A DNA stretch of 64,000 nucleotides from Cloeon dipterum (taxonomy: Eukaryota > Arthropoda > Insecta > Ephemeroptera > Baetidae), in NCBI RefSeq assembly GCF_949628265.1, contig NC_088789.1:23305883-23369882 (forward strand), given 5' to 3'. How positions within the stretch are numbered: position 1 is the first letter of the stretch; each line of letters starts with the position of its first letter. The notes under the pieces were generated by a model. It was not told where the DNA came from, made no database searches, and saw only the letters and a program-made list of their open reading frames with translations. Both the position numbers and the translations under genes were made by a program. Positions 1 to 64,000 of this stretch are shown in pieces.

Positions 1-590
1 GTTTTTTACATTTTGCCCGACCCACCTGGGTTTTATCGGGGGGTAATATGTTTTTTTTTTGTTTTAAGGTTATTTTAGATTTGCTTTTTTAAGAAACGAA
101 TCATTCATTACCCATACCCAAGGCTTGCCAATTTTGCTATGCGCAAAAATGAAGCATTACCTTTTTTACGTTAAAAAAACAGCCAAACATTTTTTTTATT
201 TTTCCGCATTTTTTCAATTTTTATTTTGAAAATATTGGAGCCTTTGGTAAATTAGTGGGTTTTTTAGCCTGAAAAAAAAACCGCAAAAACCTGGGGCGTT
301 TAAAACCGGGTGGGGAAAATTTGAAACCCTGTTTGTCAATGATTTTTTTGCTTAATTTTGATTCCTCTCATCAGTCGTAGTGATCTATCCTACAGTGTGA
401 GAATTTTAAGAGTTGTTGCTATTCTTGAAAGGCTAGGTTTTTTATTATAGCTCAGGTAATTCATTTATTTTAAAGTTCAGACTATTTTGCTAAATAAAAT
501 ACAATACATATTTTTTAAAGAGTTAGATAAAAACATATCTTTTCTGGCCACAACGGAAATATTTCGCTTTTCATTCAATTTCTAACCATT
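1..590. other. Left edge, non-coding
   Basis: AT-rich DNA with long homopolymer runs and no convincing open frame. The first 300 bases are dominated by T-, A- and G-runs and look of lower quality than the rest, as near a contig end. A pyrimidine-rich tract ending in a splice-acceptor-like CAG at about 600 suggests this is intron of the MSL1 gene. Confidence 0.5.
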
Positions 591-2249
591 ATGTTTCACA
601 GTCCCGCGCAAAGTGGCGAATCTGCAATGAAGTCTGCTGAGAATACAGAAATGCTGGCAAGACGGTCAAAACCGTGCTTGACGAGAAGAAAAGCTAGCGA
701 ATCGACAGGTAATCGTATTCTTTTACGTTAAATACACTAATTTGTAACCAAAACCTGCAGAGGGCTCAACCGCAAAGACACGGAGCGCGCCCATAGCCAC
801 GAAAAAGAGACTGTATGTGCCAGGCACACCTGATATGAGTCTGTGGGACATCATAAATAGTCCAGAGAAGAAGGTTAAAAGCGAAAAAGTCGTAAATAAT
901 AACAGCACAACGAATCAGCCGCAGGAATTAAGCCAAATTGAACTAGAGGTGAAGAATTTGGGAATGTCCTGTGCATCATTGTTACTCATGACAAAAAAAT
1001 CAGGTTCCGACGTGGAGGATAAAACACTACACAAGCTGCTACTCAATGGAAGGCACAGAAAATCTTGACGACGAGGTGTTCTTGAAAAGACACCAGCGTC
1101 TCGAGCTTGATGAAAAGAGAAGAAAAAGGTTTGTGTGAAATCCTGTTATTTCAAAAGAAATTAATTTTGCCTCTTTAGGTGGGACATCCAGAGATTGAGA
1201 GAACAGCGCCAGTACGAAAAGCTCAAACAAAAGCAATTTTCTCAAATACAAGCTGCACCCATCCCGACCAATAGAAGGTCGAAGCAGGCGAGCAAAGAGG
1301 CGCCAACTGTCCAGGAACCAGAGGCCCTTTGGCCAAGCATCGAAAGTATTCAGTTCATTGAAGTCACAAAATATTTACCTTTGGTTGCATTTGGCTCTCC
1401 TGTACCGCACATAACTGCAAGGTGAGGCTTAATTATGATATAATTTTATCAGATTTAGATATTTTTAATGTGTAGTCAGTTTATTAGAATTTGCAGCGCA
1501 CCTTTGAATATTCTTGAATAAGTTTGTTTTCTGTCTATTCATTTTGAAGGAACATTTTAAAAGGTGATTTGTTTATTATGGAAAATGATTTTTTATTCAA
1601 TTTTGGTGGAAGTTTCTTTAATTGTGTTTTGAGTGATTTCTGGACAATTGGACAAACTTTGAAGGTTAATCCATCTACTGCAAAAAAAATCAATTTAATG
1701 CAGGCCCTGTATCTTTTAAAAAACTAAATCGCACCTCAATAAACTACACATTCTCACAAAAATTATTTTCAAAACTATTAAATTTTTTAATTTTGTAGCA
1801 ATTTGACACAATTTTTTTTGTCCAAAAGAAGGAGCTGAGAAATATAGTAGGAAAATATCCTCAAATCATTGACGAGCTTAGAGCCTTTCCTAAAGCTGGA
1901 AGAGGAATACATCAAAATATTTGTCTCTATGATTAAAGTTAATCACTGTCAATGAAGTTGTTAATATTATTTCTTTTGAGAAATTTTAATCGCGGTTGTG
2001 ATTTGCAGTGATTTTGAGCTCCCATGGAGCTTCAGAGAGCCAGAGCAAAAAGAGGAGGACGACAAGCCAAAGCGCAGAAGGTCAGCATTCGCATCGACCT
2101 TGTCAGCTACCCCTTCCCCGCAGCCTGCCAATACAAGGCAAAGGGCTGTTTCTTCCCCCTCAACGTCAGCTGTGAACTTGCGAAGCAGCAGACGCAGTAC
2201 AACTGCTGTCATGGCACCTGAACCAAGAAGAACTTCAAGAAGGCGATGA
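591..2249 (+). CDS. MSL1: MSL1 (male-specific lethal 1 homologue), PEHE domain; 5' end probably missing
   Basis: Scaffold of the MSL histone H4K16 acetyltransferase complex in the nucleus; its PEHE domain binds MOF and MSL3. Exons: 591-708, 761-948, 1004-1128, 1179-1421, 2009-2249 (304 codons if ATG 591 is used, frame intact). Seen: the PEHE region at about residues 103-231, including MEGTENLDDEVFLKRHQRL, EKRRKRWDIQRLREQR, YLPLVAFGSPVP and DFELPW, all matching the order known in animal MSL1. A basic Ser/Arg-rich tail with KPKRRR follows. The 55-nt intron 949-1003 is needed to join VPTWRIKHY to the upstream frame; the next intron is 50 nt. The coiled coil that MSL1 normally carries N-terminally (MSL2 binding) is absent, and ATG 591 lies inside a typical splice-acceptor context (TTTCACAG), so the true start is probably in an upstream exon. 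Confidence 0.9.
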
Positions 2250-3274
2250 AGCACGGTGGTATAAATTTTAAAAAACACGAAATGTTCTTGCCTTAAAACC
2301 ATTCTTTGTGAGGTGATCACTTTTCAATTTGGCGTGGATACGTGTTGTTATTTTCAAGTCATGAATTACATGGAAAATTAATGTGATTTTAGTTGCTGTG
2401 TCAAAATTGCAGTTCGGGACGTTGGAATTTATTTTGATTTGGCATTGGCTGGACTAAATTTTGCATGCTGTATCTAAGGTCTCTAAGACCTATAGAAATT
2501 TTATTTTATTCGCAAAATCCAGCCATGCCTGCTGTTTAAATATTTATTTGGTGCTTGAAAAGTTTATTTTTGTTGTTACTACGCACTCTCTTGTTTAAGA
2601 GGGATAAAAGGGAAAGATATTTCGTGTGAAATCACGTTTTTTAGTTTTTCCATGTATAACATGGCATTGGAAATAGTCACATGGTTTGATTTGCCGTCAA
2701 AAGGCGGTGCAAATTGAAAATGTCCAGTGAAAGACTCACACGGGCCATGAGTCTCGTTGCGAGCAGAGAGGTCTAGCAGGTTTTAAGTTTCTTTCCCGAC
2801 CATTGCATTGATATTCAGCCACCTAGAGGCAGTCAGCACTTTTAGCTGCTTTGGTTCTGATCTGTTAGCATCATTATAAAATAGAATTGCATAACATAAC
2901 ACAGGCCATGTACCGGACCTTCAGAGCCACTTTTTGGCCAGTCTCTGCTCTCTTGGGCATTCCAGCTAACGCGAGGTTCACAGAATCATGGCCGCAGTAC
3001 AATCACCCTAATCAGAAAATAAGTCATTGCGGAGCATTAGCGGAAATGCCAAGCAGTTTTACTGTTATTCTGTGATCAAGTTCTGTATAACGTCTTTAGG
3101 AGTTTCCATAGTTGTACATTTCAATGGTGTCAAAAATAGGCTTTTAATTATTTATTGCCAAATCTTTAATTTTTGGTCAACCCCCACCCTATCAGTGTGT
3201 TTAATAGGAAAGATGCTGGTTTTAGATTAAAAAGAGACAACCATGTACAAAGTTTATTCAACCGTATTATTATT
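2250..3274. other. Convergent 3' region between MSL1 and SHQ1
   Basis: MSL1 3' UTR and spacer. No coding signal beyond short chance frames. A reverse-strand AATAAA at 3253-3258, about 17 bases past the SHQ1 stop codon, is a likely SHQ1 poly(A) signal. Confidence 0.6.
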
Positions 3275-5377
3275 TTATTCCACCTTAGTCTCCGACATAG
3301 AGCTTTCAGTGGGTTCTTCCTCGCTGCTCTCACTTGAATCCTCACTGTCTGTTTCCCATTCAGAGTCATCGTCTGTATCATCAGAGTCCTCCTCAACGCA
3401 TCTGACGTTTAGACTAGTTTTCAGCTGCTTGGTCAGGTTGTCCAGGGCGTTTTCTTCTTCCAAGGTTATCCGCCCTGCGGTCTCCAACTCTTCCAGATCC
3501 CAGCCAATGTCATCCTTTTTAGGATTGTGCTGAAGGAATGTCCGGTTATTAACAATTTATTAATAAATTAGAAAATGTTTTACCTTTGCTAATGAGTCAG
3601 CAAGTTTGGACAGCACTTCATCGGATAAGGTTTGGGTCCAGAGAGAATATGGCTCCAAATACAGCTGAGTGTGAATGTGGTAACCTTCACAGTTTGCGAA
3701 ATTCTTCATCAGGTCCAAGAGGCACTTGATCACAGCAATTCGTCCTGGAAAGACAGAGTTTAGAATTAATTAATCTTGCAAGCTAAAAATAACCCAACTA
3801 AACACTACATAAACACTCTGATTTATGTGTGCTCCCCCTATCAAGATATAATAAAAATTTACCATTTTTTAAAATAGTGATAGTCAGCTCCATTGCAGCA
3901 TTTGCTAGCTTCCAGTTTCTGTATAGAGGTATGCAAAGAGCTCTTCTCATGCAGGACAAAGTCAATTTCTGCACTGAAGTAAATTTTCTAAGCCAGCTGA
4001 ACGTTGCACTGAGCCTTCGTATCGATCTAGCACTCTCGAAACTGAGATCACCTGCAAAAATATTATTAGTTGGTCTTAAATATTTTATTAAGTTGTTTTC
4101 AAACCTTGGGTTGTAATTTGTTCATGTGCCCAGCAGAACACAATTTCAGCCAGGCCCAAAAGTGCTGATTTCTGCTCATCTTGAGTCAGCTTCAAGATTT
4201 CTAGCTTAGGCAGTCTAAGAAGCTGTTCCTGCTCACTGGCAATGAATTCTGCGACAATTTTAATTAATCGTTAAGAGGCTTGTTCAAGTTCAATATTTAC
4301 CATCAGACTTTGGAACCAAGCCCTTCTTGTCTGCAAGCAAGGGCAAAATCAATTCCTCCTCTTCAGCCCAGTCTGCGAGGTAGTGATCTTGGCTGAAGTG
4401 CTTGTTTTCCCAGGTTTCCTGTAGTTTTTCCCGTTCTGATGAAGGTGTGTCATCAGGTGATTGCAGGTCCATTAACTCTGGCAGATCAGCCTGCGAAAAA
4501 AAATCAATTAGACTCTACTTATTTTATTGCAGTCATTTTCTCGAGTAGAAAAAATTCTTTCGGCAGCCATAATTCAATCTCTTGCAAGGTGAAATTGAAA
4601 CCACATAATTTTTGGCAATGATAGAATAATTATAGAGGGCAGTTTTATGACAGTCACAAGAAAAAATATTCTCTAGTGAGGATTTGAACATTAGTTAATT
4701 GTGTATGCATCAATTTACCTCCCTGTGCCTTAGAACTCCGCACTTCTGGTGTGCGAAACCATATTGAGGAAGAAGCAGAGAGTCATCAAGAGATCCCTCC
4801 TCAATTTCTTGATCAATGTACCAATCGAAATCCAACAGCTCTTGTGATACATTTGGTTCTCCTGTAAAATATTCCCATTCCCAACTAAGATCAAAACATA
4901 AAAAAAACGAATGAAATTTACATACCTAAGACTTCTATTTTAGGAATAGCTTTTCCTGACGGAGTTTGTATTAAAATATTAGTCATTTTTAAATTTTCAA
5001 AATGCTGTCCTTTGTTGCATTTGGACAGCGTGACAACATAGTCTCCGGAGTCGACGTCAAAATACCCTTTGGATTTGCCATCCTCGATCACAGGGCCTGG
5101 CAGATGCAGCCTAAAAATTTGCATACTCGTTAAAACTCTCCAAAATGTAGTTAAGTCAAGAAAATGTCAAATTTTTTTCTTTCAAAACGTACCTTAAATA
5201 GAACGGCGAGGCAGAGAAGCACACGATATTCTCGTCCACGTTTATTTCAGATTCGTTGACATCCGTGTAAGGCGCATGAATTCGGAATACTAAACTCTCC
5301 TCGGTTTGCTCAACTTGATATCTAGGCGTGATCATCGTGGTATTTAGAATATGTGAATTATTCCTAAACAATTTCAC
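3275..5377 (-). CDS. SHQ1: SHQ1, H/ACA ribonucleoprotein assembly factor
   Basis: Chaperone that holds dyskerin/NAP57 before it enters H/ACA snoRNPs and telomerase RNP. Eight exons in minus order: 5377-5193, 5110-4926, 4861-4719, 4490-4301, 4248-4105, 4051-3863, 3744-3584, 3529-3275, giving 483 codons with the frame kept throughout. The N-terminal CS/p23-like domain (about residues 15-110) opens with MITPRYQVEQTEESLVFRI. The SHQ1-specific helical domain follows, with FDWYIDQ, YGFAHQKCGVLRHR, DHYLADW, SARSIRRLSATFSWLRKF and RIAVIKCLLDL in family order. The C-terminus (about 430-483) is a Ser/Asp/Glu-rich tail, also common in the family. ATG 5377 is chosen because it gives a complete CS domain; a second ATG 14 codons on (the M of MITPRY) would also fit. 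The start is head-to-head with the BTB gene, 562 bases apart. Confidence 0.95.
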
Positions 5378-5938
5378 ATGGCAGCAAATTTTAGTCCTTC
5401 ACTAAACAAAACAACTAAGGAACTATGTCTCCCGTACTCGTGCTCCCTCTCCGCTTTATTGTCTGTGTGCCTCGTGCTCGTGTGCTGTGTACGGGACACG
5501 CCCCCTTATCCCTTATTGCTATTTTCGCCGCAAGGGGCCTCCGTAGTGACTGCGATTTGCGAGTTGCATAACCTTGGCAGCAGATGGCGACTGTCATTTC
5601 AGGGATATAGGAAGAAAACAATCGTTCGGCTATAAATTTCATTATATTTTGTCTCGTTTCCGTAAATAAACATACAAGAGCGGCTGCTAACAACAGAAAT
5701 ACACTTAAAGGTAATCGGCGAGAGCTGGAGTTGTCGGCCGGCACCGCCCGGCTCTCGCGGGCGGCGACGGTTCGCCTGCTGTGCGGGGATTAATATCGAC
5801 TAAAGGTCACGGCATTCATTTTGATAGACCACGGGCGAAATTTTGTGCACGTCAATGAACCGACCCTAATTAGACGATATCGGCGCGATTGATTACTAAT
5901 TTCGCTATGTTTGTTTCAGGCGGCCGCCTTTAAAAACC
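5378..5938. promoter_or_regulatory. Divergent promoter region, SHQ1 / BTB gene
   Basis: Spacer between the SHQ1 start codon (minus) and the BTB start codon (plus). It is GC-richer around 5710-5790. A likely splice acceptor (TTTGTTTCAG, ending at 5919) precedes the BTB start by 19 bases, so the BTB gene has an upstream 5' UTR exon here or further left. No clear TATA box. Sharing of promoter elements is inferred from spacing only. Confidence 0.5.
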
Positions 5939-8900
5939 ATGTCTACTGCCCAACAGTTTTGCTTGAGATGGAATAATCATCAGCCGAACTTTGTAACCGT
6001 GTTTAGTTCCTTGTTACACAGCCAGGCCCTCACAGACGTCACACTTGCTGCCGATGGACAGCAAATAGAAGCTCACAAACTTGTGCTTTCAGCTTGCAGT
6101 ACTTATTTCCAGGTCGATTATTTAGCCTTTGATTGTTTTGGTTATTTAATTTGAATTATTTCTTTAATTTCAGGCGCTTTTTACTTCATACAGTGGTCAT
6201 CAGCATCCTATTGTGATACTGAAAGATGTCACTTTCAGAGACCTTCGAACTATGGTAGATTTTATGTACTCGGGAGAAGTGCACGTTACCCAAGAACAAC
6301 TTCCTTCAATTATTAAGGTATCGAAACATGGGATTTGTCTTGGAATTGGTTAAAACTTAGCTCCATCTGTAGACGGCTGAGATGCTGAAAGTGAAAGGAC
6401 TCGCTGAGGGCCAGGATATGTCTCACGTGGACAAATCACAGGTAATAATATGAAATCTGGATACTATCCAGTTTACGGTTAACTGCATTGCAATAATGAG
6501 TGTATTTCCTGAACTAGATTTTTTGTTGCATCAAATTGTGAAAAATTTCAATGGGCCAATCAATTGCAAGTGGACACTTTTTTAATATTTACTCCTGCTT
6601 CTTTTACTCAGAATCGTATATTATTTTATTTTATTTTATTTCATTTTAATGGTCCAGAATAAGACTAAAAAACCTTTCATTACTGAAAAACAGTAAGGAA
6701 ACACATTCTAATTGCAAAGGACACGCAGCTCTCCACGGAATCGTCGCGGCTGTCGTGCGAGGCGCTGGGTGCGTCCACGGAGTCCCACCAGACCTGGAGC
6801 TCTGAAAGGCGAAGTCCCTCGCCGTCGATTTCCCCCTCGGCCGCCTCGAGACGCAAGAGGATGCGAAAGTCGTCGACGGGCTCCACGTCCGGCTCAGGGG
6901 TGGCAGAGCGAGTGTCGGACCACCAGAGCGAAGTTGCATATCCCCACCACTCGCCTCGGCTGGAGCAGCAGGGCTCGGCGCAGATGAACCTGTCGACGGA
7001 CATGTCCGAGCGGAGCATACGGGAGCAGGCGAGCACCGACTCGGAAATCCAGAACTGCTCGCAGGATAGCGGGAACGAGCAGATGCCTTTATCCATGGTA
7101 GCGAGCATTCGCGTCCTCAGGTCAGTTGTTAATTTTCTGCTGTCTCGGTTCAGGTCCACCCTGGCGTGCAGCAGCAGCAACAGCAGCACCCGAGCAGGGC
7201 CGTCGAGGAGGTGCCCAGCCCCCTGATGGAGCCCAGCGCGGCCCACCACTACTCCCCCCTCAGCGCGTCAGCTGGTGAGACACACTCCTTTTCCTCCTCC
7301 CCCTTTTCACCTTTTTTTATATTTTTGAGGGCGTTTGTGGATATTGATTTGATTAACCAGCAAGTGTTTCTCTGTGCTTTCTATCTCTTGTGTCTGTTCT
7401 CGAAACGAAATTCAGTCAAATCAGTGTACTTGATAACTCTTTACTTGGAAAGGAACTGGAATTGGGTGGTTAACCAGCAAGTTTTTTCTCTTCCAATAGA
7501 TTCTTGTTTTTTTCCTTGCAAATTTGCTGCGGCGGGGGATGGATGGCGTTCAGTCAGAGGCACTTGCTGGGTAACATCAATTCTGTTTCTGGCAGGGCAC
7601 CAATTTCGGATGTGAAAGCATTCTGTACTCGCAATTGGCCAAGCTAATTTAGCATTTTCAGGGTTTGCTCACTGCATTCTGAAGCAATTTCTCTCGTGCA
7701 ATTTTTTCTGTAAAAAATCTTGGATTTTTTAACGTAGAAGTCCTGTAAAAATTATTTTGTATGCTGATTTTAAATTATTTTGCTGGAAAAGGAAGCATCC
7801 AGCCAGTATTTTTTTTAATAGTCACAAAGACATGATTTTAATCTCTAGATTTTTGTATTGTGGCAGTTTTAGACCGTTTTGGAGTGCATATATGATAATA
7901 TTGATGTGTCAAAAGCAGGGTTTGCCAATTTTTCTATGCACCACTGGTTATTTCGCATTAAACTAGTCAGACAACCACTAATTTCTTTTCGTAATATAAT
8001 TACTGAAAAGATTATATTTTGTGCCACAAAAGATATATAGAGTATGTACAATTCAATTAAAATGTTAGTAAAGACATAATTTTTTAAAAATCAGTGACAG
8101 AAAATCTTTATTTTTGCAAAATGCAGTGGGGTTTACTGAAAGAGATAAAACTCGTTTGTCTGCGAACTCTTTCAAACGTTTAAAAATTGCGTAAATTGTG
8201 CGCATTAGGCACTGAAAAAATAAAAGATTTTATTTAATTCAAAATCTTACCAAGAATCATGATTCATTTCGATAAGAAATAAAAAGAAGAGAAAAAATGT
8301 CTAAATATATTTGATTTACAGGCCTTTTTTCTATGTAGAGAATTTTAAGTATGTGGTGAGCTTGCAATAAAATTCTATCAGAAAACGTTTGTTAAGAAAT
8401 TTTTCAAGTTAATGCCAGAGCCAATTGCGATCGGAACGAGAGTCGAGTTCACGGTGCAGAATGCTTGCCGAACGCAAATGAAAGTCGAGTCGCTGATCAT
8501 GCCCGTCTAATGTAGGCTTCCAATGGGACCCGAGCCACAGCAGCGTGTACTACCCCCGCTACCCGCACCCCTCGTGTTCGTTCATCAACACCGGCCCCCC
8601 GACCATATCTCCGGACGCGCTGCGGCACAACGTGGTGCCCGCGTTCCAGCCGAAGCGGCAGTCGCCGTGCAGCATCAACATCCCGTCGGTGTCGCAGGCG
8701 AGCCCGGCGCCTTCGACGCCGTCGCCATCGGCGCCGCCGGCTGCGACGCCGCCGACGTCGCCGAGTCCGACGGTGCGGCGCAAGCGGACGGACACGCAGC
8801 GCGACGAGAATTTTCTGCAAGCCCTGGAGGCAGTGCGAACCGGCGGAATCGGATTCTGCAAGGCGGCTCGCATGTATGGCGTCAACAATCGGACGCTGTG

Positions 8901-9249
8901 GCTCGAGTACCGCCGCCGGGGCTATCCGATCACGCGTCCGAGCCTGAAGCCGCGGGCCACCACGCCGCAGGAGTACCAGTACCCGACGGTCGTGATGAAG
9001 AAGGAGCCGGGCGACTCGAGCTGCAGCAACGACGATTCGACCTTGGGTGAGGGCACCTCCTCCATGCCCCCCACCCCCGAGCAGCAGCAGCAGCAGCAAC
9101 AACAGCCGCCCCCGCAACAGCAGCAACAGCCGCCGCCCCCGCAGCCCCAACAGCAGCAGCAGCAGCAGGCGGTGAGCCAGAACCAGGTCGCCTACCAGCA
9201 GGCCACGCCGGCCGAAGTCATGTTTCTGCAGTCCAGCGACATTTTCTGA
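5939..9249 (+). CDS. BTB-pipsqueak transcription factor (psq isoform)
   Basis: Nuclear DNA-binding regulator of the insect BTB (ttk/bab/psq-like) group. Exons: 5939-6112, 6174-6317, 6373-6441, 6720-7097, 7154-7274, 8516-9249; 539 codons, in frame. Residues 1-120 are a BTB domain of the insect type (FCLRWNNHQ, TDVTLAADGQ, AHKLVLSACS, HPIVILKDV, FMYSGEV, AEMLKVKGL), expected to dimerise. A Ser-rich linker with the basic patch RRKRMRK follows. The last exon carries a single pipsqueak helix-turn-helix at about residues 388-432 (RDENFLQALEAVRTGG, CKAARMYGVNNRTLWLEY), then poly-Q/poly-P and a short tail. Intron 7098-7153 is only 56 nt. The exact orthologue is not identified, so no symbol is given. 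The shared exons end in phase 1 at 7274, which also fits the alternative exon at 11977. Confidence 0.88.
7275..8515 (+). other. Intron before the psq terminal exon
   Basis: AT-rich intron of the BTB gene from the GTGAGA donor at 7275 to the TGTAG acceptor at 8515. I see no further coding exon or repeat in it. Confidence 0.6.
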
Positions 9250-11976
9250 CATCCACGCGACAAGAAATAATCCAAGGCGAAGGCCTCGACGTCTCACTCG
9301 CTGAACTTCTACCAGCACTATCCTTTCTACTGAGAGCGGGGTGTTTCGAGGCCAATCGGATCACGCACGTTGGACTGAAGTGATGTTTGAAGGATTGCAA
9401 TTTTTGCGGTGTCGAATCGCTGAACTTACAGCCCCACCCCACGTGGGGAAAACTGCAATTTTTTAGTTGAAGAGCCATGATCGTGTACCAAGTGCTATGG
9501 AGTTATACATATATAAATTACTAAGATTTTTCTCGCGAGCATTTAACAAGGAAACCTGTATGTGCACTAAATTTAATAGCAATTTTCTTTCATCTAACAT
9601 CTTTATTTTTGTGATAATTCACTAAAATATAATTTGGGACCAATCGTGATGATATTTTGGTATGAAAATTCCCCTTGATGAGACGAATCGATTGATCTTT
9701 ACGATAAATTGCTTTGATTGTATTAATACTTCAATTTTATGTCATAATTTTAAACTCGTACAAAAGCTGATTAAATTGGCTATTTTTAAATTTAAAACTT
9801 TTAAAGGCATCAATAATAAAAAATTAAGAAAGGACAGTCATTTCTTTAAAGATCGTTCGATCCAAAAGTCTTGGTAAAGGAGTTTCTGCATACAAAAATT
9901 CATAATGATTGGACCAATTTTGTCAATTTGAAAAAAATAATTAAAATAAAATCCCCAAAAGATGCCATGCTAATTATAGGCTCTGTAAAGTCTGTAACTT
10001 ACGAAAAATTAATCTGCCATTTTTTTATTCTAGATATTATGCAAAATTTGCTTGTAAAATTGGGGATGTTGTACATGGGGTTTTCTTGTAATTTGAATTC
10101 ACTTTTATTTGCTACCAATCATTGAAACCAAACTTCATTCCTAAATGTGAAAACCAGACTAGAGTGGTTCTTGTCATTTATTTTGCAAACAACGTTAAGT
10201 GTCATAAAATCTCAATAATTTTACTAGGAGTAATGTTGCAGAACACGCGGAATAGATTGATTAAAAAACGATAATAATCAGAATTTCTGCTGGCTCAGAG
10301 GTTCGTGTTATTTTGAGAGCTGCGGATTCTTTTTATAGACGAATTGCTTGCTGATGGACCGAATTGGTTCAACAACTGTAAATAATATGCATTACCAGCT
10401 TCATTATACATACGTGTACACTTTCTAACAGACACACACTCGTACTTAAATGTTTAGATTTCGTTTTAGGATGCCATTAGAGAGGTAAAAGAAGTCTATG
10501 AACTATTACGAGACGTAATACAAATAATTATCAATGTGAACTTACCATAGTTGTTGATAAAAAAGGTGATGCACTTGAAGTCTACTTAAATGGCTTAAAT
10601 TAACAATTAGGTGGACCTCATTATTTAAAGTTATACATACAAAAAATATATGTATTCGATGAAACCAGAACGGTAGCTAAAGAATGTATGTTTAGTGCCA
10701 TAATATGCATGCTGATTTTATCATTTTGTAACGTGTAAGCGACGAAGGAACATTTATTCCTTAAATTGATGTATACTAGAAAAAACGTTTCATGTAATCA
10801 CGAGAACTAGTATTCTTAGAGAAAAAAATATCTTGCTATATGATCTGCAATAAATTATGTACGGTCAATAAATGTTGACTACGAGAAATACTGTGTATTT
10901 TTATTTTCCAGCCGCACAGAGGAAACACTTGCTTTTCTAATAATTGGGGAGTAAACTAATAACTAATTCACCAATAATTGGAAAAGTCCATTTGCCTACA
11001 GATGATCTCGCCATGCAATTTTTCGGATGCTTCCACTGTGATTTCAGTTTCTATCTTGTTGCTGTGAATTTTTCTTGGCTTGACTAAAGGACAGTCCAGT
11101 GTGTTTTTTTCAAAAGTTTCAGGGAATAACCGCTCTTTCCCAAAATTGTTTTTAGACGTAAAAAAATACGAAACCGTCTATTTTAAAAATTATAAATATT
11201 AAATAAACCTCGAATTTAACTATAGGTTCTTGTGTGTCTTGCATGAGAAGCCTGAAAATTTATTAAACGGCTAAATTATACAAACAAATCCCTTCAGCAT
11301 ATCTTAAAATGATATTTATACGGAGGATTTTAATTTTAAAATTATATCTACAGAAATAGCGTTATTAATTATATGTTTTTTCATTTCTCTCCATCAGCTC
11401 AAAACTTTTTTATAATTGCATTTATATTATTCTCTTTAGCAGAATGGCTTGAATTTTTCAACAATTTTCTATGGTTTTTGGCAAAATAAAAATATGAAAT
11501 ATACCTGACCTGCTAGTCAAACTCAGATAGTTTAAAAACGTTACCTTGAACCGTGTTAATGAACCATTATTTACAAATATTGTGGAAAATTCTTAAATCT
11601 TAGGGCTTTTCTGGAAAGTAGAAAATAGCACACCGATCTATTCGTATTTTCTAGATAAGTCATATCATCACGGTTGAATGAAAACTGGCTTGAAAATTCT
11701 ATTTTGAAACATTTCCCATGCAAAATACCTTCGGAGCCTTATAACTACCAAACTCTGTAAATTCTACAAAAATTTAATGCTGGTTGCCAAAATCTAAAAC
11801 GTCAAACCTTAGGCTTTTCCCTGTAAGAGCTGGATTTAATCTTAATAAATCGAAGTGCAAGTAGCCTAAAATTGTATATTTATAAACCATCTGCTAGCGA
11901 CTTAAAACTCAAAGGACTTCCTCAAATAATGGCAAAAGAATTAACAAGAATAAATTAATTTTCCCGTTTTCTCTAG
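9250..11976 (+). other. 3' UTR of psq isoform and intron to the alternative terminal exon
   Basis: Non-coding. AATAAA signals at 10849-10854 and 10867-10872 probably end the psq transcript, giving a 3' UTR of about 1.6 kb. From there to 11976 it is AT-rich intron for the other isoform, ending in a pyrimidine-rich acceptor (TTCCCGTTTTCTCTAG). A perfect 12-base palindrome with a CACGTG core lies at 9437-9448. Confidence 0.55.
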
Positions 11977-12749
11977 GCAAAGGCTCGCTGTCGCCAAAGC
12001 AAAAAAGAGGCCGTCTCCTAATCCGTCAACCACGCTTAAAAAAGGAAACCGATCCGCTAAGCTTCGAAAGCGACCCAGAAGACCTGGACTCGCCACAGCC
12101 ATCGACGTCGCAACACTTCCTTCAGGTGCCGCACCTCAAGGTCGAGCGGCAGACCTCGGAGCCGCTGCCTGCCAAGTCGTCTTTGCTGCAGGTGCCGACC
12201 CCCGCCTACCTGCCCAAACAGCATTCCCAGCCCCTCCTGCCGAGCCAGCAGAGCAAACCCCTGACCCCCAAGTCGTCCATCCTGCTGCGGCAGGCGACCA
12301 TCACGCTGTCCTCGGAGGCCGGCACCAGCGGCCGGACGTACAAGGAGCAGGTGCCGGTGCTGACGGTCACCGCAGAGCCGGCGCCGCGCAGTCTCGTCCG
12401 CAGGGAGCCGATCAAGCGAGCCATCTCGACGCCGGTGCCGTCCACCTCGGACCAGGAGCGCCTCGGACACTGTCCACTGCTGCGGCCCGGCCCGGCGCTC
12501 GGCTGCAACTTCTGCTGGAACACGATCGACCAGCACAACCGCATCCTGCGCCGCAAGACCAAGTACTACTGCCCCGAATGCCAGACCAATTTATGCATCG
12601 TGCCCTGTTTCCAAGAGTACCACCAGAAGTTCGACCGCCAGACGGCGTCCACCATTCGCTCCTCGTCGACGCTCGCGTCCGCCCTGCTCGGCACGTCTGC
12701 CTCCTCGCCTGGAACGGTGGAAGAGTATGCGGCCACGGCTTCACCTTGA
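11977..12749 (+). CDS. Alternative terminal exon of the BTB gene with piggyBac-type zinc ribbon
   Basis: Open frame beginning straight after a strong splice acceptor, with no start codon of its own near the acceptor. It reads in phase 1, the phase left by the BTB donor at 7274; joining gives 552 codons with no stop. It encodes a Pro/Ser/Gln-rich linker, then at about 12501-12640 a cysteine cluster: CNFC, then YYCPEC, LCIVPCF and YH (C-x2-C ... C-x2-C-x4-C-x3-C ... H). This is the pattern of the zinc-binding ribbon at the C-terminus of piggyBac-family transposases. No DDE transposase core is present. Seen: phase, acceptor and motif. Inferred: that it is used as an alternative C-terminus, in the manner of lola or mod(mdg4). 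It could instead belong to another, unseen upstream start. Confidence 0.72.
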
Positions 12750-15700
12750 ATTTAATATTTTAATTCAACATTTTTAGACTTGGGAAATTTATTCAGTTTT
12801 ATTTTTTCTTACAGCTACCGAGCAAGCTTAAAAAAACATACCATCCCCTTAAAAATTAATTGGAGATTCTTAAAATTTTTGTTATTTTCTCGTGTCCGTG
12901 AAATTACGGAAATTATATTGCAATTAATGCAGTCGATTTTCTGGAAAAATGCATTAATCCTCTGATTCTAAACTCCTTGGCAATTTGCAAATTCAGAATT
13001 TTGGGTCCAAAAAATTTAATAGAGCTCCCAAGTCAAGAAATTTTAAAACCCTTGAAAAGAATAGGGAATTTTGGTGATACACAGGGTTTCCCCTTGCATC
13101 TAATTATCAACTTTATCTCTCTAAAAAATTATCTTCTGACTGAGAATTTGCACTCATTGGTGTAACAAAATAATCTACGTACATTTGGGACACGATATCT
13201 TGCCCGCATTGTTTTCAATTAAATACTAAGCAAAGTTGGTGTTTTAAAAAAGATGAAGTAATTTTAAACAACACAATAACAAATTACTGTGATAGAAATT
13301 TCCTGTAAAAATGCCCAAACTCACATTCATTTTGGCGTTAAAATAGATCGAAATTAATTTGAGGATGCCTTTTGGTGCGAAGGCAGATTGACTTTTTATG
13401 ATCTCAAGCTATTTTTTCACAAACTTCATCGCTTTTTTTAATTTTCTTCTCTTCAAAGCAACATTTCTAAAGGTTTGGAATTAACTCAAACACTAAACGC
13501 ATCAGCTATATAGAAATCAACATTGCTCCACAACTCCTCTACGAAAATTAAAGGATTTTACTGCAAAGAAATATATATATATTAAATATTTTTAGAACAT
13601 AAATTAGATTCAAACTAAGCGATAAACACGTGTTTCGTGTGTGAAATAACTGTCACCTCTCTTCCAAAGTTGAAACGTTTATTCACATATTATATTTTTG
13701 ACGTACTAAATCATTTTTCCTCTTTGGAATTAATGTCATACAACGAAAGAATATTCAAATTTGCGACCTTGCGTGCAACTTCTGTATCGTCACTCAATGT
13801 GCCTATGAACTGTTCTTCTTGCTTCACTTTGTAAAAATGTAATTTAATAATTATATTTACATGGGATCACTTTTGTCGATGCCTTGCTCAACTATAGCGC
13901 GTCGTGTGACTTGAACCACACACACGTGTCAGTTATTATTTTTCAAGAGTTAAAGAATTTAAATGGTTTTAGGAGCCGAAATTCAACACGCGTCATCATA
14001 CTTTAATAGTGCAAAGCACCAGAAAGTACATTCGTGGAAAAAAATTAACAGAAAAGCACAAAAATCTTTACAGAAATCCTTAACTGTTGGTTTCATTTTA
14101 TTGGATGTGAAACTTTTCAGATATATATGTGATTGTATATTGTATGTCACATTCGAATAAAAATATTGTACTAGATTTCTCAGGATCTACTTGCATGTCA
14201 TTTTCTCTACCAATAATTATTAGTGAATGGTGAAGAATGATAAACCGTTTTCGATTACGGGTTCACAAATGTTCAACTGTGTTGCTTTTATTTCATCTTC
14301 ACATAGTAACAGTAAAATAACATTACAAATTCAACATTCAAAACACAATATTAGAGATCTCGTTTGGACATCTCCCTTCGCATGGAATCAGTTTAAATCG
14401 ATCGTAAAAATTTAATTAACGTAACGTATTTACACAGTAATCAACACTTTCAAAAAATAAGTCATTTGTCAAGCATGACTAGCTTTCTTCAGCAACTTGT
14501 TGCGATTGAATAGTAACATCATAGCAAGTTCAACTATCTTATCACCTGGGGTTGGAATTTGAGTTGTGATTTTTTTTTGCAACTTCAGCTGATGAAGGGG
14601 ACATACATTCAATGGGTTATTTATGCGTAATATATCTTTAAAGATTTTTACAGTTTTTTTAAGAGTTCTAAAAGCAACATGGTAATTTGTTGCGTGTTGT
14701 AATCAGTTTAAATTACTCTTAGTTTATCTGAAAGGAATGACTTGCTGATACGAGGCGACAGGGCTGAGCCTCTACCCTGTTGGCTCGTATTCCGCACAGG
14801 TTACAAAAAAAAAAAAAAAGAAAATTCATCAAACAACAATTCCAGAGCCATTTAACACAATCCGAATCCGCCTTCGTCATCATCTTCGTTCGCGCCGCCC
14901 ACAGCACCCTCCGCGCCACCAATAGCACCCTCCTGGAAAGAGTTTGCATTTTAGATAAATATTACCACTCGTAAAGCATCTTAACTCTGCGGCCAATTTT
15001 CTCACAAATTTAGGTTAACTTTGGCATTAACTGAATCGTTAGGAATAAATTTATGGCATAAATTGGCAACGAGGAATTTCCGGGGTGTTGCAACAAAATA
15101 AGTAGAAAATGCGGAACGATTTCTAAACTGTTGCAAAATTATGCTGTTTTGAACGGTCTGGGATTGAAAATTTCCTTAAATAGGATTAAAGCGCAAAATT
15201 AAATTTCCAATGACTTTAAAGAATGGAAAATATTTATTAATTCATCCATAGTGGTCTCAGCCAGCCAGCAAATTTTGGGTCACGTGGGCAGCCGCCAGTT
15301 AAAAATGGTCAATAATTAAAAAGTGCAGGGGAAAAAATTTCTTGTGGCCCCTTGGACAGTTAAGCACTATCAAACTTCACGTTTAAAATATTGTCAGCCG
15401 CACCAGCCGCCAGTGAAAATGGCCAGCTGCTCAGCGAAAAATTGGGTAGGCCTGTCCCGCCACGCAGTGTTCGAAAAATGCCAGCTCTTTTAAAATAATT
15501 TCGACCAGGCCGGATTTAACAGGTATTTAGCCTCCTAAATAAGCTAAAATTAGGGAATTATCAAAATAAAATAATAATTATACTATAGATTACATCTCTA
15601 CCTTGAATTTTAAGACTTCAATTTTGAAAATTATATAATTAACATACAAAAATAAAATCTTAACAGTGTTTCAGTAGTTAACGACCTATTTTAACCATAA

Positions 15701-15821
15701 ATTTAAAAAAATCCCATTTATGGCTGAGTTTAACCTTCTTTGCTTAAACCTTAAACCGGTTGGTCAAAATCGCGAAAATTACCCCTGCCAGCCACCGCAT
15801 TAAATCTCGCGGCTAAGGCCT
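12750..15821. other. 3' UTR and intergenic, AT-rich
   Basis: No coding exon recognised. AATAAA at 14156-14161 is a candidate poly(A) signal for the zinc-ribbon isoform. A run of 15 A's lies near 14804. Two imperfect direct repeats containing CAGCCGCCAGT(T/G)AAAAATGG-like sequence lie at about 15286-15310 and 15399-15424; their nature is unknown. Confidence 0.5.
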
Positions 15822-17295
15822 TCAGTAATATCCCATGATATCCACGATAATTACCTCTGCCGAGCCTTTATTTGGCGATATGTACGAGGGTGCCGCCTTC
15901 TCGATAACCGACGCCTTAGACAGCGGTGCCGTTCCTTTCGGCAGTGGCAAATCTCGGGCCAGCCTAGAGTACTCCACATCCATGTGCTTGATGAAGGAGC
16001 TGTTCAAAGCCCGAGCTGCCATTTCCGGGTCCTCCTCGTCGAACCCTTGCAACAGTTCCTCCAGGGTTTGCACCTGAAGCGATCGGATTAGGGAAAACCC
16101 CCTAGAAATACTAACAAAAGCACCTCTGGAGGGTCGCAGCAGTTGCCCCACTCCTTGAAGGCCTTCTCCGCGGCCACGGTGTCTCCTCGCGCCAGCTGGA
16201 TGAGCACCAAGGCCACGGCTAGCCTGCCGATCGAGCCTGTACTTTCGTTTTGTTGGTGCATGCCGATTTCCCTCCGAACGGCGTCTGTTGCCTGGTCGTA
16301 CATGCCCAGCTTTACCATGATCCGAGCGACTTTGCTCGCGTATTCCGAGCCTTGGCGAGCATTGTCCTCAGTCTGTAAGAAATCAAATTCATTTTTACTT
16401 CTCAAATCATGAGTTCAAACATTTTAAAATTTCATGCAAAATTAATTCTTGATTAAACAGCCCAATTTCAAGTTTAAAAATTAGAAATGAGATCTAAGAA
16501 AATTCTTTAAAACAATCCAAACTTAATTTGTTTTCATAAACATAAACAGCATTAACAATATTTTTAAAATGTTCCTTGCGAAGTAAAAATAAAATAATTA
16601 CCATGACAACGTCACAAGCTCTCTGGTACAGACGAAGAGCCTGCTCTGGATACTGAGATTCAAGAATTTTCGCCCCTTTATCTAAAGCTTGCGCCCCAGA
16701 GTCGCCAGAGCCGTGCTGTTGGTAAAGCGTACAACTCTTCTCGGCAAGCATTTGGACGTCTCTCAGGTCGCCAAGCTCTTTGCACACCAGCATTGCCTGT
16801 TCGTAATTCCTAAAATTTGATTATTAGATACATTTTTAGAAGAAAAATCAACAACTTACTTTCCAGCGTGAAACAAACTAGTATTATCAGTAAAGGAAAA
16901 ATATAATTATTATTTGACATTTCAGATAAGACGTTTAAAAATAGAAAAGGATACGCTCGATTTTGCTTGTTGCAATCGGCAGCTTTCATCAGACAGTCTT
17001 TGCACTGCTCAAAAGCTTTGGCGTTCCTGAAGCAGGTTGCTATTTTCCAAAATTCATAAATTATCAGCTTTACTAAGTATGTACATAAATATAATTATTT
17101 AATCTCACCAGCTTTAGCATACTCGTCGGCAGCAATGTCAAAGTCTGGTCTCCATTTCAGCAGAGACGTTTTCATGCTGCAAAATTAATGTCAACTCATA
17201 GAGCACAGAAATGACAAATTTGCACAAAATTCATACCATTTCTCAGCGTTCTTGATGTGCTCCAACCCTTCATCAAACTTTTTATTCGATGCCAT
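15822..17295 (-). CDS. NAPG: Gamma-SNAP (NAPG), with a one-base frame break
   Basis: Soluble NSF attachment protein gamma; couples NSF to SNARE complexes for disassembly at membranes. Exons in minus order: 17295-17237, 17176-17109, 17039-16955, 16877-16860 (18 nt), 16810-16602, 16372-16124, 16073-15822. Family landmarks in order: FDEGLEHIKNAEK, LLKWRPDFDIAADEYAKA, FRNAKAFEQCKD, RALFHAGK, LALRLYQRAC-like helices, ARGDTVAAEKAFKEWG and LLQGFDEEDPE. These fold as a TPR-like helical sheet. The spliced length is 940 nt, one base too long: the reading KNYE and the reading QAMLVCKELG, which are adjacent in the family, are in different frames across the AAA at 16800-16802. Without one A the protein would be 312 residues, equal to the human protein. 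All other exons are intact, so an assembly error is more likely than a pseudogene. Confidence 0.88.
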
Positions 17296-18600
17296 CGTAA
17301 GCGAATGAAATAGTGATGGTCACACTCGCAAAGAACGCCTGGGAAGAAGAGAAGGCGTGCACAAAAATCAATACACAGGGATTGCAAGTTCAAGCAGGTC
17401 AAATTATACCAAAAGAAAAGATATCGCACCTGCCGAGGATGTTGTTATCGGCAAACAACCTCAGTTCTCTTCGTTGTAGGACTCAAAGAGCACCCAGTTA
17501 GGCCGGAATTTCAGGTGCGGACTGCACGGAAGCATCTACGAATTTCGCCAATGCGCCATTCACAAAGAGCCCATGGAGGGAAGGACGTAAATAATTGCAC
17601 TTCTGCGAAAGGGTTGGATCTACAGCACAGAGCACAGGGGTCGGGGGTGGAGAGTGGCAGCACTGAATGGGATAGGACGGTAGGAGGGCGGTGACGTCAT
17701 TGCACAGTGCGCATGCCTGTTGACAGAGAGAAAGACGCGGAATCAATGTGCGTGTAGGATTTGGCCTCTCTGATTGGTTATCTTTTACGGGGCAATTTTT
17801 GAACTGACTAATGAGAAGAGGAGTCTAAACGCAGGCCACCAATCAGGAACAAATAACGTAATTTTTTACGTCAGCCTTCGGTGTCGAGTCGGAATCGTTG
17901 GACATCGACAGGCTAAATCTAGGCAGGGATCGACTCGTTGCCGCGGAAGAAAGGATTTTCGTTTAATTATCTACTGCAGATCAAAACATAATTGTTCTTT
18001 AAAGGTGAATATTTCATTTTAGAGAGTTTCTTCTCTAGGTTAAGTCACGCAGATGTTATCTGGTAAGAGTGTTTATAAAGATATTTTGTATCATAAATTG
18101 GGTCGCCCAAAAGGCTATGTTATGTCGTCTCGCCATCTTGAATTGTCGAATGTGCGAGATTTTCTCCAAATGATGTGCTATTTTAGCTGAATTTTACGAA
18201 ACTGGCCGCATCCTAGGACCAAAGCACCTTCCTACCCCGCAGTTCTGTCACTCGCTCACTCCTCGCTGCGTCGAAGGTGACATTTTGCTGCTGGAATACA
18301 TACACGAAAAGGACAGAGGCGTATTATTTTCTGCACCCACATGAGCCGCGATAAGCGTCGTTCAAAGGTCTATGTAATAGCCGCGGAAGACAGCTTGCGG
18401 AGCTCTTGGATTGGTACAGTTTGTGCAGAAAACGCATTTCTTTTGGATTTGGACCCATAATCGACACCAGCTAAGGGATCCACCGTAATTATTCCCGATT
18501 TGCTTCGTCTATGTAATTCTCATCGCAGTTCACACGCGCCCCATATATTGTGCACCTTTAGAGGGTGCGCAGTGGAATTTAGAAAAAGCTCGTGTGTCCT
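17296..18600. promoter_or_regulatory. NAPG upstream region, possible divergent promoter
   Basis: GC-richer than the DNA beyond it. It contains a perfect cyclic-AMP response element palindrome TGACGTCA at 17692-17699, followed by GTGCGCATGC (17707-17716), which resembles an NRF1 site. GCCGCGGAAG occurs twice (about 17939 and 18379). A plus-strand transcript starting here could supply the 5' UTR of RBM12, which has a splice acceptor before its start codon, but I cannot locate that exon. Confidence 0.4.
17692..17699. promoter_or_regulatory. CRE palindrome TGACGTCA
   Basis: Exact full CRE, about 400 bases upstream of the NAPG start codon, next to an NRF1-like GCGCATGC. CRE binding by CREB/ATF proteins is established; use here is inferred. 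Confidence 0.5.
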
Positions 18601-19401
18601 CTTCCTCCAAGCAGTTTGAATTTTGAATTTTCGTCCTCCTGGTTCTTCATATTTAATAATATTCAAGTTTAGCTCAACAATTGAAGGATTGTTGTGTCGA
18701 AATAATTTTTGAAACTATTGCGCAAAGCATTTGTCTTCATTTCCCATTGTTTATTTGATATTATGTTGCGAAACACCAGACTAACTACCTCGAACGTAAA
18801 GCAATTTTTTTAACTAACACAAATTTAAACGTCCAGCTAAAAATTAACATTATTTCTTAAATTTTTTAATTATGACACCCGAAACTTTTTTCTCCAGGTC
18901 CAAAATTGAATGGATCACAGCTGTTTTGTTTTCGTTCTATTGAGGTGTGTTGGTTGTTCTCTACACGCGTTCCAAAAAGTGTTCTAAATTTTAAATTATC
19001 GCTGTGAAACGTTTCTTGATTTGAATTTTAAACTTTTAGGTAATTTTTAAGAATTAAATCCATGATGCTTTGAGTTTTCTGAGTAGCTTGAATTCGTAAC
19101 GGCTTCAAAGATTTTAAAGTTGTACTGAAAAGTTGTAATATTTTAAATTATTCGTGGAGTAATCTCACACAGAGTTGTGAATATCACTTAACTTAAAAAA
19201 TTAATTAAAGCATTTTATTTGCTAGGATTGTTTAAAATTTAATTGTGTATAGAAAAAGGGGTTGAACCTAAACTAGATTAGAATTATTATAAGAACAAAT
19301 TATTTGGTTTATGAAGTGGGCATCTGCACGTGGCCTGTGTGGCCTCTGGGTTACTGTCGTTCGTATTGAGTCCCTCAGACAAAATTTTCAATTTTTAATT
19401 T

Positions 19402-19838
19402 AAGTGGAATGATACTGGGCAACAATTGAAAATTATTTAAATTGTTGGATGCCTTAAACAATTGACCGGTAAACAATTTGTTAAAAAATTTGCAATAATA
19501 AAAAAATGACCTTCCTACAATAAAAATTCAAATTTTGCCAATTTTCTCCAAAATGTACAGTGCTCGAACATATTTTCTTGGCATATTCCGATTCCTCTCG
19601 TCGAGATCTGTCCAACGGTGTATGCCACTTATTAGGGAAACTCTTGGTTTTGAAATTAAATCTGATTTCAAGTAAGGAGACAGCCATTGCCATTTGAAAA
19701 GCACGGTAACTTTCCAGCCAATTTCCTCAAAAAATTACAGTGCTTCTTAGGTCAATTTAGGCTTTACCTAAATCCTAAGGGATGAGTTTATGCATTGGCA
19801 ACAAGCATTTTCCAGGCTTTTCCAGTATCATTCCTCTT
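19402..19838. mobile_element. MITE family A, full copy 1
   Basis: About 435 bp bounded by inverted ends: AAGTGGAATGATACTGG on the left and the complement of AAGAGGAATGATACTGG on the right (one mismatch in 17). Closely similar along its whole length to 57003-57438. Non-autonomous: no transposase frame. Internal landmarks include CTCTCGTCGAGATCTG and GAGTTTATGCATTGGCAACA. Confidence 0.8.
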
Positions 19839-20059
19839 TCATATTTTTGGGGAAAACTTCTTGTTCAAACCGAAAAATGACAACAAATACGATTAAAAAA
19901 GTCAATTTGTGCAATTTTATAATTTAGATTAAAAATGATTTTATTGCGGATCAACAGAGCAACTATGCTCCAAACCTCCCCACATTCAGAACACAACAGA
20001 AACAATATCAAAACATTTTTTGGTTTGATTACAGAGGGAAATAAAAAAAAATCAGTCAA

Positions 20060-20400
20060 TTAATCAATCAAATTTGGCAAGAAAAATTTGGCTAACTTTT
20101 TGTTTGAATGCACTAGAGTTTCGTTCATACACAGATTCGGTGACAAGTTGTTCTACAGCCGATAGCACATGACCTGGAAGCACTGCTCAGGCACTGTTAC
20201 ACTTACAAAGGGGGCCAGAAGTCGCATTCGATGCGCCCGCGACCTGCCCAACAAATCGACATCATGCACTGTCGTTACAAGTCTACGCAAATATTCAGGA
20301 CTGTTATTGTACAAAATTTTATGAGTCTGGACTACTACATGTAGTTTACATCTATCAGTAACATTGAGTATTTGGCATTTTTTCTGCAATGTAATTTAGA
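20060..20400 (-). pseudogene. Broken tail of a non-LTR retrotransposon reverse-transcriptase ORF
   Basis: Minus-strand frame with HKILYNNSPEYLRRLV, then RSRAHRMRLLAP, then QCFQVMCYRL; this order (H-KILY-N-SPEYL ... R-LW-N-LP) is typical of the C-terminal tail of Jockey/CR1-like reverse transcriptase proteins. The frame meets TAG exactly where the family usually has TGG (YRLW-N-LP), continues as NNLSPNL to a stop at 20060-20062, and is open no further upstream than about 20400. It is therefore a dead fragment. Family assignment is by pattern only. Confidence 0.55.
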
Positions 20401-22744
20401 ATCAATGCTATCAAAGTCCTATCCACACGAATTGTAAGGCGATAACTTAATTCAATTTTTAGTTTTTTGATTTGAAGTTATTTAACTTGCACATCATCTT
20501 AAGAACAAAGGAATTACACTTCGTACACAAGCCGGTTAGGTTCCTGGTAACCCTTCATGGGACATAAAAATCTGGTTTGATGAAGAAAGTCACCGATCAG
20601 TCTCTGCACCCTTTTCCCTGTAAATTATCTATTAGCTTATAGTTTTATTCAAAACAGGCTTTGTTTGAAGCTAATGCTCCACACGGTAACTAGGCCACCT
20701 ACGTGAAACACTTCCTTTCATACTGAAATGGAAACGAGGGCGTTCCTCCACGCATTTGGAAATGTTCGCGATTCCGCCCAGTTGCAGGGCGCATCAGCTG
20801 ATCCTCAACAACAAAGAGAGCTATAATCGAGGCGTCGCGTGATCAGAACAGCGTGCTCTGCGGGCATCAAATGGCTCACGAAATGAGCCACATGGCGAAC
20901 TTACAATCGCTTCGTTCTGATTTTGGCATGAATTACATTGCTGAGTCGACCAAACATAATTTTTCCTGCACAGTTTCTGTAATAACGCGAAAGTTTTCTT
21001 CTGATTGAATTTAAAATGACAAGGTTGTCGTAGGAATTTCTATTTTTGCTGATTATTCAGGACCTCACTGTAGATTTGGTTTTGTTCCTGACTTAATTTT
21101 CTATAAAGTCAGGAGCGGTCATTCTCAGGTGCACAACTGGAAATTAAGTCAGTCTGGTGCTTCCCTGGGCGAATTTAATTTTTTCCACTCGCTGTGCGCT
21201 GTCGGCATCAGTTGCACTTTGGGTGGATTAAATAATTTTGAGCTAATATTTTAAAAGTAATTAATATCAAACGTTGTTTTAGTTTGTGCCGAGTTCATTT
21301 TTATTTTTCTTAGTTTTCATATAATTTTGAAGCACCTCTAATTTAATATAAGTTTTCTGATCGTTTATAAAGATTTGATACGCAGAACATTTTCCTTTAT
21401 AAAATTGCTCGTCATAAAATAGCATGGAATTATTTAAATAAATTTCAAGTAAACAGGGTTATATTTTATGTTCAAACAATAGACTGCGATTCCCTAAATC
21501 ATCACCGAAACGTAAATTATTTTATTAGGAAGACTTCATTTGATTAGAAAATGAGCAAAATTATAAAGACAAATTATTGTTTCATGTTGAGCAATGCTAT
21601 TTTTTACTAACTTGTACTAACTACTTGAAATTTGCTTGTCATAGATTCACGTAAAAATATGAAGGCAGAAAGTTGAGAGGTTATTTTTTGCAATTTTAAT
21701 CAAAATTTCTTCCAAGAGACCCTATTTATTTATTCCTCCAGTGTATTTATTTTCCAACTTCTTTATTGGACATATTATTGGCATTATAAATTTTGAATTA
21801 CTTTGACTAAATGTATCGTTCTCTTCTGTTTTTTTTTTAACTTCAGTAAGTAGTTTTAAGCGAAAACTGCTATAACAACGAAAAAGCTCGTCAGGCGAGA
21901 AAAGTCTGCGCACGCTCAAGTGGTTGCTCGCGATAGACTAGTTATACATACAAGCACTTCTTCGATCGACTATCGTGCTCACAGTGGGGCACGTGTTTCA
22001 ATGTTATCCTGTTGCCAGATCAATATGTTTTTTAAAACTCCGTCAACTTCTACTTAACAATATTTAATTTTCTTGTTTTCTTCAAAGATAAACTTCAATT
22101 TTTAAAATTTTCTGTTTGCTTCTGTTTGGGTTGCATTAAATTTAGGTACCACGGTGAATATACACAGGTACTGGAATTACGTATGCTGGAGAACGGAGCC
22201 TGATTGCTATTCACCGAGGCAGCTGCATTTAATTAAACCAAAACATCGTGCGCTATTTTCAATCAGCGTTATTTACTGACCTGTGTTCACTTATTATTAA
22301 AAATTGAAAAGCAACACAATTTTCAACCTGAAATTTAATATCAAGTGTGTTATTTAATGGCTTGAGTTTTTGTTTATCAATAACAAATACAAACCGTTTG
22401 ATGAAAACAACTTTAATCATAATTGTTATCACTCTGGTAAATTTATTTTAATTTTGAAATACCTTATGATTGAGAAATGTACAAATGAATTATTTTTCGA
22501 TGTCATAAATTGATGATATTTGGTTGTGTGCATGCAAAATGATATTTATATGACTCAAAATTAGATTTTTACTTATTGCACCCCTCGTTATCAGTTTTTA
22601 ATTTGTTCATGCATTTAGTGTTATGCACACAACCAAATCTCCCTGACTGAAGAATATACTGAAACAGGGAAATTAAATTAGATTCAGTTTTGTTGCTCGC
22701 AACTTATTCTGAATATGGAGGAACCACCGATTGAAAATAACCAA

Positions 22745-22960
22745 GTTTTTCGAAATGCTCAAATAGACCAACAGGCTGCGAGGCGCACCGGCGCTGACTC
22801 GCCACTTGTGGACGAATTCCTAGCTTGGTGCGATGAGGCGAAAATATGGGTCACATTGGAACCCATGTTGTCCGCTCTGCGAATTATTGGGACTACATAT
22901 TAACTTGCTTTTAGTACACGGGTTGTGTTGAGCATAGGTTCAAGTTAATATCCAGCGATT
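22745..22960. repeat. Dispersed repeat D, copy 1
   Basis: Shares GAAATGCTCAAATAG, CAACAGGCT, GAGGCGAAAA, CCCATGTT and TATTGGGAC/ATTGGGAC, in the same order and strand, with 41655-41930. The two copies differ by an internal indel. Class unknown. Confidence 0.55.
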
Positions 22961-23589
22961 CAAAGAGACCCGGATATTTTCTGGATGGGCTTCTTCCAAT
23001 GAGGCCCATTATTCGTTCGCTATCTTATTGGAACACTGAGTTTTGGCGTGCGCTGTTCGCTATCAGGGGGTCGCCAATATATCTAAACAAGCGAACCAAT
23101 TTAAAAAAAGATTAACCTAACACTTAATTGAAGAATACTTTTCGCGCCTGATTTTAATGGAGAATTCTCAATATTAAATTGCACTAAATTGGTTATTTAC
23201 ATAATTAGGTATTATCCAAAGGCCTAATTTTTTCACCGACATCAAAAATAGAGGAAGCTCCTCTCACCACTCACCAGCGTATTTAATGCAGCCACTTCAT
23301 CCGTTCGCAAAAATTAAACGAACGAGAATGATAGAGATGAATGAAACACCATTTTTTTTCATAAATTTTGTCGACAAAGCAGGGGTTTTTCTGAAAGTGA
23401 AGATATTCTGAAAAAAGAGAAAAACCCTTTCTACGTTTATCTGAAATACTCTCCGAAAATGGGGTGGGAAAGCTTTAATTTTCTCAGGTTGCCATTTAAT
23501 TTGCGAGAATATCTGCACCAAAGCTTGCATGCATCTATTGTTGAGGACTGTCTCCCTATTGAAAATCAGGATCTGTATATCCAGAAGGA

Positions 23590-23690
23590 AAATTTCCTCG
23601 TAATTCGAACACCGCTTAATAGATCACGACGAGAAGAATTTAAATTTAGCAAAAAATCATCGACAACCATTTTGATTTTTCGATAAATAT
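23590..23690. repeat. Diverged fragment related to MITE family A (inverted)
   Basis: Contains ACACCGCTTAATAGATCACG and ACGAGAAGAATTTAAATTTA, resembling the reverse complement of the family A interior (caccgtTGGACAGATCTCGACGAGAGGAATCGG region). The translated reading NRSRREE recurs in all. Weak but repeated. Confidence 0.4.
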
Positions 23691-24225
23691 CGCAACATCT
23701 AAGATTTAACTGTTACTTGGTCATAACTTCTTTATTGCACATTTTAGAGATTAACTGTTGCTTAATTCCACAAACAAGACTCAATGAACCACCAATAATG
23801 CAATATGCTCTTAAAATTTGGTCTGTAAAGCTCTTCTTTAACTGGTCGAATACAGCCCTTTCCTAATGCCCAATAATTCCATAGTTAAAACAAATATAAT
23901 CAAATAATATTAATCCGACAAACATGTTGGAGAACTAAACAAAATTAAATGGGAATTTAGACTGTGGGTAACTATAAGCACTAAAGAAAATAAAGGTTCA
24001 GTCGATAAAGAATTTTTAAATTCCTCTGAAAAACAATATTGCATGATTCCTACACTTTTATCTACGTTTGGATATATTTCTGGAGAGAGGAGAGTTGTCT
24101 TTTCTTCTTCAAAGGAGCCTTTCGAACGAAACCCTGTGCGCCGCATTCATAAACTATTTCTCTCTTATTAGAATAATAAATAAATGTTCCGCAAAACAGA
24201 ATAGCAAAGAGTAAATTATTTACAG

Positions 24226-27200
24226 AGTCGCTGGAAACTACACTGCGCCACCATGAGCGTCATCATCCGGCTGCAGAACCTTCCGTGGTCGGCCAACGCT
24301 TTGGACATTCGGCAATTCTTTCAAGGTCTCTCGATACCTGAGGGAGGCGTCCACATTGTCGGCGGAGAACAGGGCGATGCATTTATTGCCTTCAGGTACC
24401 GAACTTCAATACTTGATTATGACGATGCAAAATGTTTCAAAATAATTTATTTAATTTGAATCGTACACAAAACAAAAATGCTTGGACTCTCATAATATTC
24501 AAAGATAGTAAACGTATGAAAAATGATTTTGAGAAAGAATCTGTTCCTAGATTGATTTACAAATTCAAGCTTAAAACAATTAAGTGAAGAAGAGTCATGC
24601 ACACGAAGGAAGATTTAATATGCAAACTATGTAAATTATTAAATCAATGGCTCGTTTTTATTCAAACCTTTCCCTAAAATTCTCTTGCCTTTTTATTTTA
24701 AATTAAAATGACAAATTATTGATGAGAAAATATCTTAAAAAATTGCTCAGATTTGACGCAGATAAAATAAATAAATAAGTTTAGTGCTCCATTGAGCTAG
24801 GTTAGCTAAAATTCTAAATTTACAATCGTTTAACAGCACCGATGAAGATGCGCGACAGGCGATGATGCATAACGGTGGAAAGCTGAAAGAAACACAGGTC
24901 AGCTTGCTCCTCAGCTCGAGGACGGAGATGCAGAAGGTCATTGACACAGCCAGGCAGAAGGTGTTGGGCATGCAGGCCGCGAGCGTCACCCCTCCGGTGA
25001 CCGCGGCCCCCATCATTCCAGCCGTGCAACCAGTGCCGCAGCCCACCATTCCGACCATCGCCAACATCGCAGCTCCACACCTGACCCAGCAGATGGGCCT
25101 GCCGATGCAAGCGCAGCTGCCAGTGCAGCAGCGCCTGCTTGGCATGCTCGGAATGGGCATGGCGGCGGCCCAGCTGAACAACCTTCCACTCGCAAACGCG
25201 CAGCAGACCAGCTTGACCCTTGGCAACGTGGCAGCGCACAGCAACAACCCCTTGATGCACCCTCACCTGCCGATGCAACAACAGCAGCACCCCATGATGC
25301 CGCACCACCAGACCGTAAACCCAATGATGCAGGCTCAGATGAACCACATGCGTCCCAACAACAACAACAACCAGGTCCATCAGCAGCAACAGCAATTGCA
25401 GCAACAGCATCAACAACAACAGCAGCAGCAGCAACAACAGCAGCAGGTGAACGAGCGTGCGGGCAGGGACGTTCGGCCTGACAGGAGGCGCTCCCGTTCT
25501 CGCTCGAAGGAACGCAGACGCTCCAGGGACCGCAGGGATCGCAGTGGCGGCAACACCAGGCGCCGCCGCTCTCGCAGCAGGTCGAGGGAACGCGACAAGA
25601 CCCGCAGGAGGGACCGCAGCAAGAGCAGGGATCGCTCCAGGGACCACACCCGCGACAGCAGGGACCGCCGCAGAGACGACCGTAAGAGTTCTCGGGATGA
25701 CAAAACACCTCGCATCAGCAAGGACGACGTGGGCACCACACCCAAGAACGCGCAGCAGGCCCCGACGCCGTGGGTCAACCCGTCGACGCCGGCTGCGTCG
25801 CCCGGCATGATGAACATGTCTCGCTTCTCCAACTTCCAGCCGAACAGCAACAACAAAGCGCAGCAGGGTGACGTTCCCGTCTGGGGCCAGCAGCAGCAAC
25901 AGCAGTCGTTCAACGCTCCCCAAATGCAACAGTCCCAAAATAATCAGCAGAGTAATGGTAGTGGGGGACCGCCGATTGGTGTGCGGCGTCCGGCGCAGAA
26001 CACGTGCGTGAAGGTGTCCAGCATGCCCCAAACCGTGGTCTACCGCGACCTGAGGGAGTTCTTCCAGCATCTGCACGTGCTCAATATCAAGCTGATCACG
26101 GACGAGAAGGGACAGAAGCAAGGGAAGGCGCTGATCAAGTTTGGCTCGACCGAGTGCAAGCTCAAGGCGTTGACGATGAACGGCACCATGTACAACAACA
26201 CGCAACGCGTCGACGTGATTCACTGCACCGAGGAGGAGTACGACCGCACCCTCGACTCGTACACGCCCAACCAGGAGCCGGCCGTGGTCGCTATCAACAA
26301 CATACCGCCCTACGCCAACGAGATGGACGTCAAGCGCGTCTTCCACGGCGCCCGCATATTCAACGTAATCCTCATGCACCCTGGGGACAAAACAGGAATT
26401 CCCTCCGGCTTTGTTCAGTTCTCCTCGATGAGCGAGAGGAACCGGGCTATCGCGGCCAGCGGCAAGCTCAAGATTGATAACCAGGAGATTTACGTAACAG
26501 AGAGTTCCTTCGAGGACATCTTCAGGGCGCAGAAGGCCGTCAGCAGTGTCACGGAATCCGTGCCGAAACCGAAAGAGGAAGTGCCGGCGGCCGTGGCTAC
26601 GCCGGTAGTATCCGAGTGCGTCCTGCTGAAGGGCCTGCCACCGACCACCAACAACAGAGAGATCCTTGACTTCTTCTCCGACGTCGGCCTCATTCCGCTT
26701 CACATCTTCATCATGCAGGACGACAAAGGCGCCCCGGCCGGCGACGCCTTCTGCGAGTTCCGCAATCCTGCCGAGGGCGTGCGCGCCGTGGCCAAGAACA
26801 AAACCACTCTGGGCACCAAGGAGATCACCGTGCGGCCGGTGGTGCGGCAAGAGATGGAGATGGCCCTCGGCATGGCCAAGAACCCCAACCAGATGATGGG
26901 GCCGCGCAACGGACAGGAGCAGATGCGCCACCAGATGCGGCCCAATTTCATGAACATGAACAGGCCGCAGTTCGACCCGCGCAACCCGCAGATGTTCCCC
27001 ATGCGGGGCCCCTTTCCGCGCGGCCCCTTCCCCCCGCACATGATGGGCAACCGGCCCAGGCCCCCGTTCATGAACGGCCCTCCTCAGGAGCCCAACATCG
27101 AGTTCGGCAAGCCCGGATGTGTGATCGAAGTGACAAACGTGCCCTACCAGGCAGACATTGACGAGATTCTCAGCTTTTTCTCCGACTTTGAACTGACCAG

Positions 27201-27354
27201 GCAAGACGTCATTCGGCGGTTTAACGACATGGGCAAGCCCACGGGTGATTTGCGGATCGCCTTCCACTCGCCCCCTGATGCCCAAAGAGCAATGTCTCTC
27301 AAGTTCAAAAAAATGAGAGACCGGCAGATCTACATGAATCTTTTGCAAACTTAA
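24226..27354 (+). CDS. RBM12: RNA-binding protein 12-like (RBM12/SWAN), five RRMs
   Basis: Predicted nuclear RNA-binding protein. Coding exons 24253-24395 and 24837-27354 (886 codons, start ATG 24253 in CCACCATGA). A splice acceptor (TTTACAG) at 24225 shows an upstream 5' UTR exon. RRM1 (residues 1-80) has IIRLQNLPW, DIRQFFQGL and GGVHIVGGE, very close to vertebrate RBM12. A Met/Gln/Pro-rich region and poly-Q (about 230-252) follow, then an Arg/Ser/Asp stretch (about 254-333) like SR proteins. RRM2 lies at about 438-515, RRM3 at 529-605 (AINNIPPYANEMDVKRVF), RRM4 at 641-720 (LLKGLPPTTNNREILDFF), a Met/Pro/Arg linker at about 730-800, and RRM5 at 809-886 (IEVTNVPYQADIDEILSFF). Vertebrate RBM12 has a Pro-rich spacer in place of the RS-like one. 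An AATAAA follows at 27540-27545. Confidence 0.92.
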
Positions 27355-28332
27355 AACTCTTCAACTGTTACCTCTGATTTGTGTAGCTGTATATTTTTAA
27401 TTATATGCATATAAGGGTCACTAAGTGAATGTGCGCAAGATGTATAGTTTTGTATTAATTAAGCTGAATATATCAAACTAAGCGGAAGCAATATTTAGGG
27501 ACGTTTTCATTTATCACACCTAAAAGTAATTTTGATCAAAATAAAATGATTTTGAATGTACTGCCATACGAAAAAAATAATATCAAGAGGTTTTATTTGA
27601 CACAAGAAACACTCCTGTCGAGCGTTTGGGGAATTATTAACTATTTTGACAAAAATTCTGGCCGGTTGAAAAGAAAAACTAATTAAACAGCAGCTTTTAT
27701 AAAACTTTAAACCTTGTCAAATTGCTTTTTTATATTCATGGTTTATCAATGTAACAAAAACGTAAAAAATCGCAATTAATTAATTCTTTATTTTACTTCA
27801 TTTCAATTACTGCACTTTTATTTTAATTTTGAATTAACCTGCGCATCAGAAAAGTAATATTTGAAATTATTAAGAACCAGAATAAAAAAAACGATTGAAT
27901 AAAGGAGAGAAAAAATTCAAAGCCTCATCATCATCAATGATGCCATGATGCGAGCATTGGAAGTGTTTCTTCTTAAAGGAAACTGGAAAATATCTTTAAC
28001 GATGAAAATTCTTACGATTCATTTTTACATTTTTTGGAAAAATTTAGAAATGAGTTATTAGAGAAAAGTGGGAATTATTATCAGAATCATGAAATCAATA
28101 TTAAATTACTTTAAATTGCCACAGTCAATTAAAACATTCACCCTTTTCAAATCTTTGCACTCCATTCTTTAATTATTTTTAGATTAATTTTGCTAGTTGT
28201 AATATTTACAGAAACAAGGAACAAAAAAAATAATCCACCAAATTTGAATAACAGAAAAATTTATTACTTAAGACTGACAGTCTCACATTTTGGAATAAGC
28301 GCTTATTAATGTAATTGAGATAAATTGATTAT
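27355..28332. other. Convergent 3' region, RBM12 / LRR gene
   Basis: RBM12 3' UTR with AATAAA at 27540-27545, then AT-rich spacer. Reverse-strand AATAAA at 28260-28265 is a likely poly(A) signal for the LRR gene. No other feature seen. Confidence 0.6.
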
Positions 28333-29874
28333 TCATCCAAATATGTACAGGCCAAAGTCATAATTTTTCGAGTTGATTTCGTCTCTCAAGTCATCAAGGA
28401 ATGATTGTTTCGTCAGCTGGACCAGACTCTCCTCGCACATAATCGTCTCCAAGTTTTGACAGTTGTTGTACAAATTCTCCAAAGTGCTCTGATTAATTAT
28501 TGCTGAACCACCGAAGAGGATTTTCCTCAACTTTGGAAGCTTGGAGTATTTGAAGAAATTGGTGAAAAAGTTGTTAATGTTGCACAAGCGGTAGTGAACA
28601 TCAATATTCAGAGTCACTAATTCCTCTCCTTTAAAGAGAATTGAAAGCAAAATGGACACGTCCCAGCTATTTCTGCTGATGATGCTCAAGTCTTTCAAGT
28701 GGGGAAACAATCCAGGAGGAACTTGCCCGCAAAAATCCCCCGTCTCGAGGTTTTGCAGACACAATTGAACCAGGTAAGGGCACATGGTGCCGATCAAAAT
28801 GAGCGTCTTGGCGTCGATCTCGCACGCGTTATCGTTCAAAATCAACTCACTCAGGAAGGCTCCTTTCACAGACAAAAATTCCAGCAGTGTTTGTTTGCTG
28901 ACACAACATTTTCCCAGGCTCAGCGAGTTGAGTTTCAAACTGGAATCAGCCAAGAGTTTTAGAACGGCCGTTGACTCCAACAGTTGCTTCTCTTTGGCCA
29001 TGTCCTGGCTCAGGTCCAAGTGCAACCTTTTCAGATTCTGGAACTGCGCGGCCAGCACCTGCGCGTGGATCAGCGTGCAGCTCTTGTCCACGATCTGCTC
29101 GATTTTGAACGTCGTCTCGATTCTGTTGGCGATCAAATTCTGCAAAACGGCGTCCATGTAGGGATAGTTCAGACTTTGCAGGTCAGGCAGCTCGAGCATC
29201 AGGGTCAAAATGCCTTTTGGCGTGATTTGCCGGTTCTGCATCCTGGCCACGCCGATGGAGATTCGCTTCAGCCGCTTGCAGCGCCGCAGGTGCAGCAGAC
29301 CAGAATCCGTCACGTGGTAGGCCTTGCGGAGGGCGTTGAAGTTGAACTCTGCGGACATGTTTCTCGACTTAGACACGACCTTGATGTCCTCCAGCAAGGG
29401 ACAGCTCTCGCTGATGACGCGGAGTAGCTCGTCTGTGCACACGTTGGTCAGGTTGAGCGACTGCAGTTTGTTCATGGTGGACAGCTGTTGGCACCAGAAG
29501 CTGTCCGGCAGCGCCCCCAAGTGCGAGGGCAGCAGCTTCAGCACTGGGATGTGGAATATGGTCAGGTCTTTGTGCATCACCACCCTGAGGAAAATCAGCA
29601 GCTTCTGCGTGGCGTTGTTTACGTAGTTCTCGTAGTTGAATTCAAAGTGTCTTCTATTGCAGATCATCTCCCGGAGCAGGTACGGCAGCGGATCGATGAA
29701 GTACCGACGCACTTCCTCGATGGCCTCTGAGCTCGCCTCCAGCGGGGACAGCAGGTTGTGGTCGTTGGAGGACCAGTGCGAGTCGTAAATGTTGTCGCAC
29801 GCTCCTTGAATCAGTCTTGTCACCTCGACCATGCTGGTCCACATCAAAGACAGAGGTTGCTTGTGCTTCGGCAT
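28333..29874 (-). CDS. Leucine-rich repeat protein, single coding exon
   Basis: 513-codon uninterrupted frame. Start ATG 29874 is fixed by an in-frame TAA four codons upstream. No signal peptide or membrane segment. From about residue 130 to the end there are irregular leucine-rich repeats of the F-box/LRR (FBXL or RNI-like) spacing: LQSLNLTNVCTDELLRVI, LHLRRCKRLKRISIG, LPDLQSLNY, FQNLKRLHLDLS, LNSLSLGKCCVSKQTLLEFL, LVQLCLQNL, LKDLSIISR, LPKLRKILFGGSAI and CQNLETIMCEESL. The first 60 residues do not show a clear F-box, so a ubiquitin-ligase role is not claimed. The lack of introns sets it apart from its neighbours and could reflect an old retrocopy. It lies head-to-head with PIGN. Confidence 0.82.
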   Translation of the reverse strand: MPKHKQPLSLMWTSMVEVTRLIQGACDNIYDSHWSSNDHNLLSPLEASSEAIEEVRRYFIDPLPYLLREMICNRRHFEFNYENYVNNATQKLLIFLRVVMHKDLTIFHIPVLKLLPSHLGALPDSFWCQQLSTMNKLQSLNLTNVCTDELLRVISESCPLLEDIKVVSKSRNMSAEFNFNALRKAYHVTDSGLLHLRRCKRLKRISIGVARMQNRQITPKGILTLMLELPDLQSLNYPYMDAVLQNLIANRIETTFKIEQIVDKSCTLIHAQVLAAQFQNLKRLHLDLSQDMAKEKQLLESTAVLKLLADSSLKLNSLSLGKCCVSKQTLLEFLSVKGAFLSELILNDNACEIDAKTLILIGTMCPYLVQLCLQNLETGDFCGQVPPGLFPHLKDLSIISRNSWDVSILLSILFKGEELVTLNIDVHYRLCNINNFFTNFFKYSKLPKLRKILFGGSAIINQSTLENLYNNCQNLETIMCEESLVQLTKQSFLDDLRDEINSKNYDFGLYIFG

Positions 29875-30640
29875 CTCGTCTTTTTACCTAAAAAATTGAT
29901 TAATAAATGATTTGTTTCTCGCATTAAGAAGTTAGAGGATATGAGATTTTACTTCAGAGAGCAAAGTTTTCCATTTTAAATTAAAATGAAATCTCCAAGT
30001 CTACGCTCCAAAAAATCGATTTTATTACTGGAACTTTTATGTACCCAGCAGCGCAAAATACATGAAATTTGCTAAATGTTTTATCTTAATCTTTCTATTC
30101 TTTTTAAATTATTTCAAGAAAAATAGAACAATGTAATAAATTATTATTTTTCAACTTACATGGGATGACTCAGACGAAATTTAGGAATGAGATCTGGACA
30201 GGTTTATCTGCGGACTATGGTGGGATCACACCTAGATATACGCAAAATCAACTTTTTATAGCATGTCCTGATAAACATAATTCTTTTTATGTTTCATACT
30301 ATTACCCATGTCATCCGAATTGATCAAAATTAACTGTCCTCATACTGTAATCCATCTGTGCAAGCTCTCTTTAAAAATAGCTTTGTTTTTATTGTTGTAT
30401 GTATGGTAAACTGACTGGTGGACTAGTACACCACCAGCTGTTTGGCTGGGTTAGGCGTATGACTATGACTGTAACTGCAACTCTAATCGAATAAGAGAGG
30501 AGCGATCGTGTCACGTGATGCTTTAAACCAATCAGCGGCCAGAATGATTTAAATCAACCAAAACATGAGTGTGTCGGGCTGTGTAAACATGCAAGTTCCC
30601 TGATCTTTCCTTATTTTCATCGAAAAATCGCAGCCTAAAA
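29875..30640. promoter_or_regulatory. Divergent promoter region, LRR gene / PIGN
   Basis: 766-base spacer between two start codons on opposite strands. Near PIGN it has TCACGTGA (E-box palindrome, 30511-30518) and a CCAAT box (about 30528, in AACCAATCAGCGG). The LRR side is AT-rich. A short minus-strand acceptor (TTTTTTAG just before the LRR start) hints at a 5' UTR intron for the LRR gene. Confidence 0.45.
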
Positions 30641-33600
30641 ATGAATCTGCTTGTGTGCGGAGTTCTCGTTCATCTGCTCTTTCTGGCGTCCATTTTCGAC
30701 ATCTACTTCAATTCGCCTGTGCTTCACGGAATTAAGGAATTCCAGCCGTCGTTTGCGCCGGCCGCGAAGAGGCTTGTGCTCTTCGTGGCCGACGGATTGC
30801 GTGCAAACACATTTTTCTCTCGCAAGGAATATTCGCCCTATTTGAGATCCATCATCGAGGAGCGAGGAAGCTGGGGCGTCTCGCACACCAGAGTCCCGAC
30901 AGAGTCAAGACCGGGTCATGTGGCGATGATCGCAGGACTTTACGAGGATCCTAGTGCCGTAACAAAGGTTTGCTTTTATTATGCATACACAAAGCAAATT
31001 TTAATACATACAATTTATTAGGGCTGGAAGGAAAATCCTGTTGAATTTGATTCCGTCTTCAACCGCAGCTCCCACACCTGGGCATGGGGCAGTGCAGATA
31101 TTTTGCCGATGTTTGCCAAAGGTACAGTAACCCTTTTTCCAACTACTGAAGAAATTTTTATAATTTTTTGATTTTAAAGGTGAAGCTGCAGGAAGGGTGA
31201 CAACATTCACGTACCCCAAAAGTATGCAACGATTTTCCGGTGATGGCTCCAACGAAAAATTGGACACTTGGGTATTCGACAGAATGAAAAGATTCTTTTT
31301 CTCTGCTTCAACAAAATCCGACGAGAAAATAGGAAAGAAAGGAGTTGTGCTGTTTCTACACCTTTTGGGCATTGACACAGCAGGACATGCAACAAAACCC
31401 CATTCATAGTAATTAAATCTTCCGTGCCATAATTTTTTTTACTAAATTAATTTTCAGTGAGTATTTGAGCAACATTCAACTGGTGGACAAAGGCATCCAA
31501 GAAATAGAAAGGGCTATTGAGGGCTATTTTAATAACGATGGAAAGACTGTCTATGTTTTCACTGCTGACCACGGAATGACAGACTGGGGTAATTTTATAA
31601 ATCATTTTATTGAGCTCATTTAAGAATGTCCTGAAATTACAGGTTCTCACGGCGCTGGCCTGCCTGACGAAACAGAGACGCCTCTGGTTTTGTGGGGCGC
31701 GGGCATCAAAGGCCCAGAGAGCCCAAAGAAATCGCAAGAATCTCCTCAGCAGTGGGATCTAAGTTCCTTTGACAGGAAAGACGTCAACCAGGCAGACGTC
31801 GCTGCTTTGATGGCCGCTCTTCTTGCCATACCAACTCCCACAAACAATGTGGTAAGTTAGGCTGATGACCACAAGGTTTTTTAACTATATTTAGGACTCC
31901 ATATGATTTTGTTTGATTTATCTTGTTTTGTTGCCCTAGGAATTGCTTGGATCTCTTAAATATTTTAAACAAAGCCTATTTTAGATTCATAAATTTCCTA
32001 AAATTTAAATAAATGCCAAATAAAATTTAATATTCAGTTTCTTTCCCTTAATATTTCCCAGATAAATTAAAAATTGTACCACTAACAGATTATTTGTCTT
32101 TTTTTCAGGGAATTCTCCCAACAGAGTACATAGGCAAAGACCCTGATTGGATTTACTTGGCCGCTGTGAGCAACATGGAGCAGATTTTGCTGCAGCTTGA
32201 GAGGGCAAAAGATTTGGTCCATGACAAAGTGTTCAGCGTGTTCCTTGTTCCATATCCACATCTTGAATACCTAGAGAAGCTGCATCACAGACTGACCCAA
32301 AATGGAAGTGCCAAAGACCTACCAGAGGTCAAAATTGTCTGCGATTTGGCCCTCATTGGAATCGAGTACTACCAAAACTATTTTGGGGCAAGTTTGAAGC
32401 TGGCAATCACAGCTGCACACATATTTTGGATGATTTTCCTCATCACGCGCCTCATCAGCAAGCCAAGAATCGAACCCAGGAACTCATTGGTGTTTGATTT
32501 CGTGGTCGTTGCTGTTTTAGTTTCATCTTTTGTTCTCATAATAGGTGAGTTGCGTTTTAAAATGTGATTTGTTTTATTTAAGAATTTTTAAAAACAGCTC
32601 AGAAGCTCCCAATCCAGTATTTCGCCTACTACTCTCTGCCTGTGTTACTTTTGTGGCTCATCCTGAGAGACGTGGATCTTTGGTGGAGCCAAATCACGTC
32701 TTCTTTCACCAAGAATAACGTTCTGAAGCTTTCAATGTTTCTGTCGCTGACAATTCTTGGAATTAGTTGTCTGGTGAGTTCTTAAATGATTCGCAAAATT
32801 TGCCAAAAATGCGCCATCCTGAAAAAGTTATAAATTTGCCCCTAACAAGACAGGAGAGTGAAATTTATTTTTGAACATTTTGCTAAATATAAAAAAAGCA
32901 TTAGCTCTAATTTTTTTCCCCAACATTAAGTTTAAATTTATTGAGAAAATGAATAGTTATTATACAATGATTTCCCCCCCAAAATTTCAGGTCATTTTGG
33001 GGGAAAACTAACCTAACTGGTGAAAGTTGAATTATCATTAATCATGAATTTCAGGTCGCCTCCTTTTTCAAACGGTCTGTTTTGAGCTTTGCCCTGCTGG
33101 CACTAGCCTTATGGCCTCCGATTGAGAAGCTAAACGGTGGCAAGTGGCACAGAAATCTGGTCGTTTTGTGGACAGTAATTTGCATCGCTGTTGCGGTGTT
33201 TCCACTGCTGCCCGTCATTGGAAAAGAGGCCAATTACTTTTTAGTGTAAGCATAATTTCTGAATCAGAATACAACAATTGACAATTTTTTCTTCAGATTT
33301 CTTGCGGGCTTGTTGGCGACGCCACTGAGCATCTGCGCGCTTTTAATGTACTGTAACAGTTCAAAGAAACTGCTTTTAAGCCAGTCAGTTCTAGTCATTT
33401 TCGCGTCCATTAATGTAATTTGGAATTCGGAAAATTATGATGCTGGATTGGGACTTACTTGGATTAATCAAATCACTTCTTGGACAATATTTGGTATGCA
33501 TTATGAGATAGAGGAAATATTTTTTTTAATTATGTTGTATTTGCAGGGCTTAGCCTGATTTTCCCTCTGATAGTGGACTCCTCATTTGTCAGCAAGATGT

Positions 33601-34421
33601 TGAGTTTGTCTCTCTCCATCTGCACTTGCTCCATCTTGCTGAGTGTGCGTCATGAAGCGCTTTTCATAGTCCTTCTACTTATTCTGTTGGTGCTTTACCC
33701 ATTGATCGAGTTAGAAGTCCAAACTTCAGATGCTTTAAAATCGGTAAATTTAAACCATATTGTGATTATTATCCATTCATGATTTATATTTTAGGTCCTC
33801 CATGAAACCCTGATCTCAAACATGAACAATGAAAGGAGCGGCCTTTCTTTTACTGATATACGAAGAGCATTTCTATACGTATCCTTTTCAAACAAACCTA
33901 AAATTTCAGAAAAAAAATCATTTTTAATAATTTCCTTGACCAAAATGCTTCAGCTGTTTTTTACAATGCTTGCATTTTTCGGCATTGGCAATATTGCCAG
34001 TTTGAACTCATTCGATCCAGCGTGGGTGAAAGCATTCGTGTCCACCTTCGACCCTTTCCTGATGGGCGCCTTGATTCTAATCAAAACGATTCTTCCGTTC
34101 TTTGCTGTTGCCAGCAGTATTGCTTCAGTGTCTTTGCTTTCAAAGGTATACAATTAATCAAACAATTAGAAGTTTCACTCAACAAAATTATTATTGCAGA
34201 AACCCATCCAGTGGTTGCTAGTCCTCAGCATGTGCGACGCGATGGCGTTGCCGTTTTTTCACATGGTGCAAACGAAAGGAAGCTGGCTCGACATCGGACA
34301 GTCGATTTCTCATTTTGTCATAGCCCACGTCTGCATTTTGTTTCTCCTGCTCCTTCACACGGCCGCGCATTTGTTCCTGGTTTTCAATATCAGAAGTTGC
34401 AAAAATTACAAGGTTAATTGA
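30641..34421 (+). CDS. PIGN: PIGN, GPI ethanolamine phosphate transferase 1
   Basis: ER multi-pass enzyme that adds ethanolamine phosphate to the first mannose of GPI-anchor precursors. Twelve exons: 30641-30967, 31022-31121, 31180-31408, 31458-31588, 31643-31851, 32109-32544, 32598-32773, 33055-33245, 33297-33493, 33547-33743, 33795-34145, 34200-34421; 921 codons, near the 931 of human. Residues 2-22 form the first membrane segment; a lumenal alkaline-phosphatase-like domain follows with [12 protein letters not shown] (metal-binding Asp51), [44 protein letters not shown] and [15 protein letters not shown], all near-identical to the family. The rest is many hydrophobic helices. The frame is complete and all splice sites are GT-AG. 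AATAAA at 34568-34573 follows. Confidence 0.96.
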
Positions 34422-35462
34422 CAGTGCGCATATAGACGACGCTTTAAGGTATAAATTTGTTATTTATTTTTTCAAATTTGCATCGAAAAAAATCAGATCT
34501 AAGAACTGATTATCTAATCAAAGAAAAATCTGTCAAAATTATTTTGCTAAATCAGTCATTTTATTTTAATAAAAAATTTGTACGCTTCAAATTAAAAAGC
34601 ATTTTTTAATAACTATTTTAATATTTAACTGTAATATTTATAAGTCAACCAAATTATATTTAATAAATCAATCAGATTTGGAGAGATAAGCTTCAAACGA
34701 ATATTTAAACCATTGAAAAAACTTTGGGTGATGATCTTCAAAGGTTGGTTACACTGACGACTGGTTTCCCATGTGAGGGACGTGTTGGGTGTGTATTATT
34801 ATTCTTTGAGAGTTTTAAATTTAGAGAGTGATCAGAAGTGGAGTAGTCAAAACCGCATATCAATATCTGACGAAAGAAGCAACTTAAAACGTGGCTGCAT
34901 ATTTTGAAAAATGGCCCGAAGCGGTGTTTTTAGATGAAATTCAATAAGAGCTTATGACAGAATTGCCGGATTTTCGCTAGTGACTGTAAGTAAAAATTTC
35001 AATTTTTTTTGCTTCTCATGAGTGTTTAAATAATATTTTAACTTTCAAATTAATTGTATTGAGTTACAATATATTTGACTAATTAAAATTGGATTTCAAC
35101 CTTTCACCCCTCATTTAACAATAAATAAATAAGCATGTTAATAATTATGCTTTTAGTAAAAAAAAAATTTTATTGAAAATTTATTTTACAATTTCGATAA
35201 ATTTTTTAATTTGAAAGTATTTTATTTCGCTGAACATTTAATTTCCATCCAATTTACGCTATAAATTTTCTAATAGGATATTTTAGCTCAAATATTTGTT
35301 TACCATGCTGAGATATTTGACGAGAAAGTTTTGATGTGTATGGCCCACTTTTTATTTATTTCATTGCACCTTTGGCTACGTGTGCGTGTTCATGATCTTT
35401 TGTTCTAATTGTAAGTAGGCCTTGTGTGATATTTACAGTCGATCTGCATTACTGCTTAAAAA
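34422..35462 (+). other. PIGN 3' end and ADCK1 upstream region with a 5' UTR intron
   Basis: AT-rich. PIGN poly(A) signal at 34568-34573. ADCK1 probably starts around 34750-34900. A donor (GACT/GTAAGT, intron from 34986) and an acceptor (TTTACAG, ending 35438) mark a likely 5' UTR intron just before the ADCK1 start codon. Confidence 0.5.
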
Positions 35463-37858
35463 ATGTTCCGAGGAATCAAATGGAAGAAGATACTGAAATT
35501 GAGCGCCTACGGTGGTGCAGGAGTGGGTTTGATCTCTTCTCTTCACGCCAACAACTATGATGTCACTTCTGTCGGCATTGTGCGCTTTGCAAATGCAGCT
35601 AAAGCTGTAAGTAAACGCCTGAGTAAATTAACTCGGATAGTCTTATCTTTATAAATATTTTAGGTGCTGGATATTTCTGTCTACTACAAGAAAAATCTGT
35701 ACAAGACCGAAGTCAAGTTGATGGACCAGGAGTCTGACGAGTATTTGAAACTAAAATCAGAGGTAAAATATAATTTAAACAATAAAATTATAAATTAATT
35801 TATCATTAAATTTCAGGTTCACCAATGGGGTGCAGAACGACTGCTGAAGCTCTGTTGCCTCAACAAAGGTGTATTTATTAAAGTTGGCCAGCACATTGGT
35901 GCTTTGGACTACCTACTTCCTGTTGAATATGTGAACACTATGAAGGTTTTGCACAGCAAAGCTCCTAAATCGTCTTTGAAAGACGTGTACACCGTCCTTC
36001 GACAAGATCTAGGGAAAGAGGTAAATTAGATATAAAAATTATACAGGGTTTAGATATTAATTTTTTATTTTAAATAGCCAGAGGAAATTTTCAAAAGCAT
36101 CGACCCTGAGCCTCTCGGTACTGCGAGTTTGGCTCAGGTGCACAAGGCAGTTTTACATGACGGAAGGACAGTGGCAGTGAAAGTGCAGCATGCCAGCGTC
36201 AGAGGCAACTCAATAGTAGACCTCAAAACTATGGAGGTTTGTAAATCAATTTGTTCATTTAATTTCGTCTCTAAATTTTGCTTAACAGTTTTTAGTGTCG
36301 ATTGTCTCTCGTCTCTTCCCTGATTTTCGTTTTGAGTGGTTAGTGAAGGAAACAAAGAGGAATATTCCTCTGGAGCTGGATTTCCACAATGAGGGCAAGA
36401 ACGCAGAAAGAGCTGACAGGATTCTAGTGCACTTTCCATGGCTATTTGTGCGTATCTATCAAAAGCAATTTTGAGCCGAATTATTGAATGCTCACTTTAG
36501 GTTCCTAAAATTTACTGGAACCTGACAACCCCGAGAGTTCTGACCATGGAGTTTGTTGAGGGAGGTCAGATCAACGATGTTGAGTACATCGAAAAAAGCA
36601 AGATTAATAAAGTGCAGCTCTCCTCTAGACTAGGAGACATGTATTCAGAAATGATTTTCAAGTAAGAGTTATGGTATTTCTCCATTTTTTACAGTTAATT
36701 TAAATTTCCTCACTAGGCACGGATTTGTTCACGCAGATCCTCATCCAGGCAACATTTTGGTCCAGGCTTGTAACAATGACTTCAGAATCATTCTCTTAGA
36801 CCATGGGTTATACGCGGTAAGTTATTTTTTAAATTTTAAAAGAATACAAATCAATGTTTCTCTATAGGAGCTGGAGCCGAAATTCCGCCGACAGTACGCT
36901 CGTTTGTGGTTGAGCATCATGAACTTTGACATGCCTGCAATCAAGCAGGTTGCCAATGATTTGGGAGTTGGTGACCTGTACTGGCTGCTTTCTTGCATGG
37001 TGACTGGCAGGACCTGGGAATCGATATCTGGTGCTGGTGGAATTACCAAATCTAAACCTGGCGCCGATGAGGTATATTTTTACACAGGGTCTGCCCTTTA
37101 TTTTGTTTTAAAAATTAATAATAACGTTAAGAACTTTGTTCTATGAAAAAGACAAAACTTTTCTTGTTCATTGAGTTTTGGATTGATTTAGGTGTATTTT
37201 GGAAGTCAAATCATAAATCTCAGTCAGGATTACCAAAAAGGTGCAGTTCTCTAGAGCTGGTGAAGAAACCTTTCCAATGCTTAAAATAAATTTGAAGGAT
37301 CAAGCAAACCTAGGATTTTTTGCAGGAGTATTTTCTCAATATCATGTAAAATATTGGATTTTCCTATTCTTCAACTCTGAAAAAACGAAATTCTGTAACT
37401 GTTAAAAACAGCGGTTATCCAGAAATTTCCAGAAACCACTTGATGGTCTTGTCAACTGTCAAAAAATTGTGTACTCAGATAGAAACCATTTTGCATTGGT
37501 TTAGCCCCAGTCAAAATTCCAATTTTTGTTTCAGAAAAAGGTCTTCCAGCAACGGATACCGCAATTCTTGCCTCACATCAACGCGGTGCTGTCTCGAGTG
37601 GACAGACAGATGCTCCTCCTCTTCAAGACCAACGACCTTCTGAGGGGCATCGAGCACACGCTGAAAACCCACGGGAGGAGAGCTGCCCTGCTGACCATGG
37701 CGGCTCGCTGCGTCCAAGCCGAGTACTCGGAGCAGCGGAGAGAGGCGCTGGGCGCCCTGCAGAGAAACGCCATCACCATTTGCGAAGTGTGGACCTTGTT
37801 CAAGCTGAAAATTTGGTACTTGATGCTGAGCATCACTGATATCCTTGGATTTGCTTGA
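35463..37858 (+). CDS. ADCK1: ADCK1, UbiB/ABC1-family atypical kinase
   Basis: Mitochondrial member of the UbiB/ADCK family; ADCK1 is linked to mitochondrial morphology and lipid homeostasis. Nine exons: 35463-35606, 35664-35762, 35817-36020, 36078-36236, 36289-36447, 36501-36661, 36717-36816, 36868-37071, 37535-37858; 517 codons against 530 in human. An N-terminal hydrophobic Gly/Ala-rich segment (AYGGAGVGLISSL) follows a basic start, as in a mitochondrial leader. Family motifs: KVGQ (residues 103-106) for the UbiB-specific KxGQ, GTASLAQVH for the Ala-rich nucleotide loop, VAVKVQH with Lys184, HADPHPGN with Asp316 and Asn321, and LDHGLYA with Asp337. All key residues are present. AATAAA at 38264-38269 is the likely end signal. 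Confidence 0.94.
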
Positions 37859-38656
37859 GATCGACGCCGTTTTTGCTCAAGACTGATGTTCAAAACGCAG
37901 TTATTAATTTATTCAAATCAAAACTAACCTCAAAATATTTTTGAAAATAGGATATTAATTTATGGTAAGGTCAATGCTTATAATGGGTGCGTGTTTTATG
38001 GTACTTGTATATTTTGTTAATCACTAACTATCTTTTTCTAAATATTTTGAAATAACCGAAATAACTAAAATTCCAACCAGATGATGTTCTATATAGTTAC
38101 GGAAAAAATTGTTAACCACAAGTTCAAGTCTCAAGAAAGAAAAATTAGAGGAACCAAAACAACGCGCAAGATATTATTATTGTTGTTGTAAAACTACTTT
38201 TGTTTGCTTGTTAACCACAATTAGATGTTAAAATTGAAACTATTTTTGTAAACCGTGAATGGTAATAAAACACATTATGCAAGACATGAGCGCATTAAAT
38301 AATGTTATCAACTGATTGAATAAAATGATATCGATGTGATAAGACAGACATCTCTTTCTCGTACTTTCTAGCATTATCTTTTTGCGATTATATTAAAAGA
38401 TTTAAATTGCTTTCAAATAATTTGAATAATTTCAAAAATTATTTACTTTATACAACAAAAGCCATCACCTGGAAATTTTAAAAGCTAAAAAATTCCGTTA
38501 TTTTTATTTTTTCTTAGTCCTGTTCTAAAATAAGATAGGGAAGGAGCGGCAATCAGCAATATGGAAATTATAATTACGTTCTCATTCTCACATGATTAAA
38601 GCGCTGCGTGTATGACACAGGGCTGGGTGTCCAATGGTCTTTCTTGTGAGTCGAAA
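37859..38656. other. ADCK1 3' UTR and spacer
   Basis: AT-rich, with the ADCK1 poly(A) signal at 38264-38269. No coding signal. A CCAAT box at 38631-38635 begins the Herp promoter. Confidence 0.55.
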
Positions 38657-38667
38657 CGTGGGCCAAT
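38657..38667 (-). promoter_or_regulatory. ER stress response element II (ERSE-II)
   Basis: Plus strand reads CGTGGGCCAAT, the reverse complement of ATTGGCCCACG, an exact match to the ERSE-II consensus ATTGGNCCACG (ATF6 with NF-Y, and XBP1). It lies about 115-125 bases upstream of a likely initiator (TCAGTC, 38780-38785) and between two more CCAAT boxes (38631-38635 and 38694-38698). Human HERPUD1 is a classic ERSE/ERSE-II target, so the site fits its gene. Confidence 0.75.
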
Positions 38668-38779
38668 CACAGCACTCGCCTTATCGTTCTTGGCCAATGG
38701 CAGCACGACAAAACATAGAGCTTGAGCAGCGATCGAGGGGCAGGAGGGGAGAAAGCAGAATTAGGTTACGTCCGCGAAG

Positions 38780-39015
38780 TCAGTCAAAGAGTTTTGTTTT
38801 GGTTTCAAGAACGGGTACCATCGCGGAACCCAAGTGAGTCTCTTCTGTACAACGTTTGAAAATCTCAACGACTGTCGAACGAATACGATTATTGAATTTT
38901 CTTGTTGGAAGCTTTTTGGTAAAAGGTGAGCAACAAACTGTTGTGCTGGCACATTTTGAAGTGAATGTCGCGCAAATCGAGCTTAAAATATTCATTTTTG
39001 TCGTTTGCGATGCAG
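38780..39015 (+). promoter_or_regulatory. Herp transcription start and 5' UTR intron
   Basis: TCAGTC at 38780-38785 matches the arthropod initiator. A donor (CCCAA/GTGAGT) opens an intron at 38834 that ends at the acceptor GATGCAG/ATG, so the start codon is the first triplet of exon 2. An upstream in-frame ATG at 38965 would lie in this intron and is not used in this model. Confidence 0.55.
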
Positions 39016-42000
39016 ATGGACTCGATTAAGTTGATTGTGAAGGCGCCCAACCAACAAACAGATGACCAGACCATCCCCTGCGATGTTTCGTGGACAGTTC
39101 TGCAGCTGAAGAACCACCTCAGCGAAGTCTATCCAACACATCCCGTGAGTGTTGTTACTGTGTACATATTTACGTCGTTATCTCTCTCTCTACATACCCT
39201 TTACGCTTGATGTGATACATGTAATCGTAGGAAAATATTGACTCAGTTTATTTTCGGGCCAACAACACCTTTGAGAAGTGGTGCTAATCAGTTTTGTGTG
39301 TTTTTTTATTTCGCAGGCAATCAGCGAGCAGAAACTCATATACTACGGACAACTTTTATCGGACAGTTTGACCTTGAAAGATGTGCTGAGGGACCTGAAC
39401 AAGGGTCAAAGGGTGCATTCCCTGCATTTAGTGTGTGCCCCACCCAGAGGAAACAACGCTTCCTGGTCGAACGTCAGAAGAACAACACCTCCTGCGACTG
39501 ACAGGGCCTTCTCGGCTTCTCAGGCGCAGGTGAGAGACTAATTATTATTGCATCAGCGATGGTTACTAATTAATTAATTAATTTGCAGGCTCCGAGTCAA
39601 CAAAGTGAGCCCGATACTCCTCAAGTACCTGAATCGCCCGCGGCCGCCAGCGAAACGAACATCCAGTTGAACCCAAATATGGTGTGGAACGATGGAAGTC
39701 AGCTGCAGTTCCCTTCGGCCGCTTCGGCACAAAACCCAGCCATCAATGCTTATTCCGCATTCTTGCCCCAAATGTACAGTCCTGCAAATATGGCCCAGAT
39801 GCAGCACGCCTATTCTCAGTTCATGGCCCAGTATTTTTTCCAGTAAGTTACCACTTGTTTTATATTGCTTGTTTATTCTCACCTTCAAAAATGTACATAC
39901 ATGTTAAAAAACAGTTTGTCAAAAATTAATACAAAAAATGGAAAGCACATAATGAGAAAAGGGCACCATTCCTGGCAAACATCTCGCTAAAACTCTACCT
40001 GGGAGGGCAGAGCCGGAATGGGCCTTTTCTTTGTTTATTAAACTTAAATTTATTTTAGAATTTTCTCAATTTTTAAATATAGAGAAATGAAAATTTGAAG
40101 CATATTTAGTTCAGGAGAACAATTTGCCAGATTTGGCCCTCATTTGTTCCTCAGCTTAAATTGTCAACTTTCAAACTAACTTGAAATTAATGATTTGTAC
40201 AGAAATGACAGAAGCATTTAATTACAAGTTAATTATAGTGGTGTAAAATGAAATTAAACGGGTGATTTTAGGCGTTTTTTTAACCAATTTGAGGTCTGAT
40301 AATATAGGGCGACAGAAAAACTTATAATTTGAAGATTAGAATTCTTAAACAGAAAAATGGCAAGTGTGAAAGGAAAGCTCTCTTTTCAAAACACATTAGC
40401 TATTTTAAACCTCATTCCAATAATTTAGATTATGTTTAGACAGGGAGCACTAATTTGGTTATTTATCCTAGAAGTTCGATTTTTGTCAATTTTAAGCCAA
40501 TTTTTAAATCAGAAAGTTTCTAAAAAAAAGATATTTTACAGTCTAAACAGCTTTAACAATTTTTATTTTAAATATTTAACTATTTTGACTTGATTTGATT
40601 GTTAATTTAATTTTTTTCGATAAAAATAATTTGATGATCTAGTAGATCTACATATTGTATTATTTTTCACAGTCTGCAACAAGCTGGAATCCCGACAGAA
40701 GCGCTGAACACAATGCAGCAGGGTTGGAATTTTGGACATGGTGCCCAGCCAGCAGACAGACCAGTTGAAGCAAACAATGTCGTTCCGCCTCCCAACAGAA
40801 ATCCGCCTAATAATCTTCCGCCCCAGAGTAGGTTCCTCAATTATTATTGCTGTTTCCCTGGAATATCGTATTTTTTCTAATTTTAGTGATCGACGACGAC
40901 GTCGGAGGAAATAGACAAAGAGACTGGTTGGACTACTTCTATATTTCGAGTCGAATGATCGTCCTAATCAGCATAGTTTACTTCTACTCTTCACTGCACA
41001 GATTTCTTTTGGTTACCTCGCTTGGAATGCTGCTTTACTTGTAAGTACCCGCTTTAAACGATTTTTCTCCTTTTATGCAACTGGAAATTACGTCAGTTGT
41101 TACTGAATTCTTTCGCAACATTATTTCCAAACAATTACACAAAAAATTTAACGGTTTATGTTAGTCATTTTATCACGTTTTTATAGTTGGCTAAATAACC
41201 AGGAAGTAAAATAACTGTCGCTTATCTTAGGATGGCGAAATGTTTTGGGACACAATATTTGAGCAGAGTTTAACTTATGGTTCAAAGATCATGTTGAATA
41301 AATATCTGGGCTTGGAGATGACTTTGCACCTTAAAATGCTCTAAACTTAACTGAAAGCCATTTTTCACGCATATTTGCTGCTGATAAGCTTTATTTCTTT
41401 TGTTTGTTTTGGTTGGGAAATATTTAAGATAAAGTCGTTTTAATTCTACTGTTCAAAGGGCTTCATTGAAAATTTTTCTTAATGAAAATGAATGTTTAAC
41501 AATAATTACTAATGCTTCACAATCAAGTTATTTAACCAGCTGGTTGGCTTGCATTGTTAAGGCGTTCTCAGGAGTTTCCAAGCAGTGGGAGATAAATATT
41601 CTAATAGTTAGGGGACCTGTACTGGCTGCCAAATGTCAGCGATGGCAAAAGTTGGTTAGTTTTGAAATGCTCAAATAGCTCAACAGGCTAGGAGGCTCAC
41701 TGGCGCAGACTCAACCACTTTCTGGTTTTCGCACCTTTCTAGAAGCTTTAGGGACAAATGTCTGGCGTTTCAATAAAAAAACCTCGGTGCGGGGAGGCGA
41801 AAAGATGGCCACATTGAGCCCAAGCTCCGCAGCGGCCACTCTGGCCCCATGTTATCCTCTCAGTGGTTATATTGGGACCTCTGGGACCCGGTGAGCTGAT
41901 AGCCCACAGAAAGTGCTGAGCAGAGGTTAAAAAACCCAAAGGCAAAATTATGAATCATCTGGAGACTTATTTTCCTTAATAACATATTAAAATTTAATTT

Positions 42001-42725
42001 CTGGTCTAGTGTCAGTCTCCATTAAATAAATAACCTAAATGATAAAATTAAAACAGCAGAAAAACGCAGAAAAATATCAACAACTGGCTCAGCTCGTTGT
42101 GGATTTATTTAGAGCTTGGACTTTTAAATCAAAGTTGAGGAGTTAAAACGATTTCGTCTCTTGTTTTCTCTTTTTGATTTTAGCTCATATTGAGAATGAA
42201 TTTTGTTTCGGGGGTAAAGCGTAAAGCACTCCTGTTGAGACCCGCAGGGATAAAATAACCGCTGTTCAGTACGAGAGCGAGTTATTGATTTTTTTCCTTT
42301 CAAAATTTCACTCGCATCCATTTGATAATCTTATAAATGATAAAATTAGAATTTCCTCTTCATTTTTAACATTTCCCCAACTTTATTTGTTGTGCAGGTA
42401 CCACATAGGCTATTTCAACGGTCGCGGCCAGCAAGCACAGCAAGCGAACAACAACGCGGCCGCCGACAACAACAACCGAGTGCCTGAACAACCCGTGCCG
42501 GAAGCCGATGGTCCAGACTTGCCGGAAGGGCTGCGACAGCGGCGACCGGCAGGGAACGCGGACGCCGATGCGGAGCAGCAGGAGGACGGCGCGGCTGCCG
42601 ACGCGGACGCGGCCAACCAGCAGCAGCCGCAGGACGAGAACAGCTTTTCTGTCAACCTGCTGTGGACTTTTTTGACCAGCTTCTTCTCCTCCCTGATTCC
42701 CGAGCGGCCCCAGGCTGCTGCATAA
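39016..42725 (+). CDS. Herp: HERPUD-family ubiquitin-like ER membrane protein (Herp)
   Basis: ER-associated degradation factor that links HRD1-type ligase complexes; ER-stress inducible in other animals. Exons: 39016-39144, 39317-39529, 39589-39842, 40673-40827, 40887-41040, 42398-42725; 410 codons, compared with 391 and 406 in human HERPUD1 and HERPUD2. Residues 1-85 are the ubiquitin-like domain (MDSIKLIVKAPNQQ, LKNHLSEVYPTHP, QKLIYYGQLLSDSLTLKDVL). A Pro/Asn/Gln-rich linker follows. RDWLDYFYISSRMIVLISIV and YFYSSLHRFLLVTSLGMLLY (about 262-301) form the membrane hairpin near the family's conserved WLDW...YFYSSLSRF. The tail is Gln/Asn/Ala-rich, ending near LLWTFLTSFFSSLIPERP, as in the family. 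AATAAA at 43028-43033. Confidence 0.95.
39843..40672 (+). other. Herp intron 3, with a small hairpin
   Basis: AT-rich intron. At about 39957-40030 a short hairpin is possible: GAAAAGG pairs with CCTTTTC and CCATTCC with GGAATGG, around a roughly 35-base loop. No coding exon. Confidence 0.45.
41041..42397 (+). other. Herp intron 5
   Basis: Intron of 1357 bases that contains dispersed repeat D copy 2 (about 41655-41930). The rest is AT-rich with no further feature seen. Confidence 0.55.
41655..41930. repeat. Dispersed repeat D, copy 2
   Basis: Same-strand homologue of 22745-22960, longer by an insertion (an AGCCCAAGCTCC...GGCC segment). Shared blocks: GAAATGCTCAAATAG, TCAACAGGCT, GGAGGCGAAAA, CCCATGTT, TATTGGGACC and GTGCTGAGCA (GTGTTGAGCA in copy 1). 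Confidence 0.55.
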
Positions 42726-44562
42726 TCTAGTTTGACCTTTTGTAGTCATTCGTCAGGTTAAACTATGTATGAAATCTTAATGTGGCTGTTTTAAATTATT
42801 AAGTATTAAAAAGCAAAATTGTTGAATGCATCACAAAACTATTAACAACCACTAAACTCGTGAGATTTCGACCTTGTAATTATAATTTGTATATTTCCCC
42901 TAAAGATCATGATGTCTATTGATATTTTATCGCCCGTTGAGTTGATTTGAGAGGAAACATAAAAAACGCTGTATTTCAGTACTATTACTCGTGTATAGCT
43001 TAAATGAGTGCTGTTTTTACAAAGTGCAATAAAAAAATCGATTCATCTGAGCATCCCAGGTTGTTATTTCAAAGATGAACCCGTTCCTAATAAAAAACGA
43101 TTGGGATATCGGTGAGAAAATAAATCTGAGACGCTCTCGCCACAGATTTTAGAGTTTCCCTTTTTTAATAGTAGGAGCAAGGTTTGGCCTTAACTGAGTT
43201 TGTGTGTCACAGGCGATCAAGCGAGTCAGTTGCTGCTCGAACGCTGGAAGTGAAACCACATTTGTGAGAAGCTCTGCAGCGGTAGCACCTTCAGCGTTGA
43301 GTGTCTTCCTCTCACTTTCTTTCTTTCACGGTAAGATGAGAGACAACGACAAAGCTAATTTCGTTTTTAACCTGGTTTGGGAGAGTGTACTTTTACTTCA
43401 ATTTTGATCAAATATTTCTTTGAACCCTTTATATATTAAAACAAAATTAACTTCTATATAGATGGAATGATCATATATTTTGAGGATTGCACGGCAGATA
43501 TTTCAAAATGTAATCAACATTTCATCTAATTTTCAATCATATTTCAATATTATACTGGCCGTATTTTAGCTTGTTAATTAACATGTTTTCATAAATATGA
43601 TTGTTATTGTTTCAATCAGACCATTTTAAAAACAAGCTGAAAATATTTCAGTTTTCTCGAGTGAATTTATTGATTGCCAATTGAGTTATTTGTATCAAAT
43701 GATCTTACTTCCATTTTTAAATGTTTTAGGTTATGATTTTTAAGGCAAATTTCAATTTGTTAGTTAGGATAATTTATTTACAAATATAAATTTATTTCAA
43801 CATATTAGAAACTTTAAGTTTAAAATTTTGATTTAATAACAAAACAATTTTCACAGTAAAATATTTTTTCCGCTACCAGGACGATTTTTTTATGAAAATT
43901 TAAAATTTGACATGAAACAAATGCACATGCTTAAAGAAGTGGAGCTTTAGAGACCAACAATAAGGAACATTTTCCATTGTTGTCTATAGCAAGAAGTAGT
44001 TCATTAATTGAGTCTATTTTCTGTGGAATTTAACAACATCTTAATGCACAACTAATGAAATAAGTAAAATATTGTATAGCTGTAAAATTTCAGGTTTGGC
44101 CATATTTAAAAAATAAAAAAAAAACAGTTTCTACATTGATTTTTGATGCTTTGAATGATGTACGAATTATGACGTAATATTTATCTTCAGGCAAATTTCA
44201 GTTAAGAGTTAAGATCTCACCGCGCGCCTAATTAGTATGCAAACTTTTAACCCAATTTTCTCGGCCACCTGAGAAATTTTTTAGCTCTATCCCAATTCAA
44301 AGAAAGTATTTTAGGTAAAGTTAAAAAGGATTTTGCACAATTTTTCTGTGCCTTTTTGCTGAAATTGTTTGCAGTAACTCTATTTTTTTATTTAATTAAA
44401 TGCTGCAGCCCGTCTTATGATTTTAAAAATCTTTAGTTAATTTAGACTTTCTAAATATTTACAGCCAGGAAATAAATAAGCTAACTAAAACAATAAAAAA
44501 TATTCAGACATTGATCAACAAGGTGGCTATTGTAATTTTTCTCTCATTGTCTGTCAATTTAG
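42726..44562 (+). other. Spacer with a likely 5' exon of the prepropeptide gene
   Basis: Herp 3' UTR up to about 43050 (AATAAA 43028-43033). An initiator-like TCAGTT at 43226-43231 is followed by a GC-richer exon ending in CACG/GTAAGA (donor at 43331). An acceptor TCAATTTAG ends at 44562, 28 bases before the prepropeptide start. The intervening 1.2 kb is AT-rich intron. Confidence 0.5.
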
Positions 44563-44590
44563 GAAGTCCAGCGGGTGAGGCAAGCGCAGA

Positions 44591-44983
44591 ATGACAAATT
44601 GCCAGCGCGTGTTGCCAATTTTGGTGGCTGTGGCGGCGTCGCTGCTGGCCACCCAGCCATCAGCGGTGCACGCGCAGTTCAAGTCACCCCTGCTGCAGGT
44701 TTGGGGCGTCAACCTGGCCGGCACGCACCGCCTCACGCCCGCCGAGATCTGGGGCGTCGGCCTGGAGAAGAAGCAGAGCGTCCCCTTCGACCCTGACGAG
44801 GGCGTGCGACTCAGGTCCGACTTTGAGGCCACCTTCGGCGCCGGGGGCCAGCACCTGATCGACTTGCTCGGCTCGGGCAAACACGTCGACGACGTCGTCA
44901 AGGACCTGAGGAGCGCCCACCAGAACAGGGTGTTCGGCCGCCGACAGAGCTCCCCGTTCCGCCAGAGGCCCAATCGGTTTTAG
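44591..44983 (+). CDS. Small secreted prepropeptide, orphan; possible amidated neuropeptide
   Basis: 130 codons in one exon. Residues 1-28 are a good signal peptide (ILVAVAASLLA core, likely cleavage after AVHA), leaving an N-terminal Gln that could become pyroglutamate. No cysteines. KK at 60-61 and GRR at 116-118 are prohormone-convertase-type sites; the Gly before RR (NRVFGRR) is an amidation donor, so a peptide ending in VF-amide is possible, with a last piece QSSPFRQRPNRF. The middle (residues 85-112) is predicted amphipathic helix. A WGV motif recurs (QVWGV, EIWGV). It matches no family I know. GC-rich coding use, an upstream UTR intron and the signal peptide argue that it is real; ATTAAA at 45258-45263 may end it. 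It could instead be a non-hormonal secreted protein. Confidence 0.62.
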   Translation: MTNCQRVLPILVAVAASLLATQPSAVHAQFKSPLLQVWGVNLAGTHRLTPAEIWGVGLEKKQSVPFDPDEGVRLRSDFEATFGAGGQHLIDLLGSGKHVDDVVKDLRSAHQNRVFGRRQSSPFRQRPNRF

Positions 44984-47040
44984 TTTTTTTAATTTTTTTG
45001 GTTCGCACCGAGGTGATCGACCTCTGTAAGATGCACCTGACGCTATGACTTTCGAAATACGTATTTGTAGTATGATTTACGAGCAGAAGAGAAAAAAATT
45101 GTGTGTGCTTTCCGACAGAGCTAAAGGGGAATATAATTTTTCTCTTCGCTGCATGGTCCAGGAAGTGTGTAAATAGAAAGTGCGACGGCCGGACACATAA
45201 GATTCAAGAGTGCATGAGAAAGAAATTGAGAATGAACGACGTCGGATCTGATAAAAAATTAAACTAAATTGTCTGCTGTCTTTTGCAATGAGATTTTGAT
45301 CTTATTGCGAAGTGAAATCGCAATATGCCTCAGGTTCAGATTGTCTAAAATGGTAGATTGTGATATGCAAGATGAACAGACCGTATCAAAATGTATTTTA
45401 AATTATAATGAATGTATGCAATTGATAATTAAAATAATTGTTTTTACAATTAAAATATAAACTTTCTTACACAAAAGAATTTAGCCCCTAAAAAATAATT
45501 AAACCACTTCTCTCCTGCTTCATCGATTGTTTTTGAGAAGAAAGAAGAAACAATTTGTCGACTTTTGTCAATTAAGTCAGCATAAACAGACTCGTACGTG
45601 AATTAAAAACTCAAATATAAATCCCTCTGAAATATTTACATTAAGATAAACTCCAATTTTTTCTCCTCTCACAAAAAAGTGAGTGATCATAGTGAAGTGA
45701 GCGTTTCCGTACATTAAATATCAATTTGCCAGCTGCATTTTGCGCAGCGAAACACACGCACCGAGTGAATGGCAGTGGAATTTTAAAATTTAATTTGCAT
45801 CGCCATGTATTCCCCCGTCAGTCGCAGCCAGGGTTGACTGCCGCGCGCGGCTTATTCCATTACGTTGACCGAAAGTGTTTTATGGAGATGCTAGTGAAAT
45901 TTTCCTAAAAGACCCACCGGCACTCGCGCGCGCTATACACTGCGCCGGCAAAGCTGCACACAGGTGAGCTACCGTCATATTTTACGTCGTAATAAACGTT
46001 TTACGGCCATATTTTGAAAATAAGCTTCCCCAAATTGGATTACACCATCCATACAAGTCGTCGTCGCGCTCTTTTCTTTCCTAAAGTGTACGCCGGAATT
46101 TTCCACTAGAATTTCTCTCTGCAGCAAAATATAATACACTTTGAAACTTTGGAGGTTTTTTGTTTTGACATTTCAGGTTTTGGATTTATTATAATCTCAA
46201 ATGTTTATCGTGAGGGATAATGGGATTCCGATTTACAGATGCTATTTGAAATTTAAACAAACTTACGTGTTTAAATTAAATTATTTAATGCAGCCAGGAT
46301 GACTGCTCAAACAGAATCGTGGTTTACACGAAAATTTAACTTGGTTTGCATGATTTTTCATTGACATATGAAAATTAACATAATATAAACGAGCAGAAGT
46401 AAATTATAATTAAATTTTGTACAATGCAATATTTTAATTTTTTGACAGATTTGACCCTGCAACAAATTTAAAAATAAAATAAAATGAAGTAAAATTCATC
46501 TAAACTCTAATAGGAAATCAAATAAAGCAGTGAACAAATTAAAAACGCATGCACTGCAGTTATTGGTATCAAATTAAAAACAATTGTCTTTGAAAACCGC
46601 TTAAATTAACACACACAAAATTTAAATCACGGAATTAAAAGTCTTTGAAATAGGTTTCCTTACAACTTGCTGCAACCCATCTGAGGAGTCTGAAAATATA
46701 AATCATATTTTGGGAATTCAAAGAATTTTCATAAAATTTTGAATTTAAATGTCAGGAAAATTCTTAATTACAAAATAAAAATTTTTAGAGCGAAAATCAA
46801 GATTTAAAAGCTGATAGTAGATGATTCCGTTTATTTATTTATTTTTTTTAGTAATTTAGTAGGCATTATGTGGCCTAATAAAGTTGGTTTTGGAGTTTGG
46901 AGCCATTTCTGCTTTCAGAATTTTAATAATTGGTTGAGACCAAGTCAATTTAAATCATTAGGTTTCATTTTTCCAGGAAAATCTACCAAACTTATACAAA
47001 ATCTGTCGTCGGAAGTCTGAAACGCTCTTTGGGTTGGAGG
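44984..47040. other. AT-rich non-coding
   Basis: 3' UTR of the prepropeptide gene followed by AT-rich DNA. Around 45830-45960 a short GC-rich patch (CGCGCGCGG-like) is seen. No gene recognised. Confidence 0.5.
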
Positions 47041-47950
47041 CAGAGGTCAAGAAAGGTGTGTGCTGCCCATTAAGATTTAAGATTTCGCGTAATGTGGTAT
47101 AACGAAGTCTGCTTCTGGGCGAGCGAGTGCTGGCCAGTTAATTTATGCAATTATCGCATCTCGTCGGCAGGCAGGCAGGCAGGCAGGCGAATCAAAACCT
47201 GTGTCGCATCAGATAAGTGTCCCCGGCAGCAAGCACGAGACACACGGGCAGGGGATGAGTCACGTGGCTAAGCGACCGTCCCTTGATGAAATTAATAATT
47301 AAGCGGTCTGGTGTCTCTCATTTGCTTTGCATGAATCCGCGTGCAGCGCAAGCAGAGAGAGACGAGAGAGAGAGAGAGAGAGACGAGAGAGAGCACATGC
47401 AATTTCTGTCTCTGATTTAACCAAGCTCCGGCTGGCGCTCTCTCATTCCTTATTCCTTCATTCAATTTGCAGTCGGCGTGTTTGCACCTCTGGCAGGCTG
47501 GCTGCTTTTGCTTTCTTTGACAGCCGCTCGCTCGCAAACAACTGAATACACACATGCGGTAATTTTTGCTCGCTCGGCAAAGAGACCATCACATATTCAT
47601 GAATCCCCGTCCGTCCGCCCGCCCGCCGCGTGCCCTGATGCAATGAGCTGGCAGAAATTAGATGCTCAAATCTTTTTATATGCGCTCGCGTGTGCTCTCT
47701 CACGAGTGTGTGTACACACAATAATATACACAGCACGGCTCCGAATAAAAGAGTCGGCACAGCGGCAAAACGAGTTTGCGAAAAGGCCCTGCGGCTGTGC
47801 TACAATGCGTGTGCCGCGCCGGAGAGAGTGCGCGCCTTCGTTTTTCTCCTGGCACACATTACATTAATTAGCACTCCGCAAAATTTGCGCAGGTGCAGTG
47901 GCTGCTTAATTTATGTGACCTTGCATCTAGCCGCGTGATAATAGCGGATT
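47041..47950. other. GC-richer non-coding island 1
   Basis: Elevated GC/CpG with a GGCA tetranucleotide run (about 47167-47188), a GA-rich microsatellite (about 47354-47396), a CCGTCCGTCCGCCCGCCCG run (about 47608-47630) and AT-core motifs such as TTAATTAG and CAGGTG. No consistent coding frame on either strand. Confidence 0.5.
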
Positions 47951-50080
47951 TTGTAACAAAATGAATTCTTGAGAAATGGAGGAGCCTATTTTAAATTTAT
48001 TATTAGGTATGATTACTGGTTTCCAAAATTCCAATTTTGAGTGTTTTTAATGTGAAAAAACTGTCAACTAAGTGGACGCTATCATAAAATAAAAAAGCAA
48101 ACGAAGGTTGATTAACACTCCTTTTCCAAATATTTAAATGTTTAACAAGTCAAAATTCATTGCTCCATCTCTAAACTAATATCAATCAATCAATACATAT
48201 ATAAAATAGTACAGTTTATTAGTTTCACCGGGGATCAAAGATCAAATACACGTTGAAATTGGTTTAAGCGCGGATGGCTTCAAAATGTAGGAAACTTTAA
48301 GCTCCCTTATTTGCTCTCTGTGCGAATTTTCTGCTCCAATTGCTGTAATTAATTCATGTAATACAGTTTATTTCATAATTTTTGTCGAAAACTCTCTTCT
48401 TTTGCCACATTTTCATTTGCCCGTTTCACAGAGCCGCACCCCACCCAACGCCATACCATCACCAGCGAGTCGCGCGAATCTGATCCTCAGTGTTAAGTAT
48501 CAAGAATAACGAGAATAACGATGTACGCCTAGCAAGTCAATGACGATATGACGAACATTAATAGATCTATTACATTACGACTGACATAGTTGTTCAATGC
48601 GATTAATAAATCATTACAAATGATTTTAACAAAGTTAATTAAATTTGCTTGAAAAGTGTTTTTTTCTTTAAATATTTCATTAGATTTTTTTTTAAATAAT
48701 AATGAAATCAATTTCAAAGGTGTCTAATGAAAATAGCAGCTCAAATTTTTGAAAAATATTTACAATCGCATATTGTGCAACGGCAGCTTTAGACAGCATT
48801 GCCAAAATGCCATCCTAAATTCTAATAAGCTCCTTTGAAAATTTAAGAAATTAACTTGTTCATCACAGAATTTGTATGAAACATAATATTTGAATTTTTA
48901 AATTTTAATTAACTTATATAAATGAATTTTACAAGCTTGTTATTGTATCTCAACTTTGTTTAAATCTTTATTTTCTCTCTTATCAATATAAAAAATTGCT
49001 ACGCATAGACATTTGAAAACTTTTCGAATTGGCAAAACCAGACCGAAACGTTTCATCGATGAATTTCCAAATAAAAACAAAATAAATTTTGGCCAAATTG
49101 GAAAAAACGTATCACTTTTCAATTAACAAAGCCTTTATTCAGTTACGCGTTACGCTAACTTTTATTAGTATTTCTGCCAAAATTTAAAAAGAAAACCAAC
49201 CAAAGCTAAAAATATTTTACTAACGTCTGATTGTGAGCAAATACAAATTATCAACTTATGACAATCGTGATAATTTTCACCCTTTTTAATTTAGTTTCTT
49301 CTTGATGAAGAGTTATTTGCAGGAAGAGAACGCTTGGCATTTTTATTTATCATCATATCAGAAAGTGAGTGCATTGCAGTTTGCAGTGCTATCAATTATT
49401 AATCAAATAGAAATGTGGGGAAATTTCCTAACTAGTTAAAATGCAGGGCTTTTCGGAAAACTACCAACGGTCTCTGAGGGGCAAAAATAGCTGCCAATCG
49501 AGTGATTTTTTTCGTTAGTTCCGATAAGTACGGCTGAAAATTGAAGGCCATGGACCTTTTTTTATCTGTATGTGATATTCGTTTACTTTTGGACACCAAG
49601 CAGGCATGCATCCAATATTAAGCCTTTTGGGTTCAACTTAAAACCGTCTAAGATTGTCTCAATCAGAGGTGAAGCCTGAAAAACACCTTAAAACGCACAA
49701 AATGGTTTTCATTGTCTGAGTTCTTAAGATTTTTCTAAGAAATTATTTTTCTTGACGAGTTTCCATTAAATTAAAAAGCTTTTTGTTTTGTTTTAGATGC
49801 CAAGAGAGTTTTCATTTCAAACATTTTTCCATCTTGTTCATCAGGTGTTTATTGTTCTAAAGCCATTATAACGAGGACAAAATGTAAAAAAAAAACGAAA
49901 ATGTGATTTGATTTGCGAGAAAAAAATGAGCAAAAACCATTTGAAATTGAAAAATGGGCTTGCTTTTTGCAGCAAATACAGTCTAAAATAAAAAGATTAT
50001 GAGAAACGTAATTTTTTATAACAAAAATCGAGAATTTGATGAAATGATGGGAAATTTGATTGATGTCCAGGTAAAACACA
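47951..50080. other. AT-rich non-coding
   Basis: No gene, RNA or clear repeat recognised, apart from short low-complexity tracts. Confidence 0.45.
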
Positions 50081-51150
50081 CCGTGGATTGAAAGCTAAAC
50101 AGCTGGTGTCAGTGGCCTCGAGTTTAAATCAAAACACGTGTGCGTGTGTCCCTGTGGAGAATGCACACGCATCTTCTCATAAATATGAAAAAGCATTTTC
50201 AGCTGAAATTTCGCACATTCAACGTTGATGAAAGAAGCAAAACAGGCTGTTTGTGACTCGGGGGGAGAAGCAGGTCGGCGGACGGACCGTCGCGCGTCCA
50301 CACATGCACATTTTCGCCAACAAAAGCGACAAGACGAGGCATTGCTGCTTGATGGGCCTGTTTTATTCATGTAATGATGCGAGATGCACGGAGCAGCAGC
50401 GGAAAAAAAGCGGAGAGAGAATGAGAAAAGGAGGAAAAACGGAGAGCGAGCATCCCATTTGCGGGAGCCGAGGATAAAGAAGATCTGTGATGCGATCCAT
50501 GCAATAAAGCGTGGTTATTTATGCTGGTGTGCAGGTCACAAGCATTCAGCATGATGAATATAAGGGTCAACAAGCGCGAGCGGGCGGCCGAGCAAGGGTT
50601 TTTATTCCATGGCTTAAGGGAGAAAAATAAAGTAAGTTTTGTTGTCTTGAGAGAGGATGAGTGCGGCGGTCAATGGGGGCCAAGTAAAACATCATCAAGT
50701 ATTGTGGATTATTCATCCCTTCATTAGCTGGAACAAAGAGGGCGGCAAGGCCCATCGTTAAATGCGCGCAAAACGTGTCGGCCGGTCGCTCCATTCTGCG
50801 CTTGCTAATTGTTATTGCGCGCCGCGCGTCCGCTGAGAGTAGCTCTCTCGCCGCGCCGACAAAATCCCTTCTCCATTTGCCTCAATTATTTTTGATTCTG
50901 CGATAAAGGCTGAACAAACACCCCGTGAAATTAGCCAGCAAGCCAGCCGCACGCGCTTTCTGAGTTGTTATTGCGCGAATACACAGCCGCGAGTTTTGCT
51001 GTTGGCACAGCATACAGCACAAACCGAGATTTTGCGATAGTGAATTTCTGCCTGCGCCTTTGTGGTGAGAGATATTTAAATTTATAATCAGCGCGATGCG
51101 TTTCTAAACTCGCTCTCTCAAAACTCTTTTTCTTGAGCCTCTGCATCTAG
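50081..51150. other. GC-richer non-coding island 2
   Basis: CpG-rich mixture with motifs such as TTTATTCATG, GTTATTTATG and GCGCGC. Short chance frames occur in several phases but none dominates. Possible regulatory module. Confidence 0.45.
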
Positions 51151-51493
51151 GAACACCAATCTAAAATTCATTATATTACTGTTTTAATTTAAAAAGATGC
51201 TACACGTGAAATAGAGGAAACAAAAAATGTATTTGATTTGACCCTGAATGCAGATTTATGTTAAAATCGTGACGCAAAACAGCTGAAAAACTTACATGTT
51301 TTGCAAGCTGAATCAAGCTGTAGCGAAATTACAATTTTTCAAGCCATTTATTTTCTTCCCTGCATGTCTCATGATTATGACCTCATCGACATAAAAATGC
51401 GCATTAAAAAGTATCAGCACCATTGAAGTTAACATGGATAGTACATACAAGTTATGAATTCAATAAGGACAGTGCCTGTACCATCCATACAAC

Positions 51494-51621
51494 CGTCCTG
51501 GTCCCGGTCAGACAACAAACACCCAAATGTTCACTGTCGAATTGATTGTTGACCGTTTCTTGCAACAAGGAAATTTGCGTTTTGTTGTTGACTGTTGCGC
51601 AATTTTACCGGGACCAGGACG
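51494..51621. mobile_element. Small inverted-repeat element (MITE C)
   Basis: 128 bp with perfect 15-base terminal inverted repeats (CGTCCTGGTCCCGGT at 51494-51508 and its complement at 51607-51621), flanked on both sides by CAAC, a likely target duplication. No coding capacity. Confidence 0.7.
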
Positions 51622-52250
51622 CAACAATGGAATAGTTTGCTACCTTTTATCCACCGGGGGCCAGGTTCACGCGACGCGCAGATATGGCGTCTGGTGGAGT
51701 ACGGCGACAAGACAAGTGTCAAACGTAAAATGAAATATAGGTTTGGAAAATTTATCGGGAAAACATCTTCAGCAAAATTAATATTTTTATCGTTATCTAG
51801 TATCAGCTGATTACCTCGGTAATTGGCGAATCAACCATTAGATGGCACATCAGGCAAATGGAAATATAACAAAATTAGTGGGAGTGAAATTGTTAGGTCA
51901 GTCCGCCTCTTTTTTGGCGCTTGTGATTGGCCTCCATTATTTTGACGCCATATTTACTTCTGGACGGCGGGAACCAACACAGATCGCAACCCAGCACCCC
52001 GGTGCTTTAATTTATTTTCCTATTTAAATATTAAATTTTCTGTTTTTTTTTTTACCTTGCGGATACATTTGAAATTTTCAGTCTTATCTTAATTTCCAAG
52101 ACTAACTAATTCAATTAATTTCATAATTTTATTATTTGGAATTTATGTATTATTAATCACTTTTATCCGGTAATATGAACGTAAAAAGTAATGCCTTCTT
52201 ATAAATATCAACTAAAAACCTTGTAACGTATGCAACCGGCTGAACTCAGA
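51622..52250. other. Non-coding spacer
   Basis: Mixed composition. ATATGGCGTC (about 51683) and GACGCCATAT (about 51945) form a weak distant inverted pair. No gene seen. Confidence 0.35.
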
Positions 52251-52960
52251 CGACCAGCAGGTTGCATACACCGTCAAACCTCACTCTGTGTTTTTTTTCT
52301 CGCGGTGGCCGGCGCCGCTATCGATTTTGTTTCGTTTTAATCGTGTTTGCAAAAACGCTGTTAATGCATTCGCGCCGAAACGTGCGCAGCCCCGAGCGTC
52401 CGACCGACCGGGCGAAGATTTACAATCGCTTTTTCCGAGTACTCTCTCTCTCTCTCCTCTCCCACAAACAGCCGTCCTCTCGCGGTAATCATTTCGTAAT
52501 GAACGAGCACACACACTCACACGAGCGCACACATGAATTATCAAGTTGATAAGCGTAAACATAAAAGCAATTCCGGCTAATTGTTTGCCACACTGCTCGG
52601 CGCGCGAGTTTATTATTCCGACTTCATCATGGCGCCATTATTTGCTTGGCGCTTGGATGCAGCAGCTTATTATTTTCGCTCACTTATTATGATAATGTTT
52701 AAACCGGCGGAGCACACATGCAGACACATGCGCGGAAAATTGCCAGCGAAGAGCGTGGCAAACATATGGTGCCATCTTTTATCTATATATACGTGCGAGA
52801 GAGGCGGTTATTATTTCAGCCACTAAGTAATCATTATTAAAGACGCGCGCCGTCTAAACCTCGGAAATGAGAGCGCCGCGTGGATTATTACTTACGAAAT
52901 TACAACGGAAAACTTCGCCGGCTCACCTGCGCGATGAAGGCAGGCCCGCTTGTTCATTAT
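52251..52960. other. GC-richer non-coding island 3
   Basis: CpG-rich with repeated TTATTATT cores (TTTATTATTCCG, GCTTATTATTTTCGC, CACTTATTATGATAATG). No coding frame supported. Confidence 0.45.
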
Positions 52961-53109
52961 GCTCGTTAGCTACTCGGCACAGATTTTAATTTCTGCTTTC
53001 GCTGAAAATTCATCAAAACTTGAAAATCTGTGGAAAGAAACATCAGGATGTTTCAAATTCATTATGATGTGGTCTTTATATACAAGGATTAAATTGGATT
53101 TATTCAGGG

Positions 53110-53468
53110 TTGGTTCTGCAATTTGCAATAATCAAAATAGGACCTTGCTACAGTAAAAATTCAAATGTTTCAAATTTTCTCCAAAATTTACAGCACTTGA
53201 CCACACTTTCTTGGCAAATTTCGATTCCTTTCGTTGAGATCTGTCCATCAGTGTATTAAACCTTTTAGGATAACTCTTTGATTTTCAAATTAAATCAGAT
53301 TTTAAGTGGGGAAACAGTCCTTACCATTTGAAATCATGTTAATTTTGCAGCCATTTTTCTAAAAATATTATCTAAGTGAAATTTAGGTCCATTTTGGCTT
53401 GAACTGCATCCTTAGGGATGAGTTTATGCATTGGCAACAAGATTTTGCAGTAACAATCCTCTTTAAAA
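53110..53468. mobile_element. MITE family A, left-truncated copy 3
   Basis: Matches the family A interior from about GCAATAATCAAAATAGGACC to the right end GCAGTAACAATCCTCTTT. More diverged than copies 1 and 2 and lacking the left terminus. Confidence 0.7.
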
Positions 53469-54100
53469 AAATTGTTCAGGTAGGTTGCTACGAAAAAACT
53501 ACTTGTTATAATTATTATTAAATCCTTGATGATTACCAACAATTGAACACCAACAAGCTTTTTTAAACTTCAAAGTGGCGATCACAGTTAAGCACTTTTT
53601 ATTGGCTTACTTTAAGAAGACTCTTGCCAACATCATACTTTAATATTGTTTGTCTTTTGTAGACAAGAACAAAAATAGTGTAAATAATTTTTAAAATACT
53701 AATTAAAATACATTTATTTTTAATTTGATTTATAATTTCATCTTATTTAAATAATAAAATTTTTGCAATTTTGCAATACAAATTTTTAATTATTATTTGT
53801 GTATTTTGTTATATTTTTTGTTAGTAATTTTTATGTTATGTTTTGTTTATAAATTCTAGCGTTTTTGATATTTAGTCAAATAGTAACAATTTACTGTAAT
53901 GAGATCGTTTAAAATTTAAAAAATTAAGCCAAGAATTTACCATGAAGGTTGATGAAATCAAGAAAAATGTCAGCTATAAAAATGAATAAAGTTCCCAAGT
54001 TCTCTCTCTTTCTCCCCCGTTGCAGCCAAGAAAAATAAAAAAGTTAAAACTTGCTATTTTCTTTTCTTAATTTGGACAATTTAGCAGGCAGCCCTGCATT
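53469..54100. other. AT-rich non-coding
   Basis: No feature recognised. Confidence 0.4.
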
Positions 54101-54860
54101 TTCACATAATTACAAGGCAAAGCTGTTGTTTTGTCAGCAGTGAGTGTGCTCGCGAGAGTTAAAGCAATTTCTGCCGTGTCTGGAGCAGAGAGTAGGTCCA
54201 ATTTGTCTTGAGAAGGATGCATTTTTTGCATTTAGCACAGCTTTATAGACACAAGCCGCTGGAAGGCTTTCAAATGCAGGCAGACGAAACAGAAACAGAC
54301 GGGACTGCATCTGCAAAAAGAATTACAAAATAAAAAATAAAACCTCTTGCGCCTCATTATCTCTGTGTATGGCACTCTCTTTTGCAGCAATTACAAAGTC
54401 CTGCCCGTCGTGGCCGGATAAAAAGGTTGGTAATTACTATTTCCGTCCAGTGAAAAGATGCATCCATCGCAGCAGGTCAACACACGCGGCGAAAAATAGC
54501 CACATTGTGTGGGAGCAGCCCTCTCGGCCCCATTCACGTGTGGCCCGCCCGCCCGCCCGCGCCCTCGCACCTGCAACCAACGGCCCGTGGCTATTTTTCA
54601 TTCTTTCTTTGTGGCGCGTCGTCATTATGCGAATCCTTGCTTTGATCATTACGGTTATCAACACGGGGCCGGCCGCTCTCTTGCTCTGTTGTCAACCTTA
54701 AGAGGGTTGCCTGCCACCTCCCCCCTCGGCCCTGGCGCTAGAAACGCAGTGGAGGGTGGCCAAACTTGATCTGTCACCAAAATCTTTGCTACTCCCGCTG
54801 CGAAAATGCCACAACACGCGACCCCAACTGCGCAATAACTGATTGTGAGCTGTAAGAAAA
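54101..54860. other. GC-richer non-coding island 4
   Basis: Contains GCCCGCCCGCCCGCCCGCGC (about 54545-54564, G-quadruplex-prone on the minus strand) and homeodomain-like GTCATTATGCGAAT and GATCATTACGG. No gene. Confidence 0.45.
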
Positions 54861-55390
54861 AGCGCAAGGTTATGTAAAAATCCATCAAAACAATAAATTT
54901 CTTATATAAATAATATTAAAAAATATTATTTCATATATTTGAAGACACTGCAATGATGATGATGATGATGCAGGTCCTTAAGACATTTAATTATTACTGG
55001 GTTTAACTTTTGCATGCCACGTAAATGTTTTTAAGATTTGTAAAATTTTCTATTGGTATTTATAAGTTATGAGTCATCTGAAATACGACTGAATATTTTA
55101 CGGAAAAAGAAATGTCCAGATAGGGACGTGTATAAATGCCACAAATGGCAATTGCGATAAATTAAGTACTAAATTTTTGGAATAATTCATGCTTATTATT
55201 GATTGAATCACCATAAGAAAAAAATAAATAACAAACAATTTAAATAATTTTCAGTTGTTGCCCAGTATCATTCCACTTTAAATACTTTTATCTCATTAAA
55301 AATTCTGCTTTCATTAGACCACTTAAATAGAATTTTTTATTATTTTAAAAATATAACAAAGAAATTTTAAATCTTTAAAAATTTATTTTC
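54861..55390. other. AT-rich non-coding with ATG/GAT microsatellite
   Basis: A GAT trinucleotide run at about 54953-54972 and the MITE A end fragment at 55231-55280. Otherwise nothing recognised. Confidence 0.45.
55231..55280. repeat. MITE family A left-end fragment (inverted)
   Basis: The reverse complement reads AAGTGGAATGATACTGGGCA then ACA...TGAAAATTATTTAAATTGTT, matching the first roughly 50 bases of copy 1. The rest of the element is absent. Confidence 0.65.
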
Positions 55391-56280
55391 TAACGAGTGA
55401 TTCAGCAGCTCCGGACAAAATGTGCGAAAAAGAGCGTAATGTAGGCAATTTTGAGCGTGCCGCGCGACATATTGTTCGCGTGTCGAGCGCCACAACTCCA
55501 ATTTGCATTTTCGCAATTGGCGTGTCGCAAATGGAGCGGTTCGTTTTGGCGGAGAGCAGCTCTCTGCTCTCGACGGAAAGGGAAGTCAAATCTGAAAGCC
55601 GAGTTTATCCAGTTGAGCGAGTCCGGCGTATTTCCCTTTTGGAATAGGCAGCAGCGAGATAAAATTTGCGCCCCTCTAAAGAAGATTATTGCTCCAGTGC
55701 GCGAACGCGAGCGTGTAAAATTTTTCAACGGAGAAATATGAGGCGAAATTTCCGAGTGCAATAAATATGTTCGCGCGCGCACTAAACTCTTTTAAACGCG
55801 TTGTGTGGGTGCAGAAGCGCAGAGTGTTTGGCACGCGCGCTCGCGCTCGCGTTCGCGGACGTGCATTAATAAATCCAGCACGGGTGAGTGAATGCTCGGG
55901 TGCCAGTTGATGCAGCGAAAAATGCATAAAGGACTGTGTAAAGCGCTCATGAAATTATAATATTTATGCTGCTTTTACCAGCAGCATTGACCCGAGCACA
56001 CTCTATGCAGGACTCGTCAAACACGTTAAATAAAAACACACGGCCGGCCCGACGTGTCGGCCGGCGCAGTGGACGCCGCAGCCACCCAGCTAGACACATA
56101 AAACCAATTTGCAAAATGCTCTGCTGCATAAACAGCCTGCCAATTACAGCGGCGTGCTTTTTGATGCCGCGCCGCAATTTATTTGATGCGCGAGAAGCGA
56201 TTTTTCAATCAGGCAAATCGCTCGTTTTTGCACCCCGGGTCTCACTCAGTTGGGCGATCATCTGGCATTGATTTCAGGTG
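55391..56280. other. GC-richer non-coding island 5
   Basis: CpG-rich, with CGCGCGCGC and GGCACGCGCGCTCGCGCTCG tracts. Frames are open in several phases because stop codons are rare, not because of coding constraint. No recognised protein. Confidence 0.45.
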
Positions 56281-56477
56281 AAATTTGTTAGAGTACAATT
56301 GAAAAAAAGGGAAAAAACTGCAATCAAGTAGATTTTTTTTCTTGAATTATTTGTAGTATCACAAATTATTTTGCGATGAATAGATTGGTCAAAGCCGAAT
56401 GAAAAGTCATATTTTATGCCATTTTTGTTGAGGAATTAGAGTCAGAAAATTAACTACATATTCCTTATATGCAGTTG

Positions 56478-56705
56478 TGTAGGGGCACCGTGATTGGCTC
56501 TGCGCTCAACATTAATTTTCAACAATCAACACATTGTTAGGTTTTAAATAAAAGGCGAGAGAAGATTCGGCGACAATTATTCGCAACCAGAGGATGACAA
56601 GATCTGAAGAAGACGAACGAGAAGACGAGCCATGGCCGAGTCATCCAACTCCGCCAATAAACACCCCTTTTATTTTTTCTTACATTCTCTCATGTAGACC
56701 CCCAT
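56478..56705. mobile_element. Possible solo LTR
   Basis: About 228 bp starting TGTAGGGGCACC and ending AGACCCCCAT, flanked by AGTTG at 56473-56477 and 56706-56710. It contains a TATA-like TTTTAAATAAAAGGCG and a CAATAAAC poly(A)-like signal, in promoter-then-polyadenylation order as in LTRs. The right end is not the canonical CA if the AGTTG duplication is taken at face value, so the call is tentative. Confidence 0.4.
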
Positions 56706-57002
56706 AGTTGTATTATTATTTTATATGGCAAAATTTTGATTGAAGTAGATATTCGTAGCGGAAAATTCTGAAAAATAATTAACCCTCTAAAATTGGGAAA
56801 GAGTGTGAGTTTTTCCAGGTTGACGTTAAAATTTCTGAGTAAATCGGCTCCAAAGAGGTGAACACTATCTGGATACCTAAAATTATAATTGTTTCCTCAG
56901 AGGGGAAATTTAGCACATAATTCGGACATAGTTGGATAGATCGTGACGAGAGGAATTGAAATCAAGTTATAGAACCATTGAAACCCTTTTATTTTTATTT
57001 TA

Positions 57003-57438
57003 AAGTGGAATGATACTGGGCAACAATTGAACATTCTTTAAATTGTTGGATACCATAAACAATTGATCCATTAACAATTTGTTCAACAATTTGCAATAAT
57101 AAAAAAGGACCTTCCTACCGTAAAAATTCAAATTTTGCCAATTTTCTCCAAAATTTACAGTGCTCGAACATATTTTCTTGGCATATTCCGATTCCTCTCG
57201 TCGAGATCTGTTCAACGGTGTATGCCACTTATTGGGGAAACTCTTGGTTTTGAAATTGAATCAGATTTCAAGTAAGGAGACAGCTATAACCATTTGAAAA
57301 GCACGGTAACTTTCCAGCCAATTTTCTCCAAAAATTATAGTGCTTCTTAGGTCAATTTAGGCTTTAACTGAATTCTAAGGGACGAGTTTATGCATTGGCA
57401 ACAAGCATTTTCCAGGCTTTTGCAGTATCATTCCTCTT
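57003..57438. mobile_element. MITE family A, full copy 2
   Basis: 436 bp with inverted ends AAGTGGAATGATACTG and the complement of AAGAGGAATGATACTG, bounded by TA on both sides (57001-57002 and 57439-57440), as for Tc1/mariner-type insertion. Closely similar to copy 1 along its length, so probably a recent insertion. Confidence 0.8.
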
Positions 57439-58770
57439 TATATTTGACAAATTCTGAATTTTTACTGTTAATAGCTTATTGCCAGTCCTATTTTGATTAT
57501 TGCTCTTTATATAGATTATAAAAAAAAATATAAACCATTTGATTAACTGCAAATGGAAGTCAAGAATCAAAATTCATTTTAATTGTTACCTTCTCTCGAT
57601 CTTCTTAAAGGATTCAAGGAAGATGGATAATATATAGACTATTATTTTAGAATAAAATTAGAAACGCTGTAGAAACGATTTTTTACTAATGAAAATCTGC
57701 TGGTTAAACTCTAGTTTTTTATTTGTTCCTATTTTAATCGAAAAATATTAAAGGTTTTTATGCAACATTGTTTAATTTATTTCATCATTTCGGAGGGAAA
57801 TTTTGTTTTACTTTTATTGTTTTACTACGTAGTTTCACTAATAGCTAATTTGTATCCGCCGTATCCGCGAATCATTACCAAAGCAGTTAAGTACATTCAA
57901 ACCAAAAATAAAATAAAACAATATTGGTCTCCATCGTCTCCATTAAAAATGAACTTCTGTGAATTTGATGGGGAAATTACGAACATCTATTATGAATGAA
58001 ATGCTGAATTCTGCATTTCAATTTGCGTGATATTGCCGAAAGAGCCATTAAATAACAGTAGCAGATTTACTGAATTCGAAATAGCTGATGATTACACCTA
58101 TCTCAAAAGCCCTTTGAGGAAAACTGGCTTTATGAGCGTTTCATATATTTGCTACTACAATTAATTGCACCGACTTCATAGTTAATTGTTCGGCAAATGG
58201 ACGTTTTGGATAGATATTAATTGTGAAATTAGCAAATAACAAGCTTTTAAAAGCTTATTGCGGGGTTTAAAAGGTGCTCAATGCAGTGAAACTATTTCAC
58301 TAATTATTTTTACCTCATTATTAACCGGGAAAAATCTTTATTGGAATGAGTTCTATTTTTAGTATTTGTTAAAATTTTTAAGGAATTTCATTTTTAAATA
58401 TTAAATTGTGTAGCTGAACTGAAATTAAAATAAATTTTATATGTGTTTAGTGTTAACATTTTTAATGCGTTTTTAAATACTCTTACAATAATCTGATTTA
58501 GTACGTTTTAAATATTACAAATTCATTGAATTTATTTATAAGTTTAAATATTTATGAACTTTATTTTTATATAATTTTTTGTTTAAATTAAATAACTTAT
58601 ACATTGTTTAATATATTTATGTATATTATTGATGTATATATTAAGAGCACAAAAATTACTAAAAAATATATATAATAACACGCAATTAATAAGTGATTTA
58701 TGAAATATACAAATATATTTTAAGAAGATCGTTTAAATGAGATGTGCTCTTTGAATACGTAAATTAGTTA
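57439..58770. other. AT-rich non-coding
   Basis: Very AT-rich (TATATAT-like around 58600-58700). No feature recognised. Confidence 0.45.
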
Positions 58771-59660
58771 CATTAAACTCATAAAAAATCTTATGTGCCC
58801 ACAAGACACGGCTTCATCAGCTTCTTTGTTGCAGTGGCACATAGTAAAGAAATACACAGTTTCTAGTGTTATTTTCCACTTCAGTATCAAAAACAAATTA
58901 ATAGATAAATGGGGAGGCGCCGTTGTTCGGAATTTATTTCGGCTATAAGCACTATTATTGCAAACAGGCGTGAAAATGAAAACCGTTTTCGGAAAATCTG
59001 GTTGCATCACTGCCGCGTGGGTGGAGGGTGGGGTGGGGGGTGCGCTGCAAAGTGGCTCAGCTGCAAATCGCGCGTGTTTAGCGAGCGAACGAGAGAGCAA
59101 AACTGCGCCATCAGTTAACAAAATTAATCACCAAAGTCCATATATTTGCTAAACAGAATAATGTCGAACGCGAGCGGGCGCGTGTAGCGTAGTGCGAGAG
59201 GGTGGGTGGGTGGGTGGGCGGGCGGGCGGGTGTGTTTAATACTTTGTATATGCACGCCATGCTTGTGCCATTAAACGTAAATAATTGAATATGCGCGCGG
59301 GTAAAGCTCGAAAATTAATAAACACAGCATTTTAATGCTCATGCGAGTCCATTTGATCACGCGGAAAGTGATTTCCATTAACGCAGAAAAATTGATTTCC
59401 GATTCTGTTTGCACACGTCAGGTCGTTTCGCCGCTTTTCGGTTTTTGCAAATTTTGGTTGCGCCATTTTAAAAGCAGCTTCCCATGGCGCGTGCATTAGC
59501 GCACGTTTTATTTCACGTATTTTATGTGTTTTCTATTTATTTATAAAATAAAATAGCAAAACAAAAGTGCTCCATTAATATTAATGAGAATGAGAGGAGC
59601 GGCTATTTAGGCACTTGTTTTTGTTTAAATTTATTTGTTTGTGGATTGACATTGAACAGA
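58771..59660. other. GC-richer non-coding island 6 with two G-quadruplex-prone runs
   Basis: G-runs at about 59018-59041 (GGGTGGAGGGTGGGGTGGGG) and 59200-59231 (GGGT repeated, then GGGC repeated). CpG-rich flanks. No gene. Confidence 0.5.
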
Positions 59661-60600
59661 GAGGTACACCTCGATAAACAGTGAGTCCTTTCATTTCGCT
59701 GTGTTAATGCAGCATAAATATTAGCATAAACAACTAATTTAACAATGTTGAACTAAAAATAATGACGAATACACTGGTATAACAATTATTTTTACGTTTA
59801 AAGTTTTAAAAGCTGCTAATATATGTTCTTCTTTTTGATTTTTTTGCTTTCTAACATAATTTTCGTTTCTAATTAAAGTAATTCCTTTTTTTCTTATCTC
59901 CTTATTTTTTCTGGTGCAAATAATGTTTTTTACGTTTTTAAATACACAAATTTTAACATCCACAAGTTTGGCTATTTCGGTATTTTCAGAAAGTTGTGAG
60001 CAATTAAATTAAAACTGGGTTAACAATAACAATATTATTTTTAAGGAAAATTTGCCACTTAAGAAAATATTGATTGGGAAACAAGGAAGTCTTGAATTTT
60101 CGACAGTATTTTTTCATGGAAATAGACAAAGCCTTTTGCAAATGGTCTTCCGAGTAAAATATTTTTAGCCATAAAGAAGCTTTAGGTTTTCTCAAAATAG
60201 CAGCAGTTTTTTGCTTTTAAGAGGGATAAATCTTCTCTGAAAATGTCACGAGTGAGGTATGGGAGTAAAATTAAAAGATACAGATATTAAATTCTTGGTT
60301 CCAGCAACAACCAGAATATTTATTTAGAGTTTGCGAATTTTAGAATTTTCAAAACTTAACTGTAAGTGATATAATCTAATAAATTGCTATATTAAACTAC
60401 AACTTTTCACCATCAGAGTAGATCAAATTCTTGGAACGGTTGAGCTGCGTGTCAAAATGAATAATACTAGAAATAACAAGCTAAAAATTACTTTTATGCA
60501 GCGGAATTTTATCTTTACTGGAAGGAATATTTTTAAAGGAACGTTTTATTATCTGGAAAAACTCCATCCAAGTTGTCATAAAAATACAAATTTATTTCAT
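59661..60600. other. AT-rich non-coding
   Basis: No feature recognised. Confidence 0.4.
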
Positions 60601-61120
60601 CAATGCGCCGTGACTACGCGATCAATGCAATGAAAACAATGAAAGGGTCCATTATTTCCGAGCCGTCTACCTTTTCCTCTTAAAAGCCCATCGAGCGGCG
60701 GCGGCAATGTGGATGTTCCACTCACTTTTTATTGCGTGCATTCTGCCAAGAAGATTGAGCCGATCTCGCAAGCAAGCGAGTAAAAGTATGGATGTGGCGC
60801 CATTGCGCGAATAAAAGTTGGACAATGCTCGCCGTCTGTCACGACGACGACGGCCATGGTAATAATTTCGCTATTGCTCTGCAAAATGAATAAAACGGCT
60901 GTAAAAGTTTTCCGCTTCATTAAAAGCGTGAAACGGCCACTCGGAAGAAAGGAACTCTTTGTGAAGTTGCCATGCACAATCGGCGCAAAATGGCTCTATT
61001 ATTGTTACGGCAGGGCTTAGTCGTCGAGAGGAATCTTCACAAAGACTCGACTCGTAATGTGATGTGCAAAAACGTCTAAATGTTTTTACGAGCACTTCTG
61101 CAGCATTCAAGAGATATGTA
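60601..61120. other. GC-richer non-coding island 7
   Basis: Moderate CpG content, with ACGACGACGACGGCC near 60841 and several TTTATT/ATTACG motifs. No coding frame supported. Confidence 0.4.
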
Positions 61121-61381
61121 CATTGCTCAGATTTTATCCATAATTTTCTTTAGCATTGGAATGATTCTGTTTGATCAACTGCTGAAATAAAAAAGGCTGT
61201 ATTAGATTCTTATTAGGTGAATTTTTATTGTGGATTTAGCAGAGATTTACAATTTAAAGATTTTTTTGTGAAAAGGTTTGTTAACATTTGTTAACAAAAT
61301 TAACACTCCACACAAAACAAAAACATACGTATTCTAACATTAAATTGAAAGTAAATACAACAGTTGGCTAAGCACTTGGTG

Positions 61382-61766
61382 TTCGGAGCCGCCAATAGAT
61401 GGCACCACCGTGTACTTTCGCAATAAATTTAATTTTAAGGCCCTTCCGCTGCGATTTCAGACTCAATCCTGATATAGAGCATTCTTCACTTAATATGATT
61501 TCTTTTAACGATCTGGAAACCAAAATCGGTTAAGCCAATCGCCATAGAATCGTGAAAAACTATTTTTTTAAATCAAATATATTTTCCGACGCTTCTACTG
61601 CGAATGGCTGGACTGATTTTTTGTTTTCAGCGTGCTTAAAGAAAATAGTTCAAGATGCAGAATGCACAGCAGCAGTATTGAGCCTAAAATCCCAGCGGAA
61701 TAAGTGCCTTAAAATTAATTAATATTACTCAAGTATACGGTGGCGCCATCTGTTGGCGGCTTCGAA
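61382..61766. mobile_element. Inverted-repeat element (MITE B)
   Basis: 385 bp with 35-base terminal inverted repeats (TTCGGAGCCGCCAATAGATG... at 61382-61416, partner at 61732-61766) that match at 31 of 35 positions. No coding frame. No clear target duplication. Confidence 0.7.
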
Positions 61767-61789
61767 TATACTAAGGGCTTACTCAACTT

Positions 61790-62075
61790 GTGTATTCCCA
61801 ATTTTCTCCTATATATACAGCACTTTTACCACAATATCTTGGTAGATTTTTTGTTTCCTCTCGTTGAGACCTTATTCAACGGTGTGTGACCCGTTTTGAG
61901 GGAATTCTTTGCTGTGAAATAAATTATAGGGAGACAGCCATTTCAAAAGCAGTAATTTTTCTCAAAATTTTCATCAATTTCGGCTCTAACTGAATCCTTA
62001 TTCATAAAGAACTAGTTTATGCATTGGCATCAAGGAATTTTCAGGATTTTTTCAGTGCCATACTTAAAATTTAAA
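61790..62075. mobile_element. MITE family A, diverged copy 4
   Basis: Shares TTTCCTCTCGTTGAGA, CAACGGTGT, GGGAGACAGCCATTT and TAGTTTATGCATTGGCA with the family, in order, but with many changes; no intact ends. It lies directly next to MITE B. Confidence 0.6.
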
Positions 62076-62139
62076 AAAATCCAGTAAAGGCTAATGAAAC
62101 CTTTTCCCAGCAGCTAAAATGACTTTTGCTCACTGTGCA

Positions 62140-62660
62140 AACAATCCAATTTTAAATGTCAAACTGCCAGCGAATTGAGAGAGAGAGAGGAAGAATGAAT
62201 TTGAAGCTTGCGGACGACAAAAGTACATTCATCCGCTCGCTGCTCATTGTGGGGCAAGTTTGCGCAGAGAAGCGCCAGGAAGGCTGCTCCATTGAGGCGG
62301 GCGCGCAGTGAATAAAATGCGACCGGCATTCACTGAAAATGAGATTTCGCGTCACTTGCGCCTCACTTATCTTGGCGTAAGTATTGCATACATTGCATTA
62401 CATGCGCGGCTCATCGCGCCGAGCTGAGATCAAAGCCGTCCGAGCACACAAACGCACGAGCCAAACATAATTTGCGATTCCTGTGCTGTGCGCAAAGTGT
62501 TACACATACACGGCCCTTTTTCATAATCTCGCTGCTGCTGTCCGCGCCGTCGGAGGACTTTGTCCGTCGTGCCGCATTAAAAATTAAACGCAGTGGCCAT
62601 TTTTGAAGGTGGCGCGTCGCCTTTTCAGCAGATTTCCTTCACCTGTTCTGGCAAACTTAG
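62140..62660. other. GC-richer non-coding island 8
   Basis: CpG-rich, with a GA run (about 62178-62192) and E-box/homeodomain-like motifs. No coding frame supported. Confidence 0.4.
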
Positions 62661-63690
62661 AATGATTGCTGAATTTTAATGACTAAAAATTTGGAAATGC
62701 AATGAATTAAAATTTGCAAACATTTTTTTAGGAAAACAAAACTTAAAGCAAACTAAAAAAGAGCTTTCTAAAAACCAAAAACTTAACATTTTAAAACACA
62801 TTTTGTTATTAATAAAGAAATTAAGACTTTTTTATGAATTTAGTCAAGATTAGAAATAAAAATGGGAAACTTACAATTCGGTAAATTCTTTAAAAATTGC
62901 AGATGTCCATTTACAAAAAAATAAATTTGTGAAAAAAATTGATCTGAAATTATCGCAATTTATGAACTTTGATGGGAGTGAGGAAAGTTTTGGATACACG
63001 TTTACTATATATATGTACTACTAAAATTGAAGATATCAGATATCTATCCTAAGTCGTTCAAGAGGCAAACATGAAGTGAGTAATTCTCTTGCTCTTTCTT
63101 TCAGGATTTACTAACAAATTTAGCCCTGCTGCAAAGTCTTTATTTAAGACACTATTACCGGTATTGGTCGTTTGTACATGTAGCAAAATTCACTCTCACT
63201 TGAAACATCAAAGATTTTTTTTTTTAAACTAATTTTGTTTTCTTACAGATTTTGTTTCTTCTGAGGTAAAAAATATAATCATATTCAAGGAAAAGAAGTA
63301 TGTATAAAACCATTTTTTTCAATTCAACATAGACACACCTAATCTACCAAATTAGACGTTTTTATTTCAAACACACCGTGCAATCAAGAGCAAATTAATG
63401 AAATACGTTTTTGACCTTGGTATTAGAGTAAATTATTGAAATTAATTTCATTGTCATATATTGTGGGGTTGTGATATCGATCCACTTTTAAAGTTTGTAA
63501 AACACCAAAGATTACTTTTTAAATTGGTAAATATGCCACATAAAACCACCAAAACCATGCACACATCTAGGAGAAACATAAGTTAGATCGTTTTTTGTTT
63601 TATTAAAAAAATCTCAAAATCACATAAAGCATCCCGAAACTCACATTTTTTCTTTGAACTGCATGATTGCCGACTTCTAAAAATTTTCTT
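62661..63690. other. AT-rich non-coding
   Basis: No feature recognised. Confidence 0.4.
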
Positions 63691-64000
63691 CATTCCCCTC
63701 ACAATTACCCCCTATTTCAAGCTACAAAATTGAGTGCAAATTCCGCAACGAGCCGAGATTCGGGCATGACTAATGGGGCCGCGGGTATAGCTACTTATCC
63801 ATTCAAGATGCGGCGAGTGGCAAATTAATGGGGCGGTTCCATCTGCATGAATAAGAAAGCAATTTGATCCCCATCGCCTGGGAAACAATTTGGCAGAGAG
63901 CAATATTTTCCTCCCTCTCCCTTTCGCTCGCTCGGTCGCTCCCTCCTGCTCTGCCACTGCTGCTCGTGGAAACATTTCCGAGTGTAATGCGCCTTCATCA
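63691..64000. other. GC-richer non-coding island 9, cut by the window edge
   Basis: Rising GC content and a CT-rich tract (CTCCCTCTCCCTTTCGCTCG) at about 63911. It continues beyond the window. Confidence 0.35.

Follow-up and report, generated by a model that had tools for sequence, protein, structure and literature searches.

The question raised by this Cloeon dipterum locus is whether a single set of BTB exons can be joined to two different protein ends, one with a pipsqueak (psq) helix-turn-helix (HTH) and the other with a zinc module resembling that of piggyBac transposases. All coordinates given here are positions in the window, that is, the whole stretch of 64,000 nt that was analysed (NC_088789.1, 23,305,883-23,369,882, forward strand), and all features lie on its + strand. 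The five shared exons, which were placed by exon joining, encode a Tramtrack (TTK)-type BTB protein. Exon 1 (5939-6112) and exon 2 (6174-6317), which carries a further part of the BTB domain, are matched by PF00651 in the genome profile search, at 38.5 bits (C4:23311887) and 30.6 bits (C4:23312050), respectively. Exon 3 (6373-6441) holds the end of the domain, and in most phmmer rows the BTB alignment extends as far as query residues 113-118. The BTB identity was also obtained with phmmer, including a match to the TTK-type BTB of CG6765 (E = 3.7e-10). Furthermore, the TTK-type FxLRWN motif is present ahead of the BTB domain as FCLRWN at residues 7-12, although its x is hydrophilic in the definition of PMC11426971 and is Cys in the Cloeon protein. 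Exon 4 (6720-7097) encodes a Ser-rich linker; its donor at 7097 is weak on our rough matrix, and the next intron is 56 nt long. Exon 5 (7154-7274) is the last shared exon, with the donor G/gtgaga identified by donor scoring. The joined chain reads through without a stop, and its last exon ends at 7274 in phase 1, as an earlier sequence-only reading of this DNA had proposed.

Two terminal exons follow. Exon A (8516-9249, stop codon at 9247-9249) was recognised from Pfam and exon joining and encodes the pipsqueak HTH followed by a Gln/Pro-rich tail; HTH_psq scores 50.4 bits against a Pfam cut-off of 20.4. The pipsqueak HTH has itself been described as derived from a pogo transposase (PMC10027918). 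Exon B (11977-12749, stop codon at 12747-12749) has 256 whole codons and encodes a basic N-terminal stretch and then the zinc module. Joined to the shared exons, exon A gives a protein of 539 aa and exon B a protein of 552 aa, each with a single stop, at the end, so the claim of two intact predicted proteins was confirmed. Exon B has the properties of a genuine 3' coding exon, with a G+C at the three codon positions (0.59/0.52/0.82) that resembles that of exon A (0.62/0.53/0.88), and of all six frames its own scores highest under the codon usage of the BTB exons. None of the 256 codons in this open frame is Met, so exon B cannot start a protein and requires an upstream coding exon. The G+C content is 0.53-0.70 at exon B versus 0.26-0.38 in 13 windows of 200 bases across 9400-11999, and because of this low G+C no further coding-like block is seen between exons A and B. 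Only the BTB gene was seen as a candidate source of the upstream coding exon that exon B needs.

The splice sites were scored with a rough matrix of approximate base frequencies, the donor part of which fits the introns of this gene poorly. Both terminal exons begin in the phase that matches the shared donor. Good acceptors had been claimed for both as well; on this matrix that holds for exon B at 11977 (6.46 bits), whereas the acceptor of exon A at 8516 is mediocre (0.13 bits). As for the claim that each exon has its own poly(A) signals, hexamers do occur after both, including a candidate signal for the exon A transcript (AATAAA at 10867-10872, followed by T/G-rich sequence), but their numbers do not greatly exceed those expected from base composition (13 vs 8.6 after exon A; 8 vs 7.2 after exon B), and the hexamers were dropped as evidence. 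One gene with two ends is supported by the phase, the coding statistics, the Met-less exon B, and the lack of an intervening coding-like block. The best explanation of the locus as a whole would be one TTK-type BTB gene with alternative C-termini produced by splicing, including the capture of a piggyBac-like module, and we give it a probability of about one half.

The part of this reading that concerns piggyBac depends on the zinc module at 12468-12623, a putative eight-ligand arrangement (H, CxxC, CxxC, C, C, H) recognised from Pfam and from its motif. The pattern is CxxC-x18-CxxC-x4-C-x3-CF-x2-YH, and all seven Cys residues of exon B lie inside the module; a regular expression of this kind, written after the pattern had been seen, matches once when the window is translated in all six frames. 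The putative ligands follow the same order as the cysteine-rich domain of PiggyMac, with an upstream His, CxxC, CxxC, Cys, Cys, and His, as given in the ligand scheme of PMC8086355, although the last spacing is CxxxH in PiggyMac and C-x4-H in exon B. The ending CF..YH is like CFEKYH of piggyBat, whereas the CxxC pairs are 18 residues apart in exon B and 12 in piggyBat, and the fifth Cys of exon B is His in piggyBat. The zf-Tnp_2 profile (PF13842) scores 14.9-19.7 bits on exon B, depending on the stretch given, which is below its gathering cut-off of 24; a real 36-residue piece of piggyBat reached 25.4 bits in the same scan. Among three pieces of HIT fingers, no zf-Tnp_2 match was listed. In 40 shuffles with Cys and His fixed, none attained the zf-Tnp_2 level of exon B and one gave a weak match (E = 0.051). 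The piggyBac-typical cysteine pattern therefore stands as regards the order of the eight ligands and falls short as regards the profile score.

A profile search of the module had been suggested as a check on its family; it did find zf-Tnp_2, but below threshold and with other zinc-finger families scoring about equally. The gene and its alternative exon could thus be as described and the module not be of piggyBac type at all, but a treble-clef, B-box, HIT-like, or convergent lineage-specific finger, a possibility that we consider real if on balance doubtful. It is favoured by the other sub-threshold matches to exon B, which include HIT and B-box families. The bacterial CoiA_N (16.9-19.5 bits over about 20 residues) outranks zf-Tnp_2 by E-value in every scan, and an ANCHR-like B-box (11.8-17.7 bits) comes near zf-Tnp_2, although this B-box profile is unspecific because it also matches two of the three HIT pieces. 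Cys-rich decoys likewise obtain similar random matches to other families, the shuffles having reached E = 0.00075 with an unrelated one. With NCBIfam, only a weak SprT-type zinc match was obtained (E = 0.0053, 16.3 bits vs a cut-off of 175). In a phmmer comparison with solved structures, HIT and ClpX fingers came out on top, none of them significant, with ZNHIT3 first (E = 0.083) and piggyBat absent from the list. Two single-sequence AlphaFold2 models were without confidence (mean pLDDT of 40.1 and 50.4). On the other hand, a HIT finger has its final Cys after the His, and in exon B no Cys follows CF..YH. The zf-HIT profile (PF04438) gives 11.1-13.7 bits on exon B versus 40-49 bits on the three real HIT pieces, and a HIT finger was rejected on this score, which is below the cut-off of 24.7, and on the missing last Cys. 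Exon B is closer to the true members of zf-Tnp_2 (14.9-19.7 vs 25.4 bits for piggyBat) than to those of zf-HIT. A piggyBac origin is the best-fitting one among eukaryotic families, which is less than an established one.

Another arrangement concerns how the ends are chosen. The two terminal exons need not be mutually exclusive, because an in-phase donor inside exon A (TGG/gtgagg at 9044-9052, exon side ending at 9046, phase 1, found by donor scoring) permits a longer BTB-psq-zinc protein of 729 aa when joined to 11977. The 539-aa form would then arise when this donor is unused, and such an isoform would be compatible with the best explanation. The donor lies downstream of the psq HTH, its phase matches that of exon B, and joining the two leaves the frame open; with a score of 2.41 it beats three of the five donors of the gene model and is one of two sites in exon A above 2 bits, the other being 9171 (2.51, in a different phase). 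However, four sites in exon A score at least 0 and one of them is in the needed phase, a result easily reached by chance, and the score comes from the rough matrix with its poor fit to these introns. We regard the longer isoform as unlikely.

Exon B might also be part of a separate small gene with an unseen 5' exon within 10890-11976. This interval has several acceptor-like sites, and its 1.1 kb would accommodate a promoter together with a short first exon. Nevertheless, its G+C content is 0.27-0.36 with no coding-like block, and exon B, which has no Met of its own, is in phase with the donor of the shared BTB exons. A separate gene is therefore quite improbable. It is harder still to credit that exon B is an unexpressed remnant of a degraded transposon: its weak likeness to a transposase zinc finger and the five of nine inverted-repeat pairs in 10900-14200 that flank it would fit such an origin, but its 256-codon frame is intact with coding composition, and the genome searches revealed neither a second copy of it nor a piggyBac core, the search for the core having had no positive control.

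The inverted repeats have arms of 16-22 nt at 77-88% identity, the nearest pair to exon B having 22-nt arms at 77%; as old terminal repeats they were judged unconvincing, as the arms are short, imperfect, and mostly A+T-rich. Pfam lists no DDE_Tnp_1_7 core in exon B, and the earlier statement that the exon lacks a transposase core is accordingly upheld. In the 190-Mb genome, exon B is the only place found with the zf-Tnp_2 profile, at E = 0.77 and below the cut-off. The search with PF13843 for the piggyBac core gave zero matches across the genome, which is no proof of absence because the profile matched in no control genome either, while another transposase family, DDE_3, was found at 49 places. 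In viral and prokaryotic collections, tblastn confirmed no relatives.

The predicted organisation, with common BTB exons and alternative C-terminal exons, is that of lola and mod(mdg4) in Drosophila, and it is common for TTK factors to occur as several isoforms, typically with different DNA-binding domains (PMC11426971). The ends differ, being mostly C2H2 fingers in lola, FLYWCH in mod(mdg4), and psq or a piggyBac-like zinc module at the Cloeon locus; trans-splicing, reported for the two Drosophila loci, is not indicated here. The main-text section of PMC11426971 on TTK domain types gives C2H2, HTH, and FLYWCH as the main ones, and a piggyBac-like zinc module is not among these. For the capture, the nearest parallel is CSB-PGBD3 of primate ERCC6, in which a piggyBac transposon serves as an alternative 3' terminal exon and is joined in frame to the N-terminal exons of the host gene. 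In that case the entire transposase has been retained, a TTAA duplication is present, and MER85 elements are related to it (PMC2268245), whereas exon B has the zinc module alone, and the genome searches found neither a core nor relatives. Vertebrate ZBTB11, a BTB protein with an integrase-type zinc domain, and KCTD1 isoform b, which combines a Crypton recombinase with BTB, likewise carry domains related to mobile elements (PMC12062965; PMC3212892), although they differ in the type of element, in the N-terminal position, and in being from vertebrates. At the Cloeon locus, a choice between C-termini as in lola is probably combined with a CSB-PGBD3-like capture of a transposase domain in which only the zinc module was kept. 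Among the matches listed from the main text of open-licence papers, none describes a BTB gene that carries a zinc exon of piggyBac type. Tentatively, and at a little short of even odds, one arthropod BTB gene may choose between, or combine, a psq HTH and a core-less piggyBac-type module, with the host exon outlasting a source transposon that has vanished.

We infer the splicing, zinc binding, transposon capture, and targets in the following mechanism from sequence features. Alternative splicing and polyadenylation of one TTK-type BTB gene would yield proteins with a common N-terminus and differing C-termini. A transcript ending after exon A would give the protein with the pipsqueak HTH, and skipping of exon A with joining of exon B would give one with a two-zinc module, which may be a relative of the cysteine-rich domain at the C-terminus of PiggyMac/piggyBat-type transposases. 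Multimerisation would be the role of the BTB part, and a hexamer of BTB dimers is characteristic of TTK-type factors. The target would be selected by the C-terminal part: psq is predicted to bind DNA, and the zinc module, a basic one with a computed pI of 8.6, either DNA or a chromatin protein. The capture probably took place long ago, with the catalytic core left behind. If exon B is expressed and piggyBac-derived, it would mean that the target-recognition zinc module of a transposase can be added alone, in non-catalytic form, as a swappable end of a multimerising BTB scaffold. If true, this would extend the exon-trap idea of CSB-PGBD3 to a stripped module in arthropods, and it would provide a short path by which a mobile element could give rise to new transcription factors, in a family that diversifies through its C-terminal exons.

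Five plus-strand exons of the BTB gene (5939-6112, 6174-6317, 6373-6441, 6720-7097, and 7154-7274) form an uninterrupted reading frame with one base left over (phase 1). Joining them to the pipsqueak (psq) terminal exon at 8516-9249 (exon A) or to a second terminal exon at 11977-12749 (exon B), both on the plus strand, gave 539 and 552 residues, respectively, which confirms the exon coordinates, phase, and protein lengths of the sequence-only reading. The introns within 6112-7153 are 55-61 nt long, with one exception of 278 nt, and include unusual donors (gtcgat, gtatcg, gtagcg) with low scores on a general matrix. The predicted protein begins with MSTAQQFCLRWNN, and the BTB identity of its shared part is supported by a PF00651 match and by similarity to solved structures, among them the CG6765 domain of TTK type. 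According to part of PMC11426971, FxLRWN is a hallmark of Tramtrack-type BTB domains, which are reported only from arthropods, except for a few plant proteins presumed to stem from lateral transfer, and whose genes often have isoforms differing in the DNA-binding end. The gene did not arise by recent duplication, as the best five other BTB places in the genome are 50-56% identical across the domain. A pipsqueak HTH is encoded by exon A (50.4 bits, Pfam). On the minus strand, an SHQ1 gene at 3800-5400 (PF04925 and PF21413 above cut-off) is transcribed away from the BTB gene, and thus a divergent promoter region at ~5400-5900 may serve both genes. Minus-strand exons at 15800-17100 (PF14938, 16.1 bits, below cut-off, in one of two frames tried) are SNAP-protein-like, presumably gamma-SNAP by eye, and converge on the 3' end of the BTB gene.

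Sequence features mark exon B as a 3' coding exon. The most telling of them is the lack of methionine in its 256 whole codons and of any ATG in the open frame from 11898 onward; thus, it is not translatable alone and must be preceded by a coding exon that ends in phase 1. One such exon is the last shared BTB exon, with its donor at 7274, and no coding-like block was found between exons A and B, where G+C is 0.26-0.38. The G+C of exon B at codon positions 1, 2, and 3 (0.59, 0.52, 0.82) is near that of exon A (0.62, 0.53, 0.88). With codon usage trained on the shared exons, its own frame ranks top of six with a slightly negative total (-16.4 bits, against -40.7 to -141.4 for the other five). The high G+C of the stretch leaves a second plus-strand frame open as well, which makes an open frame weak evidence on its own. 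Poly(A) hexamers follow both exons, but their frequency is not far above that expected from composition and alone they support little. Exon B is very probably a terminal coding exon belonging to the BTB gene.

Phase predicts two ways of reaching exon B. The first uses donor 7274 and skips exon A. The second would use a candidate phase-1 donor inside exon A (TGG/gtgagg, 9046) and yield a single predicted 729-residue protein that combines BTB, psq, and zinc module, a route compatible with the best explanation. Site 9046 scored above three of five model donors on a rough donor matrix, which rated the out-of-phase site 9171 as high and several short introns of the gene poorly, so it is not to be leaned on. 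A long Gln/Pro tract of CAG/CAA and CCN repeats occupies 9076-9170, downstream of 9046.

The piggyBac-type zinc ribbon of the sequence-only reading is partly supported. The seven cysteines of exon B are all confined to a 46-residue stretch. With an upstream His, the module follows the eight-ligand order of PiggyMac (His, CxxC, CxxC, Cys, Cys, His; PMC8086355), with a last spacing of C-x4-H here and CxxxH there. The module ends in PCFQEYH, similar to the CFEKYH of piggyBat, which is the one piggyBac-family chain among those listed. In piggyBat, His takes the place of the fifth Cys, and the Cys pairs stand closer together. The piggyBac-type finger profile zf-Tnp_2 matched at 14.9-19.7 bits depending on the stretch submitted, below the Pfam cut-off of 24, whereas a 36-residue piggyBat piece used as yardstick reached 25.4 bits. 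Shuffles with Cys and His fixed rarely matched it (0/40 at E 0.0013 or better, 1/40 at E 0.051), but one matched an unrelated family at E 0.00075. For three HIT-finger pieces, at 40-49 bits with their own family, zf-Tnp_2 was not among the matches listed up to an E-value of 10, in a scan whose filters discard most matches above E ~0.1. Against the assignment, the bacterial family CoiA_N (~20 residues matched) outranks zf-Tnp_2 by E-value in every scan of exon B; an ANCHR-like B-box scores close to zf-Tnp_2, and phmmer against solved structures placed ZNHIT3 and ClpX on top, neither significant, with piggyBat absent among the matches listed. Judged from sequence, piggyBac is the most likely single source of the module, at somewhat better than even odds.

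The genome yielded only self-matches to the exon B protein or its module, and PF13842 (zf-Tnp_2) matched at the exon B place alone (E 0.77, below cut-off). The piggyBac core PF13843 matched nowhere in this genome or in the control genomes, so its absence is unproven; transposase-core families are detectable here, since DDE_3, another such core, matches at 49 places. This picture is consistent with an old capture whose source was lost, or with a non-transposon finger. A fresh insertion does not fit this picture. The genome comprises 190 Mb in 10 contigs, and the window is part of contig C4. At C4:21645915-21653878, two stretches of FLYWCH lie together with one of HTH_psq and one of BTB in 8 kb on one strand, a further compact locus of BTB type whose modules are related to mobile elements.

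The observation of exons, phase, and lengths stands, and the claim of one gene with two ends and a captured piggyBac module is partly supported: we give about 0.5 to exon B being a terminal coding exon of the BTB gene and its module being piggyBac-derived. The rival explanations overlap, as the 9046 route fits this explanation too, so their odds do not sum to one. The clearest precedent for a piggyBac-derived alternative terminal exon is CSB-PGBD3, in which a piggyBac element serves as alternative 3' terminal exon; the authors of that work proposed exon traps of this kind as the form in which piggyBac elements persist (part of PMC2268245). Other mobile-element-related domains are reported in the BTB proteins ZBTB11 (PMC12062965, in part) and KCTD1 isoform b (PMC3212892, in part), and HTH-psq is counted among transposon-derived domains in a portion of PMC10027918. 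No description of a BTB gene with a piggyBac-type zinc exon was found among the matches listed from the open-licence literature; orthologues may already be annotated.

Anatomy, phase, coding character, and the finding of no second copy are the directly established part of our proposal. From family knowledge, the BTB part would multimerise, the psq HTH would bind DNA, and the zinc module would bind two zinc ions. Two precedents bear on the target of the zinc module: DNA is bound by the piggyBac domain of T. ni, whereas the PiggyMac domain is described as binding no DNA but, weakly, the histone H3 tail (PMC8086355). The zinc module is basic (computed pI 8.6), and thus its target may lean, weakly, to DNA or nucleic acid.
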